From positions 186,001 through 250,000 of the forward strand of contig JAIXWD010000007.1 in assembly GCA_027482225.1 (NCBI GenBank): a stretch of DNA of 64,000 nt. Reading direction: 5' to 3'. Under the pieces are notes generated by a model, which worked only from the letters and a program-made list of their open reading frames with translations, was not told where the DNA came from and did not search any database. Source of the DNA: Bacteroidota bacterium (GTDB taxonomy: Bacteria; Bacteroidota; Bacteroidia; UKL13-3). How positions within the stretch are numbered: position 1 is the first letter of the stretch; every line of letters starts with the position of its first letter. A program made the position numbers and the translations under genes. Shown piece by piece: positions 1 through 64,000 of the stretch.

Positions 1-776
1 CTGTTGGATTAGTAAATATTTTTCCGAATCAAAACCTTAAACCAGAAAAAGGATATAGTGCCGAATTGGGCTTAAAACAAGGTTTTACATTTGGTGCGTT
101 TAAAGGTTTTGTTGATGCCGCCTACTTTTTTACCGAGTACGATAACATGGTGGAGTTTAATTTTGGCCAGTGGAGAGCAAAACCCTTTAACCCCAATAAC
201 TTTTTAAATAACTTTGGTTTTACCAGTTTTAACATTGGCAAAGCGCGTATTAGTGGTATTGATGTTGGCGTAACATCAGGTATAAATACTTCAAAAATGG
301 AGTGGCTTTTTATGCTTGGTTACACTTATAGCAATCCAATTATGCTAGCACCCAATCAAGTTTTTGCCACAGACTCATCAGCTCTAAAACGCGAATACAC
401 TTATAACTTTACAGGAACCGATAGTATTAATAACCCATTGAAATACCGTTACAACCACCTTGCTAAAATTGATATCCAAGTTAATTACCTTAAAAAATAC
501 ATGTTGGGATTTAGTTTAAGATACAACAGCTACATGCAAAATATTGATCGGGTATTTGTTACAGCACCAATTGATGCTGCCTCTCCAGGTATTGATAGAG
601 GTAGGCTATTAAACCCTAACGGAGATTGGGTGTTTGATTTGCGTGCTGGTTACACCCATAAAAAAGTAACATTGACTACTACGGTAAACAATGTTTTTAA
701 TACAGAAATTATGAGCCGACCTGCTGATTTAAGACCTACCAGATTATTTATATTACAGTTGGGTTATAAATTTTAA
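1..776 (+). CDS. TonB-dependent outer-membrane receptor, C-terminal part (5' truncated by window)
   Basis: The reading frame is open from base 3, so the gene begins upstream of the window; about 257 residues are visible. Near the start it has the NQNLKPEK...SAELGLK pattern typical of the late beta-barrel of TonB-dependent receptors. Alternating aromatic strands follow (YFFTEYDNM, LRYNSYMQ, DLRAGYTHKKVTLTTTVNNVFN). It ends in a barrel-closing strand with terminal Phe (LQLGYKF), as outer-membrane porins do. The family imports siderophores, glycans or other large ligands across the outer membrane using TonB energy. The ligand cannot be told because the plug domain is outside the window. It converges with the MOSC gene and no strong terminator lies between them. 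Confidence 0.85.
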   Translation, partial: VGLVNIFPNQNLKPEKGYSAELGLKQGFTFGAFKGFVDAAYFFTEYDNMVEFNFGQWRAKPFNPNNFLNNFGFTSFNIGKARISGIDVGVTSGINTSKMEWLFMLGYTYSNPIMLAPNQVFATDSSALKREYTYNFTGTDSINNPLKYRYNHLAKIDIQVNYLKKYMLGFSLRYNSYMQNIDRVFVTAPIDAASPGIDRGRLLNPNGDWVFDLRAGYTHKKVTLTTTVNNVFNTEIMSRPADLRPTRLFILQLGYKF

Positions 777-817
777 TTTAATTAGCAGCCGAGGCATTCA
801 TTAATTTTCAATCACAA

Positions 818-1594
818 TTATAAAATCCAGTCACCCACAGCTATTTGACCTTCTTTTAGGCAAATTACATTAGCACCAAAATTAACATTATCTCCTACTT
901 TTCTGTATTTAGCAAGGGTTGCCAAGGGCTCTTTGCTTGTTTGCAGCGTTTGTTGGTTAATGGTAGTAACTACACACCTACTACAAGGTTTTGCCACCTT
1001 AAATTGTGTGGAGCCCATATTAAAAATACCCAACTCATCTTCTTGATGAGGCGCAGCTCCATTAATTACTATATTGGGCCTAAACCTATCCATACCAATT
1101 GGTTTTGTTAATTTGGTATTTAAAAGTTTTAAAGATGATTCACTAATAACCAATACTGGATAACCATCTGCTAAACTTAATTGCTCATTATTTTGGGCGT
1201 ATTTAGGATTTACCAATCGGTTACTTTGCTGGTGCATGTATACCAATTTTACGGTTTGATTTAGTTGCTCACTAAACCAATGATTGTATGTTTCATCAGC
1301 AACAATTGCCTCAAAAGTATCATCCCAAACAGTAACTTGTTGTGTTAATCCTTTTAATGAAAATGGTATTTTAATGGTATTTTTATCATAGCTAACCACA
1401 AAGCCATCTTTTACTAAAATCAACTTAAACAAGGCCATTTTATGCAGGATTCTTTGTGTTAAAAACACACCATGTTCATCAACCAACATATATCGCCTGT
1501 CGTATTGTAAGCCACGCTGAGTAACAAACGAATGTTTAATTTCAATACCACCCAGCGATTTTATGGGGTAAATAAATAGTTGGGTAACCTGCAT
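818..1594 (-). CDS. MOSC domain protein (YcbX/mARC-like)
   Basis: 258 residues. The N-terminal half (about 1-115) matches the MOSC N-terminal beta-barrel domain (LFIYPIKSLGGIE, YDRRYMLVD). The C-terminal half is a MOSC domain with GMDRFRPNIVI and KPCSRC; the Cys in the latter is the expected molybdenum-cofactor ligand in this family. By family knowledge it would be a Moco-dependent oxidoreductase acting on N-hydroxylated or similar substrates. Unlike E. coli YcbX there is no C-terminal ferredoxin domain, so a separate electron donor would be needed. The substrate is unknown. The ATG at 1594 gives a normal family N-terminus. Confidence 0.85.
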   Translation of the reverse strand: MQVTQLFIYPIKSLGGIEIKHSFVTQRGLQYDRRYMLVDEHGVFLTQRILHKMALFKLILVKDGFVVSYDKNTIKIPFSLKGLTQQVTVWDDTFEAIVADETYNHWFSEQLNQTVKLVYMHQQSNRLVNPKYAQNNEQLSLADGYPVLVISESSLKLLNTKLTKPIGMDRFRPNIVINGAAPHQEDELGIFNMGSTQFKVAKPCSRCVVTTINQQTLQTSKEPLATLAKYRKVGDNVNFGANVICLKEGQIAVGDWIL

Positions 1595-1818
1595 GTTTCA
1601 AAACAACGTTATAAAAAGCATGTTTCAAAATCTGATTTCCAACGTGCAGAGTGTTTAAAACATAAATACATTTTAAAAATTACACCTAGTTTACTTGATT
1701 ATGCAACTGATTATTTAGTTAAGTTGTTTACTCTCGTGCACACTATTTGTTTGTTGTTTATAACTAGCCTAATGTTTGTAAAGTGTGTTAAATATCTTGC
1801 GAACTTTAATTTAGTATC

Positions 1819-3153
1819 ATGCGCGTACATTTTATATCTATTGGCGGAGCAGTAATGCATAATCTTGCTTTAGCTTTACATAATAAGGGGTTTAAAGTTA
1901 CAGGAAGTGATGATGAAATATATGAACCTGCTAAAAGCAGGTTAGATAAAGCAGGTATTTTACCTCCAAAAATTGGTTGGAATACAGAAAACATTACATC
2001 AAATTTAGATGCCATAGTATTGGGTATGCATGCACGCAAAGACAATCCCGAGCTAATTAAAGCCCAAGAATTAGGTTTAAAGATATACTCATTCCCCGAG
2101 TATATGTACGAACAAACAAAAGATAAAAAACGCATTGTGGTTGGCGGCAGCCATGGTAAAACTAGTACAACGGCCATGATTCTGTTTGTACTTAAATATT
2201 ACAACATTGATTTTGATTATTTGGTAGGCAGTTTAATTGATGGTTTTGAAACCATGGTAGACATAAGCGAAACAAGTAAATTGGCTGTTTTTGAAGGTGA
2301 TGAGTACTTAAACTCGGCAATAGACCCAAGGCCTAAATTTCATTTTTACCATACTGAAATTGGAATAATTACAGGTATTGCATGGGATCACATTAACGTG
2401 TTTCCTACCTATGAAAACTATGTAGAGCAGTTTGAAATCTTTATTAAAGGTTTGCCTAAACATGGTGCGCTTATTTATTGTGCTGATGATAAAGAAGTAA
2501 AGCGAATAAGTGAAAACACTCCTTGCCAAGCTAGATTGATTCCCTATATCACGCCTCAAAATAAAGTGGTTGATGGAGTTACTTATTTGATTTTAAACGG
2601 AAAAGAAATTCCGTTAAAAGTATTTGGTAACCACAATTTGCAAAATATGATGGCTGCAAAATTTACATGTATAGAGGCTGGTTTAACCGAAGAGCAATTT
2701 TACGAGGCTATTCAGCATTTTAAAGGAACAGCCAAACGATTAGAAACCATAAATGAAACAGACACCTCAGTAATTTATAGAGATTTTGCACACGCACCAA
2801 GCAAACTTAAAGCTACAGTTAATGCAGTTAAAAACCTTTATCCAAATCGTAAATTAATTGCTGCATACGAGTTGCATACCTACAGCAGTTTAAATAAAGC
2901 CTTTTTACCACACTATAATCAATGTATGAATGAAGCAGATGTATGTGCGGTATTGTTTAGCAAGCATGCTTTGGAAATGAAAAAAATGCCTATGCTTAAT
3001 GAAGATGAAGTAGCTGAGGGTTTTGGAGGAGATGTTAAAGTTTTTACAGATAAAAATGAATTACGTAAATTTATTGAAAGTCACTACACAGGTAATGAAA
3101 ACTTGTTACTAATGAGCAGTGGAACTTTTGATGGCATGGATATGCAATTTTAG
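1819..3153 (+). CDS. mpl: UDP-N-acetylmuramate:L-alanyl-gamma-D-glutamyl-meso-diaminopimelate ligase (Mpl)
   Basis: 444 residues with Mur-ligase architecture: a Rossmann-like N-domain beginning VHFISIGG, the ATP-binding P-loop VVGGSHGKTSTTAMI near residue 110, the central-domain motif ITGIAWDHINVFPTYENY, and the C-domain motif YRDFAHAPSKLKATV. Mpl reattaches recycled tripeptide to UDP-MurNAc in the cytoplasm, which implies meso-DAP peptidoglycan and turnover recycling. The HAPSK form and lack of the MurC N-terminal pattern favour Mpl over MurC. The ATG at 1819 begins exactly at the dinucleotide-like fold. It is monocistronic by spacing, with about 220 bases of AT-rich intergenic DNA upstream. 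Confidence 0.9.
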   Translation: MRVHFISIGGAVMHNLALALHNKGFKVTGSDDEIYEPAKSRLDKAGILPPKIGWNTENITSNLDAIVLGMHARKDNPELIKAQELGLKIYSFPEYMYEQTKDKKRIVVGGSHGKTSTTAMILFVLKYYNIDFDYLVGSLIDGFETMVDISETSKLAVFEGDEYLNSAIDPRPKFHFYHTEIGIITGIAWDHINVFPTYENYVEQFEIFIKGLPKHGALIYCADDKEVKRISENTPCQARLIPYITPQNKVVDGVTYLILNGKEIPLKVFGNHNLQNMMAAKFTCIEAGLTEEQFYEAIQHFKGTAKRLETINETDTSVIYRDFAHAPSKLKATVNAVKNLYPNRKLIAAYELHTYSSLNKAFLPHYNQCMNEADVCAVLFSKHALEMKKMPMLNEDEVAEGFGGDVKVFTDKNELRKFIESHYTGNENLLLMSSGTFDGMDMQF

Positions 3154-3344
3154 AAATTGAGTTATTCAGGTAGATGTAGGCCTCAGCTTTATATCTAGGT
3201 TGTTGATTTTATTTAATGTTTTGTGCCACAATACGTAATTTAAATATTGATAATGTATGATTTATATTTATTATTACACTTTAATAGCAAGTAATTTTAT
3301 AAATTCTCGTCAAATCATTATTAGAAATATTATATTCTATTTAA

Positions 3345-4019
3345 ATGAGATTTGTATTTACCCTTCTTTTACTACTGTTTATCAATGTAATTATTGTTAA
3401 GGCGCAGCATGCACAAATATCGTTTATCCCCAAATGGCAAAATCAAGTTTTAGAATTAGGTAAATATTACCCTCTTTCAAGTATAGACAGTGTTAAGGTT
3501 GATGTGGTAAAATTTTATATTACCAATATCAGCTTTTGGAAACAAGGAAAGCAAGTTTATGCAAGCCCTATTAAATACCATTTAATAGATTTAGAAAATA
3601 ATACCGTAATTAAATTAAACCTACCGTCAAAACTTTCTTATGATACGATTCAGTTTTTTATTGGTACAGATAGCGTAGCGAACTCAACTGGAGCAAAAGC
3701 TGGAGATTTAGATCCGATGTATGGCATGTATTGGGCATGGCAAAGTGGCTATATTAATGTTAAAATAGAAGGTTCAAGTTCAGTTTGTAAAACACGTAAA
3801 AATGCATTTCAATATCATTTAGGTGGATACTTAAGCCCTAATCAAACCTTACAACAACTGGCATTTGCTAATACAAGTAATAATATTAACATAGCTATTT
3901 TAATTGATAGTATTCTTCAACATCATACCTTAATAAATACAACAGAGGTGATGTCGCCTAGTGTACATGCTGTAAAATATATGCAACAGTTTAAACAATC
4001 TTTTCAATTGGTAAGATGA
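3345..4019 (+). CDS. MbnP-like copper-associated secreted protein
   Basis: 224 residues with a signal peptide (hydrophobic 3-20, cleavage near VKAQ). The body matches the MbnP family: FYITNISFWKQG, the core PMYGMYWAWQSGYINVKIEG (Trp130, Trp132), then FQYHLGGY. In characterised methanotroph relatives, MbnP is a periplasmic copper protein in which a Trp is oxidised to kynurenine by the partner dihaem enzyme MbnH. That function is inferred here, not shown. The gene overlaps the following peroxidase gene by ATGA (4016-4019), indicating translational coupling. It starts a three-gene unit with the YHYH protein. Confidence 0.85.
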   Translation: MRFVFTLLLLLFINVIIVKAQHAQISFIPKWQNQVLELGKYYPLSSIDSVKVDVVKFYITNISFWKQGKQVYASPIKYHLIDLENNTVIKLNLPSKLSYDTIQFFIGTDSVANSTGAKAGDLDPMYGMYWAWQSGYINVKIEGSSSVCKTRKNAFQYHLGGYLSPNQTLQQLAFANTSNNINIAILIDSILQHHTLINTTEVMSPSVHAVKYMQQFKQSFQLVR

Positions 4020-5071
4020 AAAAACAAGTTGTGGTAATATTAGGGTTAGTTGCAATTATTACATTGTTTGCTTTTGTAGCTAAAGTGCACTTTTTATACC
4101 CTAAACATTTTCCTAAACCAATTTATAATTTCAACAATAACAAATTAACTGAGTCTAAAATACTTTTAGGCAAAGCATTGTTTTATGATCCAATACTATC
4201 AAAAGATGGAAGTATTTCCTGCTCCTCGTGCCACAACTCTTACAATGCCTTTGCACATACTGACCACGAGTTAAGTCATGGAATTAACGACCAAATAGGA
4301 TTTAGAAATGCACCAGCATTATTTAACTTAGCTTGGCAACAACATTTTATGTGGGATGGTGCAATCAATCACCTCGATATGCAAGCGCTTGCTCCAATCA
4401 ATCACCCAAAAGAAATGGGAGAAAACTTATTAGATGTAGTAATTAAATTACAAGCATCCCCGCTATACAAAACACTTTTTAAACGTGCTTTTAATGATAC
4501 AATTGTTACTGGCGAACGTCTATTAAAAGCCATGTCGCAATTTGAACTAACCCTTATTTCTGCTAACAGTAAATACGATAAGGTGATGGAAAAGCAGACA
4601 GACTTTACTGAACAAGAAAAAAGTGGCTACACCCTATTTAAACAACATTGTAACAGTTGCCATACAGAGCCTTTGTTCTCTAGTTACGGGTTTGCCAACA
4701 ATGGATTGCCAGTTGATACAACCTTAAATGATTATGGCAAATTGAACATCACCCAAAAAAGTGAAGACAGTTTAATGTTTAAGATTCCAACTTTACGCAA
4801 CTTAAGCTATACCTATCCATACATGCACGATGGGCGTTTTAAGAAGCTATACGAAGTACTTCAACATTACACAAAAGGGGTTAAACAGAGTGCTACTTTA
4901 GCACATCAATTAAAAAATAACATAACCCTATCTGCTAATCAAAAAACAGACTTGCTAGCCTTTATGCTTACCTTAAACGATTCGGTATTTGTGTTTAATC
5001 CAAATCATAGATATCCGCACCAAGTATTTAACTCACACCAAACAAACAAAATACAAACAAACAAACTATAA
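4016..5071 (+). CDS. MbnH-like dihaem cytochrome c peroxidase family protein
   Basis: 351 residues. An N-terminal hydrophobic segment (7-23) exports or anchors it to the periplasm. It has two c-type haem sites, C69-S-S-C-H73 and C212-N-S-C-H216. It also shows the MauG/CcpA-family features GKALFYDPILSKDGSISC, FRNAPALFNLAW, and FKIPTLRNLSYTYPYMHDGRF. Family members either reduce H2O2 or oxidise a partner protein through a high-valent bis-Fe state. The overlap with the MbnP-like gene argues for the latter, with that protein as substrate. The C-terminus is low-complexity (HQTNKIQTNKL). The next gene starts two bases after the stop. Confidence 0.88.
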   Translation: MKKQVVVILGLVAIITLFAFVAKVHFLYPKHFPKPIYNFNNNKLTESKILLGKALFYDPILSKDGSISCSSCHNSYNAFAHTDHELSHGINDQIGFRNAPALFNLAWQQHFMWDGAINHLDMQALAPINHPKEMGENLLDVVIKLQASPLYKTLFKRAFNDTIVTGERLLKAMSQFELTLISANSKYDKVMEKQTDFTEQEKSGYTLFKQHCNSCHTEPLFSSYGFANNGLPVDTTLNDYGKLNITQKSEDSLMFKIPTLRNLSYTYPYMHDGRFKKLYEVLQHYTKGVKQSATLAHQLKNNITLSANQKTDLLAFMLTLNDSVFVFNPNHRYPHQVFNSHQTNKIQTNKL

Positions 5072-5073
5072 TT

Positions 5074-6444
5074 ATGAAAAAACAATTTCTTTACGTATTT
5101 ACATTTCTTTGTGTTACACATATAAATGCACAAAGTCCTGCAATTACATCGTGGCTGCAAAATAATACACAAACTGGTACTTATTACGTTGCTGGTAATT
5201 CAAACAAAATCAACAACAACATTTTAGTAAACTGCCAAAAAGTAGAGTATAGCGCAAATAGTGTTTATGTCACTACATCAGGTATTCCAGCATATCCAAC
5301 AGGCCCATTTTTAGATAATAACCCATCACAAGCCTCTAATCAATCAGCAATTTTCAAGTTTCCACTTTCACCAACTAAAAACAACGGCACGCCTAACAAC
5401 ACAATTGGAGGAAACATTGGCGTTTTTATTAATGGTGTGGCTTTATTTGATTACCGTGATGGTGTGGCATGGAACACATCAACCAACTCACTTTGCGGTG
5501 GACCCGGTAGGACGCCTTGTCCTGGTGGACCAATGACCACACAAGCTTGGAACCGAGACGCAGTATTGGCCGAAAAACCTGGTTTTGATTGCTCAAAAGG
5601 TCATCCCGCCAATGGGAATTATCACCATCACCAAAATCCATCCGCTTTTAAACTTGATTTAAATGTAATTTCAACCGTATGTAATTTATATGATGCGGAT
5701 GGTTTATACACTATTGATAGCACAAAGCATTCGCCATTAATTGGTTTTGCTTATGATGGATTTCCAATATATGGTGCATATGGATTTAAAAACACAGATG
5801 GTACTGGTAGCATTACGCGTATTAAATCGGGATACCAATTGCGTAATATTTCAACACGTACATTACATGCAAATGGAACAGACGTAAGTGACGGCCCTGT
5901 TATTAGTGCTACCTATCCTTTAGGTTATTTTAGAGAGGATTACGAATTTATTACACATACCAATGAAGCTGATTATTTAGATGAGCACAATGGTCGTTTT
6001 TGTGTTACACCCGAGTATCCAAATGGAACATATGCCTATTTTGCTACGGTTGATAAAAATTGGAATTCAGCCTATCCTTATGCTGTTGGACCAACATTTT
6101 ATGGTGTTTTTGATAACAGAAAAGTTACATCGATAACTGAAACAACAACTGTATACAAACCAGTAACAGGGTTAAGTAACAATGAATTTAATCAACTTGT
6201 TTTTAATGCATTCCCTAATCCAACAAACGATATAATTGCTATACAAGTTGGTAGTTTGGTTAAAGACGATTTAACAATAGAGTTATTTGATTTAACGGGG
6301 AAGTTGGTTGCAAAAACTCAACTAAACAAAGGCAGTACCATTGCTTATTTTGATGTACAAACTTTATATAACGGTACTTATATAGTGGTAATTAGTAATG
6401 GCGTAAATCATTTTACACAAAAAATAGTGATTAATAAAAACTAG
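5074..6444 (+). CDS. YHYH domain protein with T9SS type A sorting domain
   Basis: 456 residues. The signal peptide is 1-20 (FLCVTHINAQ). The central part (about 60-340) matches the YHYH family: DYRDGVAWN, GNYHHHQNP (YHYH signature as YHHH), GFAYDGFPIYGAYG, and NGRFCVTPEYPNGTYAYF. The last 75 residues form a Por secretion/T9SS C-terminal domain (FNAFPNPTNDIIAIQV ... YNGTYIVVI ... QKIVINKN). The protein is therefore expected to cross the outer membrane and be anchored or released. YHYH function is not established. Clustered His residues plus the copper-type neighbours suggest metal binding at the surface (inference). It is the last gene of the cassette, with a strong terminator just downstream. 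Confidence 0.88.
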   Translation: MKKQFLYVFTFLCVTHINAQSPAITSWLQNNTQTGTYYVAGNSNKINNNILVNCQKVEYSANSVYVTTSGIPAYPTGPFLDNNPSQASNQSAIFKFPLSPTKNNGTPNNTIGGNIGVFINGVALFDYRDGVAWNTSTNSLCGGPGRTPCPGGPMTTQAWNRDAVLAEKPGFDCSKGHPANGNYHHHQNPSAFKLDLNVISTVCNLYDADGLYTIDSTKHSPLIGFAYDGFPIYGAYGFKNTDGTGSITRIKSGYQLRNISTRTLHANGTDVSDGPVISATYPLGYFREDYEFITHTNEADYLDEHNGRFCVTPEYPNGTYAYFATVDKNWNSAYPYAVGPTFYGVFDNRKVTSITETTTVYKPVTGLSNNEFNQLVFNAFPNPTNDIIAIQVGSLVKDDLTIELFDLTGKLVAKTQLNKGSTIAYFDVQTLYNGTYIVVISNGVNHFTQKIVINKN

Positions 6445-6468
6445 TATACCAATAGTTATTAATCATAT

Positions 6469-6508
6469 AAAAGCCCGAACATACAAGTATGTTCGGGCTT
6501 TTTGCTTA
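6469..6508. terminator. Bidirectional rho-independent terminator
   Basis: A perfect 15-bp stem (6469-6483 with 6488-6502) with a CAAG loop has an A-run on the left and a T-run on the right. It sits between the convergent YHYH gene and the TPR gene and can stop transcription from both sides. Confidence 0.92.
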
Positions 6509-6521
6509 TTTATAAAATTTA

Positions 6522-7178
6522 TTAACCAGGTATGCGTGCTAGGTATTTTTCTAAATCTTTAATTTGACTAACCACTTGTTCGTTTTTAGGTTTACATTTC
6601 TTAGCTCTTCTAAAAAACTCTTTTGATGCTCTAAAGTCGCGTTTATTCATATAGACTTGAACCATTCCTAAGTGAGCCATAGCTTCGCTTTCCTTGTCTG
6701 GAATACCTTTTGCCAATGCAGCTTTTAAATATTGTTCTGCCTCTTTAAAGTTGCTTTTTTGTAATGCCATCATGCCCAATTGCATTTTGTTAGCACCTTC
6801 TGTATCTGCTAATGTACTACCAATTGAAGCACTCTTTTTTAAATGTTGTTCAGCCCCATCGAAGTCTTTGTTCATCATAGCAATATTGCCCTTAAGCGTA
6901 TAAAAAGTACTGCGTATAGGTTTAAATAATAATCCAGGAAACCATACTGTATTGATGATACGCTCTACTTCTTCCATATCGCCATTTTCCATAGGCTCTT
7001 GAACCAAACGTAATGGACCAATAAAAAAATGAGTAAATACTGCTATAAACGATAAAGTGTAAAATATTATAGCAGCCCAAATATCACCCAAACCACCAAA
7101 CTGAAGTACTAAACCTATTACCAAAGATGCAACTCCAGCCCAAAGACGATATTTAATTAGAAGATTATAAAATTTCAT
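6522..7178 (-). CDS. Tetratricopeptide repeat membrane protein
   Basis: 218 residues. Two adjacent membrane segments occupy about residues 12-32 and 34-55. The rest forms about three TPR-like helix pairs (LKGNIAMMNKDFDGAEQHLKKS, MQLGMMALQKSNFKEAEQYL, AHLGMVQVYMNKRDFRASKEFF). TPRs mediate protein-protein contacts and are expected here on the cytoplasmic face. No enzymatic motif is visible and the partner is unknown. On the minus strand a TACATTTG (7205-7198), matching the Bacteroidota -7 element TAnnTTTG, lies about 20 bases before the ATG. Confidence 0.8.
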   Translation of the reverse strand: MKFYNLLIKYRLWAGVASLVIGLVLQFGGLGDIWAAIIFYTLSFIAVFTHFFIGPLRLVQEPMENGDMEEVERIINTVWFPGLLFKPIRSTFYTLKGNIAMMNKDFDGAEQHLKKSASIGSTLADTEGANKMQLGMMALQKSNFKEAEQYLKAALAKGIPDKESEAMAHLGMVQVYMNKRDFRASKEFFRRAKKCKPKNEQVVSQIKDLEKYLARIPG

Positions 7179-7549
7179 ATTGTATTTTTATTCGCTGCAA
7201 ATGTATTAAAACCTGCACAAACTCAACATAAAAAAGTAAAGGCCTTACCAAATACACAATTATAAAAAAGCTTCCAAAACTATCAACTGTATATCAATTA
7301 TTTACCTTTGTGCCGATAACGAATTATATTATTTATTAAATAAGCACTTAAAGATTGTAATGATATATCTTTTACATGGTGTATTAAGGGCATTTAAATG
7401 TGTATAGTTTTCATGCAAATCTTTTGGCCAATCATTTTACCCAATATTGTATTTGTAATTCGTGTTTTTAATACTTAGTGTACAATAGTATTTAGAGTAA
7501 CAAATTAATTGCTGCCATCAATTTGTATAACATATAATTTATTCAATTT
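7179..7549. other. Intergenic region, no gene seen
   Basis: AT-rich DNA between two minus-strand genes. It should hold the promoter of the TPR gene (TAnnTTTG-like element at 7198-7205, minus strand) and the 3' end of the SulP transcript. I see no convincing hairpin terminator and no ORF with coding character. Confidence 0.5.
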
Positions 7550-9121
7550 TTAATCTGAACCAAACCGGTAAATGTCCTTAATTTTTTTAAGTTCTAGTTT
7601 AATGTTTTTGAATTTGGCTGTATCTTTATAATCGTTAATAGCCTCAAGCACATCATAATCAATATATTTAGAATTTGAACCGTCAATAATTACATGGGAT
7701 CCTTTTGGTAATTCGTCTAAGGTTTGAAGTATACTTGCTTTGTTTAAAAACGAAACTTCCTCAGAAAGTATTATATGTATCGGCTCGTTATGTTTAAGTG
7801 TTTTAATATTATTGGTATATGTATTTTGCATGTTATTTTTTAACACATAAAAAATACCTACTGCTAAGCCTATAGAAATTCCAATTAACAAATCTGTTAG
7901 TATAATGGCTAAAATAGTTACAATAAATGGAATAAACTGGTTGGCTCCTGCCTTTAGCATGTTTTTATAAATACTAACTTTTGTAAGTTTGTAACCTGTT
8001 ACCAATAAGATGGCAGCTAGAGAAGCATAGGGAATTAAATTTATTAAGTTAGGAATAAAAATGGCTGATAACAATAAAAGTAAGCCGTGAATTAGTGCCG
8101 ACATTTTATTTTGTGCACCTGCATTTACATTTACCGCTCCACGCACAATAACCGCTGTTAAAGGTAAACCACCAATTAAACCAGAAACTACATTACCAAT
8201 GCCTTGTGCTTTTAATTCTTGATTTAATGGTGTAACGCGTTTAAATGGATCTATTTTATCAACTGCTTCAATACTTAACAAGGTTTCTATACTTGCTATT
8301 ATAGCCAAAGTAAATGCCGTTTCATAAACTGAAATTTGATTTATAAAAGAAAAATCGGGTACGGTAAAAAACGAAATAAACTCTCCTATTGAGTCAGTTA
8401 TAGGTACTGTTACCAAATGTTCTTTATGCAAGCTGAATATTTGATGTAGGTTTTCAAATAATATGTTTAAGACTATACCAACAATTACAACAATTAATGG
8501 AGCAGGTATCAAATACAATTTATATGATTTTAGTTTATCCCAAGTTAATAATATAACCAATGATACTATGCTAATAATTGTGGCACCCACACTAATTTTT
8601 TTAAAAGCGCTAATTAATGCAGTAAACGAGTTTTCCGAATCGGATTGAATAAACTTAAAATCACCAATGTAATCAACATCATAACCAAGGGCATGCGGAA
8701 TTTGTTTCATAATTAAAATAACACCAATAGCAGCTAGCATTCCTTTTATAACACTTGACGGGAAATACTTTCCAATGGTGCCTGCCTTTGCATAACCTAA
8801 TATTAATTGAAACACACCTGCTAATACAACAGCTAACAAAAAACCTTGGTAAGAACCAATTTCATTTATAGCATTTATTACAATAACTGTTAATCCAGCT
8901 GCTGGTCCGCTAACTGCCAGCTGGCTGCCACTAAATAGTGTAATAACTATACCACCTACCATTCCTGCAATTAAACCTGAAAACAAAGGGGCTCCTGAGG
9001 CTAATGCAATACCTAAACAAAGTGGTAACGCTATTAAAAACACCACAAGTCCTGCAGGAAAATCCTGTTTGATGGTTGCAAAACTTAGCCCACCTATTGT
9101 GGGTTTGGTTTTCATACTCAT
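7550..9121 (-). CDS. SulP family anion transporter (sulfate/bicarbonate type)
   Basis: 523 residues, very hydrophobic, with 10-14 membrane segments. It carries the SulP signatures PAGLVVFLIALPLCLGIALASGAPLFSG near the N-terminus, LFSGSQLAVSGPAAGLTVIV, and AIIASIETLLSIEAVDKID. A short cytoplasmic STAS-like domain closes the C-terminus (about 440-515, LPKGSHVIIDGSNSKYIDYDVLEAIND). The family exchanges sulfate, bicarbonate or other anions across the inner membrane. Many Bacteroidota SulP genes sit beside carbonic anhydrase; none is here, so the substrate is open. About 370 to 400 bases of non-coding DNA flank it on both sides, so it is likely monocistronic. Confidence 0.9.
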   Translation of the reverse strand: MSMKTKPTIGGLSFATIKQDFPAGLVVFLIALPLCLGIALASGAPLFSGLIAGMVGGIVITLFSGSQLAVSGPAAGLTVIVINAINEIGSYQGFLLAVVLAGVFQLILGYAKAGTIGKYFPSSVIKGMLAAIGVILIMKQIPHALGYDVDYIGDFKFIQSDSENSFTALISAFKKISVGATIISIVSLVILLTWDKLKSYKLYLIPAPLIVVIVGIVLNILFENLHQIFSLHKEHLVTVPITDSIGEFISFFTVPDFSFINQISVYETAFTLAIIASIETLLSIEAVDKIDPFKRVTPLNQELKAQGIGNVVSGLIGGLPLTAVIVRGAVNVNAGAQNKMSALIHGLLLLLSAIFIPNLINLIPYASLAAILLVTGYKLTKVSIYKNMLKAGANQFIPFIVTILAIILTDLLIGISIGLAVGIFYVLKNNMQNTYTNNIKTLKHNEPIHIILSEEVSFLNKASILQTLDELPKGSHVIIDGSNSKYIDYDVLEAINDYKDTAKFKNIKLELKKIKDIYRFGSD

Positions 9122-9529
9122 AATTAATTTATTTTAAAAAATATCAGTTCGAGTTTAACACAAGAATAAGAATTATTATGCTATTTGCCATTAAACACGC
9201 TATCCAAACCAATATTTTTAAAAATAATAATCGCATTAAAACACAATAAATTTTACTAACTTATTTAAATTCCTTCTTCAGTTTAACTACTCTCTAAAAG
9301 CAGGAGTTAATCCACAGTATTAAAAAAAAATATTTAGGTATTTTTTAAATCAAAAAAGAGAGAATTATCCGCTTATTAATATATTAATTGTCCTAGTTAG
9401 TGCTTTAAGTTTAGTGCTTCTTTTTAGCACTAAACAATATTCTAAAGCTCATACCATGTAGAAATTAAAAAATACGCTAAAATGTAGGTATTCTAATTTT
9501 TAAAAATTAAAGCAGATATTATTGAAACA
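9122..9529. other. Intergenic region with a 10-bp perfect palindrome
   Basis: AT-rich DNA with no gene. Its only clear structure is a perfect inverted repeat GTTTAGTGCT/AGCACTAAAC (9409-9418 with 9426-9435, 7-nt loop). It lies about 290 bases upstream of the SulP start and just after the glycosyltransferase stop (minus strand). No T-run follows on the minus strand, so it is a weak terminator candidate; an operator is equally possible. Confidence 0.45.
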
Positions 9530-10273
9530 TTAACTTTTAAAAATTTTGTAACTCGCTATTCCCCATTTATGTAAACGATATACAATTGAAGTATGCAATA
9601 CACCCAATCCATAAATACTGCTTCGTTTGAAATTTATACTTGATGCCTCTGGGAAATATTTAGTTGGACAAGTTACCTCGCCTATTTCAAAACCTTCGTT
9701 AAAAATCTGAGCTATCATTTGGTTGTCAAACACAAAATCATCACTACACAATTCGTAATTCACTTTTTGCAAAACTTCCTTACTAAATGCACGGTAACCT
9801 GTGTGGTATTCTGATAATTTTTGGCGCATCATGATGTTTTGAAACAAGGTTAATATCCTATTAAAAACATATTTGTACATTGGCATACCACCTTTTAACG
9901 CGCCCATACCAAGAATACGTGAACCAAAAACCACAGGATACACATCATAAGCAATAATACCTGCCATTGCATGTATTAACATGGGTGTATATTGGTAATC
10001 GGGGTGCAGCATTATTACAATATCAGCTCCAATTTCTTTGGCTTTATTGTAACATGTTTTTTGATTACCGCCATATCCTTTGTTTTGTTGATGTTTGATA
10101 ACATGCTTAATTCCTATTTCTTTTCCAAGCTCGCTTGTGTTGTCTTTACTGGCATCGTCTACCAAAATCACATCATCAACAATATCAAAAGGAATTTCGT
10201 TGTAGGTTTTAGATAAAGTTTGAGCCGCATTGTATGCTGGCAAAACCACTACTATTTTTTTGTTATTAAGCAT
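9530..10273 (-). CDS. Family 2 glycosyltransferase (DPM1-like)
   Basis: 247 residues with a GT-A fold: VVVLPAYNAAQTLSKTY at the N-terminus, DDVILVDDASKDNTSE (nucleotide-sugar binding), HQQNKGYGGNQKTCYNKA, and the acidic metal site IVIMLHPDYQY. EYHTGYRAFSKEVL follows later. There is no long membrane tail, so it is a soluble or peripheral enzyme. Close relatives transfer a sugar from a nucleotide donor to a polyprenyl phosphate or glycan; the acceptor is unknown. It is the last gene of a minus-strand run with the permease, outer-membrane protein and IscA-like genes, about 60 bases after the permease. Confidence 0.85.
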   Translation of the reverse strand: MLNNKKIVVVLPAYNAAQTLSKTYNEIPFDIVDDVILVDDASKDNTSELGKEIGIKHVIKHQQNKGYGGNQKTCYNKAKEIGADIVIMLHPDYQYTPMLIHAMAGIIAYDVYPVVFGSRILGMGALKGGMPMYKYVFNRILTLFQNIMMRQKLSEYHTGYRAFSKEVLQKVNYELCSDDFVFDNQMIAQIFNEGFEIGEVTCPTKYFPEASSINFKRSSIYGLGVLHTSIVYRLHKWGIASYKIFKS

Positions 10274-10333
10274 TGAATTGAAATATTGGCAAATATGCAG
10301 TTACGCATCCAAAATGCCAAACATAAAGGTTCC

Positions 10334-11566
10334 CTATTCATATCTTAAGGCTTCAATAGGATCTAATTTTGATGCTTTAACAGCAGGATAGTAACCCGAA
10401 ATTACACCCACTATTACACAAATAAATAAACCTAAAGCCATCCACAACCAAGGTATTATAAAGCCACCACCCATTAATAAACTTACAGCATTACCTATAG
10501 TTATACCTAGCAAAATGCCTCCTAAACCACCTATTTGACAAATTAAAATAGCTTCGAACAAAAACTGCCTACGTATGGTTGCGTTGTTGGCACCAATGGC
10601 CTTTCTTACTCCAATTTCTCTTGTACGTTCAGTAACAGATACCAACATAATATTCATCAATCCAACTGCTGCGCCTAGTAATGTAATAAAGGCTATAGCA
10701 CTTGCAGCTATAGTTACATAACTTATTGCCCCCATAGACTGTTGCGCCAAATTATCACTTTTAATAATTTCAAAATTATCCGGGGCGTATACTGCCAATT
10801 GCCTGATTCGTCTGAAAAGTGCTGTAGCCTCATCAACCCCTAAATCAAGTTGTTTTAAATCGTTTACCATTACGGTAATTACAAAACTAGTATTGGGTTT
10901 ACTAAAAGTTTGAATGGCATTTTTAAGGGGCACAATTACAATTCTGTCTCCGCCAAAACCCATGGCACTCCCCTTTTCATTCAAAGTTCCTATTACCCTA
11001 TATTTTGCTCCTCCAATAAAAACACTTTCGCCTATTGGATCCTTAATTTTAAATAGTTTTTTACGCAGCTCTTTACCTAAAATTACCACATTTTGGGCGC
11101 TTTCATTTTCTTTACTATTAAAGTTTCGCCCTTCCATAAGGCTATAACCACTTACTAATAAATAATTTTCATCTCCGCCCATTACCATAATGTTGGGTTC
11201 GGTTTTTATGCCATTGTGTTTTACTGTGCTAGCAAAACTTGCATTTACACTTAATGATGTGGTTGCAGGGAAATTAAATTGTTGGGCAAACGATTCTGCT
11301 TCAAATAAATTAATACTTCTGTAGCGTTTGGGTTGTTTTCCTCCTCCTCCAAAATGAATATTGTCGCCACGATTTTTAATATTAAAACTATTTGCACCCA
11401 TACTGGCAAAATTTTGGTTTAAGGCCAATTTTATTCCATCTATTGCGGTTAAAATCCCTACCAATGCCATTATACCAATTGAAATAATTAGCGCAGTAAT
11501 TATAGCTCGAAGTTTATTTCCTGCTATGCTTTGTAATGATATACGTAAAACATCTGTGGTGCGCAT
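10334..11566 (-). CDS. MacB/FtsX-type ABC transporter permease
   Basis: 410 residues. One N-terminal membrane helix (about 18-38) is followed by a large periplasmic MacB core domain (about 45-275) and three C-terminal helices. The signatures [18 protein letters not shown] and C-terminal DPIEALRYE are those of MacB/YknZ permeases. These proteins use mechanotransmission to export or extract lipoproteins, peptides or toxins and need a separate ATPase. No ABC ATPase gene is adjacent, so the partner must be encoded elsewhere. The upstream outer-membrane protein gene ends directly against its ATG, suggesting co-transcription. Confidence 0.9.
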
Positions 11567-12274
11567 TTATTTATTCTTTTTAGTTTGGATAAAGTTGGGT
11601 GTCCAAAACAAACTCAATTGTAAGTTGGCGATTGAATATAAAAAAGAAGTATTGTAATTGTAATCTGTATAAGTTGTGTAGTTTGAGGGGATTGATGTGT
11701 AATCTTTACGATAAGCAGCACCAACCATAACTAGCGGTAAAGTTAAGCGAAATGTAAAGTTGTTATTATGCTTATACAAAGCACCTATACTTAAAGCATA
11801 TGATAAAAAATGTGATATCCTGTTGGGATTTGGAACTGCAACTGGTCCACCATTTTTGTTGTAATTTCTTAAATAATTATAGCCATAGTTGAAATTTTGA
11901 TGAACCAATACAAAGAACTTATTCTGATACAAATTTTTAAAGTTCATTTTACCAATTGACCCACCAAAGCTATTAGACCAATTTATAGTTGTTGAATAAT
12001 CAAAGCGATTAACTGCGCTGTTTAGCTCAAAAGTTAAAGCCTTATTTTTAGCATAGAATAATCCGAAACCAATTGCAGCTTGTAATGCGTGAGATTCCCA
12101 ATTATCAAAGTTTATGTTACCCGTCTGACTTTTATCTCTTGCATCAACCCTGAAAGTATTTGATCCAGCTAAACCAAATGACAAAAACCTACCACTAAAT
12201 AATGTAGCACTGTCGTTTTGCGCATTGGTTGCAAAACATATTATTGTAAAACATAATAAGCAGCAAGTTTTCAA
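11567..12274 (-). CDS. Putative outer-membrane beta-barrel protein
   Basis: 235 residues with a signal peptide (1-18, ICFATNAQ). The body is rich in Tyr, Phe and Asn and alternates as in beta-strands (AAIGFGLFYAKNKALTFEL, NKFFVLVHQNFNYGYNYL, FTFRLTLPLVMVGAAYRK, YSIANLQLSLFWTPNF). This is typical of small Bacteroidota outer-membrane barrel proteins of unknown function. I do not recognise a specific family. It is directly upstream of the MacB-type permease with zero spacing, which would be consistent with a shared export or envelope role (inference). Confidence 0.65.
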   Translation of the reverse strand: MKTCCLLCFTIICFATNAQNDSATLFSGRFLSFGLAGSNTFRVDARDKSQTGNINFDNWESHALQAAIGFGLFYAKNKALTFELNSAVNRFDYSTTINWSNSFGGSIGKMNFKNLYQNKFFVLVHQNFNYGYNYLRNYNKNGGPVAVPNPNRISHFLSYALSIGALYKHNNNFTFRLTLPLVMVGAAYRKDYTSIPSNYTTYTDYNYNTSFLYSIANLQLSLFWTPNFIQTKKNK

Positions 12275-12289
12275 ATGATTGTGTTTATG

Positions 12290-12589
12290 TTATTTTGCTA
12301 ACTCAACGAAGGTAAACCCTTTTCTATTACCATCCTCAACATAATCTATTTGCATACCTGCAAAAAAGAAAACCTCGCCCGGACTATAAATTACATTTAT
12401 GCCTTGTATGTTGGTTAATTTATCCTTGTCTGTTTTTTCATCAAAACCAATTAATAACCTTTTGTTGGTTTCGTTTTTTTGTCGAATACCCACACGTAAA
12501 AAATTATTAGCAGGTATTTGAAGTGTTTGCTGGTATTTTTCTATGGCTTGAATAGCCAATGGTGTAAAATGTATGATTTCCATGTGCAT
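12290..12589 (-). CDS. IscA/HesB-fold protein lacking all cluster cysteines
   Basis: 99 residues. The layout follows A-type Fe-S carriers: ITPxA-like FTPLAIQAIEKY, then LRVGIRQKNETNKRLLIGFDE, GINVIYSPGEVFFFAGMQIDYVEDGNRKGFTFVE. Canonical IscA has Cys after LRVGV..GGC and a C-terminal CGCG. Here there is no Cys at all and the protein stops at FVELAK. It therefore cannot hold a cluster in the known way and may be a structural or regulatory paralogue. It heads the minus-strand run containing the outer-membrane protein, permease and glycosyltransferase genes. The start could be Met1 or Met3. Confidence 0.8.
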   Translation of the reverse strand: MHMEIIHFTPLAIQAIEKYQQTLQIPANNFLRVGIRQKNETNKRLLIGFDEKTDKDKLTNIQGINVIYSPGEVFFFAGMQIDYVEDGNRKGFTFVELAK

Positions 12590-12741
12590 TGCAAATAAAC
12601 AAAAAATCAGTCAGCTTATTTGGTGATTTTGATTAGTGTTTTAATCCATACCTACAATGTTAACTAATGGTAGATAACAATTACTGTAGTTATTTTTTTT
12701 TGCCAAAAAAAGTAGACACTTTTACAACAAACTTTAATACT

Positions 12742-14118
12742 ATGGCAAAGATTTTAATTATAGATGACGAGAAGGCTATTCGTACAACATTGAAAGAGAT
12801 TTTAGAATACGAAGGCTATATTGTTGATGAGGCTGCCGATGGCGCCACTGGTTTAGAGAAGATAGAAAACGATGATTATGCGGCCGTTTTGTGTGATGTA
12901 AAAATGCCTAAAATGGATGGACTTGAGGTTTTAACCAAAGCACATGAAATTGATGACGATATTCCTTTCGTAATGATATCTGGACATGGCACCATTGAAA
13001 CTGCCGTGGAAGCAACCAAAAAAGGTGCATATGATTTCATTTCAAAACCACCTGATTTAAATCGTTTATTAATTACCCTGCGCAATGCCATCGACCGCAA
13101 AAGTATGGTGGTTGAAAACAAGGTGTTAAAGCGTAAAGTGGGCAAAACACGCGAAATTATTGGTGATAGTCCTGCTATCATGAATATAATTGAAACAATT
13201 GACAAAGTTGCACCTACCGATGCTCGAGTACTAATTACAGGTGAAAACGGAACTGGTAAAGAATTGGTAGCTCGCTGGATCCATGAAAAAAGCAACCGTG
13301 CAAAAAATACCTTAATTGAAGTAAACTGTGCCGCTATTCCTACCGAGCTAATTGAGAGTGAACTGTTTGGCCATGAAAAAGGTGCATTTACCTCAGCTTT
13401 AAAACAACGCATTGGAAAGTTTGAACAAGCACATGAGGGTACTTTGTTTTTAGATGAAATTGGCGACATGAGCCTAGGTGCACAAGCCAAGGTTTTACGT
13501 GCATTACAAGAAAATAAAATTACTCGCGTAGGTGGCGACAAGGATATTGAAGTAAATGTTAGGGTAATTGCTGCAACCAATAAAGACTTATTAAAGGAAA
13601 TAGAAAAAGGTAATTTCCGTATGGATTTATATCACCGTTTAAGTGTAATTTTAATACACGTACCAAGCCTTAACGAGCGTAAAGACGATATTCCATTACT
13701 TGCCGAAAGGTTTGTTAAAGAAGTATGTGAAGATAACGGTGTTTCCAAAAAAATGTTTACACCAAATGCATTAAACGAACTAAAGAAAATGAATTGGAGT
13801 GGTAACATTCGTGAATTGCGCAACTTAGTAGAACGTTTAATTATATTAAGCGGACAACGTATAACAGAGGAAGATGTTGTAAAATATGCGAGCCCAAGCC
13901 ACAGCCAAAGCAACGAAAAAAGTGTGTTCGAAAAATTCTCGACCCTGCAAGATTTTAAAGACCATGTAGAGAAGATTTTTATTGAAGAAAAACTAAAAAA
14001 GAACGGCTGGAATGTGGCCAAAACTGCTCAAGAAATTGACATACAACGTAGCCACTTGTATAACAAAATTGAGAAATACAGCCTACGAAGAGGCGAGGTT
14101 AGTGAAATAAATTTGTAA
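12742..14118 (+). CDS. Sigma-54-dependent response regulator (NtrC/AtoC family)
   Basis: 458 residues from the ATG at 12742; an upstream in-frame ATG at 12667 adds 25 residues that fit no domain, so I reject it. Domains: receiver (1-120, phospho-acceptor Asp52 in CDVKMP, SGHG, FISKPP), AAA+ domain (about 145-375, Walker A GENGTGKE, Walker B LFLDEIGDM) and Fis-type HTH (about 410-455, WNVAKTAQEIDIQRSHLYNKI). The sigma-54 contact loop reads GAFTSA rather than GAFTGA. It activates RpoN promoters in the cytoplasm. No histidine kinase is nearby, so the signal is unknown. A hairpin terminator follows. Confidence 0.93.
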   Translation: MAKILIIDDEKAIRTTLKEILEYEGYIVDEAADGATGLEKIENDDYAAVLCDVKMPKMDGLEVLTKAHEIDDDIPFVMISGHGTIETAVEATKKGAYDFISKPPDLNRLLITLRNAIDRKSMVVENKVLKRKVGKTREIIGDSPAIMNIIETIDKVAPTDARVLITGENGTGKELVARWIHEKSNRAKNTLIEVNCAAIPTELIESELFGHEKGAFTSALKQRIGKFEQAHEGTLFLDEIGDMSLGAQAKVLRALQENKITRVGGDKDIEVNVRVIAATNKDLLKEIEKGNFRMDLYHRLSVILIHVPSLNERKDDIPLLAERFVKEVCEDNGVSKKMFTPNALNELKKMNWSGNIRELRNLVERLIILSGQRITEEDVVKYASPSHSQSNEKSVFEKFSTLQDFKDHVEKIFIEEKLKKNGWNVAKTAQEIDIQRSHLYNKIEKYSLRRGEVSEINL

Positions 14119-14131
14119 TACATTTGCAAAA

Positions 14132-14168
14132 CCCTAACGGCAGCAATTAGCTCCGTTAGGGCTTTAAA
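14132..14168 (+). terminator. Hairpin terminator after the response regulator
   Basis: A 9-bp stem CCCTAACGG/CCGTTAGGG (14132-14140 with 14153-14161) is followed by a short T-containing tail. It ends only ten bases before the sua5 ATG, so sua5 is either read through or has its own signals overlapping the hairpin. Confidence 0.65.
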
Positions 14169-14170
14169 TT

Positions 14171-15139
14171 ATGGTTGGAGCAAACATACAAGCCGCAATT
14201 TCTCATTTACAACAAGGCCACTTGGTTGCTATACCTACCGAAACCGTTTATGGTTTAGCAGCCAATGCATTTAACCCAGAAGCCGTTGCAAAAATATTTG
14301 TTGTCAAAAATCGTCCTGCATTTAATCCTCTTATTATTCATACCAACAACTTAAGTCGCTTGCAAAAATGGGGATTAAATTTACCTGATAAAATGTTGCA
14401 ACTTGCCGCTCATTTCTCTCCAGGGCCATTAACTTATGTTATTCCAAAAAGTGATTTTATTCCTGATATTGTTACGGCAGGCACCCAAGCAGTAGCGGTG
14501 CGAATTCCAAACCATCCATTAACTTTAGATTTGTTAAGTAAACTTGAATTCCCATTAGCGGCACCAAGTGCTAACCCCAGCGGATATGTAAGTCCTACAA
14601 CAGCGCAACACGTTAACCAACAATTAGGCCATGTTATACCATACATTTTAGATGGTGGTGCATGTGAAGTTGGTTTAGAATCAACCATCATCAGTTTCCT
14701 AGATAATACGCCTACCCTGCTTCGCCATGGTGGAATTACCTTGGAGCAGATTGAATTAGTTATTGGAAAAGTAAATGATAAACCAAGTGAATCTAGTGAA
14801 GAAATACTTACTGATAATCCCGTTGCACCAGGTCAATTGGCCAAGCATTATGCAACAAAACACTTGCTTATACATGATAATCCATTATTACATTTTAAAA
14901 ATTACAACCCATTAAAAACAGCTGTAATTTCTTTTAAAACAGTTTACCCACAAGTGCCGCCTCAATTTCAGTTTGTTTTATCTAACAAAGGTAATATGGC
15001 AGAGGCTGCGCAAAAACTTTTTGCCGTTATGCGTTTGGTTGATAACATGGATGTAGACGTAATTCTTGCAGAAAAGTTCCCAGATGAGGGTTTGGGTAAA
15101 GCCATAAATGATAGGCTGAAACGAGCAAGTGTTAAATAA
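14171..15139 (+). CDS. L-threonylcarbamoyladenylate synthase (Sua5/YrdC/TsaC family)
   Basis: 322 residues. The YrdC domain spans about 1-200 (GHLVAIPTETVYGLAANAFN, VKNRPAFNPL, FSPGPLTYVI, VAVRIPNHP, LAAPSANPSG, GLESTIISF). It is followed by a linker (NPVAPGQLAKHYATKH) and a Sua5 C-terminal domain, making it the long Sua5 form rather than the short TsaC. It makes threonylcarbamoyl-AMP from Thr, bicarbonate and ATP for t6A at position 37 of ANN-decoding tRNAs. TsaD, the next enzyme, is at 36.0 kb. It converges with rlpA with a five-base gap. Confidence 0.93.
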   Translation: MVGANIQAAISHLQQGHLVAIPTETVYGLAANAFNPEAVAKIFVVKNRPAFNPLIIHTNNLSRLQKWGLNLPDKMLQLAAHFSPGPLTYVIPKSDFIPDIVTAGTQAVAVRIPNHPLTLDLLSKLEFPLAAPSANPSGYVSPTTAQHVNQQLGHVIPYILDGGACEVGLESTIISFLDNTPTLLRHGGITLEQIELVIGKVNDKPSESSEEILTDNPVAPGQLAKHYATKHLLIHDNPLLHFKNYNPLKTAVISFKTVYPQVPPQFQFVLSNKGNMAEAAQKLFAVMRLVDNMDVDVILAEKFPDEGLGKAINDRLKRASVK

Positions 15140-15144
15140 TTAAA

Positions 15145-15621
15145 TTAATTTGGTGTGTAACCTGATGGCCACTCAACTACCCTAATTTTAACTTTTAATA
15201 ATCCTGCCCCTTTTGTTAAACCTAACTGTCTGGCAGCTTCATAACTTAAATCAATAATGCGTTTACGGCTATATGGGCCACGATCGTTAACCCTAACCAC
15301 AAGCCATTTACCTGTTTGAGCATTAGCAACCCTTACCAATGTGCCAAATGGCAAAGTACGATGTGCAGCAGTTAATTTTCTTCCACTGTATCGCTCGCCA
15401 CTTGCTGTGCGCCTGCCATTAAATTTTTTTGCGTAATACGAGGCAATTCCAGTTTGCTTAAACGTTTTAATTGGTTTAAGTTTCACCGAATCAGTCGGTT
15501 GAATTGATAAACCGAAATCTGCCTGTTGTGGTGTATCTTGAGTCTGGGCATCAACCCAAAAATAAAATACACCAAGCAATAAAACGAGTATGCTTATTTT
15601 GTACTTAATTTGATGAAACAT
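15145..15621 (-). CDS. rlpA: RlpA-like septal ring/lytic transglycosylase family lipoprotein-type protein
   Basis: 158 residues from the ATG at 15621, which gives a clean signal peptide (ILVLLLGVFYFWVDAQ). The alternative ATG at 15654 would overlap the divergent rarA start and only adds residues in front of the signal. The double-psi beta-barrel domain (about 65-150) has GIASYYAKKFNGRRTASGE, KLTAAHRTLPFGTLVRV and VRVNDRGPYSRKRIIDLS. RlpA enzymes cleave denuded glycan strands at septa in the periplasm. No SPOR domain is present, so this is a minimal version. No lipobox Cys is visible, unlike E. coli RlpA. Confidence 0.88.
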   Translation of the reverse strand: MFHQIKYKISILVLLLGVFYFWVDAQTQDTPQQADFGLSIQPTDSVKLKPIKTFKQTGIASYYAKKFNGRRTASGERYSGRKLTAAHRTLPFGTLVRVANAQTGKWLVVRVNDRGPYSRKRIIDLSYEAARQLGLTKGAGLLKVKIRVVEWPSGYTPN

Positions 15622-15646
15622 TGGCGCAATATATGCATTTTCAGTA

Positions 15647-16909
15647 ATGAACACTTATAAACCTTTAGCTGAACGAGTTAGACCCAAAAATTTAGAACAA
15701 TACATTGGACAGGAACACCTAACAGGAACTGATGCGCCTTTACGAAAAGCCATTGTTGCCAAAAATATTCCGAGTATCATTTTTTGGGGGCCTCCGGGTG
15801 TAGGTAAAACCACGCTAGCGCGTATAATTGGTAAAGAGTTAGGATTACAATTTTATCAATTAAGTGCTATTAGTGCAGGTGTTGCCGAAGTGCGCAAGGT
15901 TATTGAAGACGCAAAAAAAATAGGTAAAGTACTCTTGTTTCTAGATGAAATACATCGATTTAATAAAAGTCAGCAGGATGCATTATTGGGTGCAGTAGAA
16001 AGCGGACATATTGTTTTGATTGGTGCTACAACAGAAAACCCTTCGTTTGAGGTAAACAATGCTTTGCTTTCTAGATGCCAAGTATATATTTTAAAAGAAT
16101 TAGATGTTGATGCGTTAACTAAAATAATCCATCAAGCTATTGCAAATGATGAAGTATTGAAGCTAAAGCAAATAAACTTGGTGGAACACGAAGCCTTGTA
16201 TTTATTCTCGGGTGGTGATGCGCGCAAGTTGTTAAACATACTTGAAATATTGGCTAATCAACCAGAGCAAGAGATAAGTATTACCAATAAACTAGTTAAA
16301 GATACCTTACAACAAAACATTGCCTTACACGATAAAGGTGGCGAAGCACATTACAATATTATTTCGGCCTTTATTAAATCAATACGTGGAAGCGATCCCA
16401 ATGGCGCAGTTTATTGGTTGGCAAGTATGCTTACTGGTGGCGAAGATGTCAAATTTATAGCACGCAGGATGCTGATTTTGGCTAGTGAAGATATTGGCAA
16501 CGCAAACCCAAATGCATTGCTTGTTGCAAACCAAACATTTACATCGGTAAATATTATTGGTATGCCCGAAGCCCGAATTATTTTAAGTCAGTGTGCCACT
16601 TATTTAGCGTGCAGCCCCAAAAGTAATGCTGCTTACAAGGCGATTAATGAAGCTATGGATTTGGTTCATAAAACTGGGCAATTACCAGTGCCTTTGCATT
16701 TGCGAAATGCTCCAACAAAATTAATGAACGAATTGGGCTATGGAAAAGATTATAAATATGCACACGATTATGAAAACAACTTTGTAGAAGTTGAATTTTT
16801 GCCTGATGGTTTAATAGGAAAAGCCTTTTACGAACCAGGTGATAACGCCCGCGAAAAAGAACAACGTGCGTTTTTACAACAACGTTGGAAAGAGAAATAT
16901 GGGTATTAG
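15647..16909 (+). CDS. rarA: Replication-associated recombination protein RarA (MgsA)
   Basis: 420 residues, full length. It is a AAA+ clamp-loader-like ATPase: N-terminal PLAERVRPKNLEQYIGQEHL, Walker A WGPPGVGKTTLARI, Walker B LLFLDEIHRFNKSQQDALL, sensor GATTENPSFEVNNALLSRC. The C-terminal half carries the tetramerisation region (GGEAHYNIISAFIKSIRGSDPNGAVYWLA, RRMLILASEDIGNANP). RarA acts at stalled forks and DNA ends. It is divergent from rlpA with a very short intergenic region. Confidence 0.95.
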   Translation: MNTYKPLAERVRPKNLEQYIGQEHLTGTDAPLRKAIVAKNIPSIIFWGPPGVGKTTLARIIGKELGLQFYQLSAISAGVAEVRKVIEDAKKIGKVLLFLDEIHRFNKSQQDALLGAVESGHIVLIGATTENPSFEVNNALLSRCQVYILKELDVDALTKIIHQAIANDEVLKLKQINLVEHEALYLFSGGDARKLLNILEILANQPEQEISITNKLVKDTLQQNIALHDKGGEAHYNIISAFIKSIRGSDPNGAVYWLASMLTGGEDVKFIARRMLILASEDIGNANPNALLVANQTFTSVNIIGMPEARIILSQCATYLACSPKSNAAYKAINEAMDLVHKTGQLPVPLHLRNAPTKLMNELGYGKDYKYAHDYENNFVEVEFLPDGLIGKAFYEPGDNAREKEQRAFLQQRWKEKYGY

Positions 16910-17021
16910 CTATTCTTGTATCATAAAACCTAGAAAGCATAAATTATACCTTTATCATTAAGCCTACTTGTAATTGCTATTTGAACGTGTTAATTTGCCA
17001 ATGATTTAACAATGCTATATT

Positions 17022-17549
17022 ATGATAAGAGGGCCTTTTAATTTACAAAACTGGATTGACGAAAACCGTCATTTATTAAAACCACCTATAGCCAATAAAA
17101 ATTTATACCCCGAAGGAACAGACTTTATTGTAATGATTGTGGGTGGACCAAATGCCCGTAAAGATTATCATTATAATGAAACCGAAGAGTTGTTTTACCA
17201 ACTAGAAGGCAACATCACTGTTCGCATACAAGAAGATGGTGCATCACGTGAAATTCAATTAGGCCCAGGCGATATGTTTTTATGTCCGCCTAAAACACCT
17301 CATTCACCAGTGCGCGCAGAAGGTTCAATTGGATTGGTAATTGAGCGAATTCGTGCAGGAAAAGGATTTAATGATGGCTTATTATGGTTTTGCGAAAAAT
17401 GTAATAACCCACTTCATGCTGATTATTTTGAATTACATGATATTGAAAAAGACTTCTTACCGCGTTTTAAAACATACTATGGTAGCGAAGAATTGCGTAC
17501 CTGTAAAAAGTGTAGTCATATAATGGAAGCCGATCCACGATTTATTTAA
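17022..17549 (+). CDS. nbaC: 3-hydroxyanthranilate 3,4-dioxygenase
   Basis: 175 residues. It is a cupin enzyme with the iron ligands in DYHYNETEELFYQLEG (His and Glu) and PPKTPHSPVR (His). An additional rubredoxin-like iron site is formed by CEKCNNP and CKKCSH near the C-terminus, as in bacterial homologues. It opens the ring of 3-hydroxyanthranilate to give the precursor of quinolinate in tryptophan-to-NAD synthesis. No other kynurenine-pathway gene is in the window. It is followed by a good terminator. Confidence 0.95.
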   Translation: MIRGPFNLQNWIDENRHLLKPPIANKNLYPEGTDFIVMIVGGPNARKDYHYNETEELFYQLEGNITVRIQEDGASREIQLGPGDMFLCPPKTPHSPVRAEGSIGLVIERIRAGKGFNDGLLWFCEKCNNPLHADYFELHDIEKDFLPRFKTYYGSEELRTCKKCSHIMEADPRFI

Positions 17550-17570
17550 ATACAACAGTTTATATATTAT

Positions 17571-17608
17571 AATAGCCGCTCCAAATACATTGTTGCGGCT
17601 ATTTTTTT
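17571..17608 (+). terminator. Rho-independent terminator after 3-hydroxyanthranilate dioxygenase
   Basis: A 9-bp stem AATAGCCGC/GCGGCTATT (17571-17579 with 17595-17603) is followed by a run of seven T (17602-17608). It also separates the convergent DUF1223 gene. Confidence 0.88.
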
Positions 17609-17619
17609 GGTTGAATATT

Positions 17620-18393
17620 TTATTTGGTTTCTTGACGTTGGTTGAACTCCATTACTTGACATGCAAGTATTTGTTTACTGTTTTTGTGTTGTATAAAACC
17701 AAAAACCGCATATTTATCAAAGTCAACATTTGGAACTGGAAACAACATAGGCACTGTTCCTTTCGCAGCAACCATATCACTGGTTGCAATCTTACGAACT
17801 ACGTTATGATGGCTTAGTTTAATATCTTTGTTTTCTCCAGCATGAGGTATACTTGTTGCCTCTTTTTGAACCAATACAAAATATATATCTAAACTATCGG
17901 CCTTACCATTTAACTCATAATTAAACAACATAGTTTTGCTTTCAGGGCTCCATGAAGCAGACATTAACAAATAATGTTCAGCTGGTTTACGGGTAAAGTT
18001 TTCTATTAATTTACCTACTTCATTTTTTGCACCAGCAGGTAAGGCCCCTTTGCCATTTACAAACACCATTGGCGTATACATGGCGCGTTGGTTATTGGCT
18101 AAAGCCATCATCTCCTGTCTTTTGGTGTACAACGAATCAGAAAATGGATCTACCCAACCAGATTGGTTCCATAAATCTACATGGTAATCAATTGTGTATA
18201 CCTGTAGTTTTGAAGAGTCGGCTATGGCTCTAATTTGCATAGCAAAAGCATCAGCTTGCGGACAACTACTGCAACCCTCTGAAGTATAAAACTCAACCAA
18301 AACAGTTGGAACAAAACGATTAAGCTGTTGGGCAGTTGTTGCCAATGAAAACGTAAAACCAATTATGAATAAGAAAACTAACTTTTTAATCAT
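17620..18393 (-). CDS. DUF1223 family secreted thioredoxin-like protein
   Basis: 257 residues with a signal peptide (1-21, FTFSLATTAQ). The family signature VEFYTSEGCSSCPQADAF holds a CxxC in a thioredoxin-like fold. YTIDYHVDLWNQSGWVDPFS and TPMVFVNGKGALPAG (cis-Pro region) follow, with a beta-rich C-terminal domain. DUF1223 proteins are periplasmic or exported and their function is not settled. The CxxC suggests a redox or metal role. It is divergent from dnaX across 340 bases. Confidence 0.88.
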   Translation of the reverse strand: MIKKLVFLFIIGFTFSLATTAQQLNRFVPTVLVEFYTSEGCSSCPQADAFAMQIRAIADSSKLQVYTIDYHVDLWNQSGWVDPFSDSLYTKRQEMMALANNQRAMYTPMVFVNGKGALPAGAKNEVGKLIENFTRKPAEHYLLMSASWSPESKTMLFNYELNGKADSLDIYFVLVQKEATSIPHAGENKDIKLSHHNVVRKIATSDMVAAKGTVPMLFPVPNVDFDKYAVFGFIQHKNSKQILACQVMEFNQRQETK

Positions 18394-18733
18394 GTGTATT
18401 TATAATGGTTGGTAAATTTATTAAAAACCTTTCAATAGTGTATAATATAAAAAGAAAAATAAGAAAATCGACAATTGAATTTAATGAGAAATCAAAAAAA
18501 GTTTGATAGGTAATAGGCTTATAACATAACCAGAAAAATACAAGTTATTATTATTAGCGTATGAGTAAACAACCCAAAAAATTAAAAAGTATATCAACAA
18601 ACTAATAATAATTTACTAAAACCTTTAAAGCACAAGCCAATAAGCAGCAATTCTATAGAACCTCCTCTATCCCAAGTAAAAACAATTCATCAACATGTGT
18701 GCAAGATTTGGTATTAAATGATAAATTAGCGGC
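18394..18733. other. Divergent intergenic region between DUF1223 and dnaX
   Basis: AT-rich DNA that must contain promoters for both flanking genes. I see no hairpin, repeat or ORF of coding quality; the only short ATG frame (from about 18560) is 14 codons long. Confidence 0.5.
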
Positions 18734-19861
18734 ATGGAAAACTTTGTGGTTTCGGCTCGAAAATATAGGCCAGGAACTTTTGATAGCGTAATTGGACAGG
18801 AGCACATCACTCAGACCTTAAAAAATGCGATTAAGAATAATCACTTAGCGCATGCTTTTTTATTCTGTGGTCCGCGTGGTGTAGGCAAAACCACCTGTGC
18901 ACGTATCTTAGCCAAAACCATAAACTGCGAAAATATAGGTGCCGATTTTGAAGCATGTAATGAATGTGAAAGCTGTAAATCTTTTATTAGCAATGCAAGT
19001 TTTAATATTTACGAACTTGATGCGGCAAGTAATAACAGTGTTGATGATATAAGAGGTTTGGTAGACCAAGTGCGTTACGCGCCACAAGGTGCCAAATACA
19101 AAATATATATAATTGATGAGGTGCATATGTTAAGTTCTCAGGCTTTTAACGCATTTCTTAAAACCTTAGAAGAACCACCTTCATACGCCAAATTTATATT
19201 AGCAACTACTGAGCGTCATAAAATTTTACCTACTATTTTATCTCGCTGTCAGGTTTTTGATTTCCATAGAATTAGCATTGAAAATGCAGTAATCCAATTG
19301 CGTTCCATTTGTGCCAGCGAAGGCATAACAGCTGAAGACGAAGCTTTGCATGTTATTGCTCAAAAGGCAGATGGAGCCATGCGTGATGCCCTTTCTATTT
19401 TTGATAGGATTGTAAGTTTTAGCGGTAAAAATATCACGTACAAAGATGTAATCATGAATTTAAATATTCTTGATTACGATTATTATTTCCGTGCAGTTGA
19501 TTTTATGTTGGCCAACGATTTGCCAAATATGTTGGTGTTGTTTGACGAAATTTTAACTAATGGATTTGATGCCCAACATTTTTTAAGCGGCTTTGCTGAT
19601 CACTTGCGCAACCTCATGATGTGCAAACATGAGAACACCATAAAGTTACTTGAAGTAGCAAAAAGTGTTGCACAAAAATTCATGTCGCAATCATCGCAAT
19701 GCAGCCAAGGGCTTTTATTAAATGGTTTAAACTTACTTAATAAATGTGAGCTTGATTATAAGTCGAGTAAGAACCAACGCTTACATGTAGAGCTCGCTTT
19801 AATGAAGCTTTGCCACATACAATCGGTGCTTGATGCAGCCGCACTAAAAAAAAAATCCTAG
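18734..19861 (+). CDS. dnaX: DNA polymerase III gamma subunit (short, unshifted dnaX product)
   Basis: 375 residues in the unshifted frame. Domain I has FVVSARKYRPGTFDSVIGQEH, Walker A FCGPRGVGKTTCARI and a zinc module C-x8-C-x2-C-x2-C (CENIGADFEACNECESC). Domain II has YIIDEVHMLSSQAFNAFLKTLEEPP and the SRC sensor. Domain III (about 245-370) is the helical collar used to build the clamp-loader pentamer. The frame ends LKKKS-stop just after the A10 run, exactly where domain III finishes. The product is thus a complete gamma-like ATPase without the tau domains that bind helicase and polymerase. Confidence 0.88.
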   Translation: MENFVVSARKYRPGTFDSVIGQEHITQTLKNAIKNNHLAHAFLFCGPRGVGKTTCARILAKTINCENIGADFEACNECESCKSFISNASFNIYELDAASNNSVDDIRGLVDQVRYAPQGAKYKIYIIDEVHMLSSQAFNAFLKTLEEPPSYAKFILATTERHKILPTILSRCQVFDFHRISIENAVIQLRSICASEGITAEDEALHVIAQKADGAMRDALSIFDRIVSFSGKNITYKDVIMNLNILDYDYYFRAVDFMLANDLPNMLVLFDEILTNGFDAQHFLSGFADHLRNLMMCKHENTIKLLEVAKSVAQKFMSQSSQCSQGLLLNGLNLLNKCELDYKSSKNQRLHVELALMKLCHIQSVLDAAALKKKS

Positions 19862-20529
19862 TCCACAATAGCAATCAACCCTTAATAAAACAAGAGCCGA
19901 TTACTGCCACAACAACTATAATAAATACTACACCTGTAGAACATGTTGTTATAGAAAAAATTGCTGAAACACCTGCAATAATTCCCGATGTAATATTACC
20001 TCCTATTACCCATAAAGAAAATACACTTTACAGTACTTTGCCAAAAACAGGCTTAAGCAGTATTGAAAAACTTAAACAACAAATTGCTTTAAACAAAAAA
20101 CAGGAGGCTGATAAACAAGAAGAAACTAATGCTGAAGAAATAACCGTTGTTAAAAATGAGGATGCCCCGGTTACAAAAGAAGCTTTTGGCAGAGTTTGGA
20201 GTAATTATTTGTTGCATATAGAAGCGGAGAAGAAAATGAGCTTGTGGGTTATTTTTCGCAACGCAACTTGGGAATTACAAAATGACGGAACTGTTGTTAT
20301 TATTTTGGCATCTTTGCATGAAAGTGAAATGTTTGAAGAAGAGCGTATAAATGCTATCCCTTTCTTGCGTAAAAACTTAGGAAATACCAACTTCGATATA
20401 AGTATAAAAGTAAATAGTTCTGTATCATTTAAACGCGCATTTACAGCCGATGAGAAATTTGAATTAATGGTAGAAAGTAATCCGTTGCTTAACGATTTAC
20501 GTAAATTATTAGCTTTAGATTTAGAATAA
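18734..20529 (+). CDS. dnaX: DNA polymerase III tau subunit (long dnaX product, requires a -1 shift at A10)
   Basis: The full protein is read in frame 2 up to the A-run at 19846-19855 and then in frame 1 to the TAA at 20529, about 598 residues. After the run the frame is open without a stop through a Pro/Thr/Ile-rich linker. It then enters a C-terminal domain (WSNYLLHIEAEKKMSLW ... FTADEKFELMVESNPLLNDL) of the kind found at the end of Bacteroidota DnaX. The shift window is only 19834-19858, because frame 1 has TGA at 19831 and frame 2 has TAG at 19859. One extra A in the mRNA, or a -1 ribosomal slip, gives tau. A base-call error in the homopolymer would look the same. DUF502 follows one base after the stop. 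Confidence 0.8.
19846..19855 (+). promoter_or_regulatory. A10 slippery run in dnaX
   Basis: Ten consecutive A, read as CTA AAA AAA AAA TCC TAG in the unshifted frame. Runs of nine or more A are known sites of RNA polymerase slippage (Thermus dnaX) and A AAA AAA is a known -1 ribosomal slip heptamer. No GC-rich hairpin is visible directly downstream, which favours transcriptional slippage. Confidence 0.75.
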
Positions 20530-20530
20530 T

Positions 20531-21115
20531 ATGGGAACAACAAAAGATAAAATTAAAATAAACTTACGCCAGCGTTTGGCTAAAGTAATAAACTACTTTT
20601 TACGTGGTTTATTAATTGTATTGCCATTTGCTGTAACATTTAGTATTGTGCGGAGCATTGTGGTAACACTTGATGACTATGTTAATGTTGGTATACCCGC
20701 TGTTGGTTTTTTAATTGTTGTGGTTTCAATTACATTTTTAGGATTTATTGGAAGCAGTTTAATTACCAAACCTTTATTCAGTTTAATGGATGATGTGCTT
20801 TCTAAAATACCTTTTGTGAAAATAATTTACACAAGTGTAAAAGATTTTATGGAAGCGTTTGTGGGGGATAAAAAGAAGTTCAATGCGCCTGTACTTGTTG
20901 AAATGTCGCAAGGCATATTTAAGCCCGGTTTCATTACACATACTAACCTTTCTGCTTTAAATTTACCTGGCATGTGTGCTGTATATTTTCCGCACTCCTA
21001 TGCATTTAGTGGCAACTTGTTTTTGGTAAATAATGATAAGGTAAAACCGTTTGATGGTAACCCTGCCGATGTCATGAAGTTTATAGTAAGTGGTGGTGTA
21101 ACCCATTTAGAGTAA
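20531..21115 (+). CDS. DUF502 family membrane protein
   Basis: 194 residues with two membrane segments (about 20-42 and 55-78). The family core is PFAVTFSIVRSIV, LGFIGSSLITKPLFSLMDDVLSKIPFVKIIYTSVKDFMEAF and PGFITHTN, with a conserved Ser-Gly-Gly near the end (FIVSGGVTH). Function is unknown across the family. It starts one base after the dnaX (tau) stop, so it is co-transcribed and possibly translationally coupled to dnaX. UbiA follows after about 20 bases. Confidence 0.88.
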   Translation: MGTTKDKIKINLRQRLAKVINYFLRGLLIVLPFAVTFSIVRSIVVTLDDYVNVGIPAVGFLIVVVSITFLGFIGSSLITKPLFSLMDDVLSKIPFVKIIYTSVKDFMEAFVGDKKKFNAPVLVEMSQGIFKPGFITHTNLSALNLPGMCAVYFPHSYAFSGNLFLVNNDKVKPFDGNPADVMKFIVSGGVTHLE

Positions 21116-21137
21116 GTCATTTTAGCTTTATCAACTG

Positions 21138-22022
21138 ATGCAAAAAGTATTTGCCTTTTTACAAATAACCCGTACCAACAACCTAATTATAATGTTGGTT
21201 ACATTAGCAGTTAGTTATTACTGCCTTACAGATTATTTAACACCTGAAGATTTACTTCAACCACGTTTTTTATTGTTGTGTGCCTGTGTGGTTTTAACTG
21301 CTGCGGCTGGTTACATTATTAACGATTACTATGACATTAACATTGACCTTATAAACAAGCCAAACAAAGTTGTTATTGGTAAAATTATTTCGCGTAGGTG
21401 GGCTATGTTGTTACACTTTATTTTTAATGGTTTTGCAATTATAAGTGGTTTTTACCTCAGTGTATACATAGGTTTGATGGTAGCTGCTTGTATTGTGCTG
21501 CTGTGGTTATATAGCGTACATTTTAAAAAACAATTTTTAAGTGGGAACTTATTAGTGGGAACTTTAAGCGCTTTTGTAATTGCTATTTTACCCCTATTTA
21601 ATCAGCAAATTTCAAGTTATTTGGTTTGGGTTTATGCTTTGTTTGCTTTTGGTATAAACCTTATTCGAGAAATTATAAAAGATGCCGAAGACGTAAGAGG
21701 AGACAGTAAATTTAATTGTAAAACACTACCCATTATTTTTGGTGTGCGTAAAACCAAAAAAGTAATTATTATTTTAGTTTTAATATATACCATTTTATTA
21801 TTTGCCCATACATTTATTGCCAATTCACTTATCCCATTTAGGCACAGTTACGGACAAGTATTTTACACGTTTTACATGTTATTATTTGTAATAGTACCTT
21901 TAATTATAACCACTTTCCTCTTATTAAATGCTGATGTGAAATCAGACTTTAGCAGGTTAAGTGTTTTATATAAAGTTATTATAATAAGCGGTTTGTTAAG
22001 TATGGTAATTATTAAATTATAG
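21138..22022 (+). CDS. UbiA family prenyltransferase (geranylgeranylglycerol-phosphate geranylgeranyltransferase-like)
   Basis: 294 residues with about eight membrane helices. Both Asp-rich Mg-prenyl-diphosphate sites are present: NDYYDINIDLINKPNKVVIG (NDxxDxxxD) and IKDAEDVRGD (DxxDxxGD). The NKP context resembles the Bacteroidota homologues of archaeal DGGGP synthase rather than menaquinone MenA. Prenyl donor and acceptor are therefore assigned only by resemblance. It is the third gene of the dnaX-DUF502-ubiA run and converges with ctlX. Confidence 0.85.
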   Translation: MQKVFAFLQITRTNNLIIMLVTLAVSYYCLTDYLTPEDLLQPRFLLLCACVVLTAAAGYIINDYYDINIDLINKPNKVVIGKIISRRWAMLLHFIFNGFAIISGFYLSVYIGLMVAACIVLLWLYSVHFKKQFLSGNLLVGTLSAFVIAILPLFNQQISSYLVWVYALFAFGINLIREIIKDAEDVRGDSKFNCKTLPIIFGVRKTKKVIIILVLIYTILLFAHTFIANSLIPFRHSYGQVFYTFYMLLFVIVPLIITTFLLLNADVKSDFSRLSVLYKVIIISGLLSMVIIKL

Positions 22023-22059
22023 GTTCTTTATTTTACCTTAAAAATAAATAACAACATCC

Positions 22060-22992
22060 CTATTCTTCCTTTTTCTTGTTTAAAAAAATCTCTGCTATCA
22101 TGCAACGTGCACTACCTCCGCCCAAATTTTCTATGGTGGTAAGTGGCGAGTGAATAATACGTGCATGTTTTTCCATACTTGTAATTTGTTGAGGAGTAAG
22201 GCAACCATAAGCACGGCTACTCATTACCAATAAATGCTCTCCTTTATCATTAAACAACTCTAGCATATTACCCGCAAAATTATTTAACTGTTGCAACGTA
22301 ATTTCAATTACCTCTTTTGATGTAGATTGTTTAATGATGTGACGTTCCTCTTCGTTGGGAACACAATCAAAACAAACTACCATAAAATGATCGCCTACAC
22401 TCATAACTACATTGGTATGGTAAATGGCATTTTTGTTTGTATCTAAAGCAGTAAATGAAATTAATTCGTAACCCATTTTGTTACAAAAATCATGTAACAA
22501 ACTTTTATTTGTACGTGGCGAAATACATGCATAACAAATACGCAAATCTCTGTCAAGCACCATACTTCCGGTACCTTCTAAAAACTTACCCTCATTTTCG
22601 GCAGGAGTTAAATCTAAGATATCATTCATCACAAAGCCATCACTAATCATTTGAGCTATATCAGCTCTACGTTCAGCCCTCCTATTTGGTGCAAAAAGTG
22701 GATAAACAACCATAGTTCCATCATCGTGTGTGCTAAACCAATTATTTGGAAAAATACTATCTGGAGTAAAAGGTTGTTCTGTGTCATCAACCACAGTTAC
22801 CTGCACGCCATTATATTTAAGTAATTGAACCAATTCATTAAATTCTGCCAAAGCTAAGTTTTGACTTGATAATGTTGTTTGATCGCTGCGTTGAAAAGCG
22901 TTGGTACCCGATGTTTCAGTGTTAAAAGTGAAACTTACAGGTTTAACCATTAGTACATACTTTGTATTTTGAGGCATAAGTAAATTGGGCAC
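22060..22992 (-). CDS. ctlX: Citrulline utilization hydrolase CtlX (guanidino-modifying superfamily)
   Basis: 310 residues of the arginine deiminase/amidinotransferase fold. Features are VKPVSFTFNTET, DSIFPNNWFSTH, FLEGTGSMVLDR (acidic and substrate contacts), IYHTNVVMSVGD (catalytic His) and the catalytic Cys in GGGSARCMIAEIF near the C-terminus. CtlX proteins are assigned to citrulline breakdown to ornithine, NH3 and CO2. The ATG at 22992 is accepted; Met6 is an alternative. It is divergent from an arginase-family gene, which also yields ornithine, so the pair may share regulation. Confidence 0.88.
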   Translation of the reverse strand: MPNLLMPQNTKYVLMVKPVSFTFNTETSGTNAFQRSDQTTLSSQNLALAEFNELVQLLKYNGVQVTVVDDTEQPFTPDSIFPNNWFSTHDDGTMVVYPLFAPNRRAERRADIAQMISDGFVMNDILDLTPAENEGKFLEGTGSMVLDRDLRICYACISPRTNKSLLHDFCNKMGYELISFTALDTNKNAIYHTNVVMSVGDHFMVVCFDCVPNEEERHIIKQSTSKEVIEITLQQLNNFAGNMLELFNDKGEHLLVMSSRAYGCLTPQQITSMEKHARIIHSPLTTIENLGGGSARCMIAEIFLNKKKEE

Positions 22993-23108
22993 TATATTTT
23001 TTCAAAAAAAACATAAAAATTAACCAATACCTAAAGTTATTATGATAAGTAACCAAGTGCTTTTACCTAATTTTATGTATACTTGTGACTTACCATTTGT
23101 GGTTTTTT

Positions 23109-24047
23109 ATGCGTGATGAGCGATTTAAGCTAATAACAGTTGAAAGTGATTTTGGTGCAGGCAAACTGGGGGCTGCAGAAGGTCCGCAAGCCCTTATCGA
23201 TGAACTAAAGATATTAAACTTTGAAAAAACAGACGTATACAATTACACCCGTTTAGTACCAAAGCCTTTAAAAGATGTTACTAGCACGCCTCACGGTAAA
23301 AACATAGAGGTGATTAATAATTTTCAGCAAAAGGTTTGTGATTATGTAGTAGAGACATTACAACTTGGACATATACCATTTATTTTTAGTGGCGATCACA
23401 GCAACGCAAATGCACTTATTTCTGGTGTAAAAGATTTTTACGCAAACCAACGTATTGGTGTAATTTGGATTGATGCACATGCTGATTTGCATAGTCCATA
23501 TACCACCCCATCAGGTAATATACATGGTATGCCATTAGCCGCTTTAATGGGTGATGACCACCGTGAAATGGGTAGAAACAACCCAGTTCAAATTACCAGG
23601 CACCTTTGGAATAACCTAAAGCGATTAGGCAGAAGAGGCATAACACCAAAATTAGAAGGCACTGACATTGTTTTTATTGGTTTACGTAGTACCGAAGAGG
23701 AAGAAGAAGCCATTATTGCTAAAGAAGGAATTAAGGCTTTTAGACCAGAGGAAATAAAACGAATTGGTGCTGAACAAGTAGCTATGCAATGCATACAACA
23801 CTTAAGTAACTGCGATTATATTTATGTTAGTTTTGATGTAGACAGTTTAGATAGCAGCATAAGTGTTGGAACAGGTACTCCTGTTGAAGATGGCTTAACC
23901 ACAGACCAAGCCGTTTATTTCCTTAGTACCTTTAAAGCTCTACCCAACTTGGTGGGTTTTGAAATTACTGAAATTAACCCAAGCCTTGATAGCGAAAAAC
24001 CTATGGCAAAAGTAATTGGTGATTTATTGGTTCGGGTGTTTGAATAG
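23109..24047 (+). CDS. Arginase/agmatinase family ureohydrolase
   Basis: 312 residues from the ATG at 23109; an upstream GTG at 23085 adds only eight atypical residues. Mn-binding motifs are present: SGDHSNANAL (His), VIWIDAHADLHSP (DAHAD) and YVSFDVDSLDSSI (DVD). The line EGPQALIDELKIL resembles arginase N-termini. Arginase would convert arginine to ornithine and urea. Agmatinase or formimidoylglutamase cannot be fully excluded, but divergence from ctlX favours arginine. It ends about 45 bases before a tRNA-Arg gene. Confidence 0.88.
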   Translation: MRDERFKLITVESDFGAGKLGAAEGPQALIDELKILNFEKTDVYNYTRLVPKPLKDVTSTPHGKNIEVINNFQQKVCDYVVETLQLGHIPFIFSGDHSNANALISGVKDFYANQRIGVIWIDAHADLHSPYTTPSGNIHGMPLAALMGDDHREMGRNNPVQITRHLWNNLKRLGRRGITPKLEGTDIVFIGLRSTEEEEEAIIAKEGIKAFRPEEIKRIGAEQVAMQCIQHLSNCDYIYVSFDVDSLDSSISVGTGTPVEDGLTTDQAVYFLSTFKALPNLVGFEITEINPSLDSEKPMAKVIGDLLVRVFE

Positions 24048-24091
24048 GTTATTGATTATTAGATATTGTTGATGATATTTGTAAATAGATT

Positions 24092-24163
24092 GGCCTCGTA
24101 GTACAACGGATAGTATAGAAGTTTCCGAAGCTTTTGATTCAGGTTCGATTCCTGACGAGGCCA
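24092..24163 (+). tRNA. tRNA-Arg (anticodon CCG)
   Basis: 72 nt cloverleaf: acceptor GGCCTCG/CGAGGCC (7 bp), D-stem GTAC/GTAT, anticodon stem GAAGT/GCTTT with loop TTCCGAA giving anticodon CCG. The T-arm is TCAGG-TTCGATT-CCTGA, with discriminator A and no encoded CCA. It reads CGG codons. A terminator hairpin follows immediately. Confidence 0.93.
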
Positions 24164-24169
24164 CATTAG

Positions 24170-24207
24170 ATGGTAAGTTAAGTGATTAGCTTACCATTAT
24201 TTTTTTT
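24170..24207 (+). terminator. Rho-independent terminator of tRNA-Arg
   Basis: An 8-bp stem ATGGTAAG/CTTACCAT (24170-24177 with 24190-24197) is followed by TATTTTTTTTATT. It lies directly behind the tRNA and before the lipoprotein gene, so the tRNA is a separate transcript. Confidence 0.88.
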
Positions 24208-24220
24208 ATTATTGTACCCA

Positions 24221-24685
24221 ATGAACAAAATAATCCTATCTGTATTTGTTGCCATTGGACTGGCTACATTTACACTTACAAGTTGCACCAAAGACCAAGT
24301 GGCAGCTGCAGTGGGAACTGTATATGACAACAGAGACAGTGTGGTTGGTACTTTTAATGGAACCTTGGTTACCACTATTTCGGGTGGTGCACAAACATCA
24401 AACAAAGCTGTTACAGTTAGCAAAGGCAGTAGTGGTAAATTAATTATAACCACAGGTAGCGACTTAACCATTAATACCGATATTGCTTTAGGTACAAAAT
24501 CTAACCTAACTGGAAGTATATTACAACAAGACTTAACCTATAATGGCAATACTGCTTCATTAATAGGCAAAGGTATAGCAGGTCAACATTTTGTTTATAC
24601 CAGCAGCAACAATTCATTTACGTATAGTGCAACCATTACACAGGGTAATACAATTGCTGATATTGTTTTTGTGGGCACGAAGTAA
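24221..24685 (+). CDS. Small putative lipoprotein of unknown function
   Basis: 154 residues from the ATG at 24221; an earlier GTG frame start lies inside the tRNA terminator and is rejected. The signal peptide ends in a lipobox (FTLTSC), so Cys21 should be lipidated. The mature part is rich in Thr, Ser and Gly with beta-strand periodicity (SVVGTFNGTLVTTISGG, SGKLIITTGSDLTINTDIAL, HFVYTSSNNSFTYSATI). It looks like a small beta-sandwich. I do not recognise the family and no neighbour points to a function. Confidence 0.75.
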   Translation: MNKIILSVFVAIGLATFTLTSCTKDQVAAAVGTVYDNRDSVVGTFNGTLVTTISGGAQTSNKAVTVSKGSSGKLIITTGSDLTINTDIALGTKSNLTGSILQQDLTYNGNTASLIGKGIAGQHFVYTSSNNSFTYSATITQGNTIADIVFVGTK

Positions 24686-24740
24686 TAAAATATTTTACCT
24701 CTAAATTATGTACGCTATTTGCGTTTAAGGATTGCTTAAT

Positions 24741-24774
24741 AAAAAATCCCGAGCTCACACTCGGGATTTTTTAT
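24741..24774. terminator. Bidirectional terminator between lipoprotein gene and parC
   Basis: A 13-bp stem AAAAAATCCCGAG/CTCGGGATTTTTT pairs 24741-24753 with 24760-24772 around a 6-nt loop, with A- and T-runs at both ends. It sits between convergent genes. Confidence 0.9.
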
Positions 24775-24900
24775 TAATTGTCAATTCATTATATCCCAAT
24801 GAAAGCGATATTAACTTGTGTTCAAGTCAATTTTGATCCGCTTTATCGGGATTAATCTTATGGAATAAATAACTTTGGCCTTGTTATTTTTTAATTCGGT

Positions 24901-27627
24901 CTAAAACAACTTCGGTTGGTCATTGTCCTTTGGCGGAACCTTTGGTTTAAACTTAGGTTTAGGCTGGTTTAACAAACTGTCGTCATCGCTTAATAAGCGT
25001 TTAATTTTATCCCGTTCTTCCTGCATTAAATCTTCATTAACTAATAAAGTTTGTTGGGTGGTTTCGTTGCCTTTTATTATGGGCTTCTCCTCTGTTGTTT
25101 CTGCTTCCACTTCTTCGTTTTGTACTAAAAAAGCACTAATAAAGTCTTTGCCAACAATTTTGTTTCCTATCGCTTTCCACCCTTTTACTTCAATAAACTC
25201 GGTTAAGTTATATGTTTCTTCTAGGTTGCTGTCTTTTCCTTTGCCCCCTTTACGTTCCATCACAATTATAGGCTCCAAATAATCTGTGGCCATTACAATT
25301 CTGTTGTCTTTACCTTCTGGTATACACATAAATTGTTTGTTTAAGGTTAGTGTTTCTACCAAAAAACGCTTAACAATGTATGCCTTGTCTTTATCGTTAT
25401 AGTACAACAAAGTTATTGGACGCTTTGAACGAAATTTACCAATGTGCAATACTTGATCAGCATTGTAGTGGTTGGTTAATTCAAAGTTGGTTAACTCGTA
25501 GTTTCCATCTTTGGTAATTACTAAAATTACATCGTTGGTGTCAAACTCACCCAACATCTTACCGCGACTATCTATGTTTAATCTACCCAATACATCATCA
25601 TACCAAATTTTACGTCCGCCTAAAGTACTTGCACCTTTGGCTTTAAGTTTTATTGATTTAATAAGGTACTTGCTTACAATATTACCTAACACGGTACGGC
25701 CTTTTATGGCTAAATCTGCAAAGTTAAAATCAAACAACAACTTACGTGCGTGGCTCATCGGACTTAAAGCTATCTCTACCAACTCTGCCTCACTATTTGG
25801 ATTTGCGGTAAAATACAACACCTTGCTGTTTGGTGCACCAGTGGTTAAGTCGTACTCTTTATCACGGGTAATACCCAATACATTAAAACGTTTTCCGTAA
25901 GCTGTTTTGGCTTTTCCATCCATGTAAATCATATTATACACCCTGCGTTCATCGTTTTTACGAAACACATCTACATGTATAATATCCTTACCCATAAATG
26001 CTTTGTCTTGCACCTTGCTCACCATCATTTTACCATCCTTGCGGAATACAATAATGTCGTCAATATCTGAGCAATCGCATATGTATTCGTCTTTTTTCAA
26101 TCCATAACCAACAAAACCTTCTGCACGATTTACATAAAGTTTTTGGTTGGCAATAGCCACTTGGTTAGCTTGTATGGTATCAAATAATTTAATTTCTGTT
26201 TTACGTTCGCGCCCTTTGCCATATTTTTTAAGCAAGGTTTCGTAATACTTCACTTGGTATGCTTTAATGTTATCAAGGTCGTAATTTACTTGCTCCAACT
26301 CAGTTTGTAAACGCGCCATTAATTCGTCAGCTTTAATGCTATCAAAACGTGTAATACGAATCATCGGGATTTTGGTTAATCGCTCATAATCATCGTGTGT
26401 AATTTCGCGTATAAACTGTTTTTTGTATTTCTTAAAACGTTCATCTAAGTATAAAAACAAATTCTCCTTGTCGGCATACTTTTTAAAGTCGATGTACATC
26501 TCATCTTTAATAAACAACTTCTCTAACGATGCAAATAAGTATTGTTCTTGTAACTCACGTTTTCTAATCTCTAACTCACGTTTTAACAACTCTCTTGTTA
26601 GCTCAACAGAAACACGCAATAACTGACTTACCTCGGTAAATACGGGTTTATCTTGATATACCACACAAGCATTTGGCGATATGCTTATTTCGCAATCGGT
26701 AAAGGCATACAACGCATCTATGGTAATATCTGGCGAAACACCTGGAGCCAATTGTATTTCAATTTCAACATCCTTAGCGGTATTATCAATTACCTTTTTA
26801 ATTTTAATTTTACCTGTATCGTTGGCCTTTAAAATACTGTCTATTAAACCACCTGTTGTGGTAGAGTATGGAATTTCTTTAATTAATAACGTCTTCTTAT
26901 CTAACTCCTCTATTTTAGCACGAATACGTACTTTTCCGCCTTTACCACCGCCATTATAGTTGGTCACATCTACAGTGCCACCAGTAATAAAATCAGGATA
27001 CAAATCAAAACTTTTACCTTTTGTACAATCAATGGCAGCCTTTAATATTTCGCAAAAGTTATGAGGCAATATTTTAGTTGCTAAACCAACTGCAATACCT
27101 TCTACACCTTGTGCCAATAGCAAAGGGAATTTCATTGGTAAAGCTATAGGTTCTTTTTTACGACCATCATAAGATAATTGCCAATTGGTGGTTTGAGCAT
27201 TAAATGCTACATCAAGTGCAAACTTGCTTAAGCGCACTTCTATGTATCGAGAGGCGGCAGCTGAATCTCCTGTGCGCACATCGCCCCAATTTCCCTGCAT
27301 TTCAAAAAGTAATTCTTTCTGACCTAAACCAACCAATGCATCACCTATTGCCGCATCACCGTGTGGGTGAAACTGCATGGTTTGACCAATTACATTAGCC
27401 ACTTTATTAAAACGACCATCTTCAATTTCATTCATGGCATGTAATATCCTACGCTGTACGGGTTTTAAACCGTCTTCCATTGCAGGTACTGCGCGCTCTA
27501 AAATTACATACGATGCATAATCTAAAAACCAATTTTCATATAATCCAGTAACAGGTATAACATGTCCTGTAGCGTGATTTTGCTCTTGGTTATATTTTTC
27601 GTTATTTTCTAAAATCTCGTCACTCAT
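24901..27627 (-). CDS. parC: DNA topoisomerase IV subunit A
   Basis: 908 residues. The GyrA/ParC breakage-reunion domain is clear: DGLKPVQRRILHAM, the quinolone region HPHGDAAIGDALVGLGQK, and the catalytic Tyr in SAAASRYIEVRLSKFA. A coiled-coil tower region follows (about 360-480) and then a beta-pinwheel C-terminal domain (from about 510). No GyrA-box is seen, consistent with ParC and decatenation rather than negative supercoiling. The C-terminal tail is charged and Pro/Lys-rich (PKPKFKPKVPPKDNDQ). It lies about 230 bases downstream of parE on the same strand. Confidence 0.92.
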   Translation of the reverse strand: MSDEILENNEKYNQEQNHATGHVIPVTGLYENWFLDYASYVILERAVPAMEDGLKPVQRRILHAMNEIEDGRFNKVANVIGQTMQFHPHGDAAIGDALVGLGQKELLFEMQGNWGDVRTGDSAAASRYIEVRLSKFALDVAFNAQTTNWQLSYDGRKKEPIALPMKFPLLLAQGVEGIAVGLATKILPHNFCEILKAAIDCTKGKSFDLYPDFITGGTVDVTNYNGGGKGGKVRIRAKIEELDKKTLLIKEIPYSTTTGGLIDSILKANDTGKIKIKKVIDNTAKDVEIEIQLAPGVSPDITIDALYAFTDCEISISPNACVVYQDKPVFTEVSQLLRVSVELTRELLKRELEIRKRELQEQYLFASLEKLFIKDEMYIDFKKYADKENLFLYLDERFKKYKKQFIREITHDDYERLTKIPMIRITRFDSIKADELMARLQTELEQVNYDLDNIKAYQVKYYETLLKKYGKGRERKTEIKLFDTIQANQVAIANQKLYVNRAEGFVGYGLKKDEYICDCSDIDDIIVFRKDGKMMVSKVQDKAFMGKDIIHVDVFRKNDERRVYNMIYMDGKAKTAYGKRFNVLGITRDKEYDLTTGAPNSKVLYFTANPNSEAELVEIALSPMSHARKLLFDFNFADLAIKGRTVLGNIVSKYLIKSIKLKAKGASTLGGRKIWYDDVLGRLNIDSRGKMLGEFDTNDVILVITKDGNYELTNFELTNHYNADQVLHIGKFRSKRPITLLYYNDKDKAYIVKRFLVETLTLNKQFMCIPEGKDNRIVMATDYLEPIIVMERKGGKGKDSNLEETYNLTEFIEVKGWKAIGNKIVGKDFISAFLVQNEEVEAETTEEKPIIKGNETTQQTLLVNEDLMQEERDKIKRLLSDDDSLLNQPKPKFKPKVPPKDNDQPKLF

Positions 27628-27856
27628 CTTTTTTATTTTCTAGTTATTGGTTAATTGGTTACTAGTTGATAGTTTTCCAACTACAAGCCTATAACTTCTA
27701 TCTTAAAACATCTTCAGCCAAAAATAGCTTTACTTAAAGTTGGGAATTTATCTTTCAATCCACCTCAACCTTTGCTGCGCTGGAAATACTAACGCTTCGG
27801 TTTGTATATTCATCTCGGAGTGGCTTTGTCTTAACTCTAACCTCAAACCCCTATAA

Positions 27857-29728
27857 TTAAGCCACTTCTTTTTCAATCATCATATCCTTCTCAACACGTA
27901 AATTATCGATAATAAAGTTCTGTCTGTCTATGGTATTTTTGCCCATGTAGTATTCTAACAAACTTTTAATGGTAACATCTTGCTTCAATATTACAGGCTG
28001 AAGTTTTATTTCATCACCAATAAACAAACCAAACTCTTGCGGAGAAATTTCACCCAAACCCTTAAATCGTGTAATTTCTGGTTTACCACCTAATTTTTGT
28101 ATGGCTTTTTGTTTTTCGTCTTCACTATAACAATAATGTGTATGCTGCTTGTTTCGCACACGGAACAACGGAGTTTCTAAAATATACAAGTGGCCATTTT
28201 TAACCAAATCAGGGAAAAACTGTAAAAAGAAAGTAAGCATTAATAACCTAATGTGCATGCCATCCACATCCGCATCTGTTGCAATAACAATGCGGTTGTA
28301 GCGCAAACCATCTAAACCTTCTTCAATATTTAAGGCGTGCTGTAAAAGGTTAAATTCCTCGTTTTCGTAAACTACTTTTTTGGTAAGCCCATAACAATTT
28401 AAAGGTTTACCACGTAAACTAAATACGGCTTGTGTTTCTACATCCCTACTTTTAGTAATACTACCGCTGGCACTATCACCCTCGGTAATAAACAAAGTAG
28501 TATCATATCGCTTTTCTTGTTTCTCATCTTCATAATGAAAACGACAATCTCGTAATTTTTTATTGTGTAAAGATGCTTTTTTAGCACGCTCGTTGGCCAA
28601 CTTTTTAATACCAGCCATATCCTTGCGCTCGCGTTCACTTTGCATAATACGTTTTAACAAGGCTTCAGCCACTGTTGGGTTTTTATGCAAGAAATCATCT
28701 AACGATTTTTTTAGGAAATCGGTAACAAAGTTTTTCATGGTTGGCCCATCGTGTGCCACGTTAGCCGATCCTAGTTTAGTTTTGGTTTGACTCTCAAACA
28801 CAGGTTCTTGAACACGAACACTAACTGCCGCAACAATGCTGGCACGTATGTCGGCCAAATCAAACTCTTTTTTATAAAACTCTCTTACTACTTTGGCAAA
28901 TGCCTCACGAAAAGCTAATAAGTGTGTACCACCTTGCGTGGTGTGTTGTCCGTTTACAAAGCTGTAATACTCCTCACCATACTGATTTTCGTGGGTAATG
29001 GCTACTTCTATGTCTTCTCCTTTTAAGTGTATAATTGGATAACGGATATTTTCTTCATTGGTTTTACGTTTAAGCAAATCCAATAATCCATCTTTACTGT
29101 AAAACTTTTTATCGTTATAAATAATGGTTAGGCCACTATTTAAAAACGCGTAGTTCCAAAGCATGTTTTCTATATACTCTGGTATATAATGGTAGTTTTT
29201 AAAAATGGTATCATCGGGTGTAAAATATACGGCTGTACCATTTGGCTCCAAACTTTCGGTTTGTTTATGTTCTTTAATTAACTCGCCTTTGCTAAACTCA
29301 GCTATTTTACTTTGGCCATCGCGAAATGCTTGTACTTTAAATTGGTTTGATAAGGCATTAACAGCCTTTGTTCCCACACCATTTAATCCAACAGATTTTT
29401 GAAAAGCCTTGCTATCGTATTTACCACCAGTATTGATTTTACTAACCACATCAACCAACTTACCCAAAGGTATGCCCCTGCCGTAATCACGAACAAACAC
29501 TTTACCATCTTCAGAAACTTTAATGTCTACCGTTTTACCGTGACCCATGGTGTGTTCATCGATACAATTATCGAGCACCTCTTTTAATAAAATATAAATA
29601 CCATCATCAGGCGAAGATCCATCACCTAACTTACCAATATACATACCCGGACGAAGGCGAATGTGTTCGCGCCAATCGAGCGAGCGTATACTGCTCTCAT
29701 CATAAATTACTTTTTCTTTTTCTGCCAT
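27857..29728 (-). CDS. parE: DNA topoisomerase IV subunit B
   Basis: 623 residues from the ATG at 29728; the ATG four codons earlier is possible but less typical. The GHKL ATPase domain has [25 protein letters not shown] and [13 protein letters not shown] transducer domain follows, then the Toprim region: [35 protein letters not shown] (DxD metal site) and [13 protein letters not shown]. The ERPGMYIG-type N-terminal motif reads [12 protein letters not shown]. It forms the A2B2 enzyme with the parC product for chromosome decatenation. The two genes are likely one operon. Confidence 0.93.
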
Positions 29729-29946
29729 AACACTACGCACTTTATCAAGGTTGTGAAATTACAGCAAACGCGTGCGCAATAATCCACACTTTATTAAAAG
29801 TTGTTGGCAATTTGTATTTAGCTGTTAATCAATGCTATTTATGCTACTAACTTAAAAACAGCATTGGTAATATGGTTTATTTTTTGAGGGTTGAATAACA
29901 ACAAAGTAATTGGTATAAAATAAAAAGCCATTTATAAACAACTGTA

Positions 29947-30054
29947 TTACATGTTTGTAAAAACCAATGACCAACTTATGACTAAAATAAAGTCGACATC
30001 AAACTCGCGAAGAATGCGAAGCATTTTACGATGTGGTTCGAAAAATATATCCAT
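29947..30054 (-). pseudogene. Remnant of a small nucleotidyltransferase gene
   Basis: A 35-codon frame (MDIFFEPHRKMLRILREF, then DVDFILV) starts at the ATG overlapping the previous stop (TAATG at 30056-30052). It matches the N-terminus of MNT/AbiEii-like nucleotidyltransferases, where DFILV is normally followed by GGYAV and the catalytic GS/DxD region. Here the pattern is lost after DFILV, a stop follows after ten more codons, and no catalytic motif is found downstream. I infer a gene truncated by deletion. Confidence 0.55.
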
Positions 30055-30269
30055 TACCCAGGGTATATAATAGGTTCTATATTGGAAACAAAAGCAGTAT
30101 GTGCTCCGTATGCATTTAATGTTAGCAAATGCATGTAGCGCATGCGCTGCTCGGGTGTATGACTTAATGAGTATTCCCTATCCTCGTCTTCCAAACTTTG
30201 GAAAGTTGCAGGTCTAATACTGTTATATGGAAATAAAAGCTCGTTAACCACGTTATTCGTTTTATCCAT
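30054..30269 (-). CDS. Small protein paired with the decayed nucleotidyltransferase
   Basis: 71 residues from the ATG at 30269 (a longer frame to 30317 adds 16 hydrophobic residues with no support). The sequence is acidic and helical (TFQSLEDEDREYSLSHTPEQ, RMRYMHLLTLNAYG). The stop overlaps the next start (TAATG), the usual coupling of small partner and nucleotidyltransferase genes in MNT-type modules. Function unknown; with its partner truncated it may itself be decaying, although the frame is intact. Confidence 0.5.
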   Translation of the reverse strand: MDKTNNVVNELLFPYNSIRPATFQSLEDEDREYSLSHTPEQRMRYMHLLTLNAYGAHTAFVSNIEPIIYPG

Positions 30270-30430
30270 ATACCAAAAGTAACTAAAATTAAGTTCGTAT
30301 AAAACAAAAAATGCCATTGGTACTTATACCAACTACAAATTTTGATACATTATTTAAAAATGATTTTAGCACTTAAGTTAATAATTATTAAAAATACACT
30401 AGGTTTTATATCGGGATGAAAACATTTAAA

Positions 30431-30463
30431 GTGGCCTCGAGAAATCGGGGTCGCTTTTTTTTA
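30431..30463 (+). terminator. Orphan plus-strand terminator with GAAA tetraloop
   Basis: A 10-bp stem (30431-30440 with 30445-30454, three G-T wobbles) closed by GAAA is followed by eight T. No plus-strand gene lies upstream; both neighbours are on the minus strand. It may end a small RNA starting near 30405-30412, where TAGGTTTT resembles the Bacteroidota -7 element. Confidence 0.6.
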
Positions 30464-30485
30464 TGCCCGATGAATCACAATCCAA

Positions 30486-30522
30486 TTAAAACAAAAAGCC
30501 CCCAATTATTAAATTGGAGGCT
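30486..30522 (-). terminator. Minus-strand terminator of the 2OG-Fe(II) oxygenase gene
   Basis: An 11-bp stem with one mismatch (30497-30507 with 30512-30522, loop ATTA) is followed on the minus strand by TTTTTGTTTT. It lies 20 bases beyond the oxygenase stop codon. Confidence 0.85.
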
Positions 30523-30541
30523 ATATGTAATATGTAACAAA

Positions 30542-31495
30542 TTATTTCTTTAGTCCTATTTCTCTTAAACGTTCATCTAAATACTCGCCTGCAAGTATTG
30601 GCTTGTATTGCAATGGATTTTCGTTGGTAACGCAGCTTGTTAAACAATCTAATTTCATGCTGCTTTTAGGGTGCAAGAAAAAAGGAATGCTGTATCGCGA
30701 GGTTCCCCATTTTTCGCTTGGTGGATTAACTACGCGGTGCGTGGTTGATTTTAATTTATTGTTGGTTAAACGTTGCAACATATCGCCCACATTTACCACC
30801 AACTGATCAGGCAATGCTGTAATGGCAACCCATTCGTTTTGCTTGTTTAATACCTCTAAACCTTCAGCAGATGCACCCATCAATAGCGTTATTAAATTAA
30901 TGTCTTCGTGCTCTGCTGCACGTACGGCACTCTTTGGTTCGTTTTCTATTGGCGGGTAATGTATGGCCCTTAAAATGCTGTTGCCGTTGTGAATGTTATT
31001 GTCAAAATAAAATTCGTCTAAGTTTAAATAAAAGGCAATGGCACGTAACATGTGTTTACCTGTTTCTTCTAAACGTTTGTATGCTTCCTTGCCCAAAACG
31101 TTAAACTGTGGAAGTTCATTTACCGAAACATTATCAGGGTACTCCGCCTTAATAACATCACCATCTTCAACCCACTGCCCAAATTGCCAAAACTCTTTTA
31201 AATCGCCTTCAGTTCTGCCTTTTGCATGCTCTTTTCCAAAGCTAGTATATCCCCGTTGGCCAGCTAATCCGGGTACTTCATAAGCTTCTTTTTTATCGTT
31301 GCTTAAAGCATAAAACTGCTTTACTTGTTCGTATAAATTATTACTTAATTCATCACTTAAAAAATGCCCTTTTACGGCAACAAAACCTATGTCTTCGTAT
31401 GCTTTACCCAATTCTTGCACAAATGCATTTTTCTGTTGGGCATCGCCATTAATAAAGTCGGTTAAGTTTACCGATGGAATTCCTGCTTTACTCAT
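30542..31495 (-). CDS. Isopenicillin N synthase-like 2-oxoglutarate/Fe(II) oxygenase
   Basis: 317 residues from the ATG at 31495 (MSKAGIPSVNLTDFI), which matches the family start; an ATG 15 codons earlier is rejected. It has an N-terminal DIOX_N segment (YEDIGFVAVKGHFL), then the Fe(II) motif HxD in AEHEDINLITLL, the distal His in STTHRVVNP, and the 2OG-binding RYSIPFF. These are the plant-type/IPNS-like soluble dioxygenases. Substrates differ widely and none can be named here. It ends in its own terminator. Confidence 0.9.
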   Translation of the reverse strand: MSKAGIPSVNLTDFINGDAQQKNAFVQELGKAYEDIGFVAVKGHFLSDELSNNLYEQVKQFYALSNDKKEAYEVPGLAGQRGYTSFGKEHAKGRTEGDLKEFWQFGQWVEDGDVIKAEYPDNVSVNELPQFNVLGKEAYKRLEETGKHMLRAIAFYLNLDEFYFDNNIHNGNSILRAIHYPPIENEPKSAVRAAEHEDINLITLLMGASAEGLEVLNKQNEWVAITALPDQLVVNVGDMLQRLTNNKLKSTTHRVVNPPSEKWGTSRYSIPFFLHPKSSMKLDCLTSCVTNENPLQYKPILAGEYLDERLREIGLKK

Positions 31496-31570
31496 GTTAT
31501 TTGTATTTATTTTCTTAATACCATTAGGATAATTAAGCATTTAATTTTAATAAAATTTAGGACGTATTTA

Positions 31571-34500
31571 TTATTGCACCACATTATTTCCCTTTTTGTT
31601 TTTAGTGGTAAACAAGTTACTAAAACTATCAAACTCTTTACGGTAGTATAAACCCACACCGTTTGTATTGATATTTCTGTTATAAATTGGATCTAGTTGT
31701 GCACGTGAAAAAGCTTTGGCTTTAAGGTTTCCAACGCGTGTAAAGTTATATTGGGTTAAAAAGTTTTGATACGTATTAATTGGATCAATACTGGCTTGTA
31801 TCTCTAATCGGTTATCTAAAATACGTTTTGATGCCGATACAATGGTACGACCGCGCACACTTTCATTTCCTGTGTGATAATCAACATTTACATCTAAACC
31901 AGGAATAAGTTGCTGTATAAAATTGGTTGCTTGTGCTGATACAAATCCGCTTAGTGTATTGTTTACACCTGCCGATAAATTTGTTGGCCCCGTTGAATTT
32001 TGAACGTTTGTTGGTGTAAATCGACCAAACAACATTAGGCTTATTACTTGTTGCGTCATTAAGTCGTTTTCGTTTCTCCAAACCCTTAATGTATTTTGTA
32101 ATTCAGATACGGTATTGCCAGGTAAAGAGCCGCTCACATCCGATATATTCATATCAAATTTAATATCAGGACTAAGCAAACTACCTTTAACATATAGCAA
32201 ACACTCTACAGGAATACGTTGTTGTTTTAGTGATTCTCTTTCATCGTTAGTAGCTCCAGCTACAATATCAGCAACGGTTGTACGCACATTGTAGGCACCA
32301 ACTATATTCATTTGTCCAGCTATTGGGTCTCCTGTCCAACTAATTTTACCACCTGGCTTAAGTGTAAATTTCTTAGTAAACAGGTTCATGGCAGTAAATT
32401 TATAATCACCTTCAGCCACCTCAACTTCACCAAACATATTAAACTGGCCACTGCGGGTAAGTTCAAGTTTGATATCGCCATTACCCCTGCCCCTTATTTT
32501 ATCCCCTTGTTGTTCATCAAGAACAATATTAATTTCTGATTCCTTGGTTACATGCAGCAAACAATTTATTGCAAAACCACTCAGTGTTCCAGAGCGTTTG
32601 TAATCTGTATTTGCGGGAGTTGTATCTTTACTTATAAAGTGTATCAAACCATCTTCACCATCACCATAACTGGTACTAAGCGGTATGTTAATAACAGTAC
32701 CTTGTTTACCTGTAAATTTTGCATCCAACAACAAATCATTAAAGGGGCCTTTAAGGGTTAAACTACCATCAGCATAAGCTTTACCATAAAACAAATCGTT
32801 ATCTTTTGATCCAGTATTTAGCAACTGAAAATCTTTTAAGTTGGCAAAAACAAGGTTGGTATTAAAATTAGAAAAACTGTTGTGTGTAATTACCCCTGAT
32901 AAAGTTCCCCTATGGTCGTTTATATCCCTAATTTCGGTTGGGTTGATGGTAAATTGTTGTTCATTAATGTTTACAGATGTGCTAAAAGAATAGATGGTTT
33001 TAAGGTAATCTACCATCATTGTTACACCCATAAAATCAACATTACAATCAAATTCTGGTTTTTCAATACTTCCAGAAAGCTGGCCACTAACGCGAATATT
33101 TCCGCTTAAAATTTTAATGTAATCTTTAACAAATGCCTGAAATGAGGTAATATCTGACTCATCAATATTGATGGTAAAATTTAACGCATCATTTTTACGA
33201 CTTAAATCATAGTAGCCGCCTATTTCTAAGTTACGTAATTTCCCTTTAACAGATTTTATAAATGCCATCAAGCGATTTTGATCATCGGAATAAGTGCTTA
33301 ATAGCCTAAAGTCGCCAAGGGTATCATTATCTAATGAAAGTTCAGTTAGCGTTGCATCTCCACCAATTACCAATCCACTATTTTTGGTAGATATAGTCAC
33401 ATTACCATTTAATAATCCATCTGTTTTAATGGTAAGTTGTGGAATTAAATCATTAATTAAATTTAAACGAATGTTTGATGCATCAACAAACATATTATGG
33501 GTTGAGTTGAAACCATAAGCACCATTTATAAGAATGGTTTCGGTGGTGTTACGTGTAAGGTAAAACCCAGTAAAATCTAGTCCAACATCACTGTAACAAA
33601 TTGAGCTTCCTTTTCGCAACACAAAATCGCCCGATCTAAATTTAAACTTACTGTAATCAAAAACCATGTTTATTTTACCATCGGTAAATGTTACATTGGC
33701 CAATGTATTAGTAGTAAATAAACTGTTGCTGTCTTTTACAATTAAGTTAATTTCAGCCGTATTTTTATGCTGCGTTATTTTTATTGCAGCATCTTTTGCG
33801 TAAATGGTATCGTTTACTAACAAGCGGTTAAAAGAGGTTATAATTTCTGCCCCTTCACCAGCATTTTTAGTATGCTTTAGGGTGATGCCTAGTATATTTG
33901 TTTTGCCGTAGCGTAAACTACCAAAATTGGCATTTGCATACCACTGTTGATTATTTTCATTAAATGCTCCTTTAAATTGAGTATTACGCAACTCTATTTC
34001 AGGAAAGTAAAGTTCATTAAAAGGGTACAGTGTTTTTATTTGCAGCGACACCTCAAAATTTTCTTTTTGCCTTGCATTTACAGCAGGCTTTTTAAAATAC
34101 TCAGGAATTAGTTGATGAAGAGCTAAATCTTTTGCATGGCCTAATTCTAATAAGTTAAACACCCCTTTAATTTCTGCATCAATATTATCTGTTTTAAGTT
34201 GCAAAGAACGTTTGCCGTTTTTGTTTACCGCGTTTATAAAGATTTGCCTAATTCCATAAAGGTCTTCATTTTTAGCAATGCTTAAATCTGTTATGTTTAT
34301 TTGTCCTTTGTTTCGATCTAAATCTTTATAGGCAAAATTTATATCCGCATCTGCATTAACGGTTAAGTCTGCTGTATCAAAACCAAGGGGTTGAAGGTTG
34401 GCATGTCTAATTTTTGCATCAAAATTATATTGGGTTATATCTTCAGTTAAGTCTATATCACCACTAAAACGTAAATTTAAATTTGCGTCATTTACCAACA

Positions 34501-35959
34501 ACTCGGCCGATAACAATTGGCTATTTAAATTACCTGCCAAAGTTAAATTTTGGTATTGATAACCATAAAAATCAAAATAGGTTACATCAGCATTAAAGGC
34601 TGTTGTCATGGTTTTAAAATCAAAACCTTTACCAGATATATTGGTAACGGCACTAAATTTACCCATCAAATTTTGGTTTAGTAATACACCTAAATTAAAA
34701 TCGCGTAAATCTATCTTACCCGAATAAGCATAATCTTCTTCCTCTTCACCAATTTTCATGTTTAAATCGGTTGAAAATTCACCCAATGCTGTTTTAAAAT
34801 TACCGTAAGCAACAAAGTCTTTGTAAAACCCAGCGTAATGTCCCTTAAACTGAATAAGGCCAAGCCTAGCTAGCTCAATGGCTAATGGCATTTGTGCCAA
34901 GTATTCTAAATCGTTTTTTGTTACTAAAATTTGTTTTACATCAGCCGATATAAATGTGTTTTCCATATCGGGCATTCCGTTTAAATCAGCCGATCCTTTA
35001 AAAACACCTGCTTGTCCAAACCTAACATCTAAGTTATTTAAACTTAAATTACTCACCGTACCGTCTGCAGTACCTTTTAGTTTAAATTTATAAGGAAAAT
35101 TGGCGAATGCATCGGCAAAAAAGGCCACATCTTTTAAATCAACCACCGATGGGTTGAGTTTAATATCCAATTTTACATCATCATAAAAATTTCCAAATGC
35201 ATCGTAATCCTTATACTTCATACCAAAGAAATTACCAGCTGTGGTATATGGTGTGCGAAGCAACAAGCTATCAAACAACATGCAGCTTTGCGATATGGTG
35301 GCAATGGTATGAATGTGATTTGCTTTGAAGCCAGAACGCTCTTTCAAATCAAGGTGTTTAATAACAAAATGTAGAGAATCTTCAATGATATAAAAATCAT
35401 CTGCACTTGCATTAACATTATAAAAATATTGGTTGTTAGGGGCGAATGCTATACCCCAAGTTGAAGTATCTATTTTATTTACAAACCTAAAGCGAGCATT
35501 TTCGAGTGTAAGATGATCAAAATGAAGCGTAAAAGGAGGCCCTACGCTTGGTATGGTATCGTTAGGATCTAGAATATTAAAAAGCACATCAATGTTAAAG
35601 GTGCTGTCTTCGTATACTTTTAAATTACAATAGGCATTACTCACTTTTACATTACTTAATCTAAACTGCGATGAATCCAATTTAAACCCTGCCAATTCGA
35701 AATTAAGTTTTCCTACATAAAACAACGTATCGTTTTTATTGTCGCCAAAAAACACTTGCTCCAACTCAAAAGTTTGTAAAGGTTTGTAGTTAATGTGCCC
35801 AATACTAATTTTAGTTTTAAATTGCGTGCTTAAATAATTACCTAATTTACCTGTTAACCAATTTTGAAATGAATTGCTATGGAATAATGCATAAGTAGCA
35901 CCAAGCAAAAGCATGAGCAAAAGCAGCAGGGTTACAGATATGTATTTTAAAGTACGCAA
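31571..35959 (-). CDS. tamB: TamB-like translocation/assembly module (DUF490)
   Basis: 1462 residues. A single N-terminal membrane anchor (7-27) is followed by a very long periplasmic beta-rich body (AsmA/TamB type). The C-terminal DUF490 region begins about residue 1040 and has GTLSGFAINCLLHVTKESEI, GDIKLELTRSGQFNMFGEVEV and DIKFDMNISDVSG, ending in a barrel-like repeat. TamB proteins form hydrophobic-groove bridges for phospholipid transfer and help outer-membrane protein assembly. It is divergent from tsaD with 34 bases between starts. No TamA gene is adjacent. Confidence 0.9.
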   Translation of the reverse strand: MRTLKYISVTLLLLLMLLLGATYALFHSNSFQNWLTGKLGNYLSTQFKTKISIGHINYKPLQTFELEQVFFGDNKNDTLFYVGKLNFELAGFKLDSSQFRLSNVKVSNAYCNLKVYEDSTFNIDVLFNILDPNDTIPSVGPPFTLHFDHLTLENARFRFVNKIDTSTWGIAFAPNNQYFYNVNASADDFYIIEDSLHFVIKHLDLKERSGFKANHIHTIATISQSCMLFDSLLLRTPYTTAGNFFGMKYKDYDAFGNFYDDVKLDIKLNPSVVDLKDVAFFADAFANFPYKFKLKGTADGTVSNLSLNNLDVRFGQAGVFKGSADLNGMPDMENTFISADVKQILVTKNDLEYLAQMPLAIELARLGLIQFKGHYAGFYKDFVAYGNFKTALGEFSTDLNMKIGEEEEDYAYSGKIDLRDFNLGVLLNQNLMGKFSAVTNISGKGFDFKTMTTAFNADVTYFDFYGYQYQNLTLAGNLNSQLLSAELLVNDANLNLRFSGDIDLTEDITQYNFDAKIRHANLQPLGFDTADLTVNADADINFAYKDLDRNKGQINITDLSIAKNEDLYGIRQIFINAVNKNGKRSLQLKTDNIDAEIKGVFNLLELGHAKDLALHQLIPEYFKKPAVNARQKENFEVSLQIKTLYPFNELYFPEIELRNTQFKGAFNENNQQWYANANFGSLRYGKTNILGITLKHTKNAGEGAEIITSFNRLLVNDTIYAKDAAIKITQHKNTAEINLIVKDSNSLFTTNTLANVTFTDGKINMVFDYSKFKFRSGDFVLRKGSSICYSDVGLDFTGFYLTRNTTETILINGAYGFNSTHNMFVDASNIRLNLINDLIPQLTIKTDGLLNGNVTISTKNSGLVIGGDATLTELSLDNDTLGDFRLLSTYSDDQNRLMAFIKSVKGKLRNLEIGGYYDLSRKNDALNFTINIDESDITSFQAFVKDYIKILSGNIRVSGQLSGSIEKPEFDCNVDFMGVTMMVDYLKTIYSFSTSVNINEQQFTINPTEIRDINDHRGTLSGVITHNSFSNFNTNLVFANLKDFQLLNTGSKDNDLFYGKAYADGSLTLKGPFNDLLLDAKFTGKQGTVINIPLSTSYGDGEDGLIHFISKDTTPANTDYKRSGTLSGFAINCLLHVTKESEINIVLDEQQGDKIRGRGNGDIKLELTRSGQFNMFGEVEVAEGDYKFTAMNLFTKKFTLKPGGKISWTGDPIAGQMNIVGAYNVRTTVADIVAGATNDERESLKQQRIPVECLLYVKGSLLSPDIKFDMNISDVSGSLPGNTVSELQNTLRVWRNENDLMTQQVISLMLFGRFTPTNVQNSTGPTNLSAGVNNTLSGFVSAQATNFIQQLIPGLDVNVDYHTGNESVRGRTIVSASKRILDNRLEIQASIDPINTYQNFLTQYNFTRVGNLKAKAFSRAQLDPIYNRNINTNGVGLYYRKEFDSFSNLFTTKNKKGNNVVQ

Positions 35960-35993
35960 AAGGGTATGTTAGCAAAAATAAGCATTACAAATT

Positions 35994-36998
35994 TTGAACC
36001 AAACAAATATTACCATATTAGCCATTGAGTCATCATGCGATGATACATCAGTTGCAGTAATAAATAATGGAAAAGTATTAAGTAATCTTGTTGCAGGCCA
36101 ACAAGTGCATGAACATTATGGAGGCGTTGTGCCCGAATTAGCCTCGCGTGCACACCAGCAAAACATACTACCTTTGGTTGATGTGGCATTAAAAAAAGCA
36201 GGCATATCCCCTGCCCAATTAAGTGCAGTTGCGTTTACTGCAGGACCAGGTTTAATAGGTTCTTTAATGGTAGGTTGCTCATTTGCAAAAGGATTAGCAT
36301 TAAGTTTAAATATACCTTTAATTACAGTGCATCATATGCAAGCTCATATTTTGGCTCATTTTATTGATGACCCTAAACCTGAGTTTCCTTTTTTATGCTT
36401 AACGGTAAGTGGTGGCCATACCCAATTGGTTAAATTAACCAATTACTTTGAACATGAAGTTATTGGTAAAACCATAGATGATGCAGCAGGAGAAGCTTTT
36501 GATAAAGCGGCAAAAATACTGGGGTTGCCATATCCAGGTGGGCCATTAATTGATCAATATGCAAAAGGAGGAAATCCCTTGGCCTATGATTTCCCTATTT
36601 CTAATATGCCCAACTTAGATTACAGTTTTAGTGGTTTAAAAACTTCGTTTTTGTATTTTATTCAGAAACAAATTGCACTAAATCCTAACTTTATTAATGA
36701 AAACCTAAATGATATTTGTGCCAGTATACAGCACGCCATTATTAAACAATTAATGAAGAAGCTTATTTTGGCAGCCAAACAAACAACCATTAAACAAGTG
36801 GCTTTAGCAGGAGGTGTTTCGGCAAATAGCGCTTTGCGATTGGCTTTGGAAAACGAAGGTAAAAAACGCGGCTGGAAAACATTTATTCCGGATTTTCAGT
36901 ATTGCACAGATAACGCTGGTATGATAGCTATGGCTGCACACTATAAATACTTAGCAGGCGATTTTGCAACCCAAGAAACCGCGCCTTTTGCTAGGTAA
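35994..36998 (+). CDS. tsaD: tRNA N6-adenosine threonylcarbamoyltransferase TsaD
   Basis: 334 residues. The ASKHA-fold motifs are LAIESSCDDTSVAVI, YGGVVPELASRAHQQNI, the metal site HHMQAHILAHF (HxxxH), LTVSGGHTQLV, GEAFDKAAKILGLPYPGGP and VALAGGVSANSALR. It transfers the threonylcarbamoyl group to A37 of tRNA, using the product of the Sua5 enzyme at 14.2 kb. No ATG precedes the essential IESSCDD motif in frame, so a TTG at 35994 is the likely start, which could limit expression. It is divergent from tamB. Confidence 0.94.
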   Translation: MNQTNITILAIESSCDDTSVAVINNGKVLSNLVAGQQVHEHYGGVVPELASRAHQQNILPLVDVALKKAGISPAQLSAVAFTAGPGLIGSLMVGCSFAKGLALSLNIPLITVHHMQAHILAHFIDDPKPEFPFLCLTVSGGHTQLVKLTNYFEHEVIGKTIDDAAGEAFDKAAKILGLPYPGGPLIDQYAKGGNPLAYDFPISNMPNLDYSFSGLKTSFLYFIQKQIALNPNFINENLNDICASIQHAIIKQLMKKLILAAKQTTIKQVALAGGVSANSALRLALENEGKKRGWKTFIPDFQYCTDNAGMIAMAAHYKYLAGDFATQETAPFAR

Positions 36999-37169
36999 TA
37001 ATTAATTGAGGTTGTTAAAGACTAGCCATTTTAGCCAAGATGCCCAATAAATAAGGCATTTAAATGGCATTCTGTATAAAATGAACAAGCTGTATTAGAC
37101 ATTCTATGTAAAAAAAAGTATATTTGTTTATTATGCAACAGTGTAACATGCTGTTGACAACATGATTAA

Positions 37170-38441
37170 ATGAATAAAATTTTAACTTACCTACTTACAG
37201 GAACACTAATTTTTACCGCTTCTGATGCGTTCTCGCAACTTATTGGATCGAGCGCTGATGACGAGACTTTGGCGTTGGTTGATACCAATACCATTAAGTT
37301 ACGTAACAAATTATACCCTGTGGTTAGCCAAGGCGATTTAAATATTTACGGTTTTGAAGACAATGATGTGCCAGTTTATGCCGACTCGGTTATGGCATAC
37401 CGCCTATCATTACTTGAATCTGAAATACCCTTGCCTTTTAACGAATACGTAAAACCTTATATTAACCTATACACCATTCGCAAGCGCAACCTATCATCAA
37501 AAATATTGGCATGGAGTAAATACTACTTCCCCATGTTTGAAGAGGCATTGGATAGGGCTAATATGCCTCTGGAGTTAAAGTACTTGGCTGTAATCGAATC
37601 TGCTTTAAACCCTATGGCTACTTCACCAGTAGGTGCAGCGGGTATGTGGCAGTTTATGGCACCAACAGGCCGTATGTATGGCTTAAGAACTACGTCAATT
37701 TATGATGAGCGCAGGGATGTTCAAAAATCGACCGAAGCTGCTATTAAATATTTGCGTAATTCTTACCGCATTTATGGAGATTGGTTATTGGTAATTGCCT
37801 CATACAATTGTGGGCCTGGTAATGTAAACAAAGCCATTAGAAAAGCTGGAGGTGTTAAAAACTTTTGGGCCGTTCAAAAATATTTGCCTGGCGAAACCCG
37901 TGGTTATGTGCCTGCATTTATTGCTGCCGCTTACATGATGAATTACGCATCAGAGCACAACCTATACCCTGCAGAAAACATGAATATCGAGTTTCATACT
38001 GATACCATTCATGTTGATGCATCATACAACTTAAGTTTACTGGCCAATAGTTTAGAAATGACCTTAGATGAACTTTTGGCTTATAATCCTGCTTTAAGAA
38101 GATCTGTTGTTCCGTTTGGTATAGATAAAGTTACGTTAACTGTGCCATACAATAAAGCTGTTAAATTTGCTTCTATTAACGATACTAGTTTCAAGCAAAA
38201 TAGTAACGAGCAATTGTTGGCCATGAACCGTCAAATTGCAATAGAAAAAAAACAACAACTCGCTACTAACTCAAACAATAAGAAAAAAACAACCAATAGC
38301 AGAACCATTACTGTAAAACGTGGTGACTCTCTTGGTAAATTAGCCAATAAATTTAACGTAAGTGAAACAGATTTAAAACGTTGGAATAAGATAAAAGGCA
38401 ACCGCATAAACTCGGGCCAAAAATTAATTATTAAAGGTTAA
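37170..38441 (+). CDS. MltD-type membrane/periplasmic lytic transglycosylase with one LysM domain
   Basis: 423 residues with a signal peptide (1-22). The SLT catalytic domain spans about 115-245, with Glu in AVIESALNPMATSPVGAAGMWQFM and YNCGPGNVNKAI later. A second region (TIHVDASYNLSLLANSLEM) resembles a degenerate LysM-like segment. A proper LysM (VKRGDSLGKLANKFNVSE) closes the C-terminus after a low-complexity linker. It cleaves peptidoglycan glycan strands to 1,6-anhydroMurNAc products. It is monocistronic with a strong terminator. Confidence 0.92.
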   Translation: MNKILTYLLTGTLIFTASDAFSQLIGSSADDETLALVDTNTIKLRNKLYPVVSQGDLNIYGFEDNDVPVYADSVMAYRLSLLESEIPLPFNEYVKPYINLYTIRKRNLSSKILAWSKYYFPMFEEALDRANMPLELKYLAVIESALNPMATSPVGAAGMWQFMAPTGRMYGLRTTSIYDERRDVQKSTEAAIKYLRNSYRIYGDWLLVIASYNCGPGNVNKAIRKAGGVKNFWAVQKYLPGETRGYVPAFIAAAYMMNYASEHNLYPAENMNIEFHTDTIHVDASYNLSLLANSLEMTLDELLAYNPALRRSVVPFGIDKVTLTVPYNKAVKFASINDTSFKQNSNEQLLAMNRQIAIEKKQQLATNSNNKKKTTNSRTITVKRGDSLGKLANKFNVSETDLKRWNKIKGNRINSGQKLIIKG

Positions 38442-38460
38442 TACTTACAAAATTGAACAA

Positions 38461-38498
38461 AAAAGCCCCGCAGCATAATGCTGCGGGGCTTTTTTTAT
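38461..38498. terminator. Bidirectional terminator between mltD-like and GNAT genes
   Basis: A perfect 15-bp stem (38461-38475 with 38479-38493, loop TAA) has A4 before and T7 after. It stops transcription from both convergent genes. Confidence 0.95.
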
Positions 38499-38512
38499 TA
38501 TAAAATCTTGCT

Positions 38513-38965
38513 TTACTTTAAATGTTTTGCAAAACAAACACTGCTGGTTACACCATGGTATTGTCCGTAATTGGGAATAATATGGTAACCGTTTTTGGTA
38601 TACAAATGAATAGCTTCTGGTTGGCGAATTCCTGTTTCTAAAATCAGATTATAAAATCCTAACTCCATAGCCCATTTCTCTAGCTCGTTTACCACCAAAG
38701 TGGCCAAGCCTTTACTTCGGTATTCCAAGGGCACATACATGCGTTTTACTTCAATCTTATCTTCAGCATATGGGCGTAATGCACCACAACCAACAGGTAT
38801 TTCGTTCTGATAAATCACTACCGCATATTTTACCGAATCAGATTTATTAAACTGCTCGTAAAACTCCGACTCGTCACCATCACGAATGCGTAATTCTGCA
38901 TCTAATTCGGTTACCAATTTCTTATAATCAGCATGGGTAGCATTTGTTCTAATACAATGTATCAT
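38513..38965 (-). CDS. GNAT family N-acetyltransferase
   Basis: 150 residues. The acetyl-CoA pyrophosphate loop is V-P-L-E-Y-R-S-K-G-L-A-T (Q/RxxGxG/A form), preceded by the strand KIEVKRMYV and followed by LILETGIRQPEAIHLYTKNGY. The N-terminus has a helix pair typical of small GNATs. Substrate unknown. It lies five bases downstream of the tandem ddl gene on the same strand, so the two are co-transcribed. A role with D-Ala or peptidoglycan precursors is possible but unproven. Confidence 0.88.
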   Translation of the reverse strand: MIHCIRTNATHADYKKLVTELDAELRIRDGDESEFYEQFNKSDSVKYAVVIYQNEIPVGCGALRPYAEDKIEVKRMYVPLEYRSKGLATLVVNELEKWAMELGFYNLILETGIRQPEAIHLYTKNGYHIIPNYGQYHGVTSSVCFAKHLK

Positions 38966-38970
38966 TAATA

Positions 38971-41646
38971 CTACAATCCTTTTGCAGTGCGTGCTGCACC
39001 AAATTCTAAAATGGCATCAATAAATTCGTAAGGTTTATACCCATTTAAGGCACATTGATGAAAAATAGCCGTAGCGGGAGTCATACCAGGCAGTGAATTA
39101 ACCTCAATAAAAACAACTTCGGGTATATTCTTTTTATCAATACGTACAAAGGCATCAATACGACAATAACCTTGAACATTTAAAGCTTGTGCACCTTCAA
39201 CCAAAACTTGTTGTACTTGTTTACTAATAGCCAAACGTGTTTTTTCGTTTTTATGGTAGCGCGCAGGCGTAATATTTTGTCCTTGTCCAGCCAAAAACTT
39301 CTCTTCTAAACTCAATATTTCACCTTCGGCCAATGCCTCGCTTGGCTCAAACGACTCGTATACCAATTTACCTTTGGCATCATAAGAAGTAAGCATCCCT
39401 CCCGTTATTTCTAAAAAATGTGCTGAATTGTTCCTATCAATAAAACCTTCCACCAAAAAATAATTCTTTTTAGGAAACTCCTCTTTAGGTTTTAACCCTA
39501 ATTTCTTGGCCAATTCAGGCTTTATATTTACGGTGCTTCTAAACACACCTTCGGCATAATGAACGAGCTCTGCACGGTTTTTTATTTTTTTAACAGCACT
39601 GCTACATCCATCATCTGCAGGTTTTGCAATAAGCGGATAACCAATTTTTTCTATCGCTGCAATTAACTTGTTGCTGTCTTTTTTCCAATCGGTATCAAAA
39701 ACCAACATATGTTCGGCCACATTAAATCCTTTGGCACGTAGCAACTTATTTGTTTCAAATTTATTGATGGTAACTTGCGAACTTTCAACACCAGAACCAT
39801 TGTAAGGTATGCGTAATTTGTTTAGTTCCTTTTGCACCGTTCCATCCTCACCTGGTCGGCCATGCAGAGCAATAAATACGGTATCGGCCATTTTAGCCAA
39901 TTGCTTGTAATTAATTTGTTTAGGTGCAAACAAATTTTTCGAACTGCCGTATTTTTCTATAATAGATTTACACTCCACAATTATTTTTTCGACCACTGCC
40001 GCACATTTAAAATCAAATACTTTTTCGCGTATATCATCTGCATTATCTTTTAGCATAACGTTAATAGGAATAACATGTAGCGTATGTGCTTTTTCATCAC
40101 CTGTTACAAAAACAGGAAATGGTTGGTATTTGCTACTTGATGCTAATTTCTCGTAAATGTTTCGTCCGCTTTCTACACTAATATGGCGCTCTGTACTGTA
40201 ACCACCCATAAATACAGCCACACGTTTCTTTTGTTGCTGTTGTTTTTTATTGGCTTTAATGGCAGTATCTAATCCATTTAACAACTGTTGGTAATGAAAA
40301 TGAACAGGACTATTAGCAACCCTTTCTGCCAATGAAGTACGTATGATGTAAGTTAAAAATTGCGAAGGGTTTAATCCAATTTCAGCCGCTTGATGAAAGA
40401 AAAATGATGAAGGCATCATACCCGAAGTGGTATTCGGGTCGTTTAAAAATATTTCGTTTTTAGCGGTAATAAATCCATCAATACGGGCGTAGGTATTAAA
40501 TTTAAAAAACTCAAACAAACGCACACATTCTTTACGTATTTTTTGTACTTGCTTTTCGGCAATATCTATAGGAGTTACTTTGCGCGATAAGCCTGGCAAG
40601 TATTTGCTGCGGTAATCGTAAACCTCTGTTCCCTTTACTATTTCGGTTGGTGGCAAGGCTATTGCATGGCCGTTTTCATCCTTAATTACTATACAACTAA
40701 ACTCGCGGCCTTTAATAAAACCTTCAATTAAACATTCTGTTTCACTGTATATACTTTCTAGTTTTAGGGTTGATTTTTTAGTGAAGTGTTTATCCAATAA
40801 CACATACAACTGATCGGGGTTATAAACCAATTTACCCTCTGCTAATAATGGAAAAGAAATGCCTTCCTTTACATCAGCTATTTTTTGCAACAACGCCAAT
40901 TTTTCAACCTCCGATAAACCTACCCAATCCTTTTTTTCTAGTGTTTGAATAAAGAAAGAAGCATCAACAGCAAGTTCAAAATTGTGCAAATTGGATTCGG
41001 TAATTACGCTTACCCCCACTGATGAACCTTGATTAGCAGGTTTAATTACAAAAGGTAAACCCACTTGCTTTTTAACATCGGCCAGTATTTTTTTTCTATC
41101 TGCAGTTTGCCAATTTTGTTTGGTAATATCTAAAAATTTAGGGCTGTTAAAACCAGCATGTTGCAACATGGTTTTCTGTGTTTTTTTGTGCATACCAATA
41201 GCACTTGGCATAATACCCGAACCGGTGTAAGGAATATCGTACCATTCTAACAAACCTTGTATGGTACCGTCTTCGCCATACATACCATGTAAAGCTAAAA
41301 AGGCAAAATCCATATACTGACCCAACTCTTCAGGCTTCAGTATTTTACCAAGTTGTGCGGCAATTTTTCTCCCATTGTCGTGATGTGCTTCTGGCAAACT
41401 TTCGGCATAAATCTGAATTGGCTTTTTTTGGTGTTGCAAAGCACTTACCGTTGGGTAAAAATCACGGATACTCCCTTTATATATAAACTCCCAATTAAGA
41501 AGTATGAAGTTGTTAAAGCTATCCACAAAAATGGGAACTGCTTCAAACAGGTTTTTATCTAAATTATCGTACACGGTGCGTCCGCCTGCAAAACTCACCT
41601 CACGCTCACGAGAAGATCCGCCAAAAAATATGCCTACTTTAATCAT
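38971..41646 (-). CDS. ddl: Tandem (two-copy) D-alanine--D-alanine ligase
   Basis: 891 residues containing two complete Ddl units. Unit 1 (about 1-455): GIFFGGSSREREVSFAGG, HGMYGEDGTIQG, GLPFVIKPANQGSSVGVSV, ATP-grasp end ARIDGFI...LNDPNTTSGMMP. Unit 2 (about 474-891): VAVFMGGYSTERHISVESG, HGRPGEDGTVQKEL, GYPLIAKPADDGCSSAVK, CRIDAFV...FIEVNSLPGMTP. They are joined by a Lys/Gln-rich linker (KANKKQQQQKK). Unit 2 has the standard EVNSLPGM metal site; unit 1 has Asp in place of Glu (DPNTTSGM). The product is D-Ala-D-Ala for peptidoglycan. Whether both halves are active is unknown. Confidence 0.9.
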   Translation of the reverse strand: MIKVGIFFGGSSREREVSFAGGRTVYDNLDKNLFEAVPIFVDSFNNFILLNWEFIYKGSIRDFYPTVSALQHQKKPIQIYAESLPEAHHDNGRKIAAQLGKILKPEELGQYMDFAFLALHGMYGEDGTIQGLLEWYDIPYTGSGIMPSAIGMHKKTQKTMLQHAGFNSPKFLDITKQNWQTADRKKILADVKKQVGLPFVIKPANQGSSVGVSVITESNLHNFELAVDASFFIQTLEKKDWVGLSEVEKLALLQKIADVKEGISFPLLAEGKLVYNPDQLYVLLDKHFTKKSTLKLESIYSETECLIEGFIKGREFSCIVIKDENGHAIALPPTEIVKGTEVYDYRSKYLPGLSRKVTPIDIAEKQVQKIRKECVRLFEFFKFNTYARIDGFITAKNEIFLNDPNTTSGMMPSSFFFHQAAEIGLNPSQFLTYIIRTSLAERVANSPVHFHYQQLLNGLDTAIKANKKQQQQKKRVAVFMGGYSTERHISVESGRNIYEKLASSSKYQPFPVFVTGDEKAHTLHVIPINVMLKDNADDIREKVFDFKCAAVVEKIIVECKSIIEKYGSSKNLFAPKQINYKQLAKMADTVFIALHGRPGEDGTVQKELNKLRIPYNGSGVESSQVTINKFETNKLLRAKGFNVAEHMLVFDTDWKKDSNKLIAAIEKIGYPLIAKPADDGCSSAVKKIKNRAELVHYAEGVFRSTVNIKPELAKKLGLKPKEEFPKKNYFLVEGFIDRNNSAHFLEITGGMLTSYDAKGKLVYESFEPSEALAEGEILSLEEKFLAGQGQNITPARYHKNEKTRLAISKQVQQVLVEGAQALNVQGYCRIDAFVRIDKKNIPEVVFIEVNSLPGMTPATAIFHQCALNGYKPYEFIDAILEFGAARTAKGL

Positions 41647-41793
41647 AGCTTTACCTAAAAATATGTAGCATCAAATATATTTGCTTTGAGGATAACCCAC
41701 ATAAATCGTTGTTAACAATGATTTGGCACGATGTATGTTTTATTTATCATGATTTTTTATACATTTACAACATCAATTAAACTTTAAATCATT

Positions 41794-42291
41794 ATGAAAC
41801 GTAATTTACTTGCCTTATCGTTAATACTATTTGTAACGGTATTTGCAGAAGCACCGCAAACTTTACCCAACATTACTTTAAAAGATGTGAATGGTAAAAA
41901 CAAAAATGTTGCAGACTATGCTAAAACAGGACAAATTACTGTTATTAATTTTTGGGCAACATGGTGCACCCCTTGTAAAAAGGAATTAACCAACATTAAT
42001 GATAATTTATTAGAATCGTGGAAAGAAAAGTATAATGTAAACTTAGTTGCGGTATCTATTGATAATGCAAAAAATGTATTAAAAGTAAAACCTTATGTTG
42101 ATGGACAAGCATGGGATTTTGATGTTTTACTTGATGTTAACGAAGATTTAAAACGTGCATTAAATGTAAACAACGTACCTTACACCATATTGTTAGATAA
42201 AAAAGGAAATATTGTTTGGAAGCATGAAGGATATGTAGAAGGCAATGAATATATTTTAGATGAACAAATAAAGAAGTACGCAGCAATGTAA
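41794..42291 (+). CDS. TlpA-like periplasmic thioredoxin family protein
   Basis: 165 residues with a signal peptide (1-19). The thioredoxin fold has the active site INFWATWCTPCKKEL (Cys58, Cys61) and the cis-Pro in NVPYTILLDKKGNIV. These enzymes reduce periplasmic disulfides, for example during cytochrome c maturation. The substrate is unknown. It is monocistronic, divergent from ddl across about 150 bases, and ends at a strong terminator. Confidence 0.9.
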   Translation: MKRNLLALSLILFVTVFAEAPQTLPNITLKDVNGKNKNVADYAKTGQITVINFWATWCTPCKKELTNINDNLLESWKEKYNVNLVAVSIDNAKNVLKVKPYVDGQAWDFDVLLDVNEDLKRALNVNNVPYTILLDKKGNIVWKHEGYVEGNEYILDEQIKKYAAM

Positions 42292-42310
42292 ATTGCAACA
42301 TGTAATAAAT

Positions 42311-42346
42311 AAAAAAGCCCGCGGTTAAAACCGCGGGCTTTTTTAT
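42311..42346. terminator. Bidirectional terminator between thioredoxin and dnaJ genes
   Basis: A perfect 15-bp stem (42311-42325 with 42330-42344, loop TAAA) has A6 on the left and T6 on the right. It serves the convergent thioredoxin and dnaJ genes. Confidence 0.95.
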
Positions 42347-43480
42347 TTATTGGAAATATTCCCTCATTTTATCGAAAAAGCTTTTATCGTTTTTACCCGG
42401 ATGAGGTTTAAAATTATCTGCATCTCTTAACTTTTCTAACATTTCCTTTTCATCAGAAGTTAGCTTTTGCGGTGTCCAAATATTGACATGAACCAATTGA
42501 TCGCCTCTGTGGTGTGAGTTTAATTCGGGTATGCCTTTACCTCGTAAACGCAATATTTTACCTCCCTGTGTTCCTGCATCAATTTTAAGTTTCACTTTAC
42601 CGTCAACAGTTGGAATTTCTACGTTTGTGCCAATTGCGGCATCAATAAATGATATATGTAAATCATACATAATATTATTGCCTTCACGTTTTAAAACTGC
42701 ATCATCTATTTCTTCAATAACAATAATTAAATCACCTGCAGGTCCTCCGTTTGGCCCCATATTACCTTTACCGCTCATGCTTAATTGCATGCCATCTGCA
42801 ACACCAGTTGGTATGTTTATGCTTACTATTTCTTCTTTCCCTACCAATCCATCTGCACCAACGCCACTAGGACGTTTATCTACCGTTTTACCAGCACCGT
42901 TACAAGCATGGCAAACACTGGTTGTAGCCATTTGCCCTAAAAACGTTTGGGTTACCTTACGCACCTGTCCTGCTCCATTACAAGTTGTACAAGTTTTAAA
43001 AGTAAGCCCATCGGCAGTAACCATACGGTTAAATTTCACTTTTTTCTCTACACCTTCGGCAATTTCTTTTAAAGTTAGTTTTACTTTAATGCGTACATTA
43101 TTACCTCTAACTCCACCGCTGCGTCTTCCGCTTCTGCCTCCACCGCCACCAAAAAAAGATTCAAAAGGATTACCACCATCACCAAACACATCACCAAATT
43201 GGCTAAAAATATCATCCATATTCATGCCGCCTCCGCCATAACCACCACCTGCAGCACTAGCGCCTTGATGACCAAATCTATCGTAATTGGCGCGTTTATT
43301 TTGGTCGCTTAATACTTCATATGCCTCAGCAGCCTCTTTAAATTTATCTTCGGCAGCTTTATCACCAGGATTTTTATCGGGGTGAAACTTGATAGCCATT
43401 TGGCGGTATGCCTTCTTTATCTCGTCAACGCTTGCGTTTCGGTTAATGCCTAGTATTTCGTAATAATCTCTTTTTGCCAT
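42347..43480 (-). CDS. dnaJ: DnaJ chaperone lacking zinc centre I
   Basis: 377 residues. The J domain (1-70) has the HPD motif ([10 protein letters not shown]). A Gly-rich linker (about 73-128) follows, then the substrate-binding C-terminal domains I/II ([28 protein letters not shown]). The Cys-rich region holds only two CxxCxGxG repeats, C164-TTC-NGAG and C190-HAC-NGAG. Motifs 1 and 4, which build zinc centre I, are absent. It works with DnaK and GrpE in the cytoplasm. It is co-oriented with grpE 90 bases upstream. Confidence 0.93.
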
Positions 43481-43568
43481 TGTATTTTTTATACTGAAAC
43501 AAACTTTTTAGTTTATTGTGCTCAATACATTATGTTTTTAAACTGTGTATAATAGGTTAAGGTTAATA

Positions 43569-44189
43569 TTAAGCGCCTACAACAACCTTGGCATAGCGTA
43601 TCACTTTATCGCCTAGGTAGTATCCTTTTTCCACTTCATCAATTACCTTGTCTTTCAGGTCATCTGTTGGGGCAGGTATATTGGTAATGGCTTCATGCAA
43701 ATCTGCATTAAAGGCTTGACCAATACTTTCCATAGGTTTTAACCCTTTAGCAACCAACGTGTTTTTAAATTTATAGCTTACTAAGTCAATACCTTCTTTA
43801 ACAGAAGCAACATCTGTTGCATTTTCCATAGCTTTTAGGGCACGTTCAAAATCATCTAAAACAGGAATCATTGCCAACATAATTTCTTGACCAGCAGTTT
43901 TAAACAACTCAATACGCTCGGCTAAAGTTCTGCGTTTGTAGTTTTCAAATTCGGCATATAAGCGCAAATACTTATCGTCTTTTTCTAATAATTCGGCTTC
44001 AAAATCACGTACTGACTCATTTGCCGTTTCTGCCGTGTTTTCCTCGTTATTTACTGACGTATTTTCACCATCCACGTTATCATGTGCAGGGTTATCGTTT
44101 AATTCTTCATTATTATTCATAGCGTTTTTGTTGGTATGCTCTTGATTCATGCCTTTAAAAATATTTTTAATTTTTGTTTTCATGTGCAA
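43569..44189 (-). CDS. grpE: GrpE nucleotide exchange factor
   Basis: 206 residues. A charged, Asn/Glu-rich disordered N-terminus (about 1-70) leads to a long coiled coil (LEKDDKYLRLYAEFENYKRR) and the beta-wing domain (FNADLHEAITNIPAPTDD, KGYYLGDKVIRYAKVVV). It releases ADP from DnaK. It lies upstream of dnaJ in the same direction, and dnaK is not in the window. Met1 or Met3 could be the start. Confidence 0.93.
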   Translation of the reverse strand: MHMKTKIKNIFKGMNQEHTNKNAMNNNEELNDNPAHDNVDGENTSVNNEENTAETANESVRDFEAELLEKDDKYLRLYAEFENYKRRTLAERIELFKTAGQEIMLAMIPVLDDFERALKAMENATDVASVKEGIDLVSYKFKNTLVAKGLKPMESIGQAFNADLHEAITNIPAPTDDLKDKVIDEVEKGYYLGDKVIRYAKVVVGA

Positions 44190-44223
44190 ATGGGCAAATA
44201 CATTGCCATCACTATATTAAATG

Positions 44224-44751
44224 TCAATTTGACAAAGATGTATTGAGTTTGATATTGCTTAAGGTATTGCGCAATTGGTTGATATCTGGGTCGATTACAA
44301 TTATTTTTTTATTTTTTTCAACTATAATCAAGGTAGGTATTTTAGTAATTCCAAGGTTGTTTAATACACTTGATTCCCATCCTTTATAATCAATTAGGTG
44401 TTGTTCCCATGGCCATCCTTCGCGTTTCACTGCTATACGGTGTAAATCGGGCTTGGTATCAATGCTAATATCAACTACATCTATAAACATTTGTTTAACT
44501 CCCCTACGTGTAGGGTTAATAACATGGTAATGTAGTTTAATTTCATCCAATAATTCTAATGATGCTAAACTCCAAGATGCCCAAAAAACATAAATGGTTG
44601 GGTATTGCAATGTGCTATCGTTGGTGTATGTTTCACCCGTTGTGGTTGGCAATTGAAAAATTGGAAACGTATCAGACAAATGTAAAACACGCTGTGCAGA
44701 TACTGAACCAGACACCAAGAAGGCTATAGATATTAAAAGCCATTTAAACAT
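44224..44751 (-). CDS. Secreted thioredoxin-fold protein with SxxS in place of CxxC
   Basis: 175 residues from the ATG at 44751, which gives a signal peptide (1-20, LVSGSVSAQ); a longer frame to 44832 is rejected because it precedes the signal. The TlpA/AlkyHydroperoxide-like fold is kept: FWASWSLASLELLDE and cis-Pro in ITKIPTLIIVEKNKKIIVI. Both active-site cysteines are Ser (Ser61, Ser64), so disulfide chemistry is not possible. It may bind a partner or act as a chaperone. It lies between murA and grpE on the same strand. Confidence 0.8.
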   Translation of the reverse strand: MFKWLLISIAFLVSGSVSAQRVLHLSDTFPIFQLPTTTGETYTNDSTLQYPTIYVFWASWSLASLELLDEIKLHYHVINPTRRGVKQMFIDVVDISIDTKPDLHRIAVKREGWPWEQHLIDYKGWESSVLNNLGITKIPTLIIVEKNKKIIVIDPDINQLRNTLSNIKLNTSLSN

Positions 44752-44875
44752 GGCAGCTAAGTTATACCAAATGTGGTTATTTTTTATAATAAGAAGTTTG
44801 ATTAATGATAATAGTACATGCCGCTTTACCAAATTAGTATCATACTAAAGTTGTTGATTTAAGAATTTAAAGGCA

Positions 44876-46183
44876 TTAATCAATTCGTGTTATATCGGCA
44901 CCAATTGCATTTAAACGTTTATCAATAAACTGATAACCGCGATCTATCTGCTCAATATTATTGATGGTACTTGTACCATTAGCTGCCAAAGCAGCTATTA
45001 ACATAGATACACCTGCCCTGATGTCTGGTGAGCTCATGGTAATGCCACGTAATTTTGTTTCGCGATTGCTACCTATAACTACTGCCCTATGCGGATCGCA
45101 TAAAATGATTTTTGCTCCCATATCAATTAGGTTGTCAACAAAGAACAAACGGCTTTCAAACATCCATTGATGTATAAGCACACTGCCTTTGGCCTGAGTT
45201 GCGGTTACCAATGCAATAGAAATTAAATCGGGTGTAAATGCTGGCCATATGCCATCTTTAATGGTTAAAATACTACCATCTATCAGCGATTGTATTTTAT
45301 AACTTTCTTGAGATGGCACAAAAATATCATCGCCTCTAAACTCCAACTCTATACCCATTTTACGAAACACATTGGGAATGATACCCAAGTTGGCTATTGA
45401 GCAATCCTTGATTAATATTTCTGAATGTGTTGCTGCGGCTAAACCAATAAATGAACCTATTTCAATCATATCAGGTAACATGCGATGCGTGCAGCCACTT
45501 AAAGAATCAACACCCTCGATGGTTAATAAATTAGAGCCAATGCCACTAATTTTACCACCCATGCTGTTAATCATTTTGCATAATTGCTGCAAATAAGGTT
45601 CGCAGGCTGCATTGTAAATTTGGGTAATACCTTTTGCCAAAGCAGCGGCCATGGCTATGTTAGCAGTTCCGGTAACAGATGCTTCATCAAGCATGATATA
45701 AGTTCCTTGTAAGTTTTGACCGTTTATTTTGTAAAAACGCTCTTCACGCAAATGTTCAAATGTTGCGCCTAAACTTTCAAAACCACGTAAATGGGTATCA
45801 ACTGGCCTGCGGCCAATTTTATCGCCACCCGGTTCTGGTATGTATGCCATACCGAAACGCGCCAACATAGGGCCAATAATCATAATTGAACCTCTTAATG
45901 CGGCACCTTTTTGTTTAAAATCCTCACTACGTAAATATTCAAGGTTTACATCTTTAGCTTCAAAGGTGTAAGTATCGTCTGATAGTTTTTCTATCTTAAC
46001 CCCTAATTCGCCCAAAAGCTCAATCAGTTTTAATACATCACGTATTTGAGGTATATTCTGAATGGTAACTTTTTCGGCTGTTAATAGCACTGCAGATACA
46101 ATTTGTAAGGCCTCATTTTTAGCTCCTTGCGGAATGATTTCGCCTTTTAATTTATTACCACCGTTTACTTTAAATGAACTCAT
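44876..46183 (-). CDS. murA: UDP-N-acetylglucosamine 1-carboxyvinyltransferase (MurA) with Asp at the catalytic Cys position
   Basis: 435 residues of the EPSP synthase fold: N-terminal FKVNGGNKLKGEI, substrate Lys/Asn in QGAKNEAL, and the loop PGGDKIGRRPVDTHLRGFESLGA. The residue aligned with Cys115 of E. coli is Asp121. The C-terminus has SPDIRAGVSMLIAALAANG. It makes enolpyruvyl-UDP-GlcNAc, the first committed step to peptidoglycan. The Cys-to-Asp form is known in mycobacterial, chlamydial and Borrelia MurA and confers resistance to fosfomycin. It is followed by the thioredoxin-fold, grpE and dnaJ genes. Confidence 0.94.
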   Translation of the reverse strand: MSSFKVNGGNKLKGEIIPQGAKNEALQIVSAVLLTAEKVTIQNIPQIRDVLKLIELLGELGVKIEKLSDDTYTFEAKDVNLEYLRSEDFKQKGAALRGSIMIIGPMLARFGMAYIPEPGGDKIGRRPVDTHLRGFESLGATFEHLREERFYKINGQNLQGTYIMLDEASVTGTANIAMAAALAKGITQIYNAACEPYLQQLCKMINSMGGKISGIGSNLLTIEGVDSLSGCTHRMLPDMIEIGSFIGLAAATHSEILIKDCSIANLGIIPNVFRKMGIELEFRGDDIFVPSQESYKIQSLIDGSILTIKDGIWPAFTPDLISIALVTATQAKGSVLIHQWMFESRLFFVDNLIDMGAKIILCDPHRAVVIGSNRETKLRGITMSSPDIRAGVSMLIAALAANGTSTINNIEQIDRGYQFIDKRLNAIGADITRID

Positions 46184-46463
46184 GTTGATGAATATTTTTT
46201 ACAACTCACGAAGTAACATGATTCGTATTAAGCCAATGTATTTGTAATAGTATTGTTTTACACCTGCAATTGTTAATTGTCGGAAAAAAGATATTAGTTA
46301 CGATACAAATCATTAACTGATGTGCTGCAAATGGATAGCTGAAATTAAAGGATAACAAACAACTTTTTTGCTCAGAAATATGTTAAAAGGTAATATATAT
46401 TCAATACAGAAAATCAAGTAAAGCAACTACAAACCTATTGAGTAAAAGTAAAGTGTACTCAAT

Positions 46464-46946
46464 TTATTTTCCAGCAGCGCTTAGTTCATCCATTAAATAA
46501 CCGAGCATCACATCACAACTTCTATTTAAAATATCATACACATGCTCAAAATCTTTCATATCACCATAATAAGGATCAGGAACTTCCCCATCTTTTCCCA
46601 ACATATCAAAATGACGCATCAATAACACTTTACTATCTGTATCATCGGGCATTAATCGCTTGATATTATTCAGGTTGTTATTATCCATAGCTATAATGTA
46701 ATTAAACTCATTAAAATCAGTAGCACTAAAAGCTCGTGCTTTATGTGTTAATTCAAATCCTCTTTTCAACACAACCGCTCTGCTTCTTTCATCAGGTAAA
46801 GCGCCTATGTGGTATGAAGCCGTTCCGGCAGAGTCTACATGGAATAAATGACTAACATCTTGCTCAATTGTTTTTTGACGAAAAACGCCTTCGGCAAGCG
46901 GTGATCTGCAGATGTTTCCCAAACAAACAAAAAGTACTTTAATCAT
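46464..46946 (-). CDS. Low-molecular-weight protein-tyrosine phosphatase
   Basis: 160 residues. The signature CLGNICRSP has nucleophile Cys8 and Arg14. The general-acid Asp is in VPDPYYGDM near residue 125 with the two Tyr typical of the family. HKARAFSATDFNEFNYIIAMD matches the core. It dephosphorylates Tyr-phosphoproteins in the cytoplasm, often tied to polysaccharide kinases, none of which are nearby. The flanking intergenic DNA on the left (46184-46463) shows no gene. Confidence 0.93.
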   Translation of the reverse strand: MIKVLFVCLGNICRSPLAEGVFRQKTIEQDVSHLFHVDSAGTASYHIGALPDERSRAVVLKRGFELTHKARAFSATDFNEFNYIIAMDNNNLNNIKRLMPDDTDSKVLLMRHFDMLGKDGEVPDPYYGDMKDFEHVYDILNRSCDVMLGYLMDELSAAGK

Positions 46947-47045
46947 AATGCAAAGTACTGTTTTATTTAAAATATAACACCAATCATCTGTTTTGATTTA
47001 TGCCAATTAATAGGCAATCACGTTAAATTTAACTATTTTAGCACC

Positions 47046-47789
47046 GTGAATAAAATGCCCATCTTAGTTTTATTGTTGTTGATGTTGTGCGCTTGCTCGT
47101 ACGATAAATACCGTTATAGTTTTTTTGAAGGGAATTGGGTGTTAATTAATTACCTAGATACGGTGCAAAAATACCGTTCAATACAAAAGACTGGCCCTAA
47201 ACAGATGCAGGAAATTATTTTAAAACGTCACATCGATTCTATCACCTTCCTGTATAACAATACCGAAAGTCAAACATTTCCTTTTTACCACAAAACATCA
47301 AATCAAATTGTTATTGATAATTACATTAACAACAAACCTTTAAGTATTTATATAAACGAACAAGCCTATTACCTTAGTTACAAAATAGATAGTGAACAAT
47401 ATGTGTATGTTAAACCTGATGACCGTTTAATTGAAAGTTCAAATGTTAATTTTCCGTCTGTATCATCCCAACGCGTGGTAAATTCAATCATATTTGGAGG
47501 TATTTATAAATTAGCTAATAATGATATTCCCGTTCAGTTTTACACCAATGGAAACATAACTGGTTTAAATCATTATACGTATTATGAAACTTGTATTGGT
47601 GGTGATTGCAAAAGCTTTTACGATGGAGATATAGTGCTTATGAGCGGTGATAAGGGCATTGAATATTGTACATGGGAATGGCACGGAAAAACATTAACAC
47701 TTTTTAAACTTAAAAAAGTAACATCTTCAGGTGAAAAGCCTTATTACATTAAAGCCAATAAGTTAATAGAACTCTATAAAATTAAATAA
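47046..47789 (+). CDS. Putative lipoprotein of unknown function
   Basis: 247 residues, start GTG at 47046 or ATG at 47055. The signal peptide ends in LMLCAC, a lipobox with Cys near residue 17 to be lipidated. The mature part is Tyr/Asn/Lys-rich and beta-like, with SFFEGNWVLINYLDTVQKYRS resembling the start of lipocalin-like secreted domains, and a lone CIGGDC motif (residues about 182-187). I do not recognise the family. It is 25 bases before priA and may be co-transcribed. Confidence 0.7.
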   Translation: MNKMPILVLLLLMLCACSYDKYRYSFFEGNWVLINYLDTVQKYRSIQKTGPKQMQEIILKRHIDSITFLYNNTESQTFPFYHKTSNQIVIDNYINNKPLSIYINEQAYYLSYKIDSEQYVYVKPDDRLIESSNVNFPSVSSQRVVNSIIFGGIYKLANNDIPVQFYTNGNITGLNHYTYYETCIGGDCKSFYDGDIVLMSGDKGIEYCTWEWHGKTLTLFKLKKVTSSGEKPYYIKANKLIELYKIK

Positions 47790-47814
47790 TCATTATTATT
47801 CAATATCACCTGCA

Positions 47815-50271
47815 TTGACTGATCAGCTAGCCACATTTACCATAATTATACTTCCATTGCCGCTGCATAAGTTATACACTTATAGGGTTCCAAGCGATAT
47901 GGTTGATGATATAGCCCCTGGTAAAAGGGTAATAGTACAATTTGGCAAAAAGAAATTTTACAGTGCAATTGTATATCAAATTACACATACACCACCACAA
48001 GAATACGAGGCTAAATACATACATGCCATTTTAGACGATTCCCCAATAGTTAGTGAACAACAATTTAGGTTTTGGAATTGGATTAGTAGTTATTACTTGT
48101 GCACGCTTGGTGATGTGATGAATGCAGCCCTACCCGCTCCTTTTAAATTAGAAAGTGAAACACTGGTAATGCTTAATCCAGATGCAGAATTAGGTAGTAT
48201 TGCGCTTACCGATAAAGAGTTTTTAATTACCGAAGCATTAACAGTAGCACCACACTTAAGTATTAGCGAAATAAGTGCAATACTGGATGTTAAAAATGTA
48301 TTTGGTGTGTTAAAAGGATTATACACAAAGGGCGTTATCGTATATACAGAAGATATTAAAGAAAAATACAAACCTAAAACCATCACGTGTATTAAACTTG
48401 CCGATGGTTTAAATAATGAAAAGTTGCTTAGTGAAGTATTTGCAAAATTAGAAAAAACACCGAAGCAGCTTGATGTATTAATGGCTCTTGTGCATTTAAA
48501 AAATCAAACCGAACAAGTAAGCAAAAAACAGTTAATTGAATTTGGCGATTTTAGTGAAAGTGCGTTAAAAACATTGGTTAAAAAGCAAATTTTACAAGAG
48601 TACAAACATGCTATTGATAGGCTTATCATTCCAAACGAAATTGTAGATACATTTACCTTAAATCCTGAGCAAAATCAAGCATACGAGTTAACAACTAAGT
48701 ATTTTACCGAAAAAGATGTGGTACTGCTGCATGGTATAACTTCTAGTGGTAAAACCCACGTATACGTTAAGTTAGTAGAAGAGCAATTGGATAAAGGCAA
48801 ACAAGTATTGTTTCTTTTACCCGAAATTGCCCTCACATCACAAATTGTGCAACGTATAAGAAAATACTTTGGCGATAAAGCAATTTCATTTCACTCTAAA
48901 TTTAATCAAAATGAACGTGTAGAAATTTGGCAAAAAGTAAATTCGGGAACACCACTTGTAATTATTGGCGCACGTTCGTCTATTTTCCTGCCATTTAAAG
49001 AACTGGGGTTAATTATTGTTGATGAAGAACACGAAACATCATACAAACAACAAGACCCTGCCCCAAGATACCATGCGCGCGATGCGGCTATTTTTTTAGC
49101 TTATACATGGCAAGCAAAAACACTTTTAGGTTCTGCAACACCAAGCTTTGAAAGTTACCACAATGCCCGAATGGGTAAATACGGTTTAGTTGAGTTAAAA
49201 AATCGTTTTGGCTCGGTGCTTTTGCCCGAAATGATAATTGGTAACATAAGTGAAGATACACGCACAAAAAGCATGCATGGTTATTTAACCAATTTACTTT
49301 ACCAAGCAATTGAGCATGCTTTAAAGGCCAACGAACAAATAATTTTATTTCAAAACAGAAGAGGTTATGCCCCAATTATGGAATGTAACACCTGTAATTG
49401 GATACCAAGATGTATAAACTGCGATATCAACTTAACCTATCATAAATACAATGATAGCATGAAGTGCCATTACTGTGGACATACAACTAAACCCCCAAGC
49501 AATTGCATAGCGTGTGGTTCGCATCATGTAACCCTTAAAGGTTTTGGAACCGAAAAAATAGAAGACGAAATTAAAATACAATTCCCTAAAGCAAGGGTAT
49601 TGAGACTTGATTTAGAAGCCAGTAAATCAAAAAACGGCCACGAACAAATTATCAGAAGCTTTGAACAACATGAAGCTGATATTTTAATTGGTACGCAAAT
49701 GATTAGTAAAGGTCTTGATTTTGGAAATGTGAGTTTGGTGGGTGTTATAAATGCTGATCAACTACTTTATTTTCCAGATTTTAGAGCACACGAAAGAGCA
49801 TATCAATTGTTAACTCAGGTGGGTGGACGTGCTGGGCGCAAAGCACAACAGGGTAAAGTTATTATCCAATCAAACACACCAAACCACCATGTATTGCAAG
49901 AAGTTTTAGCACAACGTTACCAAAACTTATATGCAAACGAAATATTAGACCGTGAAAAGTTTGGTTATCCACCCCATACTCGATTAATTAAACTAATTAT
50001 AAAACACCGAGATTACAGCACTTGCGAAAAAGCCGCTTTTAGTTTGCAAAAAATGCTCTTTAAGCGTTTAGGCGCAAATGTAATTGGTCCTGAAAGTCCT
50101 TATATTGGTAGAGCAAGAAACTTATTTATTAAGGAGATTTTAGTGAAATTAGATAAAGCCTCGCCACACTTAGGGCAAGTAAAACAATTTATTTTTACAT
50201 GTTTGTTGCAGGTTATAAATGATAAAGAGTTTAAGTCGATTATAATTTTTGCCGATGTTGACCCATACTAA
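47815..50271 (+). CDS. priA: Primosomal protein N' (PriA helicase)
   Basis: 818 residues. The 3'-DNA-binding domain (1-105) begins TIIILPLPLHKLYTYRVP, followed by a winged-helix. Helicase motifs: Walker A LLHGITSSGKTHVYVKL, VDEEHETSYKQ (DEEH), LGSATPSFES, and GTQMISKGLDFGNVSLVG. Eight zinc-binding Cys lie in CNTCNWIPRCINC and CHYC...CIAC. It restarts stalled forks. No ATG precedes the conserved start, so a TTG at 47815 is likely. Confidence 0.95.
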   Translation: MTDQLATFTIIILPLPLHKLYTYRVPSDMVDDIAPGKRVIVQFGKKKFYSAIVYQITHTPPQEYEAKYIHAILDDSPIVSEQQFRFWNWISSYYLCTLGDVMNAALPAPFKLESETLVMLNPDAELGSIALTDKEFLITEALTVAPHLSISEISAILDVKNVFGVLKGLYTKGVIVYTEDIKEKYKPKTITCIKLADGLNNEKLLSEVFAKLEKTPKQLDVLMALVHLKNQTEQVSKKQLIEFGDFSESALKTLVKKQILQEYKHAIDRLIIPNEIVDTFTLNPEQNQAYELTTKYFTEKDVVLLHGITSSGKTHVYVKLVEEQLDKGKQVLFLLPEIALTSQIVQRIRKYFGDKAISFHSKFNQNERVEIWQKVNSGTPLVIIGARSSIFLPFKELGLIIVDEEHETSYKQQDPAPRYHARDAAIFLAYTWQAKTLLGSATPSFESYHNARMGKYGLVELKNRFGSVLLPEMIIGNISEDTRTKSMHGYLTNLLYQAIEHALKANEQIILFQNRRGYAPIMECNTCNWIPRCINCDINLTYHKYNDSMKCHYCGHTTKPPSNCIACGSHHVTLKGFGTEKIEDEIKIQFPKARVLRLDLEASKSKNGHEQIIRSFEQHEADILIGTQMISKGLDFGNVSLVGVINADQLLYFPDFRAHERAYQLLTQVGGRAGRKAQQGKVIIQSNTPNHHVLQEVLAQRYQNLYANEILDREKFGYPPHTRLIKLIIKHRDYSTCEKAAFSLQKMLFKRLGANVIGPESPYIGRARNLFIKEILVKLDKASPHLGQVKQFIFTCLLQVINDKEFKSIIIFADVDPY

Positions 50272-50685
50272 TCATTTTAAGGTAAATCGCTATCACATAA
50301 CCTATCTAATAAAAATTAAGCATAATGCCCTTAAACTTAAATAAGGATAATTTACTTAAATCTATTATAGACGTAATGGATGAAAAAGGTGTGTGTTATA
50401 GACACATTGTTAAAAGCTCTGTATACTTTAACCAGCATTTTGGTGAAATGATAAAGTTGGTGCACGGTTTTATTCCATAATTTAACGAAACCATATACCA
50501 TAAAATTGCTGAAGTATACTGTAAAGAGGCTCCCTGAGCTAAACAATGTACATTTAGTAAGGTACATGTAAATAATCTCGTGGCTTAATGCATATAAATT
50601 ACTCCTTAACCAAATTGGTTTGTATATTTCATAATATTAACCATCTTATAATTAAACTATGAAAGCACATCAATAAATTGTATGA
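50272..50685. other. Intergenic stretch between priA and the 121-residue conserved protein
   Basis: About 410 bases with only the interrupted small ORF described at 50325-50537. The remainder (50538-50685) is AT-rich and shows no hairpin, repeat or coding frame. Confidence 0.5.
50325..50537 (+). pseudogene. Small ORF interrupted by an in-frame stop
   Basis: From ATG 50325 the frame runs 51 codons (MPLNLNKDNLLKSIIDVMDE ... LVHGFIP) to TAA at 50478. It then stays open in the same frame for 18 more codons (FNETIYHKIAEVYCKEAP) to a TGA. Both parts are amphipathic and similar in composition, suggesting a 70-residue gene broken by one nonsense mutation. Alternatively it is non-coding. The family is not recognised. 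Confidence 0.3.
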
Positions 50686-51051
50686 TTACAAGGCACTGAT
50701 TATGCGTTGAATTAACATTTGTAATATTCTTTTGTTTATTTCTGAAGAATTTTCGTTGTAAAAAAGAATTTCATCTGTTGTAAAAAGTGCAACTATTAAA
50801 CCAATATAAAAATAACGTAGTTTAACATCTTTGCTAAAGCAATTATGTAAGTATGCACTTCGCTCCTGCTCGTTTATTGGCAAATTTTTGTATGATAAAT
50901 GATTTTTAAAATAGGACAATAACAATTCGTGTTGAAATTTAAGAATTGGCCTTAACACCGTATTTTGAAACTCTTCTATCAACAAAGGATTACATTCTTG
51001 GTCAACTAAAATAGGTGGAAGTAATTTTAATATATCGTTATTTCTATTCAT
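50686..51051 (-). CDS. Conserved Bacteroidota protein of unknown function (often auto-named glyoxalase)
   Basis: 121 residues, all-helical by composition. The pattern FQNTVLRPILKFQHELLLSYFKNH ... FSKDVKLRYFYIGLIVALFT ... YNENSSEINKRILQMLIQR resembles a small Bacteroidota family frequently labelled glyoxalase in automatic annotation, from memory. I see no VOC metal motif, so I do not accept that function. It is divergent from the cold-shock gene, which might mean shared stress control (inference). Confidence 0.65.
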   Translation of the reverse strand: MNRNNDILKLLPPILVDQECNPLLIEEFQNTVLRPILKFQHELLLSYFKNHLSYKNLPINEQERSAYLHNCFSKDVKLRYFYIGLIVALFTTDEILFYNENSSEINKRILQMLIQRIISAL

Positions 51052-51117
51052 GGTGAATTTATTTTACCTTGTTAAAGCCTATAAAGCCTCACTTTGTTTT
51101 AAAGTTGAAATAAAAAG

Positions 51118-51150
51118 ATTGCATATCAATAATATACACCTATCTTGCAA
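51118..51150 (+). promoter_or_regulatory. Putative promoter of the cold-shock gene
   Basis: TTG, then 19 bases, then TATCTTGC, approximating the Bacteroidota TTG-N19-TAnnTTTG promoter with changes in the -7 part. It lies 25-55 bases before the cold-shock ATG. The similar TATCTTGC occurs before mpl. Confidence 0.35.
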
Positions 51151-51174
51151 CTTCATTTATTAAATAAAATTACA

Positions 51175-51369
51175 ATGCAAGAAGGCACAGTAAAGTTTTT
51201 CAACGAAACGAAAGGCTTTGGATTTATTTCTCCAAGTAACGGAAACGGACAAGACATTTTTGTTCACGTATCAGGTTTACAAAGCGAAATTCGCGAAAAC
51301 GACAAGGTTACATTTGAAACGCAAAACGGCCCTAGAGGCTTAAGCGCGATTAACGTAAAAGTTATATAA
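51175..51369 (+). CDS. Cold-shock domain protein (CspA family)
   Basis: 64 residues from the ATG at 51175 (MQEGTVKFFNETKGFGFISP); an in-frame TTG ten codons upstream is rejected. RNP1 (KGFGFI) and RNP2 (DIFVHVSGL) are both present. It is a single-domain RNA/ssDNA-binding chaperone that melts structured mRNA. It is monocistronic with a strong terminator. The last strand (GLSAINVKVI) matches the family end. Confidence 0.95.
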   Translation: MQEGTVKFFNETKGFGFISPSNGNGQDIFVHVSGLQSEIRENDKVTFETQNGPRGLSAINVKVI

Positions 51370-51389
51370 TTACAACATTGTTATCGTTT

Positions 51390-51420
51390 AAAAAACATGC
51401 CTCAGGGCATGTTTTTTTTT
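51390..51420 (+). terminator. Rho-independent terminator of the cold-shock gene
   Basis: A 12-bp stem AAAAAACATGCC/GGCATGTTTTTT with TCAG loop (51390-51401 with 51406-51417) is followed by more T. Confidence 0.92.
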
Positions 51421-51453
51421 GCCATAAACTTTCCGTTATTTTTGAACCATTAA

Positions 51454-53607
51454 ATGAATCCTTTAGCCGAATCAATTCAATATAACATAACCACCAGCGG
51501 TAAAACACTAAAGCGCTTTTTATTTAGCCAATATTTTAGTGATGGTATTCGAATTACTTTCGGTCTACTTCTGCCATCGGTTTTGTTTTACAACTTGGGA
51601 GACATTAACCTTGGGATAGCCATTTCATTGGGTGCGTTGTGTGTTAGTATACCCGATAATCCTGGCCCATACGAGCACCGCAGAAATGCCATGCTTATTA
51701 CCATAGCCCTAATTTTTGGGATGGCTTTACTTACTGCCTTATTTGCAAAGTTTACCGTATTACTCACTTTATTTATTGGTGTTAGTTGCTTTTTATTAAG
51801 TATGATGCATGTTTTTGGTGCGCGTGCTGCTGCAATGGGTATTTCTGCGTTGGCTGTAATGATTTTAGGAATAGATCAACAACTCACTTTTGTGCAAGCA
51901 TTGAATTATGCTTTATTGGTTATGTTTGGAGGTGTTTGGTATTTCTTACTAAGTTTATTCAGTCAAAAGCTAATGCCATATCGTGCATCAGAGCAAATAT
52001 TGGGCGAATGTATTTTTGAAGTAGCCAAATTTATTGAACTTAAAGCGGGTTTTTATGATACTAAGATTGATATTAACGAACAGTACAAAAAAATAATAGC
52101 ACAACAAGCCGTTGTTAATGAATACCAAGAACATGTGCGTGAGATATTATTCAAAACACGCAAAATACTAGTTGATTCGACCCCTACAGGACGAACCTTA
52201 TTACTTACTTTTATTGATTTGGTTGATTTATACGAGCAAAGTATGGCAACCCATTACAACTATATTGATATTCATAAAGCATACGCAAACACAGGAATAT
52301 TAACCCATTTTGAAAGCGTAATTAAACAAATGTCGGATGAAATTACGCATATTGGTAATAACCTACATAACCATGAATTCAAAAGCGCATCAAAACATTT
52401 TATACCTAAACTGAATGCATTAAAAGATAAGGTTGATGAACTGGAAAAACAAGGTATTAAAGTGCATGTGCTTAAACGTATTTTAATAAATCTACGCAAC
52501 ATCAGCAACCGCATAGAAAGAATTCATGGTTACAAACTATCAGCACAACAATTACCCAAAGATCGCAGTTTAGAGTTGCGTAAGTTCGTGCAACCACAAA
52601 CCATCGATTGGAATTTATTTAAGGCTAACCTTACTTTAAATTCAAATCATTTTAGACATGCTATACGCATGGCCATTATTTGTATGGCAGGGTTTGTATT
52701 TGCCAGAACCATTTACAATGCATCATACAGTTATTGGATATTAATATCCATAATAGTTATTCTAAAACCGGGATTTAGTCTTACTAAAAAACGAAATTAT
52801 GAGCGTGTAATAGGAACCATTATTGGGGGCTTAATTGGCTTGTTAATTTTAAAGTTCTTTCCAAGTATTGGTGCTCGTTTTGCTTTTTTAACCACATTTA
52901 TGGTTTTGGCATTTAGTTTTATGCGCATTAACTACGTAGTAAGTGTTTTGTTTATGACCCCCTACGTATTAATTGTGTTTAGCTTTACTGAAACTGCTAG
53001 TCAATTTTCTGTGGCTTGGGAACGTATATTGGATACATTAATTGGTGCCGGATTAGCACTTGGGGCAAGTTATTTTGTGTTCCCAAATTGGGAATCTTAT
53101 CAGTTAAAAGATATTATGCAAAAGGTATTAAACGCCAATATGGGCTACTTAAAATCTATTGCAGAACGTAATGAAACACAATTGTCGCAATCAGCATATA
53201 GGTTGGCTAGAAAAGAACTTTATGTACAAAGTAGCGATTTAACAACCGCTTTTCAACGCATGTTATCGGAACCTAAAAGCAAACAAAAAAATTCAAACCA
53301 TGTGTTTCAATTTACTGTACTTAACAACCAAATGTCTTCTTATTTAGCTACCCTTTCCTATCAGTTAAAACTTGGCGAACAATTATCTGATGAGGACATT
53401 AGATCGATTAGATCAGTATATTTTATTTTACACGAATCGTTAGAAAAAATTATCACTCAACAAACACCTGATTTAATTTTTGGTGAAATAAAATTTACAC
53501 GAAACAACAACCAGTATGCTACCATTCAACCAGAATTATTTATTGCAATGCAGCAAACAGCAACCAATATTAAAAAAGAAATAAACCAAATAAACTATAA
53601 AGAATAA
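51454..53607 (+). CDS. FUSC family (YccS/YhfK-like) inner-membrane protein
   Basis: 717 residues. Two blocks of membrane helices (about 30-175 and 400-540) flank a cytoplasmic helical domain (180-390), with another at the C-terminus (545-700). Motifs ILISIIVILKPGFSLTKKRNYERVIGTIIGGLIG and WERILDTLIGAGLALGASYFVFP are FUSC/aluminium-activated-malate-transporter-like hallmarks. Family members export aromatic acids or other small molecules; the substrate here is unknown. The HEAT-like gene follows after 50 bases. Confidence 0.9.
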   Translation: MNPLAESIQYNITTSGKTLKRFLFSQYFSDGIRITFGLLLPSVLFYNLGDINLGIAISLGALCVSIPDNPGPYEHRRNAMLITIALIFGMALLTALFAKFTVLLTLFIGVSCFLLSMMHVFGARAAAMGISALAVMILGIDQQLTFVQALNYALLVMFGGVWYFLLSLFSQKLMPYRASEQILGECIFEVAKFIELKAGFYDTKIDINEQYKKIIAQQAVVNEYQEHVREILFKTRKILVDSTPTGRTLLLTFIDLVDLYEQSMATHYNYIDIHKAYANTGILTHFESVIKQMSDEITHIGNNLHNHEFKSASKHFIPKLNALKDKVDELEKQGIKVHVLKRILINLRNISNRIERIHGYKLSAQQLPKDRSLELRKFVQPQTIDWNLFKANLTLNSNHFRHAIRMAIICMAGFVFARTIYNASYSYWILISIIVILKPGFSLTKKRNYERVIGTIIGGLIGLLILKFFPSIGARFAFLTTFMVLAFSFMRINYVVSVLFMTPYVLIVFSFTETASQFSVAWERILDTLIGAGLALGASYFVFPNWESYQLKDIMQKVLNANMGYLKSIAERNETQLSQSAYRLARKELYVQSSDLTTAFQRMLSEPKSKQKNSNHVFQFTVLNNQMSSYLATLSYQLKLGEQLSDEDIRSIRSVYFILHESLEKIITQQTPDLIFGEIKFTRNNNQYATIQPELFIAMQQTATNIKKEINQINYKE

Positions 53608-53657
53608 ACCTTTGGTTTTTTACACTAAATATAACTAAACCTACCTAATTTTACATT

Positions 53658-54185
53658 GTGTTTAATATAAAAGAAGCGCTAAAGCGAGAACATAGCAAAC
53701 GCACCACAGATCTGATTGTAAATTATGTAGCCAGCAACAAAAATCGATTTAAAGAATTAATGGATTTATTGTTAGGTGAAGATTTGTTAATGGTACAACG
53801 TGCTTCATGGCCTTTGAGCTACATAGCAAAAAATCAACCCAAACTTTTAGCTCCTTATTGGAACAGGCTATTAGATGAGTTACCTCGATCTAAACATGTT
53901 GCCTTTAACCGTAGTGTTTTTAGGTCATTATCATTGGTTACCAACCTGCCAATCGAAATTCATGGACGAGTTATTAATGAGTGTATGGATACGATAACGG
54001 ACAACAATAAATCAACAGCATCTAGGTTTTATGCAATGTATACCATGGTAAATATGGTAAAGCTATACCCCGAATTAAAAGATGAGTTAAAATTGCATGT
54101 TGAACCATTTTTAAACCACAAAATACCTTCATTGGTTGCAGGAACAAGAGCACTGCTAAAACAAATTCAAAAAATTAAAGTATAA
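53658..54185 (+). CDS. HEAT-repeat-like helical protein of unknown function
   Basis: 175 residues, start GTG at 53658. The sequence is a succession of paired amphipathic helices (LIVNYVASNKNRFKELMDLL, VQRASWPLSYIAKNQPKLL, ASRFYAMYTMVNMVKLYPEL, VAGTRALLKQIQ) typical of HEAT/ARM solenoids. RASWPLSYIAKNQP is the most repeat-like unit. No enzymatic motif is seen. It probably binds a protein partner. It lies in a same-strand run with FUSC and DUF2911. Confidence 0.72.
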   Translation: MFNIKEALKREHSKRTTDLIVNYVASNKNRFKELMDLLLGEDLLMVQRASWPLSYIAKNQPKLLAPYWNRLLDELPRSKHVAFNRSVFRSLSLVTNLPIEIHGRVINECMDTITDNNKSTASRFYAMYTMVNMVKLYPELKDELKLHVEPFLNHKIPSLVAGTRALLKQIQKIKV

Positions 54186-54204
54186 CTTTATTACTTTTAC
54201 AACA

Positions 54205-54759
54205 ATGAAAAAGAAACTGCTTATTGGAACAGGAGTAGTGATTATACTACTAACAGGAGTGTTATTTTATTTGCGCTCAGCAACAAAAAAACATAGCCCT
54301 AACACTACTGTGACATACAATCAAAACGGATATAACATAGCTATTAATTATTGCCAACCTTTTAAAAAAGGAAGGATAATTTTTGGCCCAAAAGAAACAG
54401 GAGCGTTACAATCTTATGGAGAATATTGGCGCATGGGGGCAAATGAGGCCACCACATTTAATACAGAAACAGCGTTATTAATTAATGGTAATGAATTACC
54501 TGCAGGCAAATATGCCATCTATGCAATACCAAATGAAACAGCTTGGACCATTGCTTTTAATACTGAAAATAATAGATGGGGAGCCACTGCTCCTGATGAG
54601 AAAAATGACATTTTACGTGTGCAAGTTCCATCAACAGAAACCAATACTATTGTTGAGCAGCTAAATATCAGTTTTGAACCAGATTCTAACTATGTTTATA
54701 CCATATTGGTTTGGGATAATGTGTCAGTAAAAATTCCTATAAAATTAGCTAAAAAATAA
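54205..54759 (+). CDS. DUF2911 domain protein
   Basis: 184 residues with an N-terminal membrane/signal segment (7-25, GVVIILLTGVLFYL). The DUF2911 core follows: VTYNQNGYNIAINYCQPFKKGRIIF split around GEYWRMGANEATTFNT, INGNELPAGKYAIYAIP and WTIAFNTENNRWG. The family is common in Bacteroidota, secreted, and of unknown function. It begins about 20 bases after the HEAT-like gene. Confidence 0.9.
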   Translation: MKKKLLIGTGVVIILLTGVLFYLRSATKKHSPNTTVTYNQNGYNIAINYCQPFKKGRIIFGPKETGALQSYGEYWRMGANEATTFNTETALLINGNELPAGKYAIYAIPNETAWTIAFNTENNRWGATAPDEKNDILRVQVPSTETNTIVEQLNISFEPDSNYVYTILVWDNVSVKIPIKLAKK

Positions 54760-54866
54760 GCAGAATGGTTTGCAGCAATTCCCAATACAATATTTAAAAC
54801 ATGTTTTTATGCAATCGGGTACAGTCTACCTTTTAGATATTATTTAAAATTTAAACTTTTGAAATC

Positions 54867-56405
54867 GTGATAAAACATTTTACACTATCCACTTTAATTT
54901 TTGCATTTGCACTATGCACAAAGCAATCTTCAGCTCAAAATACATATGAGATAAAAAACTTGAGTGATGCTGTTAATTCTGCATATGCAGAACTTAACCC
55001 TGTAATTAGTGCTGATGGAAAGAATCTTTATTTCGTTCGCTCTAGCCACCCTCAAAATCAAAACCCAACAGAAGGACAAGACATTTGGATGAGTGAAAAA
55101 GATGAAAATGGGAGTTGGAAACCAGCAGTTAATTTGGGTAAAACATTTAACAAACAACAATTTAACACCTTATTCAATATCAGTCCCTCAGGAGATAAAA
55201 TGTTAATAGGAGGCTCTTATAAAGATGGGGTATATTGGGGTGTGGGTTTTAGTTTTATTGAAAAACGTAATGGTGTATGGCAAGAACCATATGAGTTGGC
55301 TATCAAAAAATTAGACAAATTGAACCGTGGGCTTTATTCTTCTGCTTTTTTATTACCTGACAACAAAACGTTGTTGTTAAGTTTTAGTGAAGATGAAGAA
55401 GGTAAACTAAACGACTTATATGTATCTAAACTTACCAAAAACGGAAAGTGGAGTGAGCCTATATCATTAGGTAGTAAAATAAATACTACTTATGATGAAT
55501 CTACTCCATTTATGGCAGCAGATGGGGTAACCTTATACTTTAGTAGCAACCGCCAAGGCGGCTTCGGACAAAACGATATTTATTTAACAAGAAGATTGGA
55601 TGATACTTATCAAAACTGGTCTGAGCCTGTAAACTTAGGTCCACAAATTAACACCGAACAATGGGATGGCTACTATACTATACCTGCAAGTGGCGATTTA
55701 GCTTATATGGTATCATACAAAAACACCCTAGGCAAAGCAGATATTGTTCAAATTAAACTAAACGCCAAAGCAAAACCAGAGCCAGTTGTATTAATTAACG
55801 GAGAGGTATTAAGTGCAGATACCAAAGAGCATTTAGAAGTACAAGTAATTTATGAAGAATTACCATCAGGTAACGAGGCTGGTAAAACAAGCTTTTGGAG
55901 CAAGAGTGGTGACTTTAAAATTATACTTCCGTATGGTAAAAACTATGGCATATCGGCACGAGCTGCAGGTTACATTCCTGTATCTGTAAACATTGATTTA
56001 ACCAAACCAGGCCAATACAAAGAGATTAAACAAAACTTAACCATGGTGCCAATTAAAACTGGCCAAATAGTTCGTTTGAATAATATTTTCTTTGATGAAT
56101 ATAGTGATGTATTAAAAGAAGAATCGAAACCAGAACTTAATCGTTTGGTAAGTTTAATGAAAGAAAATAACAACATGATTATTGAGCTGTCTGGACATAC
56201 CGATGCAGTGGGTAGCGATGAAGAAAATCAACTATTAAGCGATAAACGCGCAGCTGCAGTAAAAAAATACTTAGTTGCAAAAGGTATTAAAGAAAATAGG
56301 TTATTTAATATTGGTTATGGTGAAACACAACCTGTTGCCGATAACAACAATGATATTGACAGGCAATTAAACCGTAGGGTTGAGTTTAAAATATTGAAAA
56401 AGTAA
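54867..56405 (+). CDS. OmpA family protein with PD40-like propeller repeats
   Basis: 512 residues, GTG start and signal peptide (1-23, KQSSAQ). Residues about 40-310 hold WD40/PD40-like repeats (LNPVISADGKNLYFVRSS, STPFMAADGVTLYFSSNRQGG, WDGYYTIPASGDLAYMVS). A carboxypeptidase-like beta-sandwich follows (310-395). The OmpA C-domain (405-512) binds peptidoglycan (IELSGHTDAVGSDEENQLLSDKRA split here, RQLNRRVEFKI). The architecture resembles the T9SS-associated PorE; assignment to T9SS is inference. Confidence 0.88.
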   Translation: MIKHFTLSTLIFAFALCTKQSSAQNTYEIKNLSDAVNSAYAELNPVISADGKNLYFVRSSHPQNQNPTEGQDIWMSEKDENGSWKPAVNLGKTFNKQQFNTLFNISPSGDKMLIGGSYKDGVYWGVGFSFIEKRNGVWQEPYELAIKKLDKLNRGLYSSAFLLPDNKTLLLSFSEDEEGKLNDLYVSKLTKNGKWSEPISLGSKINTTYDESTPFMAADGVTLYFSSNRQGGFGQNDIYLTRRLDDTYQNWSEPVNLGPQINTEQWDGYYTIPASGDLAYMVSYKNTLGKADIVQIKLNAKAKPEPVVLINGEVLSADTKEHLEVQVIYEELPSGNEAGKTSFWSKSGDFKIILPYGKNYGISARAAGYIPVSVNIDLTKPGQYKEIKQNLTMVPIKTGQIVRLNNIFFDEYSDVLKEESKPELNRLVSLMKENNNMIIELSGHTDAVGSDEENQLLSDKRAAAVKKYLVAKGIKENRLFNIGYGETQPVADNNNDIDRQLNRRVEFKILKK

Positions 56406-56410
56406 AAACA

Positions 56411-57280
56411 CTAAACGCTAAACTCCAGCATATAATTTGTTTTAAAACACTCATGAGAAGGCAGCGCAAGCATGCCTTCTTTTTTTGTTATATCTGTATG
56501 CCCTTCTATGTAATCAGAATGACCAAACCACGGCTCTAAACAAATAAAGCGCTGTGTTCCATGTTTAGTCCAAACACCAAAATAAGGAAAACCATCAAAG
56601 CACATGGTAACGCGGTAATTGCTATTTTTATGAACCAAAATAACTTGGTTTGATTGTATTTTCTTGAACACCAAAGCATCCAATTCAAATAAACTAACGC
56701 TTAAAGGCAACACTTGTTCATTGTTTAATACCAATTGGGTTTTGTGGTTAAATAAACCACTTTCAAGCAAATGCCTTTCTGCTATTTCGGATTTATTAAA
56801 CAACAATTCGTAATTGGATAAATCGCCATCAGGAATTAAAAAACCAGGATGTGCACCAATGCTAAAAAACATGGTTTCAACACCCAAATTATACACTTCG
56901 TAACCACAAATCAACGTATCTCCTACCCATTGGTATGATAGTATTAGCTTAAAGTCATATGGGAATTTTTGTAATGTTTCCTCACTATATAGCAGCTGGT
57001 ATGCTAATTTATTTTCGGTTTGTTCAATCAAAGTAAACTTCTTATCGCGCGCAAATCCGTGCTGCGAAATTGTATATACTTTGTCTTTTACGCGCAACAA
57101 ATCGTTTTTAACTTTACCTACAATAGGAAACAAAACCGGAGCCGTTCTTGGCCAAGTATCAGCATCAGACTGCCACATAAATTCTGTTCCGTTTTGGTGT
57201 TTAACGCTTTTAATTTCGGCACCATTATTTGAAACAACAGCACTAAAGTTAGTTCCTTTTATGGTTGTTAATTGTTCCAT
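56411..57280 (-). CDS. Aldose 1-epimerase family protein (YeaD/LacX-like)
   Basis: 289 residues of galactose-mutarotase fold. Motifs: GAEIKSVKHQNGTEFMWQSD at the start, RTAPVLFPIVGKVKND, HGFARDKKF, FFSIGAHPGFLIPDGDLS, and FICLEPWFGHSDY near the end (acidic catalytic Glu). The sequence is closest in pattern to LacX/YeaD-type hexose-6-phosphate or aldose epimerases. It converges with the OmpA gene (5-base gap) and lies just after the BatA-like gene on the minus strand. Confidence 0.88.
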   Translation of the reverse strand: MEQLTTIKGTNFSAVVSNNGAEIKSVKHQNGTEFMWQSDADTWPRTAPVLFPIVGKVKNDLLRVKDKVYTISQHGFARDKKFTLIEQTENKLAYQLLYSEETLQKFPYDFKLILSYQWVGDTLICGYEVYNLGVETMFFSIGAHPGFLIPDGDLSNYELLFNKSEIAERHLLESGLFNHKTQLVLNNEQVLPLSVSLFELDALVFKKIQSNQVILVHKNSNYRVTMCFDGFPYFGVWTKHGTQRFICLEPWFGHSDYIEGHTDITKKEGMLALPSHECFKTNYMLEFSV

Positions 57281-57293
57281 AATTTAGTGGTTT

Positions 57294-59321
57294 TTAACGT
57301 AACAATCTTAGCAATGCAATCTCGGTAAAAAGAAACAATAAAGTTATGATTATAAACCACCGCCACAACTGTTTACCACTCAACTCACTGCTTATTTGAG
57401 CTCCCAATACTTGAGCATCAGCAGTATTTACAGTTACTTTATTAAATGTTTCGGTTTGTGTAGAAATAGCATCCTCGCTTAAAAAATTCATGCTACTTTC
57501 TGTGCGGTTGTCATTAAACGCCAAAATGGAAAGCACATCGCTGCCACCTTTTTCTGTCACCTTAAACCAACCTGGGCTATTAATAGCATCAGTTTGTATA
57601 ACTTTTTGACCTTGGTATAAAGTGGACTCGGTAATCAATTCTTGCTTTGCACCTTTAATTACAATTAGTTTTTGTGTAATTGTTTTATCTGCGGGTAAAA
57701 AGGCTTGTTTGTTTTGTTTTATAATATAGTAAATAGGGTTATTTTTTTTTGCACCCAATGCCATATTTAACATCATTGGAACAAACAAGCTATGTTGTTG
57801 TAGGTTACTGTAGGTTTCTTTTAAAGGAACTGCTAACTGGTATACATTTCCTTTTTTTACCGATGTTTGCCAAAGTAAATCGTTGCCGTTATTTAATGTT
57901 ATAACAGCCTTGCCACGAGTTTTACTTTCTTTTTGCAAAGGAAAATGAATACTTACCATAGGATAATCGGTATTACCCGTGCGCTGTTTAAACACATCCT
58001 TAAACAATATATGTTGACTGTTAACCGAGTTAACTTTTAAAGATTGGTTTATAGCGTTTGCGTATGCAGGTAATCCAATGGAAGCTCCAAAATTATTAAT
58101 TGCAGTGCTATTTTCTGAAGAAGGAATAATCAATATTTGCCCACCTTGCTCAAGGTAGTTATTCAATTCGTTGCTTAATCCGCTAAACCATTCAGTAGGT
58201 TCATCAACAATAATTAAATTATATTTATTAAAATATTGGTAATTAATATTACCAAAAGAATTTTGTGTTAAAGCATAATTGGCATCATTTGCATAAACTG
58301 CATTTATGAATTTATTGGTACCCTTTCCTAAATATAAAATAGAATGTTGGGTTGTTGGTTTAAAAGCAAAATACAACTTATCATCAAAAGTAATCGGGTA
58401 ATCTGTTATGCTTGCTTCGCCCTCTTGCCATGTATCTCCATTTTGTGTAAATTTAGCCTCTGCCACTAATGATTCTTCTGCAGCTAAGTTTACATTTATA
58501 AGTGCCTTTTGAACTTTATTTAAAGTTACTTTAACTACCAAACCTTCTACCTCTGTTTTGCCATGATTGGTAAGTTTTATTTGAAGCGAAATAGGTTCAT
58601 TGGCCTTAATAAATGGCTTGTTGATGTATACAGAATCTATAGTAATATTTTGCTTCAACTTATTTTCTAAAGGTATAAAGTTGTAGTTAATATTACTATC
58701 AGGCGTTATACCACTAATTTTAAATTGTGTTTGCTGAAAATCGCTGATGATATAAGAATGAAAACAACTATTTCCTTCAACTAAAAATGCAGTATTTTGT
58801 TTGGCCCAAATATCCAATATATTGGCACTAGCAGGTGTAGGTTCAATAATGTCAATTCTTGCTAAAGCCTCTGTTTTATTAACCACACGTTGCTCGCTAC
58901 CACTTAAATCATTGGTTAATACTTGAAACTTATCATGGTTATCGTAGGCATTAACAATGGCGCGTGCTTTATTTTTTGCTATTTCAAATAATGCCCCGTC
59001 AGCGCCTTGAGCATTCATGCTAAAACTATTATCAATAAATACACTTACTACATTATTGCCACCTGTTTTACTATTTTGCCCAAGCGGAATAAACGGTTGT
59101 GCAAAAGCCAAAACCATTGCCGAAACTGCAAAAATACGACATAACAATACCAATAAATCTTTAAGTTTTTGTTTAGATTTATTTTGCTCTTGCAATTGCT
59201 GTAAAAAACGAATGTCGCTAAACACTATTTTTTTATAGCGCCTAAAATGAAATAAATGTATGATAATGGGTATGCTGATAGCAGCTAATGCCCACAAAAA
59301 AACAGGATATACAAATTGCAT
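57294..59321 (-). CDS. BatA-domain (aerotolerance regulator N-terminal) membrane protein with VWA-like domain
   Basis: 675 residues. Two N-terminal helices with LWALAAISIPIIIHLFHFRRYK match the BatA N-terminal domain. The VWA-like segment has VSVFIDNSFSMNAQG (DxSxS MIDAS-like, here DNSFS). A long periplasmic portion follows, with a helix at the C-terminus (WRWFIIITLLFLFTEIALLRLL). These proteins are common in Bacteroidota and act in envelope stress or as adaptors for other Bat proteins. No other Bat gene is in the window. Confidence 0.88.
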   Translation of the reverse strand: MQFVYPVFLWALAAISIPIIIHLFHFRRYKKIVFSDIRFLQQLQEQNKSKQKLKDLLVLLCRIFAVSAMVLAFAQPFIPLGQNSKTGGNNVVSVFIDNSFSMNAQGADGALFEIAKNKARAIVNAYDNHDKFQVLTNDLSGSEQRVVNKTEALARIDIIEPTPASANILDIWAKQNTAFLVEGNSCFHSYIISDFQQTQFKISGITPDSNINYNFIPLENKLKQNITIDSVYINKPFIKANEPISLQIKLTNHGKTEVEGLVVKVTLNKVQKALINVNLAAEESLVAEAKFTQNGDTWQEGEASITDYPITFDDKLYFAFKPTTQHSILYLGKGTNKFINAVYANDANYALTQNSFGNINYQYFNKYNLIIVDEPTEWFSGLSNELNNYLEQGGQILIIPSSENSTAINNFGASIGLPAYANAINQSLKVNSVNSQHILFKDVFKQRTGNTDYPMVSIHFPLQKESKTRGKAVITLNNGNDLLWQTSVKKGNVYQLAVPLKETYSNLQQHSLFVPMMLNMALGAKKNNPIYYIIKQNKQAFLPADKTITQKLIVIKGAKQELITESTLYQGQKVIQTDAINSPGWFKVTEKGGSDVLSILAFNDNRTESSMNFLSEDAISTQTETFNKVTVNTADAQVLGAQISSELSGKQLWRWFIIITLLFLFTEIALLRLLR

Positions 59322-59393
59322 GGGTTGTAAATATAATGAGTTTGGCTATTTATGGCAATTATTTAAGCCTAGTGGCAAACCCTTAAACCAATA

Positions 59394-59699
59394 CTAAAAA
59401 GTAAGTTCAAGATCGGTAAGTTTTTGGTTGTTTTGTATATGTTGATCCACAATCCGTTCAACATCGTTAATAGTAACCTGCCCATAATAAGTACCATCAG
59501 GGTAAATAACCAAAGCAGGTCCATTTCCGCAAGCATCTAAACAACCAGAGCGTTGTGCACGTACTTTACCTTGTAGGCCTTTATCGCGCAATACCTCTTT
59601 AAATTTGTTAACCAATTCCATTCCTCTTGTTTCACCACAACAAGCCTTTCCTTCGGCCTTTTGGTTGGTGCAAATAAAAATATGTTTATCGTATCTCAT
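59394..59699 (-). CDS. Thioredoxin-like [2Fe-2S] ferredoxin
   Basis: 101 residues from the ATG at 59699. Four Cys of the thioredoxin-like ferredoxin type are visible: IFICTNQ, KACCGETRG (two), and SGCLDACGNGP (two), with the loop before YYGQVTINDVERIV. These proteins carry electrons for NAD-linked or nitrogenase-associated systems. The partner is not in the window. It is divergent from the TerC gene across under 50 bases. Confidence 0.9.
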   Translation of the reverse strand: MRYDKHIFICTNQKAEGKACCGETRGMELVNKFKEVLRDKGLQGKVRAQRSGCLDACGNGPALVIYPDGTYYGQVTINDVERIVDQHIQNNQKLTDLELTF

Positions 59700-59746
59700 G
59701 TGGCACAAATGTGGGTATTTTTTTTAATATATTTGCAGCCACAATT

Positions 59747-60496
59747 ATGGATATAATTACCCTTTTTTCTAGACCAGAAGCTTGGCTTTCTTTGATAACA
59801 TTATCAGTTATGGAGATTGTTTTAGGTATTGATAATGTGATTTTTATATCACTTGTTACGGGAAAGCTACCCCCTGAAAACCAAAACAAAGCACGCAGAT
59901 TAGGACTGTTTTTAGCATTATTTATTCGTTTGGTATTACTCTCATTTATCAGCTATATTGTAAATGAAATGACAGAAACACTCTTTGAAGTGTTTGGTCA
60001 TGGACTAAGTTGGAGAGATATTATTTTGTTAGCAGGTGGTTTATTTTTACTATATAAAAGCACTTTAGAAATATATGAATTACTTGAAGCAGATCCAGAA
60101 GAACAGAGTAAAAAAGTAAACCCTACTTTTTGGAATGTGGTTTTACAAGTAATAATAATTGATATTGTTTTTTCATTTGATTCGATTATTACCGCTGTAG
60201 GATTGGCTCAAGATTTACCCATCATGATTGCTGCTGTTGTAGTTTCTATGATTATCATGCTGTTTTTCTCTTCAGCAATTGGTAAATTTATTGACAAACA
60301 CCCAAGTATAAAACTATTGGCTTTGTCGTTTTTACTTACCATTGGTGTTTTATTGGTGGCAGAAAGTTTTGGACAACACGTATCAAAAGGTTATGTATAT
60401 TTTGCAATGGCATTCTCTATTTTAGTGGAGCTGCTTAATATGCGAATGCGCAAAAAACCAAGTAAACCTGTTGAGCTTAAAGATATTTACAAATAA
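59747..60496 (+). CDS. TerC family integral membrane protein
   Basis: 249 residues from the ATG at 59747 (MDIITLFSRPEAWLSL); the upstream GTG start is rejected. It has seven to nine helices with the TerC signatures LSVMEIVLGIDNVIFISLVTGKLP, GHGLSWRDIILLAGGLFLLYKS, and DIVFSFDSIITAVGLA. Conserved acidic residues in helices suggest a metal ion role. TerC proteins export Mn2+ or help metalate secreted proteins; tellurite resistance is only historical. It is followed by a terminator and lipB. Confidence 0.92.
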   Translation: MDIITLFSRPEAWLSLITLSVMEIVLGIDNVIFISLVTGKLPPENQNKARRLGLFLALFIRLVLLSFISYIVNEMTETLFEVFGHGLSWRDIILLAGGLFLLYKSTLEIYELLEADPEEQSKKVNPTFWNVVLQVIIIDIVFSFDSIITAVGLAQDLPIMIAAVVVSMIIMLFFSSAIGKFIDKHPSIKLLALSFLLTIGVLLVAESFGQHVSKGYVYFAMAFSILVELLNMRMRKKPSKPVELKDIYK

Positions 60497-60502
60497 CAAA
60501 AC

Positions 60503-60537
60503 AAGGGAGTAAAGCTATTTTACTCCCTTCATTTTTT
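60503..60537 (+). terminator. Rho-independent terminator of terC
   Basis: An 11-bp perfect stem AAGGGAGTAAA/TTTACTCCCTT (60503-60513 with 60519-60529, loop GCTAT) is followed by six T. It ends five bases before the lipB ATG. Confidence 0.9.
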
Positions 60538-60541
60538 ATAC

Positions 60542-61243
60542 ATGAAAGCGGTAACTTTTATAGATTGGGGTAACATTGCATATCAAGAAGCATGGGACAA
60601 ACAAGAATCTTTTTTTAAACAGAAAGTAGATTGTAAGTTTGTAAACCGCAGTTTACCAGAAAGCGAACAAGTATTACCTCAAAATCATTTAATATTTTGT
60701 GAGCACCCACATGTATATACCTTAGGCAAAAGCGGGAGCGAAAATAACCTATTAATTAATGAAACGTTTTTACAAAAAATTGGTGCTACGTATGTTCCTA
60801 TTAATCGTGGTGGCGATATTACTTACCATGGTCCTGGGCAATTGGTGGGCTATCCTATTTTAGACTTAGAACAGTTTTTTACTGATATACATAAGTACCT
60901 GCGTTTTTTAGAAGAAGCTATCATTCTTACCATTGCCGAATATGGCCTTAAAGGAGAGCGTTACGAAGGTTTTACCGGTGTTTGGCTTGATGCTGCTGAC
61001 CCTAAAAAAGCGCGTAAAATTTGTGCTATGGGGGTGCGTTGTAGCCGTTGGGTAACCATGCATGGATTCGCATTTAACGTAAATACCAACCTCGATTATT
61101 TTAATTATATAGTACCCTGCGGAATTGATGATAAGCAAGTGACCTCATTACAAAAAGAGTTAGGGTGTGAAATTGATATTGAAGACGTAAAAATTAAACT
61201 CAAAAAACACATCGCACAATTGTTTGATATGCAGTTACTATAA
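60542..61243 (+). CDS. lipB: Lipoyl(octanoyl) transferase LipB
   Basis: 233 residues. Motifs: VYTLGKSG, INRGGDITYHGPGQLVGYPIL, the Lys in KARKICAMGVRCSRWVTMHG and the catalytic Cys in IVPCGIDDKQVTSL. It moves octanoyl from ACP to lipoyl domains of 2-oxoacid dehydrogenases. The Cys is in its usual PCGI context, so it should be active. lipA is not in the window. It converges with the GSCFA gene with a two-base gap. Confidence 0.95.
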   Translation: MKAVTFIDWGNIAYQEAWDKQESFFKQKVDCKFVNRSLPESEQVLPQNHLIFCEHPHVYTLGKSGSENNLLINETFLQKIGATYVPINRGGDITYHGPGQLVGYPILDLEQFFTDIHKYLRFLEEAIILTIAEYGLKGERYEGFTGVWLDAADPKKARKICAMGVRCSRWVTMHGFAFNVNTNLDYFNYIVPCGIDDKQVTSLQKELGCEIDIEDVKIKLKKHIAQLFDMQLL

Positions 61244-61245
61244 CC

Positions 61246-62184
61246 TTATTTACTTGTGATATAGGTTGAGTTAAATCGTGTTTCTTTTTCTTTTAATGCC
61301 TCAATAAACTTATCATGCGTAATAGTTCCCTGATGCATGATACGGTGATTTCTCATGGCATTAAGGGCTTTTACATCAGCAATAAATTGTTGGGTTAATT
61401 CATCAAAACAAGTTTTAACCAATTGTTGCCAAACGTATTCAATAGCCTGTGGTGTAGGGTGTATTAGATCTGTGTCGTAAAAACGATAGTCTCGCAATTC
61501 ATCCACCACAACCTCGTAGGCTGGAAAATAATAGGCATTGTTTTGCAGTTTACACAACTCATAAACAGCTTGTAGTAAAATACCTTTACTTACATTATTT
61601 TCAAACAAACCATCTTTAATATGCCTAACCGGACTAACAGTAAACACAAATTGAATGTGTGGTAAAGCCGTCATTACTTCCTGCCAGCAACCTAATATTT
61701 CGTTTACAGTTAATAAGCGTTTATTGAAAATTTGTTGCGGATGTTTATGGCAGTTAGCCACGATAAAATCAAGTGTATCTTTTAACTCATACACAAATGC
61801 AGATCCAAATGTAACATAAACAATGGTTTGGGGTTGATGTATAAATGCTTTTGATACTAGCATACATGCATTTATTTTCTGAAGTAAATCGTTTTTATCG
61901 GTATTACTAAACGTAGAATGATGTTGCCAAGTGTGGTATAAACCATGGTGATTCACCACATCATTTTCTGTAAAAGTTTTACCCTCAGCCAGAGCTAAAA
62001 TTTGCTGTGCAATACTTATTGGATTATACACTACACCGTATGGCTGAGCCAATACTTGGAATTGATGTTGCTTTAACAAATCACTAATATTATCGGCAAA
62101 ACAAGAGCCTGTGAGCAACATAGGTTGTTTGTAGTTAAACCTTTGGTTGGGTGATTTAGGTGTAAAATTTAATTTAAAATCCAT
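61246..62184 (-). CDS. GSCFA domain protein (SGNH-hydrolase-like)
   Basis: 312 residues from the ATG at 62184 (MDFKLNFTPKSPNQ). The name motif is present as LLTGSCFADNISDLL, followed by VVYNPISIAQQIL. Later FVFTVSPVRHIKDGLFEN and a terminal DLIHPTPQAIEYVWQQLV (His for an SGNH-type triad) support a hydrolase-like fold. The family is Bacteroidota-rich and its substrate is unknown, possibly acylated glycans. Confidence 0.9.
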   Translation of the reverse strand: MDFKLNFTPKSPNQRFNYKQPMLLTGSCFADNISDLLKQHQFQVLAQPYGVVYNPISIAQQILALAEGKTFTENDVVNHHGLYHTWQHHSTFSNTDKNDLLQKINACMLVSKAFIHQPQTIVYVTFGSAFVYELKDTLDFIVANCHKHPQQIFNKRLLTVNEILGCWQEVMTALPHIQFVFTVSPVRHIKDGLFENNVSKGILLQAVYELCKLQNNAYYFPAYEVVVDELRDYRFYDTDLIHPTPQAIEYVWQQLVKTCFDELTQQFIADVKALNAMRNHRIMHQGTITHDKFIEALKEKETRFNSTYITSK

Positions 62185-62697
62185 CGCCTGCAAGTTAATC
62201 ATTTACAGCCATCAAAAAATATGGTTTGGGGTTGATTGCACTTTCAACCCTTTCAGGGTTGGTTTGTTATTGTTCATCATCGTCAACCACAAAATGCATT
62301 CGAGGCTATTCACATTCAACCCTTTTAGGGTTGTCATGTGCAATCAAAATAAACAAGTCCGTAGGACTTGAATATGAAAAACCGCGGGTGAAAACCGAGG
62401 CTAGAACTTACAATAAAAAACAACTCCCGAGGAATTGAATGTGTTTTAAAGCTCAAATTTCACGTTCAACCCTATCAGGGTTGCAATTTAGAATCAACCC
62501 AAATGAACTCAAATATCTTCAACTTCAAAACATGTAAACCAAACCAATTAACTAATCACCCAATAACAAGTCAACTAAATACCCATGTACATATCATGTT
62601 TACAACTATTAAAGCCTCTAAACATTATATTCATAAATATTTTCGTTAATTGAATATTGTTAATAAAAATATCCCTTAACCTATAATTACAGCAGCC
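62185..62697. other. Intergenic region holding the hairpin cluster and the phoH promoter
   Basis: About 500 bases between the GSCFA and PhoH genes. The first 300 bases carry the hairpin cluster. The rest (62484-62697) is AT-rich with no repeat or coding frame and should contain the PhoH-gene promoter. Confidence 0.55.
62239..62483. repeat. Cluster of six REP-like hairpins (7-bp arm, 3-nt loop)
   Basis: Three share CACNTT plus CAACCCT-NNN-AGGGTTG (62239-62261, 62311-62333, 62461-62483). Two carry the tag in reverse: CAAGTCC-GTA-GGACTTG then AATATG (62354-62376), and CAACTCC-CGA-GGAATTG then AATGTG (62421-62443). A sixth, imperfect hairpin is at 62382-62400 (CCGCGGGT-GAA-AACCGAGG). The oriented CAYNTT tag and alternate directions resemble REP/BIME arrays mobilised by RAYT transposases. 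No such transposase is in the window. Confidence 0.75.
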
Positions 62698-64000
62698 ATG
62701 GCCAAGAAAGCATCAGAGAAAAAAATTTTTGTTTTAGACACCTCCGTAATTTTATACGATCATAATTGCATCAATAATTTTCAGGAACATGATGTAGCCA
62801 TACCAATAACTGTTCTTGAAGAATTAGATAACTTTAAAAAAGGTAACGACACCATTAATTTCGAAGCGCGAGAGTTTATTCGTTACCTCGATAAACTTTC
62901 AGGAGAATATACTTTAACGGAATGGATACCAATTAACGGGCGAGGAAGAGGAAAGTTACGCGTGCAGTTTAAAGAAAAAGCAACCATTGATGCCATGGTA
63001 GTTTTTGGCGATAGAAAAGCCGATCATAAGATATTAAATGCAGCCATGGCTATTAGTGAAGAGTACCCTTCGCGAAAAGTAATTATGGTTACAAAAGATG
63101 TAAACTTAAGACTTAAAGCAAAATCGTTAAACATTAATGCTGAAGACTACGAAACAGGTAAAATTAAAAACCTTGATACTTTACATACTGGAATTTCAAC
63201 CGTTGATGGTGTTAAACAATCGGTTATTGATTTGATTTATGCTGATGGTTTTGTTAGCTACGATTTATTGTTTAAAAAAAAGCCAGCAGCCAACCATTAT
63301 TTTATCCTAAAGAACAATAAAACCAGTGTATTGTGTTATTACAATCAACAAAACGAAAGCATAGAACGTATTGATAAACGAACTGCACATGGAATTAAAC
63401 CACGAAATGCAGAACAAACATTTGCCATGCATGCCGTGCTTAATCAAAATGTATCGTTAGTTAGTATTCAAGGTGTGGCTGGCACAGGTAAAACACTTTT
63501 GGCACTTGCCGCTGCTTTAGAACAACGACATAAATACCGACAAATATATTTAGCACGCCCTATTGTGCCACTCGGGAATAAAGACATTGGTTATTTACCA
63601 GGAGATATTAAAAGTAAAATTAATCCATACATGGAACCGCTTTGGGATAACCTTAAGCTAATACAAAACCAATGGAAAGAAACTGACAAGGAGTATCAAA
63701 AAATTACAGAGATGGTAACTCAAGAAAAATTGTTAGTTACGCCATTGGCTTATATTAGAGGTAGAAGTTTATCTAACATCTTATTTATTATAGACGAAGC
63801 ACAAAATTTAACTCCACTTGAGGTTAAAACTATTATTACACGTGCAGGAGAAGGCAGTAAAATAGTTTTTACAGGTGATGTTTTTCAGATAGATACTCCT
63901 TATCTTGATGCACAATCTAACGGTTTAAGTTATTTGATTGACCGTATACGTGATAACCCTATTTATGCGCATATAACACTTGAAAAAGGTGAACGGAGTG
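62698..64000 (+). CDS. PIN-PhoH family ATPase (3' truncated by window)
   Basis: 434 codons are visible from the ATG at 62698 and the frame stays open to the window end. The N-terminal PIN domain (1-150) begins KKIFVLDTSVILYDHNC (acidic nuclease residues). The PhoH domain has Walker A GVAGTGKT (259-266), then IYLARPIVPLGNKDIGYLPGD and Walker B-like ILFIIDEAQNLTPLEVKTII with GEGSKIVFTGD. PhoH2-type proteins are RNA helicases/RNases that are ATP-dependent. The C-terminus is beyond the window. The hairpin cluster lies just upstream. Confidence 0.93.
   Translation, partial: MAKKASEKKIFVLDTSVILYDHNCINNFQEHDVAIPITVLEELDNFKKGNDTINFEAREFIRYLDKLSGEYTLTEWIPINGRGRGKLRVQFKEKATIDAMVVFGDRKADHKILNAAMAISEEYPSRKVIMVTKDVNLRLKAKSLNINAEDYETGKIKNLDTLHTGISTVDGVKQSVIDLIYADGFVSYDLLFKKKPAANHYFILKNNKTSVLCYYNQQNESIERIDKRTAHGIKPRNAEQTFAMHAVLNQNVSLVSIQGVAGTGKTLLALAAALEQRHKYRQIYLARPIVPLGNKDIGYLPGDIKSKINPYMEPLWDNLKLIQNQWKETDKEYQKITEMVTQEKLLVTPLAYIRGRSLSNILFIIDEAQNLTPLEVKTIITRAGEGSKIVFTGDVFQIDTPYLDAQSNGLSYLIDRIRDNPIYAHITLEKGERS

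Follow-up and report, generated by a model that had tools for sequence, protein, structure and literature searches.

The locus and its three products

The window analysed here is a 64,000-nucleotide stretch of DNA from a Bacteroidota bacterium. Three open reading frames located close to its beginning, at 3345–4019, 4016–5071 and 5074–6444, all on the + strand, encode an MbnP-family protein, a dihaem enzyme of the MbnH/MauG type and a YHYH protein with a C-terminal tail of the type IX secretion system (T9SS). The features of the locus are as follows.

3345–4019, + strand: MbnP-family protein, 224 aa (PF20243, E 2.3e-35, 122.7 bits, cut-off 27)
3726–3740, + strand: Met128-x-Trp130-x-Trp132 of MbnP, invariant in 28 of 28 homologues, corresponding to GMAWNWQAG of 7l6g
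3816–3818, + strand: His158 of the HLGG motif of MbnP, putative copper ligand alongside Met128, kept in 27 of 28 homologues
4016–5071, + strand: MbnH/MauG-type dihaem enzyme, 351 aa, with an N-terminal signal or anchor (PF03150, E 2e-53)
4220–4234, + strand: first haem motif CSSCH (residues 69–73), invariant in 29 of 29 sequences
4649–4663, + strand: second haem motif CNSCH (residues 212–216), invariant in 29 of 29
4868–4870, + strand: Tyr285 of the enzyme, Tyr in 29 of 29, aligned to the Tyr of 6e1c and to the Met axial ligand of 1iqc
5074–6444, + strand: YHYH protein, 456 aa, with a signal peptide and a T9SS type A tail (PF14240, E 1.6e-56; PF18962, E 1.3e-14)
5620–5631, + strand: YHHH (residues 183–186), centre of the His cluster of the YHYH protein; Y183, H184 and H186 kept in 39 of 39 homologues, H185 in 36 of 39
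6211–6432, + strand: T9SS C-terminal sorting domain (residues 380–453; TIGR04183, 43.8 bits, cut-off 23; fold match to the mirolase C-terminal domain, 8qb1)
6469–6502, + strand: intrinsic terminator with 15 pairs and a T tract, the sole + strand site detected within 3100–6600

The tetranucleotide ATGA at 4016–4019 contains both the stop codon of the MbnP gene and the start codon of the MbnH gene, and the YHYH gene starts 2 bases past the MbnH stop. Given this overlap, the short gap and the terminator, the layout predicts a single transcription unit. The same overlap (−4) was found in 34 of the 59 MbnP–MbnH pairs for which the distance was measured. The initial annotation had described a MbnP–MbnH–YHYH cassette with an ATGA overlap of the first two genes, a MYWAWQSGY core around Trp130 and Trp132 of MbnP, and a T9SS-tailed YHYH protein at the end of the unit; each of these elements was found in place, and the residue numbering was right.

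Two further features were observed downstream. A stretch of 37 aa at 7351–7461 on the − strand, between a TPR gene and a SulP transporter gene, may be a degenerate C-terminal remnant of a beta-carbonic anhydrase (38% identity, E 0.02); two genomes of this genus, G002 and G005, have an intact 210-aa carbonic anhydrase gene at exactly that position. A gene for a sigma-54-dependent response regulator lies at 12667–14118.

The first protein has a Sec-type signal peptide and neither a lipobox nor a T9SS tail. Since its sequence gave no match in a search against solved structures, its identity was settled by fold comparison. Against 7l6g, the solved structure of Methylosinus trichosporium MbnP, the model (pLDDT 90) gave a Z-score of 16.8 over 202 residues (rmsd 2.9 Å), whereas the next unrelated entry reached only 4.8; sequence identity to 7l6g is approximately 15%. 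An MbnP relative from Deinococcus produced a weak sequence match to 7l6g (E 0.14). In Deinococcus grandis (plasmid AP021851.1, locus L182), an MbnP-like gene is followed by CopC-like and MbnH-like genes within 2 kb, a grouping that speaks for a copper role. The NCBIfam MbnP equivalog TIGR04052 was matched by the window protein with 32.4 bits, far below the cut-off of 140, and hence the protein represents a divergent branch: it belongs to the Pfam family and has the MbnP fold, but lies outside the equivalog. It has one Cys and so does not carry the four-Cys motif of the older name of the family.

Both Trp residues, whose conservation among homologues had been singled out for checking, were invariant in the 28 aligned sequences, and in a larger set both the MxWxW and HxGG motifs were present in 88 of 90 MbnP ORFs from three-gene loci. 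In the OB3b protein (7l6g) the first Trp of WxW is reportedly converted to kynurenine, with a Met and a His holding Cu(I). By this parallel, Trp130 is the expected kynurenine site of the window MbnP, Met128 and His158 are its probable Cu(I) ligands, and copper binding would be expected from family membership. The sole exception at His158 among the 28 sequences is the second MbnP of the same genome, which has Asp at this position. It is encoded by an MbnP–MauG pair on another contig (locus L001, contig C6, 286–2151) with no YHYH gene in the stretch fetched. Many YHYH-free pairs of the relatives likewise have Asp instead of the HLGG His, which may mean a different copper site or none.

The enzyme retains two haem motifs, and its family profile had 6e1c ("Di-heme enzyme"), which we take to be MbnH of OB3b, as the best PDB match (E 3.1e-62). 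Peroxidases follow closely (E 1.8e-58), and the scores against both TIGR04039 (MbnH, 200.8 bits, curated cut-off 362.85) and TIGR03791 (MauG, 185 bits) are below the curated cut-offs. Together with the low TIGR04052 score of the MbnP protein, this similarity could be read to mean that the enzyme is a plain peroxidase and its neighbour a structural or unrelated periplasmic protein, so that no kynurenine is formed. We consider this highly unlikely, because the position of the Met axial ligand is occupied by Tyr285 in all sequences, the best structural match is 6e1c rather than a peroxidase, WxW is invariant, and the fold of MbnP was matched. The invariant Tyr at the peroxidase Met position favours Trp oxidation, with kynurenine formation, as the probable activity of the window enzyme. 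The assignment of the first two genes to the MbnP–MbnH pair is strong.

The YHYH domain of the third protein scored 191.8 bits against PF14240 (cut-off 25). In addition to the YHHH core, its His cluster includes H177 (39 of 39 homologues), H219 and H305 (38 of 39 each), and the acidic residues D228, D289 and D303 are nearly invariant. Structure prediction, as proposed initially, yielded the 7l6g fold for MbnP. For the YHYH part, whose model is poorly predicted around residues 196–206, no informative match was obtained, as matches to the T9SS tail took up the whole list.

Recurrence of the trio

Among 97 relatives, 84 genomes have MbnP and 47 have YHYH. We defined strong YHYH genes as those with E below 1e-30, which gave 50 genes in these relatives. 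A same-strand MbnP–MbnH pair adjoins 28 of them, and two further cases are likely. The order is MbnP–MbnH–YHYH in 25 of the 28 (some with one inserted gene) and YHYH–MbnP–MbnH in three. If positions were independent, approximately 0.4 YHYH genes would be expected beside a pair, this being a rough estimate in which each genome is assumed to have 2.3 MbnP genes. Across 296 genomes sampled from the whole phylum, a link to a pair was found for 7 of approximately 22 strong YHYH genes (this genome excluded), compared to approximately 0.15 expected. The co-occurrence of the three genes, suggested initially as a check, therefore extends well beyond the window.

The adjacent MbnP–MbnH–YHYH arrangement in its strict form was observed in 56 of 80 named loci, a sample that was found with the YHYH profile and is biased to YHYH proteins of the window type. 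Trios were found, among other named hosts, in Saprospiraceae, Flavobacteriales, Crocinitomicaceae, Ignavibacteria and Kapaibacterium. When 99 MbnP sequences were placed on a tree, linkage to YHYH required 6 changes, compared to 25.8 in shuffles. The reverse-order loci are placed opposite the main trio group, which suggests, as far as a quick tree allows, that the link between MbnP and YHYH arose more than once. The trio is common to many Bacteroidota and related bacteria and appears to be a unit for copper handling that is widespread but unstudied. The conserved WxW site and the constant exported third partner agree with the initial description of a Bacteroidota variant of the MbnP–MbnH system.

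The YHYH domain itself is not copper-specific, given that in other members of the phylum many YHYH genes are not adjacent to MbnP and that a hydrolase function has been predicted for the domain: YHYH domains of phages were predicted to be metal-dependent hydrolases from a His triad and an Asp (PMC7824862). This is the only published functional prediction for YHYH that was found in the readable literature. It is compatible with a scheme in which the pair makes a kynurenine copper site while the YHYH protein is an exported zinc hydrolase that shares the operon owing to a common stress, no copper being passed between them. The sulfatase-fold, metallophosphatase and thioredoxin-like genes that adjoin MbnP-free YHYH genes are also in line with this scheme. 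However, YHYH is tightly co-localised with MbnP–MbnH across many contexts, and the reverse order lies on a separate part of the MbnP tree. Both points suggest that the genes are functionally connected and not just co-regulated by chance, and we regard the zinc hydrolase as rather unlikely. In six loci from relatives of one genus (L083–L087 and L101), an MbnP-free YHYH gene is located amid genes for TlpA/ResA-like thioredoxins and metallophosphatases, along with a sulfatase-fold protein, a T9SS multicopper oxidase and a second YHYH-like protein, which is longer (approximately 535 aa).

Protein location and neighbouring genes

T9SS is present in this genome, with SprA scoring 2535 bits and 94 proteins having T9SS tails. 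The tail motif was found in none of 89 MbnP and none of 96 MbnH ORFs, in 115 of 127 YHYH ORFs and in 13 of 16 ORFs of the oxidase described below. Among the proteins of these loci, only YHYH, the oxidase and a sulfatase-fold protein have the export tail; lipoboxes are rare in MbnP, MbnH and YHYH ORFs. As both tails and lipoboxes are missing in MbnP and MbnH, this pair is probably periplasmic, and YHYH is probably the only exported member of the trio. The surface system proposed in the initial annotation is thus retained for YHYH, whereas a surface location of the whole trio is ruled out for MbnP and MbnH by the absence of T9SS tails.

In approximately two fifths of the fetched trio loci we found genes encoding an ECF sigma factor, a small membrane anti-sigma protein and a CnrX/Spy-like predicted periplasmic metal sensor, usually directly upstream. 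Specifically, of the 89 loci with all three trio genes (the fetched loci, of mixed sampling), 36 contain the sigma factor and 37 the sensor. The strict order sigma factor, small ORF with a single transmembrane segment, sensor, MbnP, MbnH, YHYH was observed in 21 of the 80 named loci. Among the listed loci of the relatives it occurs in seven, with an eighth (L094) containing a divergent sensor. In a few loci (e.g. L143 and L144) the sensor is on the opposite strand. Each sensor has a single membrane helix, at the N-terminus, and 36 of 37 share a conserved His. The heavy-metal resistance family PF13801 was matched by 14 of 37 (best E 3.7e-9) and left 23 unmatched, and the sensor family profile gave no match against solved structures. 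No sensor was seen in the short loci of YHYH-free MbnP pairs, where the flanks cover only approximately 1.4 kb. The association of trio loci with sigma, anti-sigma and sensor genes is a new observation that goes beyond the initial annotation.

In 9 of the 89 trio loci there is also a gene for a T9SS-tailed, CueO-like multicopper oxidase. The counts of oxidases and sulfatases were filtered by coverage, as shared T9SS tails could inflate unfiltered ones. The sigma and sensor genes and the oxidase gene are absent from the neighbourhood of the window trio, and PF07732 (multicopper oxidase) has no match in this genome. The sensor and ECF sigma genes and the T9SS-tailed oxidases near the trios of relatives support a role in copper handling indirectly. 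Neither the trio nor its sensor genes were found in the searchable open papers, a set that does not include the main paper on MbnP genome neighbourhoods.

The same neighbourhoods bear on copper uptake under starvation, in which YHYH would scavenge copper at the surface and MbnP would receive it in the periplasm, as in methanotrophs. The kynurenine copper proteins CorA and MopE are surface-associated and repressed by copper (PMC3912023), and in the window a TonB receptor gene is located 2.6 kb upstream of the trio. However, the type of sensor encoded upstream in relatives, like their CueO-like oxidase, points to metal excess rather than shortage, and the receptor block was seen solely in the close relative G005. 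We thus consider uptake decidedly unlikely. The link to the TonB receptor was rejected as such: in G005 (L063) the trio is preceded by the receptor end, a MOSC-like gene and Mpl, but among the other fetched trio loci only Mpl recurs, in G002, so that the block looks like genus-level synteny.

Proposed copper handling and comparison with known systems

We give about even chances to a copper-handling operon in which Trp130 is oxidised, MbnP holds Cu(I) in the periplasm, and YHYH is an exported client or sink. The periplasmic dihaem MbnH would oxidise Trp130 of MbnP to kynurenine, and the matured MbnP would then hold periplasmic Cu(I). The YHYH protein with its conserved His cluster would fold in the periplasm and be transported to the surface via the type IX system. 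In the reading that we favour, MbnP would capture periplasmic copper and the exported YHYH would be its metal-dependent client or sink, so that copper is placed outside the cell. The hand-off of copper from MbnP to YHYH is the least certain step of this hypothesis, and we consider it somewhat doubtful. In the lineages with sigma, anti-sigma and CnrX-like sensor genes, metal stress is the probable inducer of the unit. A broader proposal, that the kynurenine site of MbnP is a periplasmic copper loader for T9SS-bound proteins in general (YHYH and, in relatives, the multicopper oxidase) under ECF sigma control, is speculative and seems to us improbable on balance.

Outside methanotrophs, MbnP–MbnH is a widespread pair of unclear role (PMC3621798). 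The constant, export-tailed partner, together with the upstream metal-sensor genes of many genomes, offers a concrete setting in which the role of this pair in Bacteroidota can be tested. It also poses the question by what means T9SS-exported proteins obtain metals. If true, the action of MbnP as a loading factor would constitute a route for metallating exported proteins.

The closest known system is the MbnP–MbnH pair of OB3b (7l6g, 6e1c; GenProp0940, TIGR04052/TIGR04039), which shares with the window unit the fold, the GMxWxWQxG motif, the dihaem partner bearing the Tyr and the adjacency of the genes. In contrast to the OB3b pair, the window unit has no MbnB match and no four-Cys motif, and its MbnP has diverged to the low identity given above; it includes a T9SS-exported YHYH as the third gene and, in many relatives, sigma, anti-sigma and sensor genes upstream. 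The initial annotation had noted no methanobactin gene nearby, and this holds genome-wide for MbnB, which had no match in this genome; MbnC had none either, in a search that also found no match in any control genome.

CnrYXH-type modules consist of an ECF sigma factor, an anti-sigma factor and a periplasmic sensor. The three-gene sets of the relatives resemble them in having two single-TM proteins, one of them small and the other periplasmic, helical and His-bearing. These sets, however, adjoin the trios of relatives rather than that of the window, and many of their sensors are below the detection level of PF13801. Other YHYH (PF14240) proteins share the His cluster with the window protein, whereas the window protein, approximately 455 aa long, is T9SS-tailed and linked to MbnP–MbnH, and the phage and lipoprotein versions are neither.

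MopE/SACCP of Methylococcus capsulatus and CorA/CorB of Methylomicrobium album also combine a dihaem enzyme with a copper protein in which Trp is converted to kynurenine, and involve the surface (PMC3912023, PMC3423442). MbnP proteins show no marked sequence similarity to MopE or CorA (PMC3621798). In the MopE and CorA systems the copper protein itself is at the surface, whereas in the window unit this location is predicted for the third protein alone.
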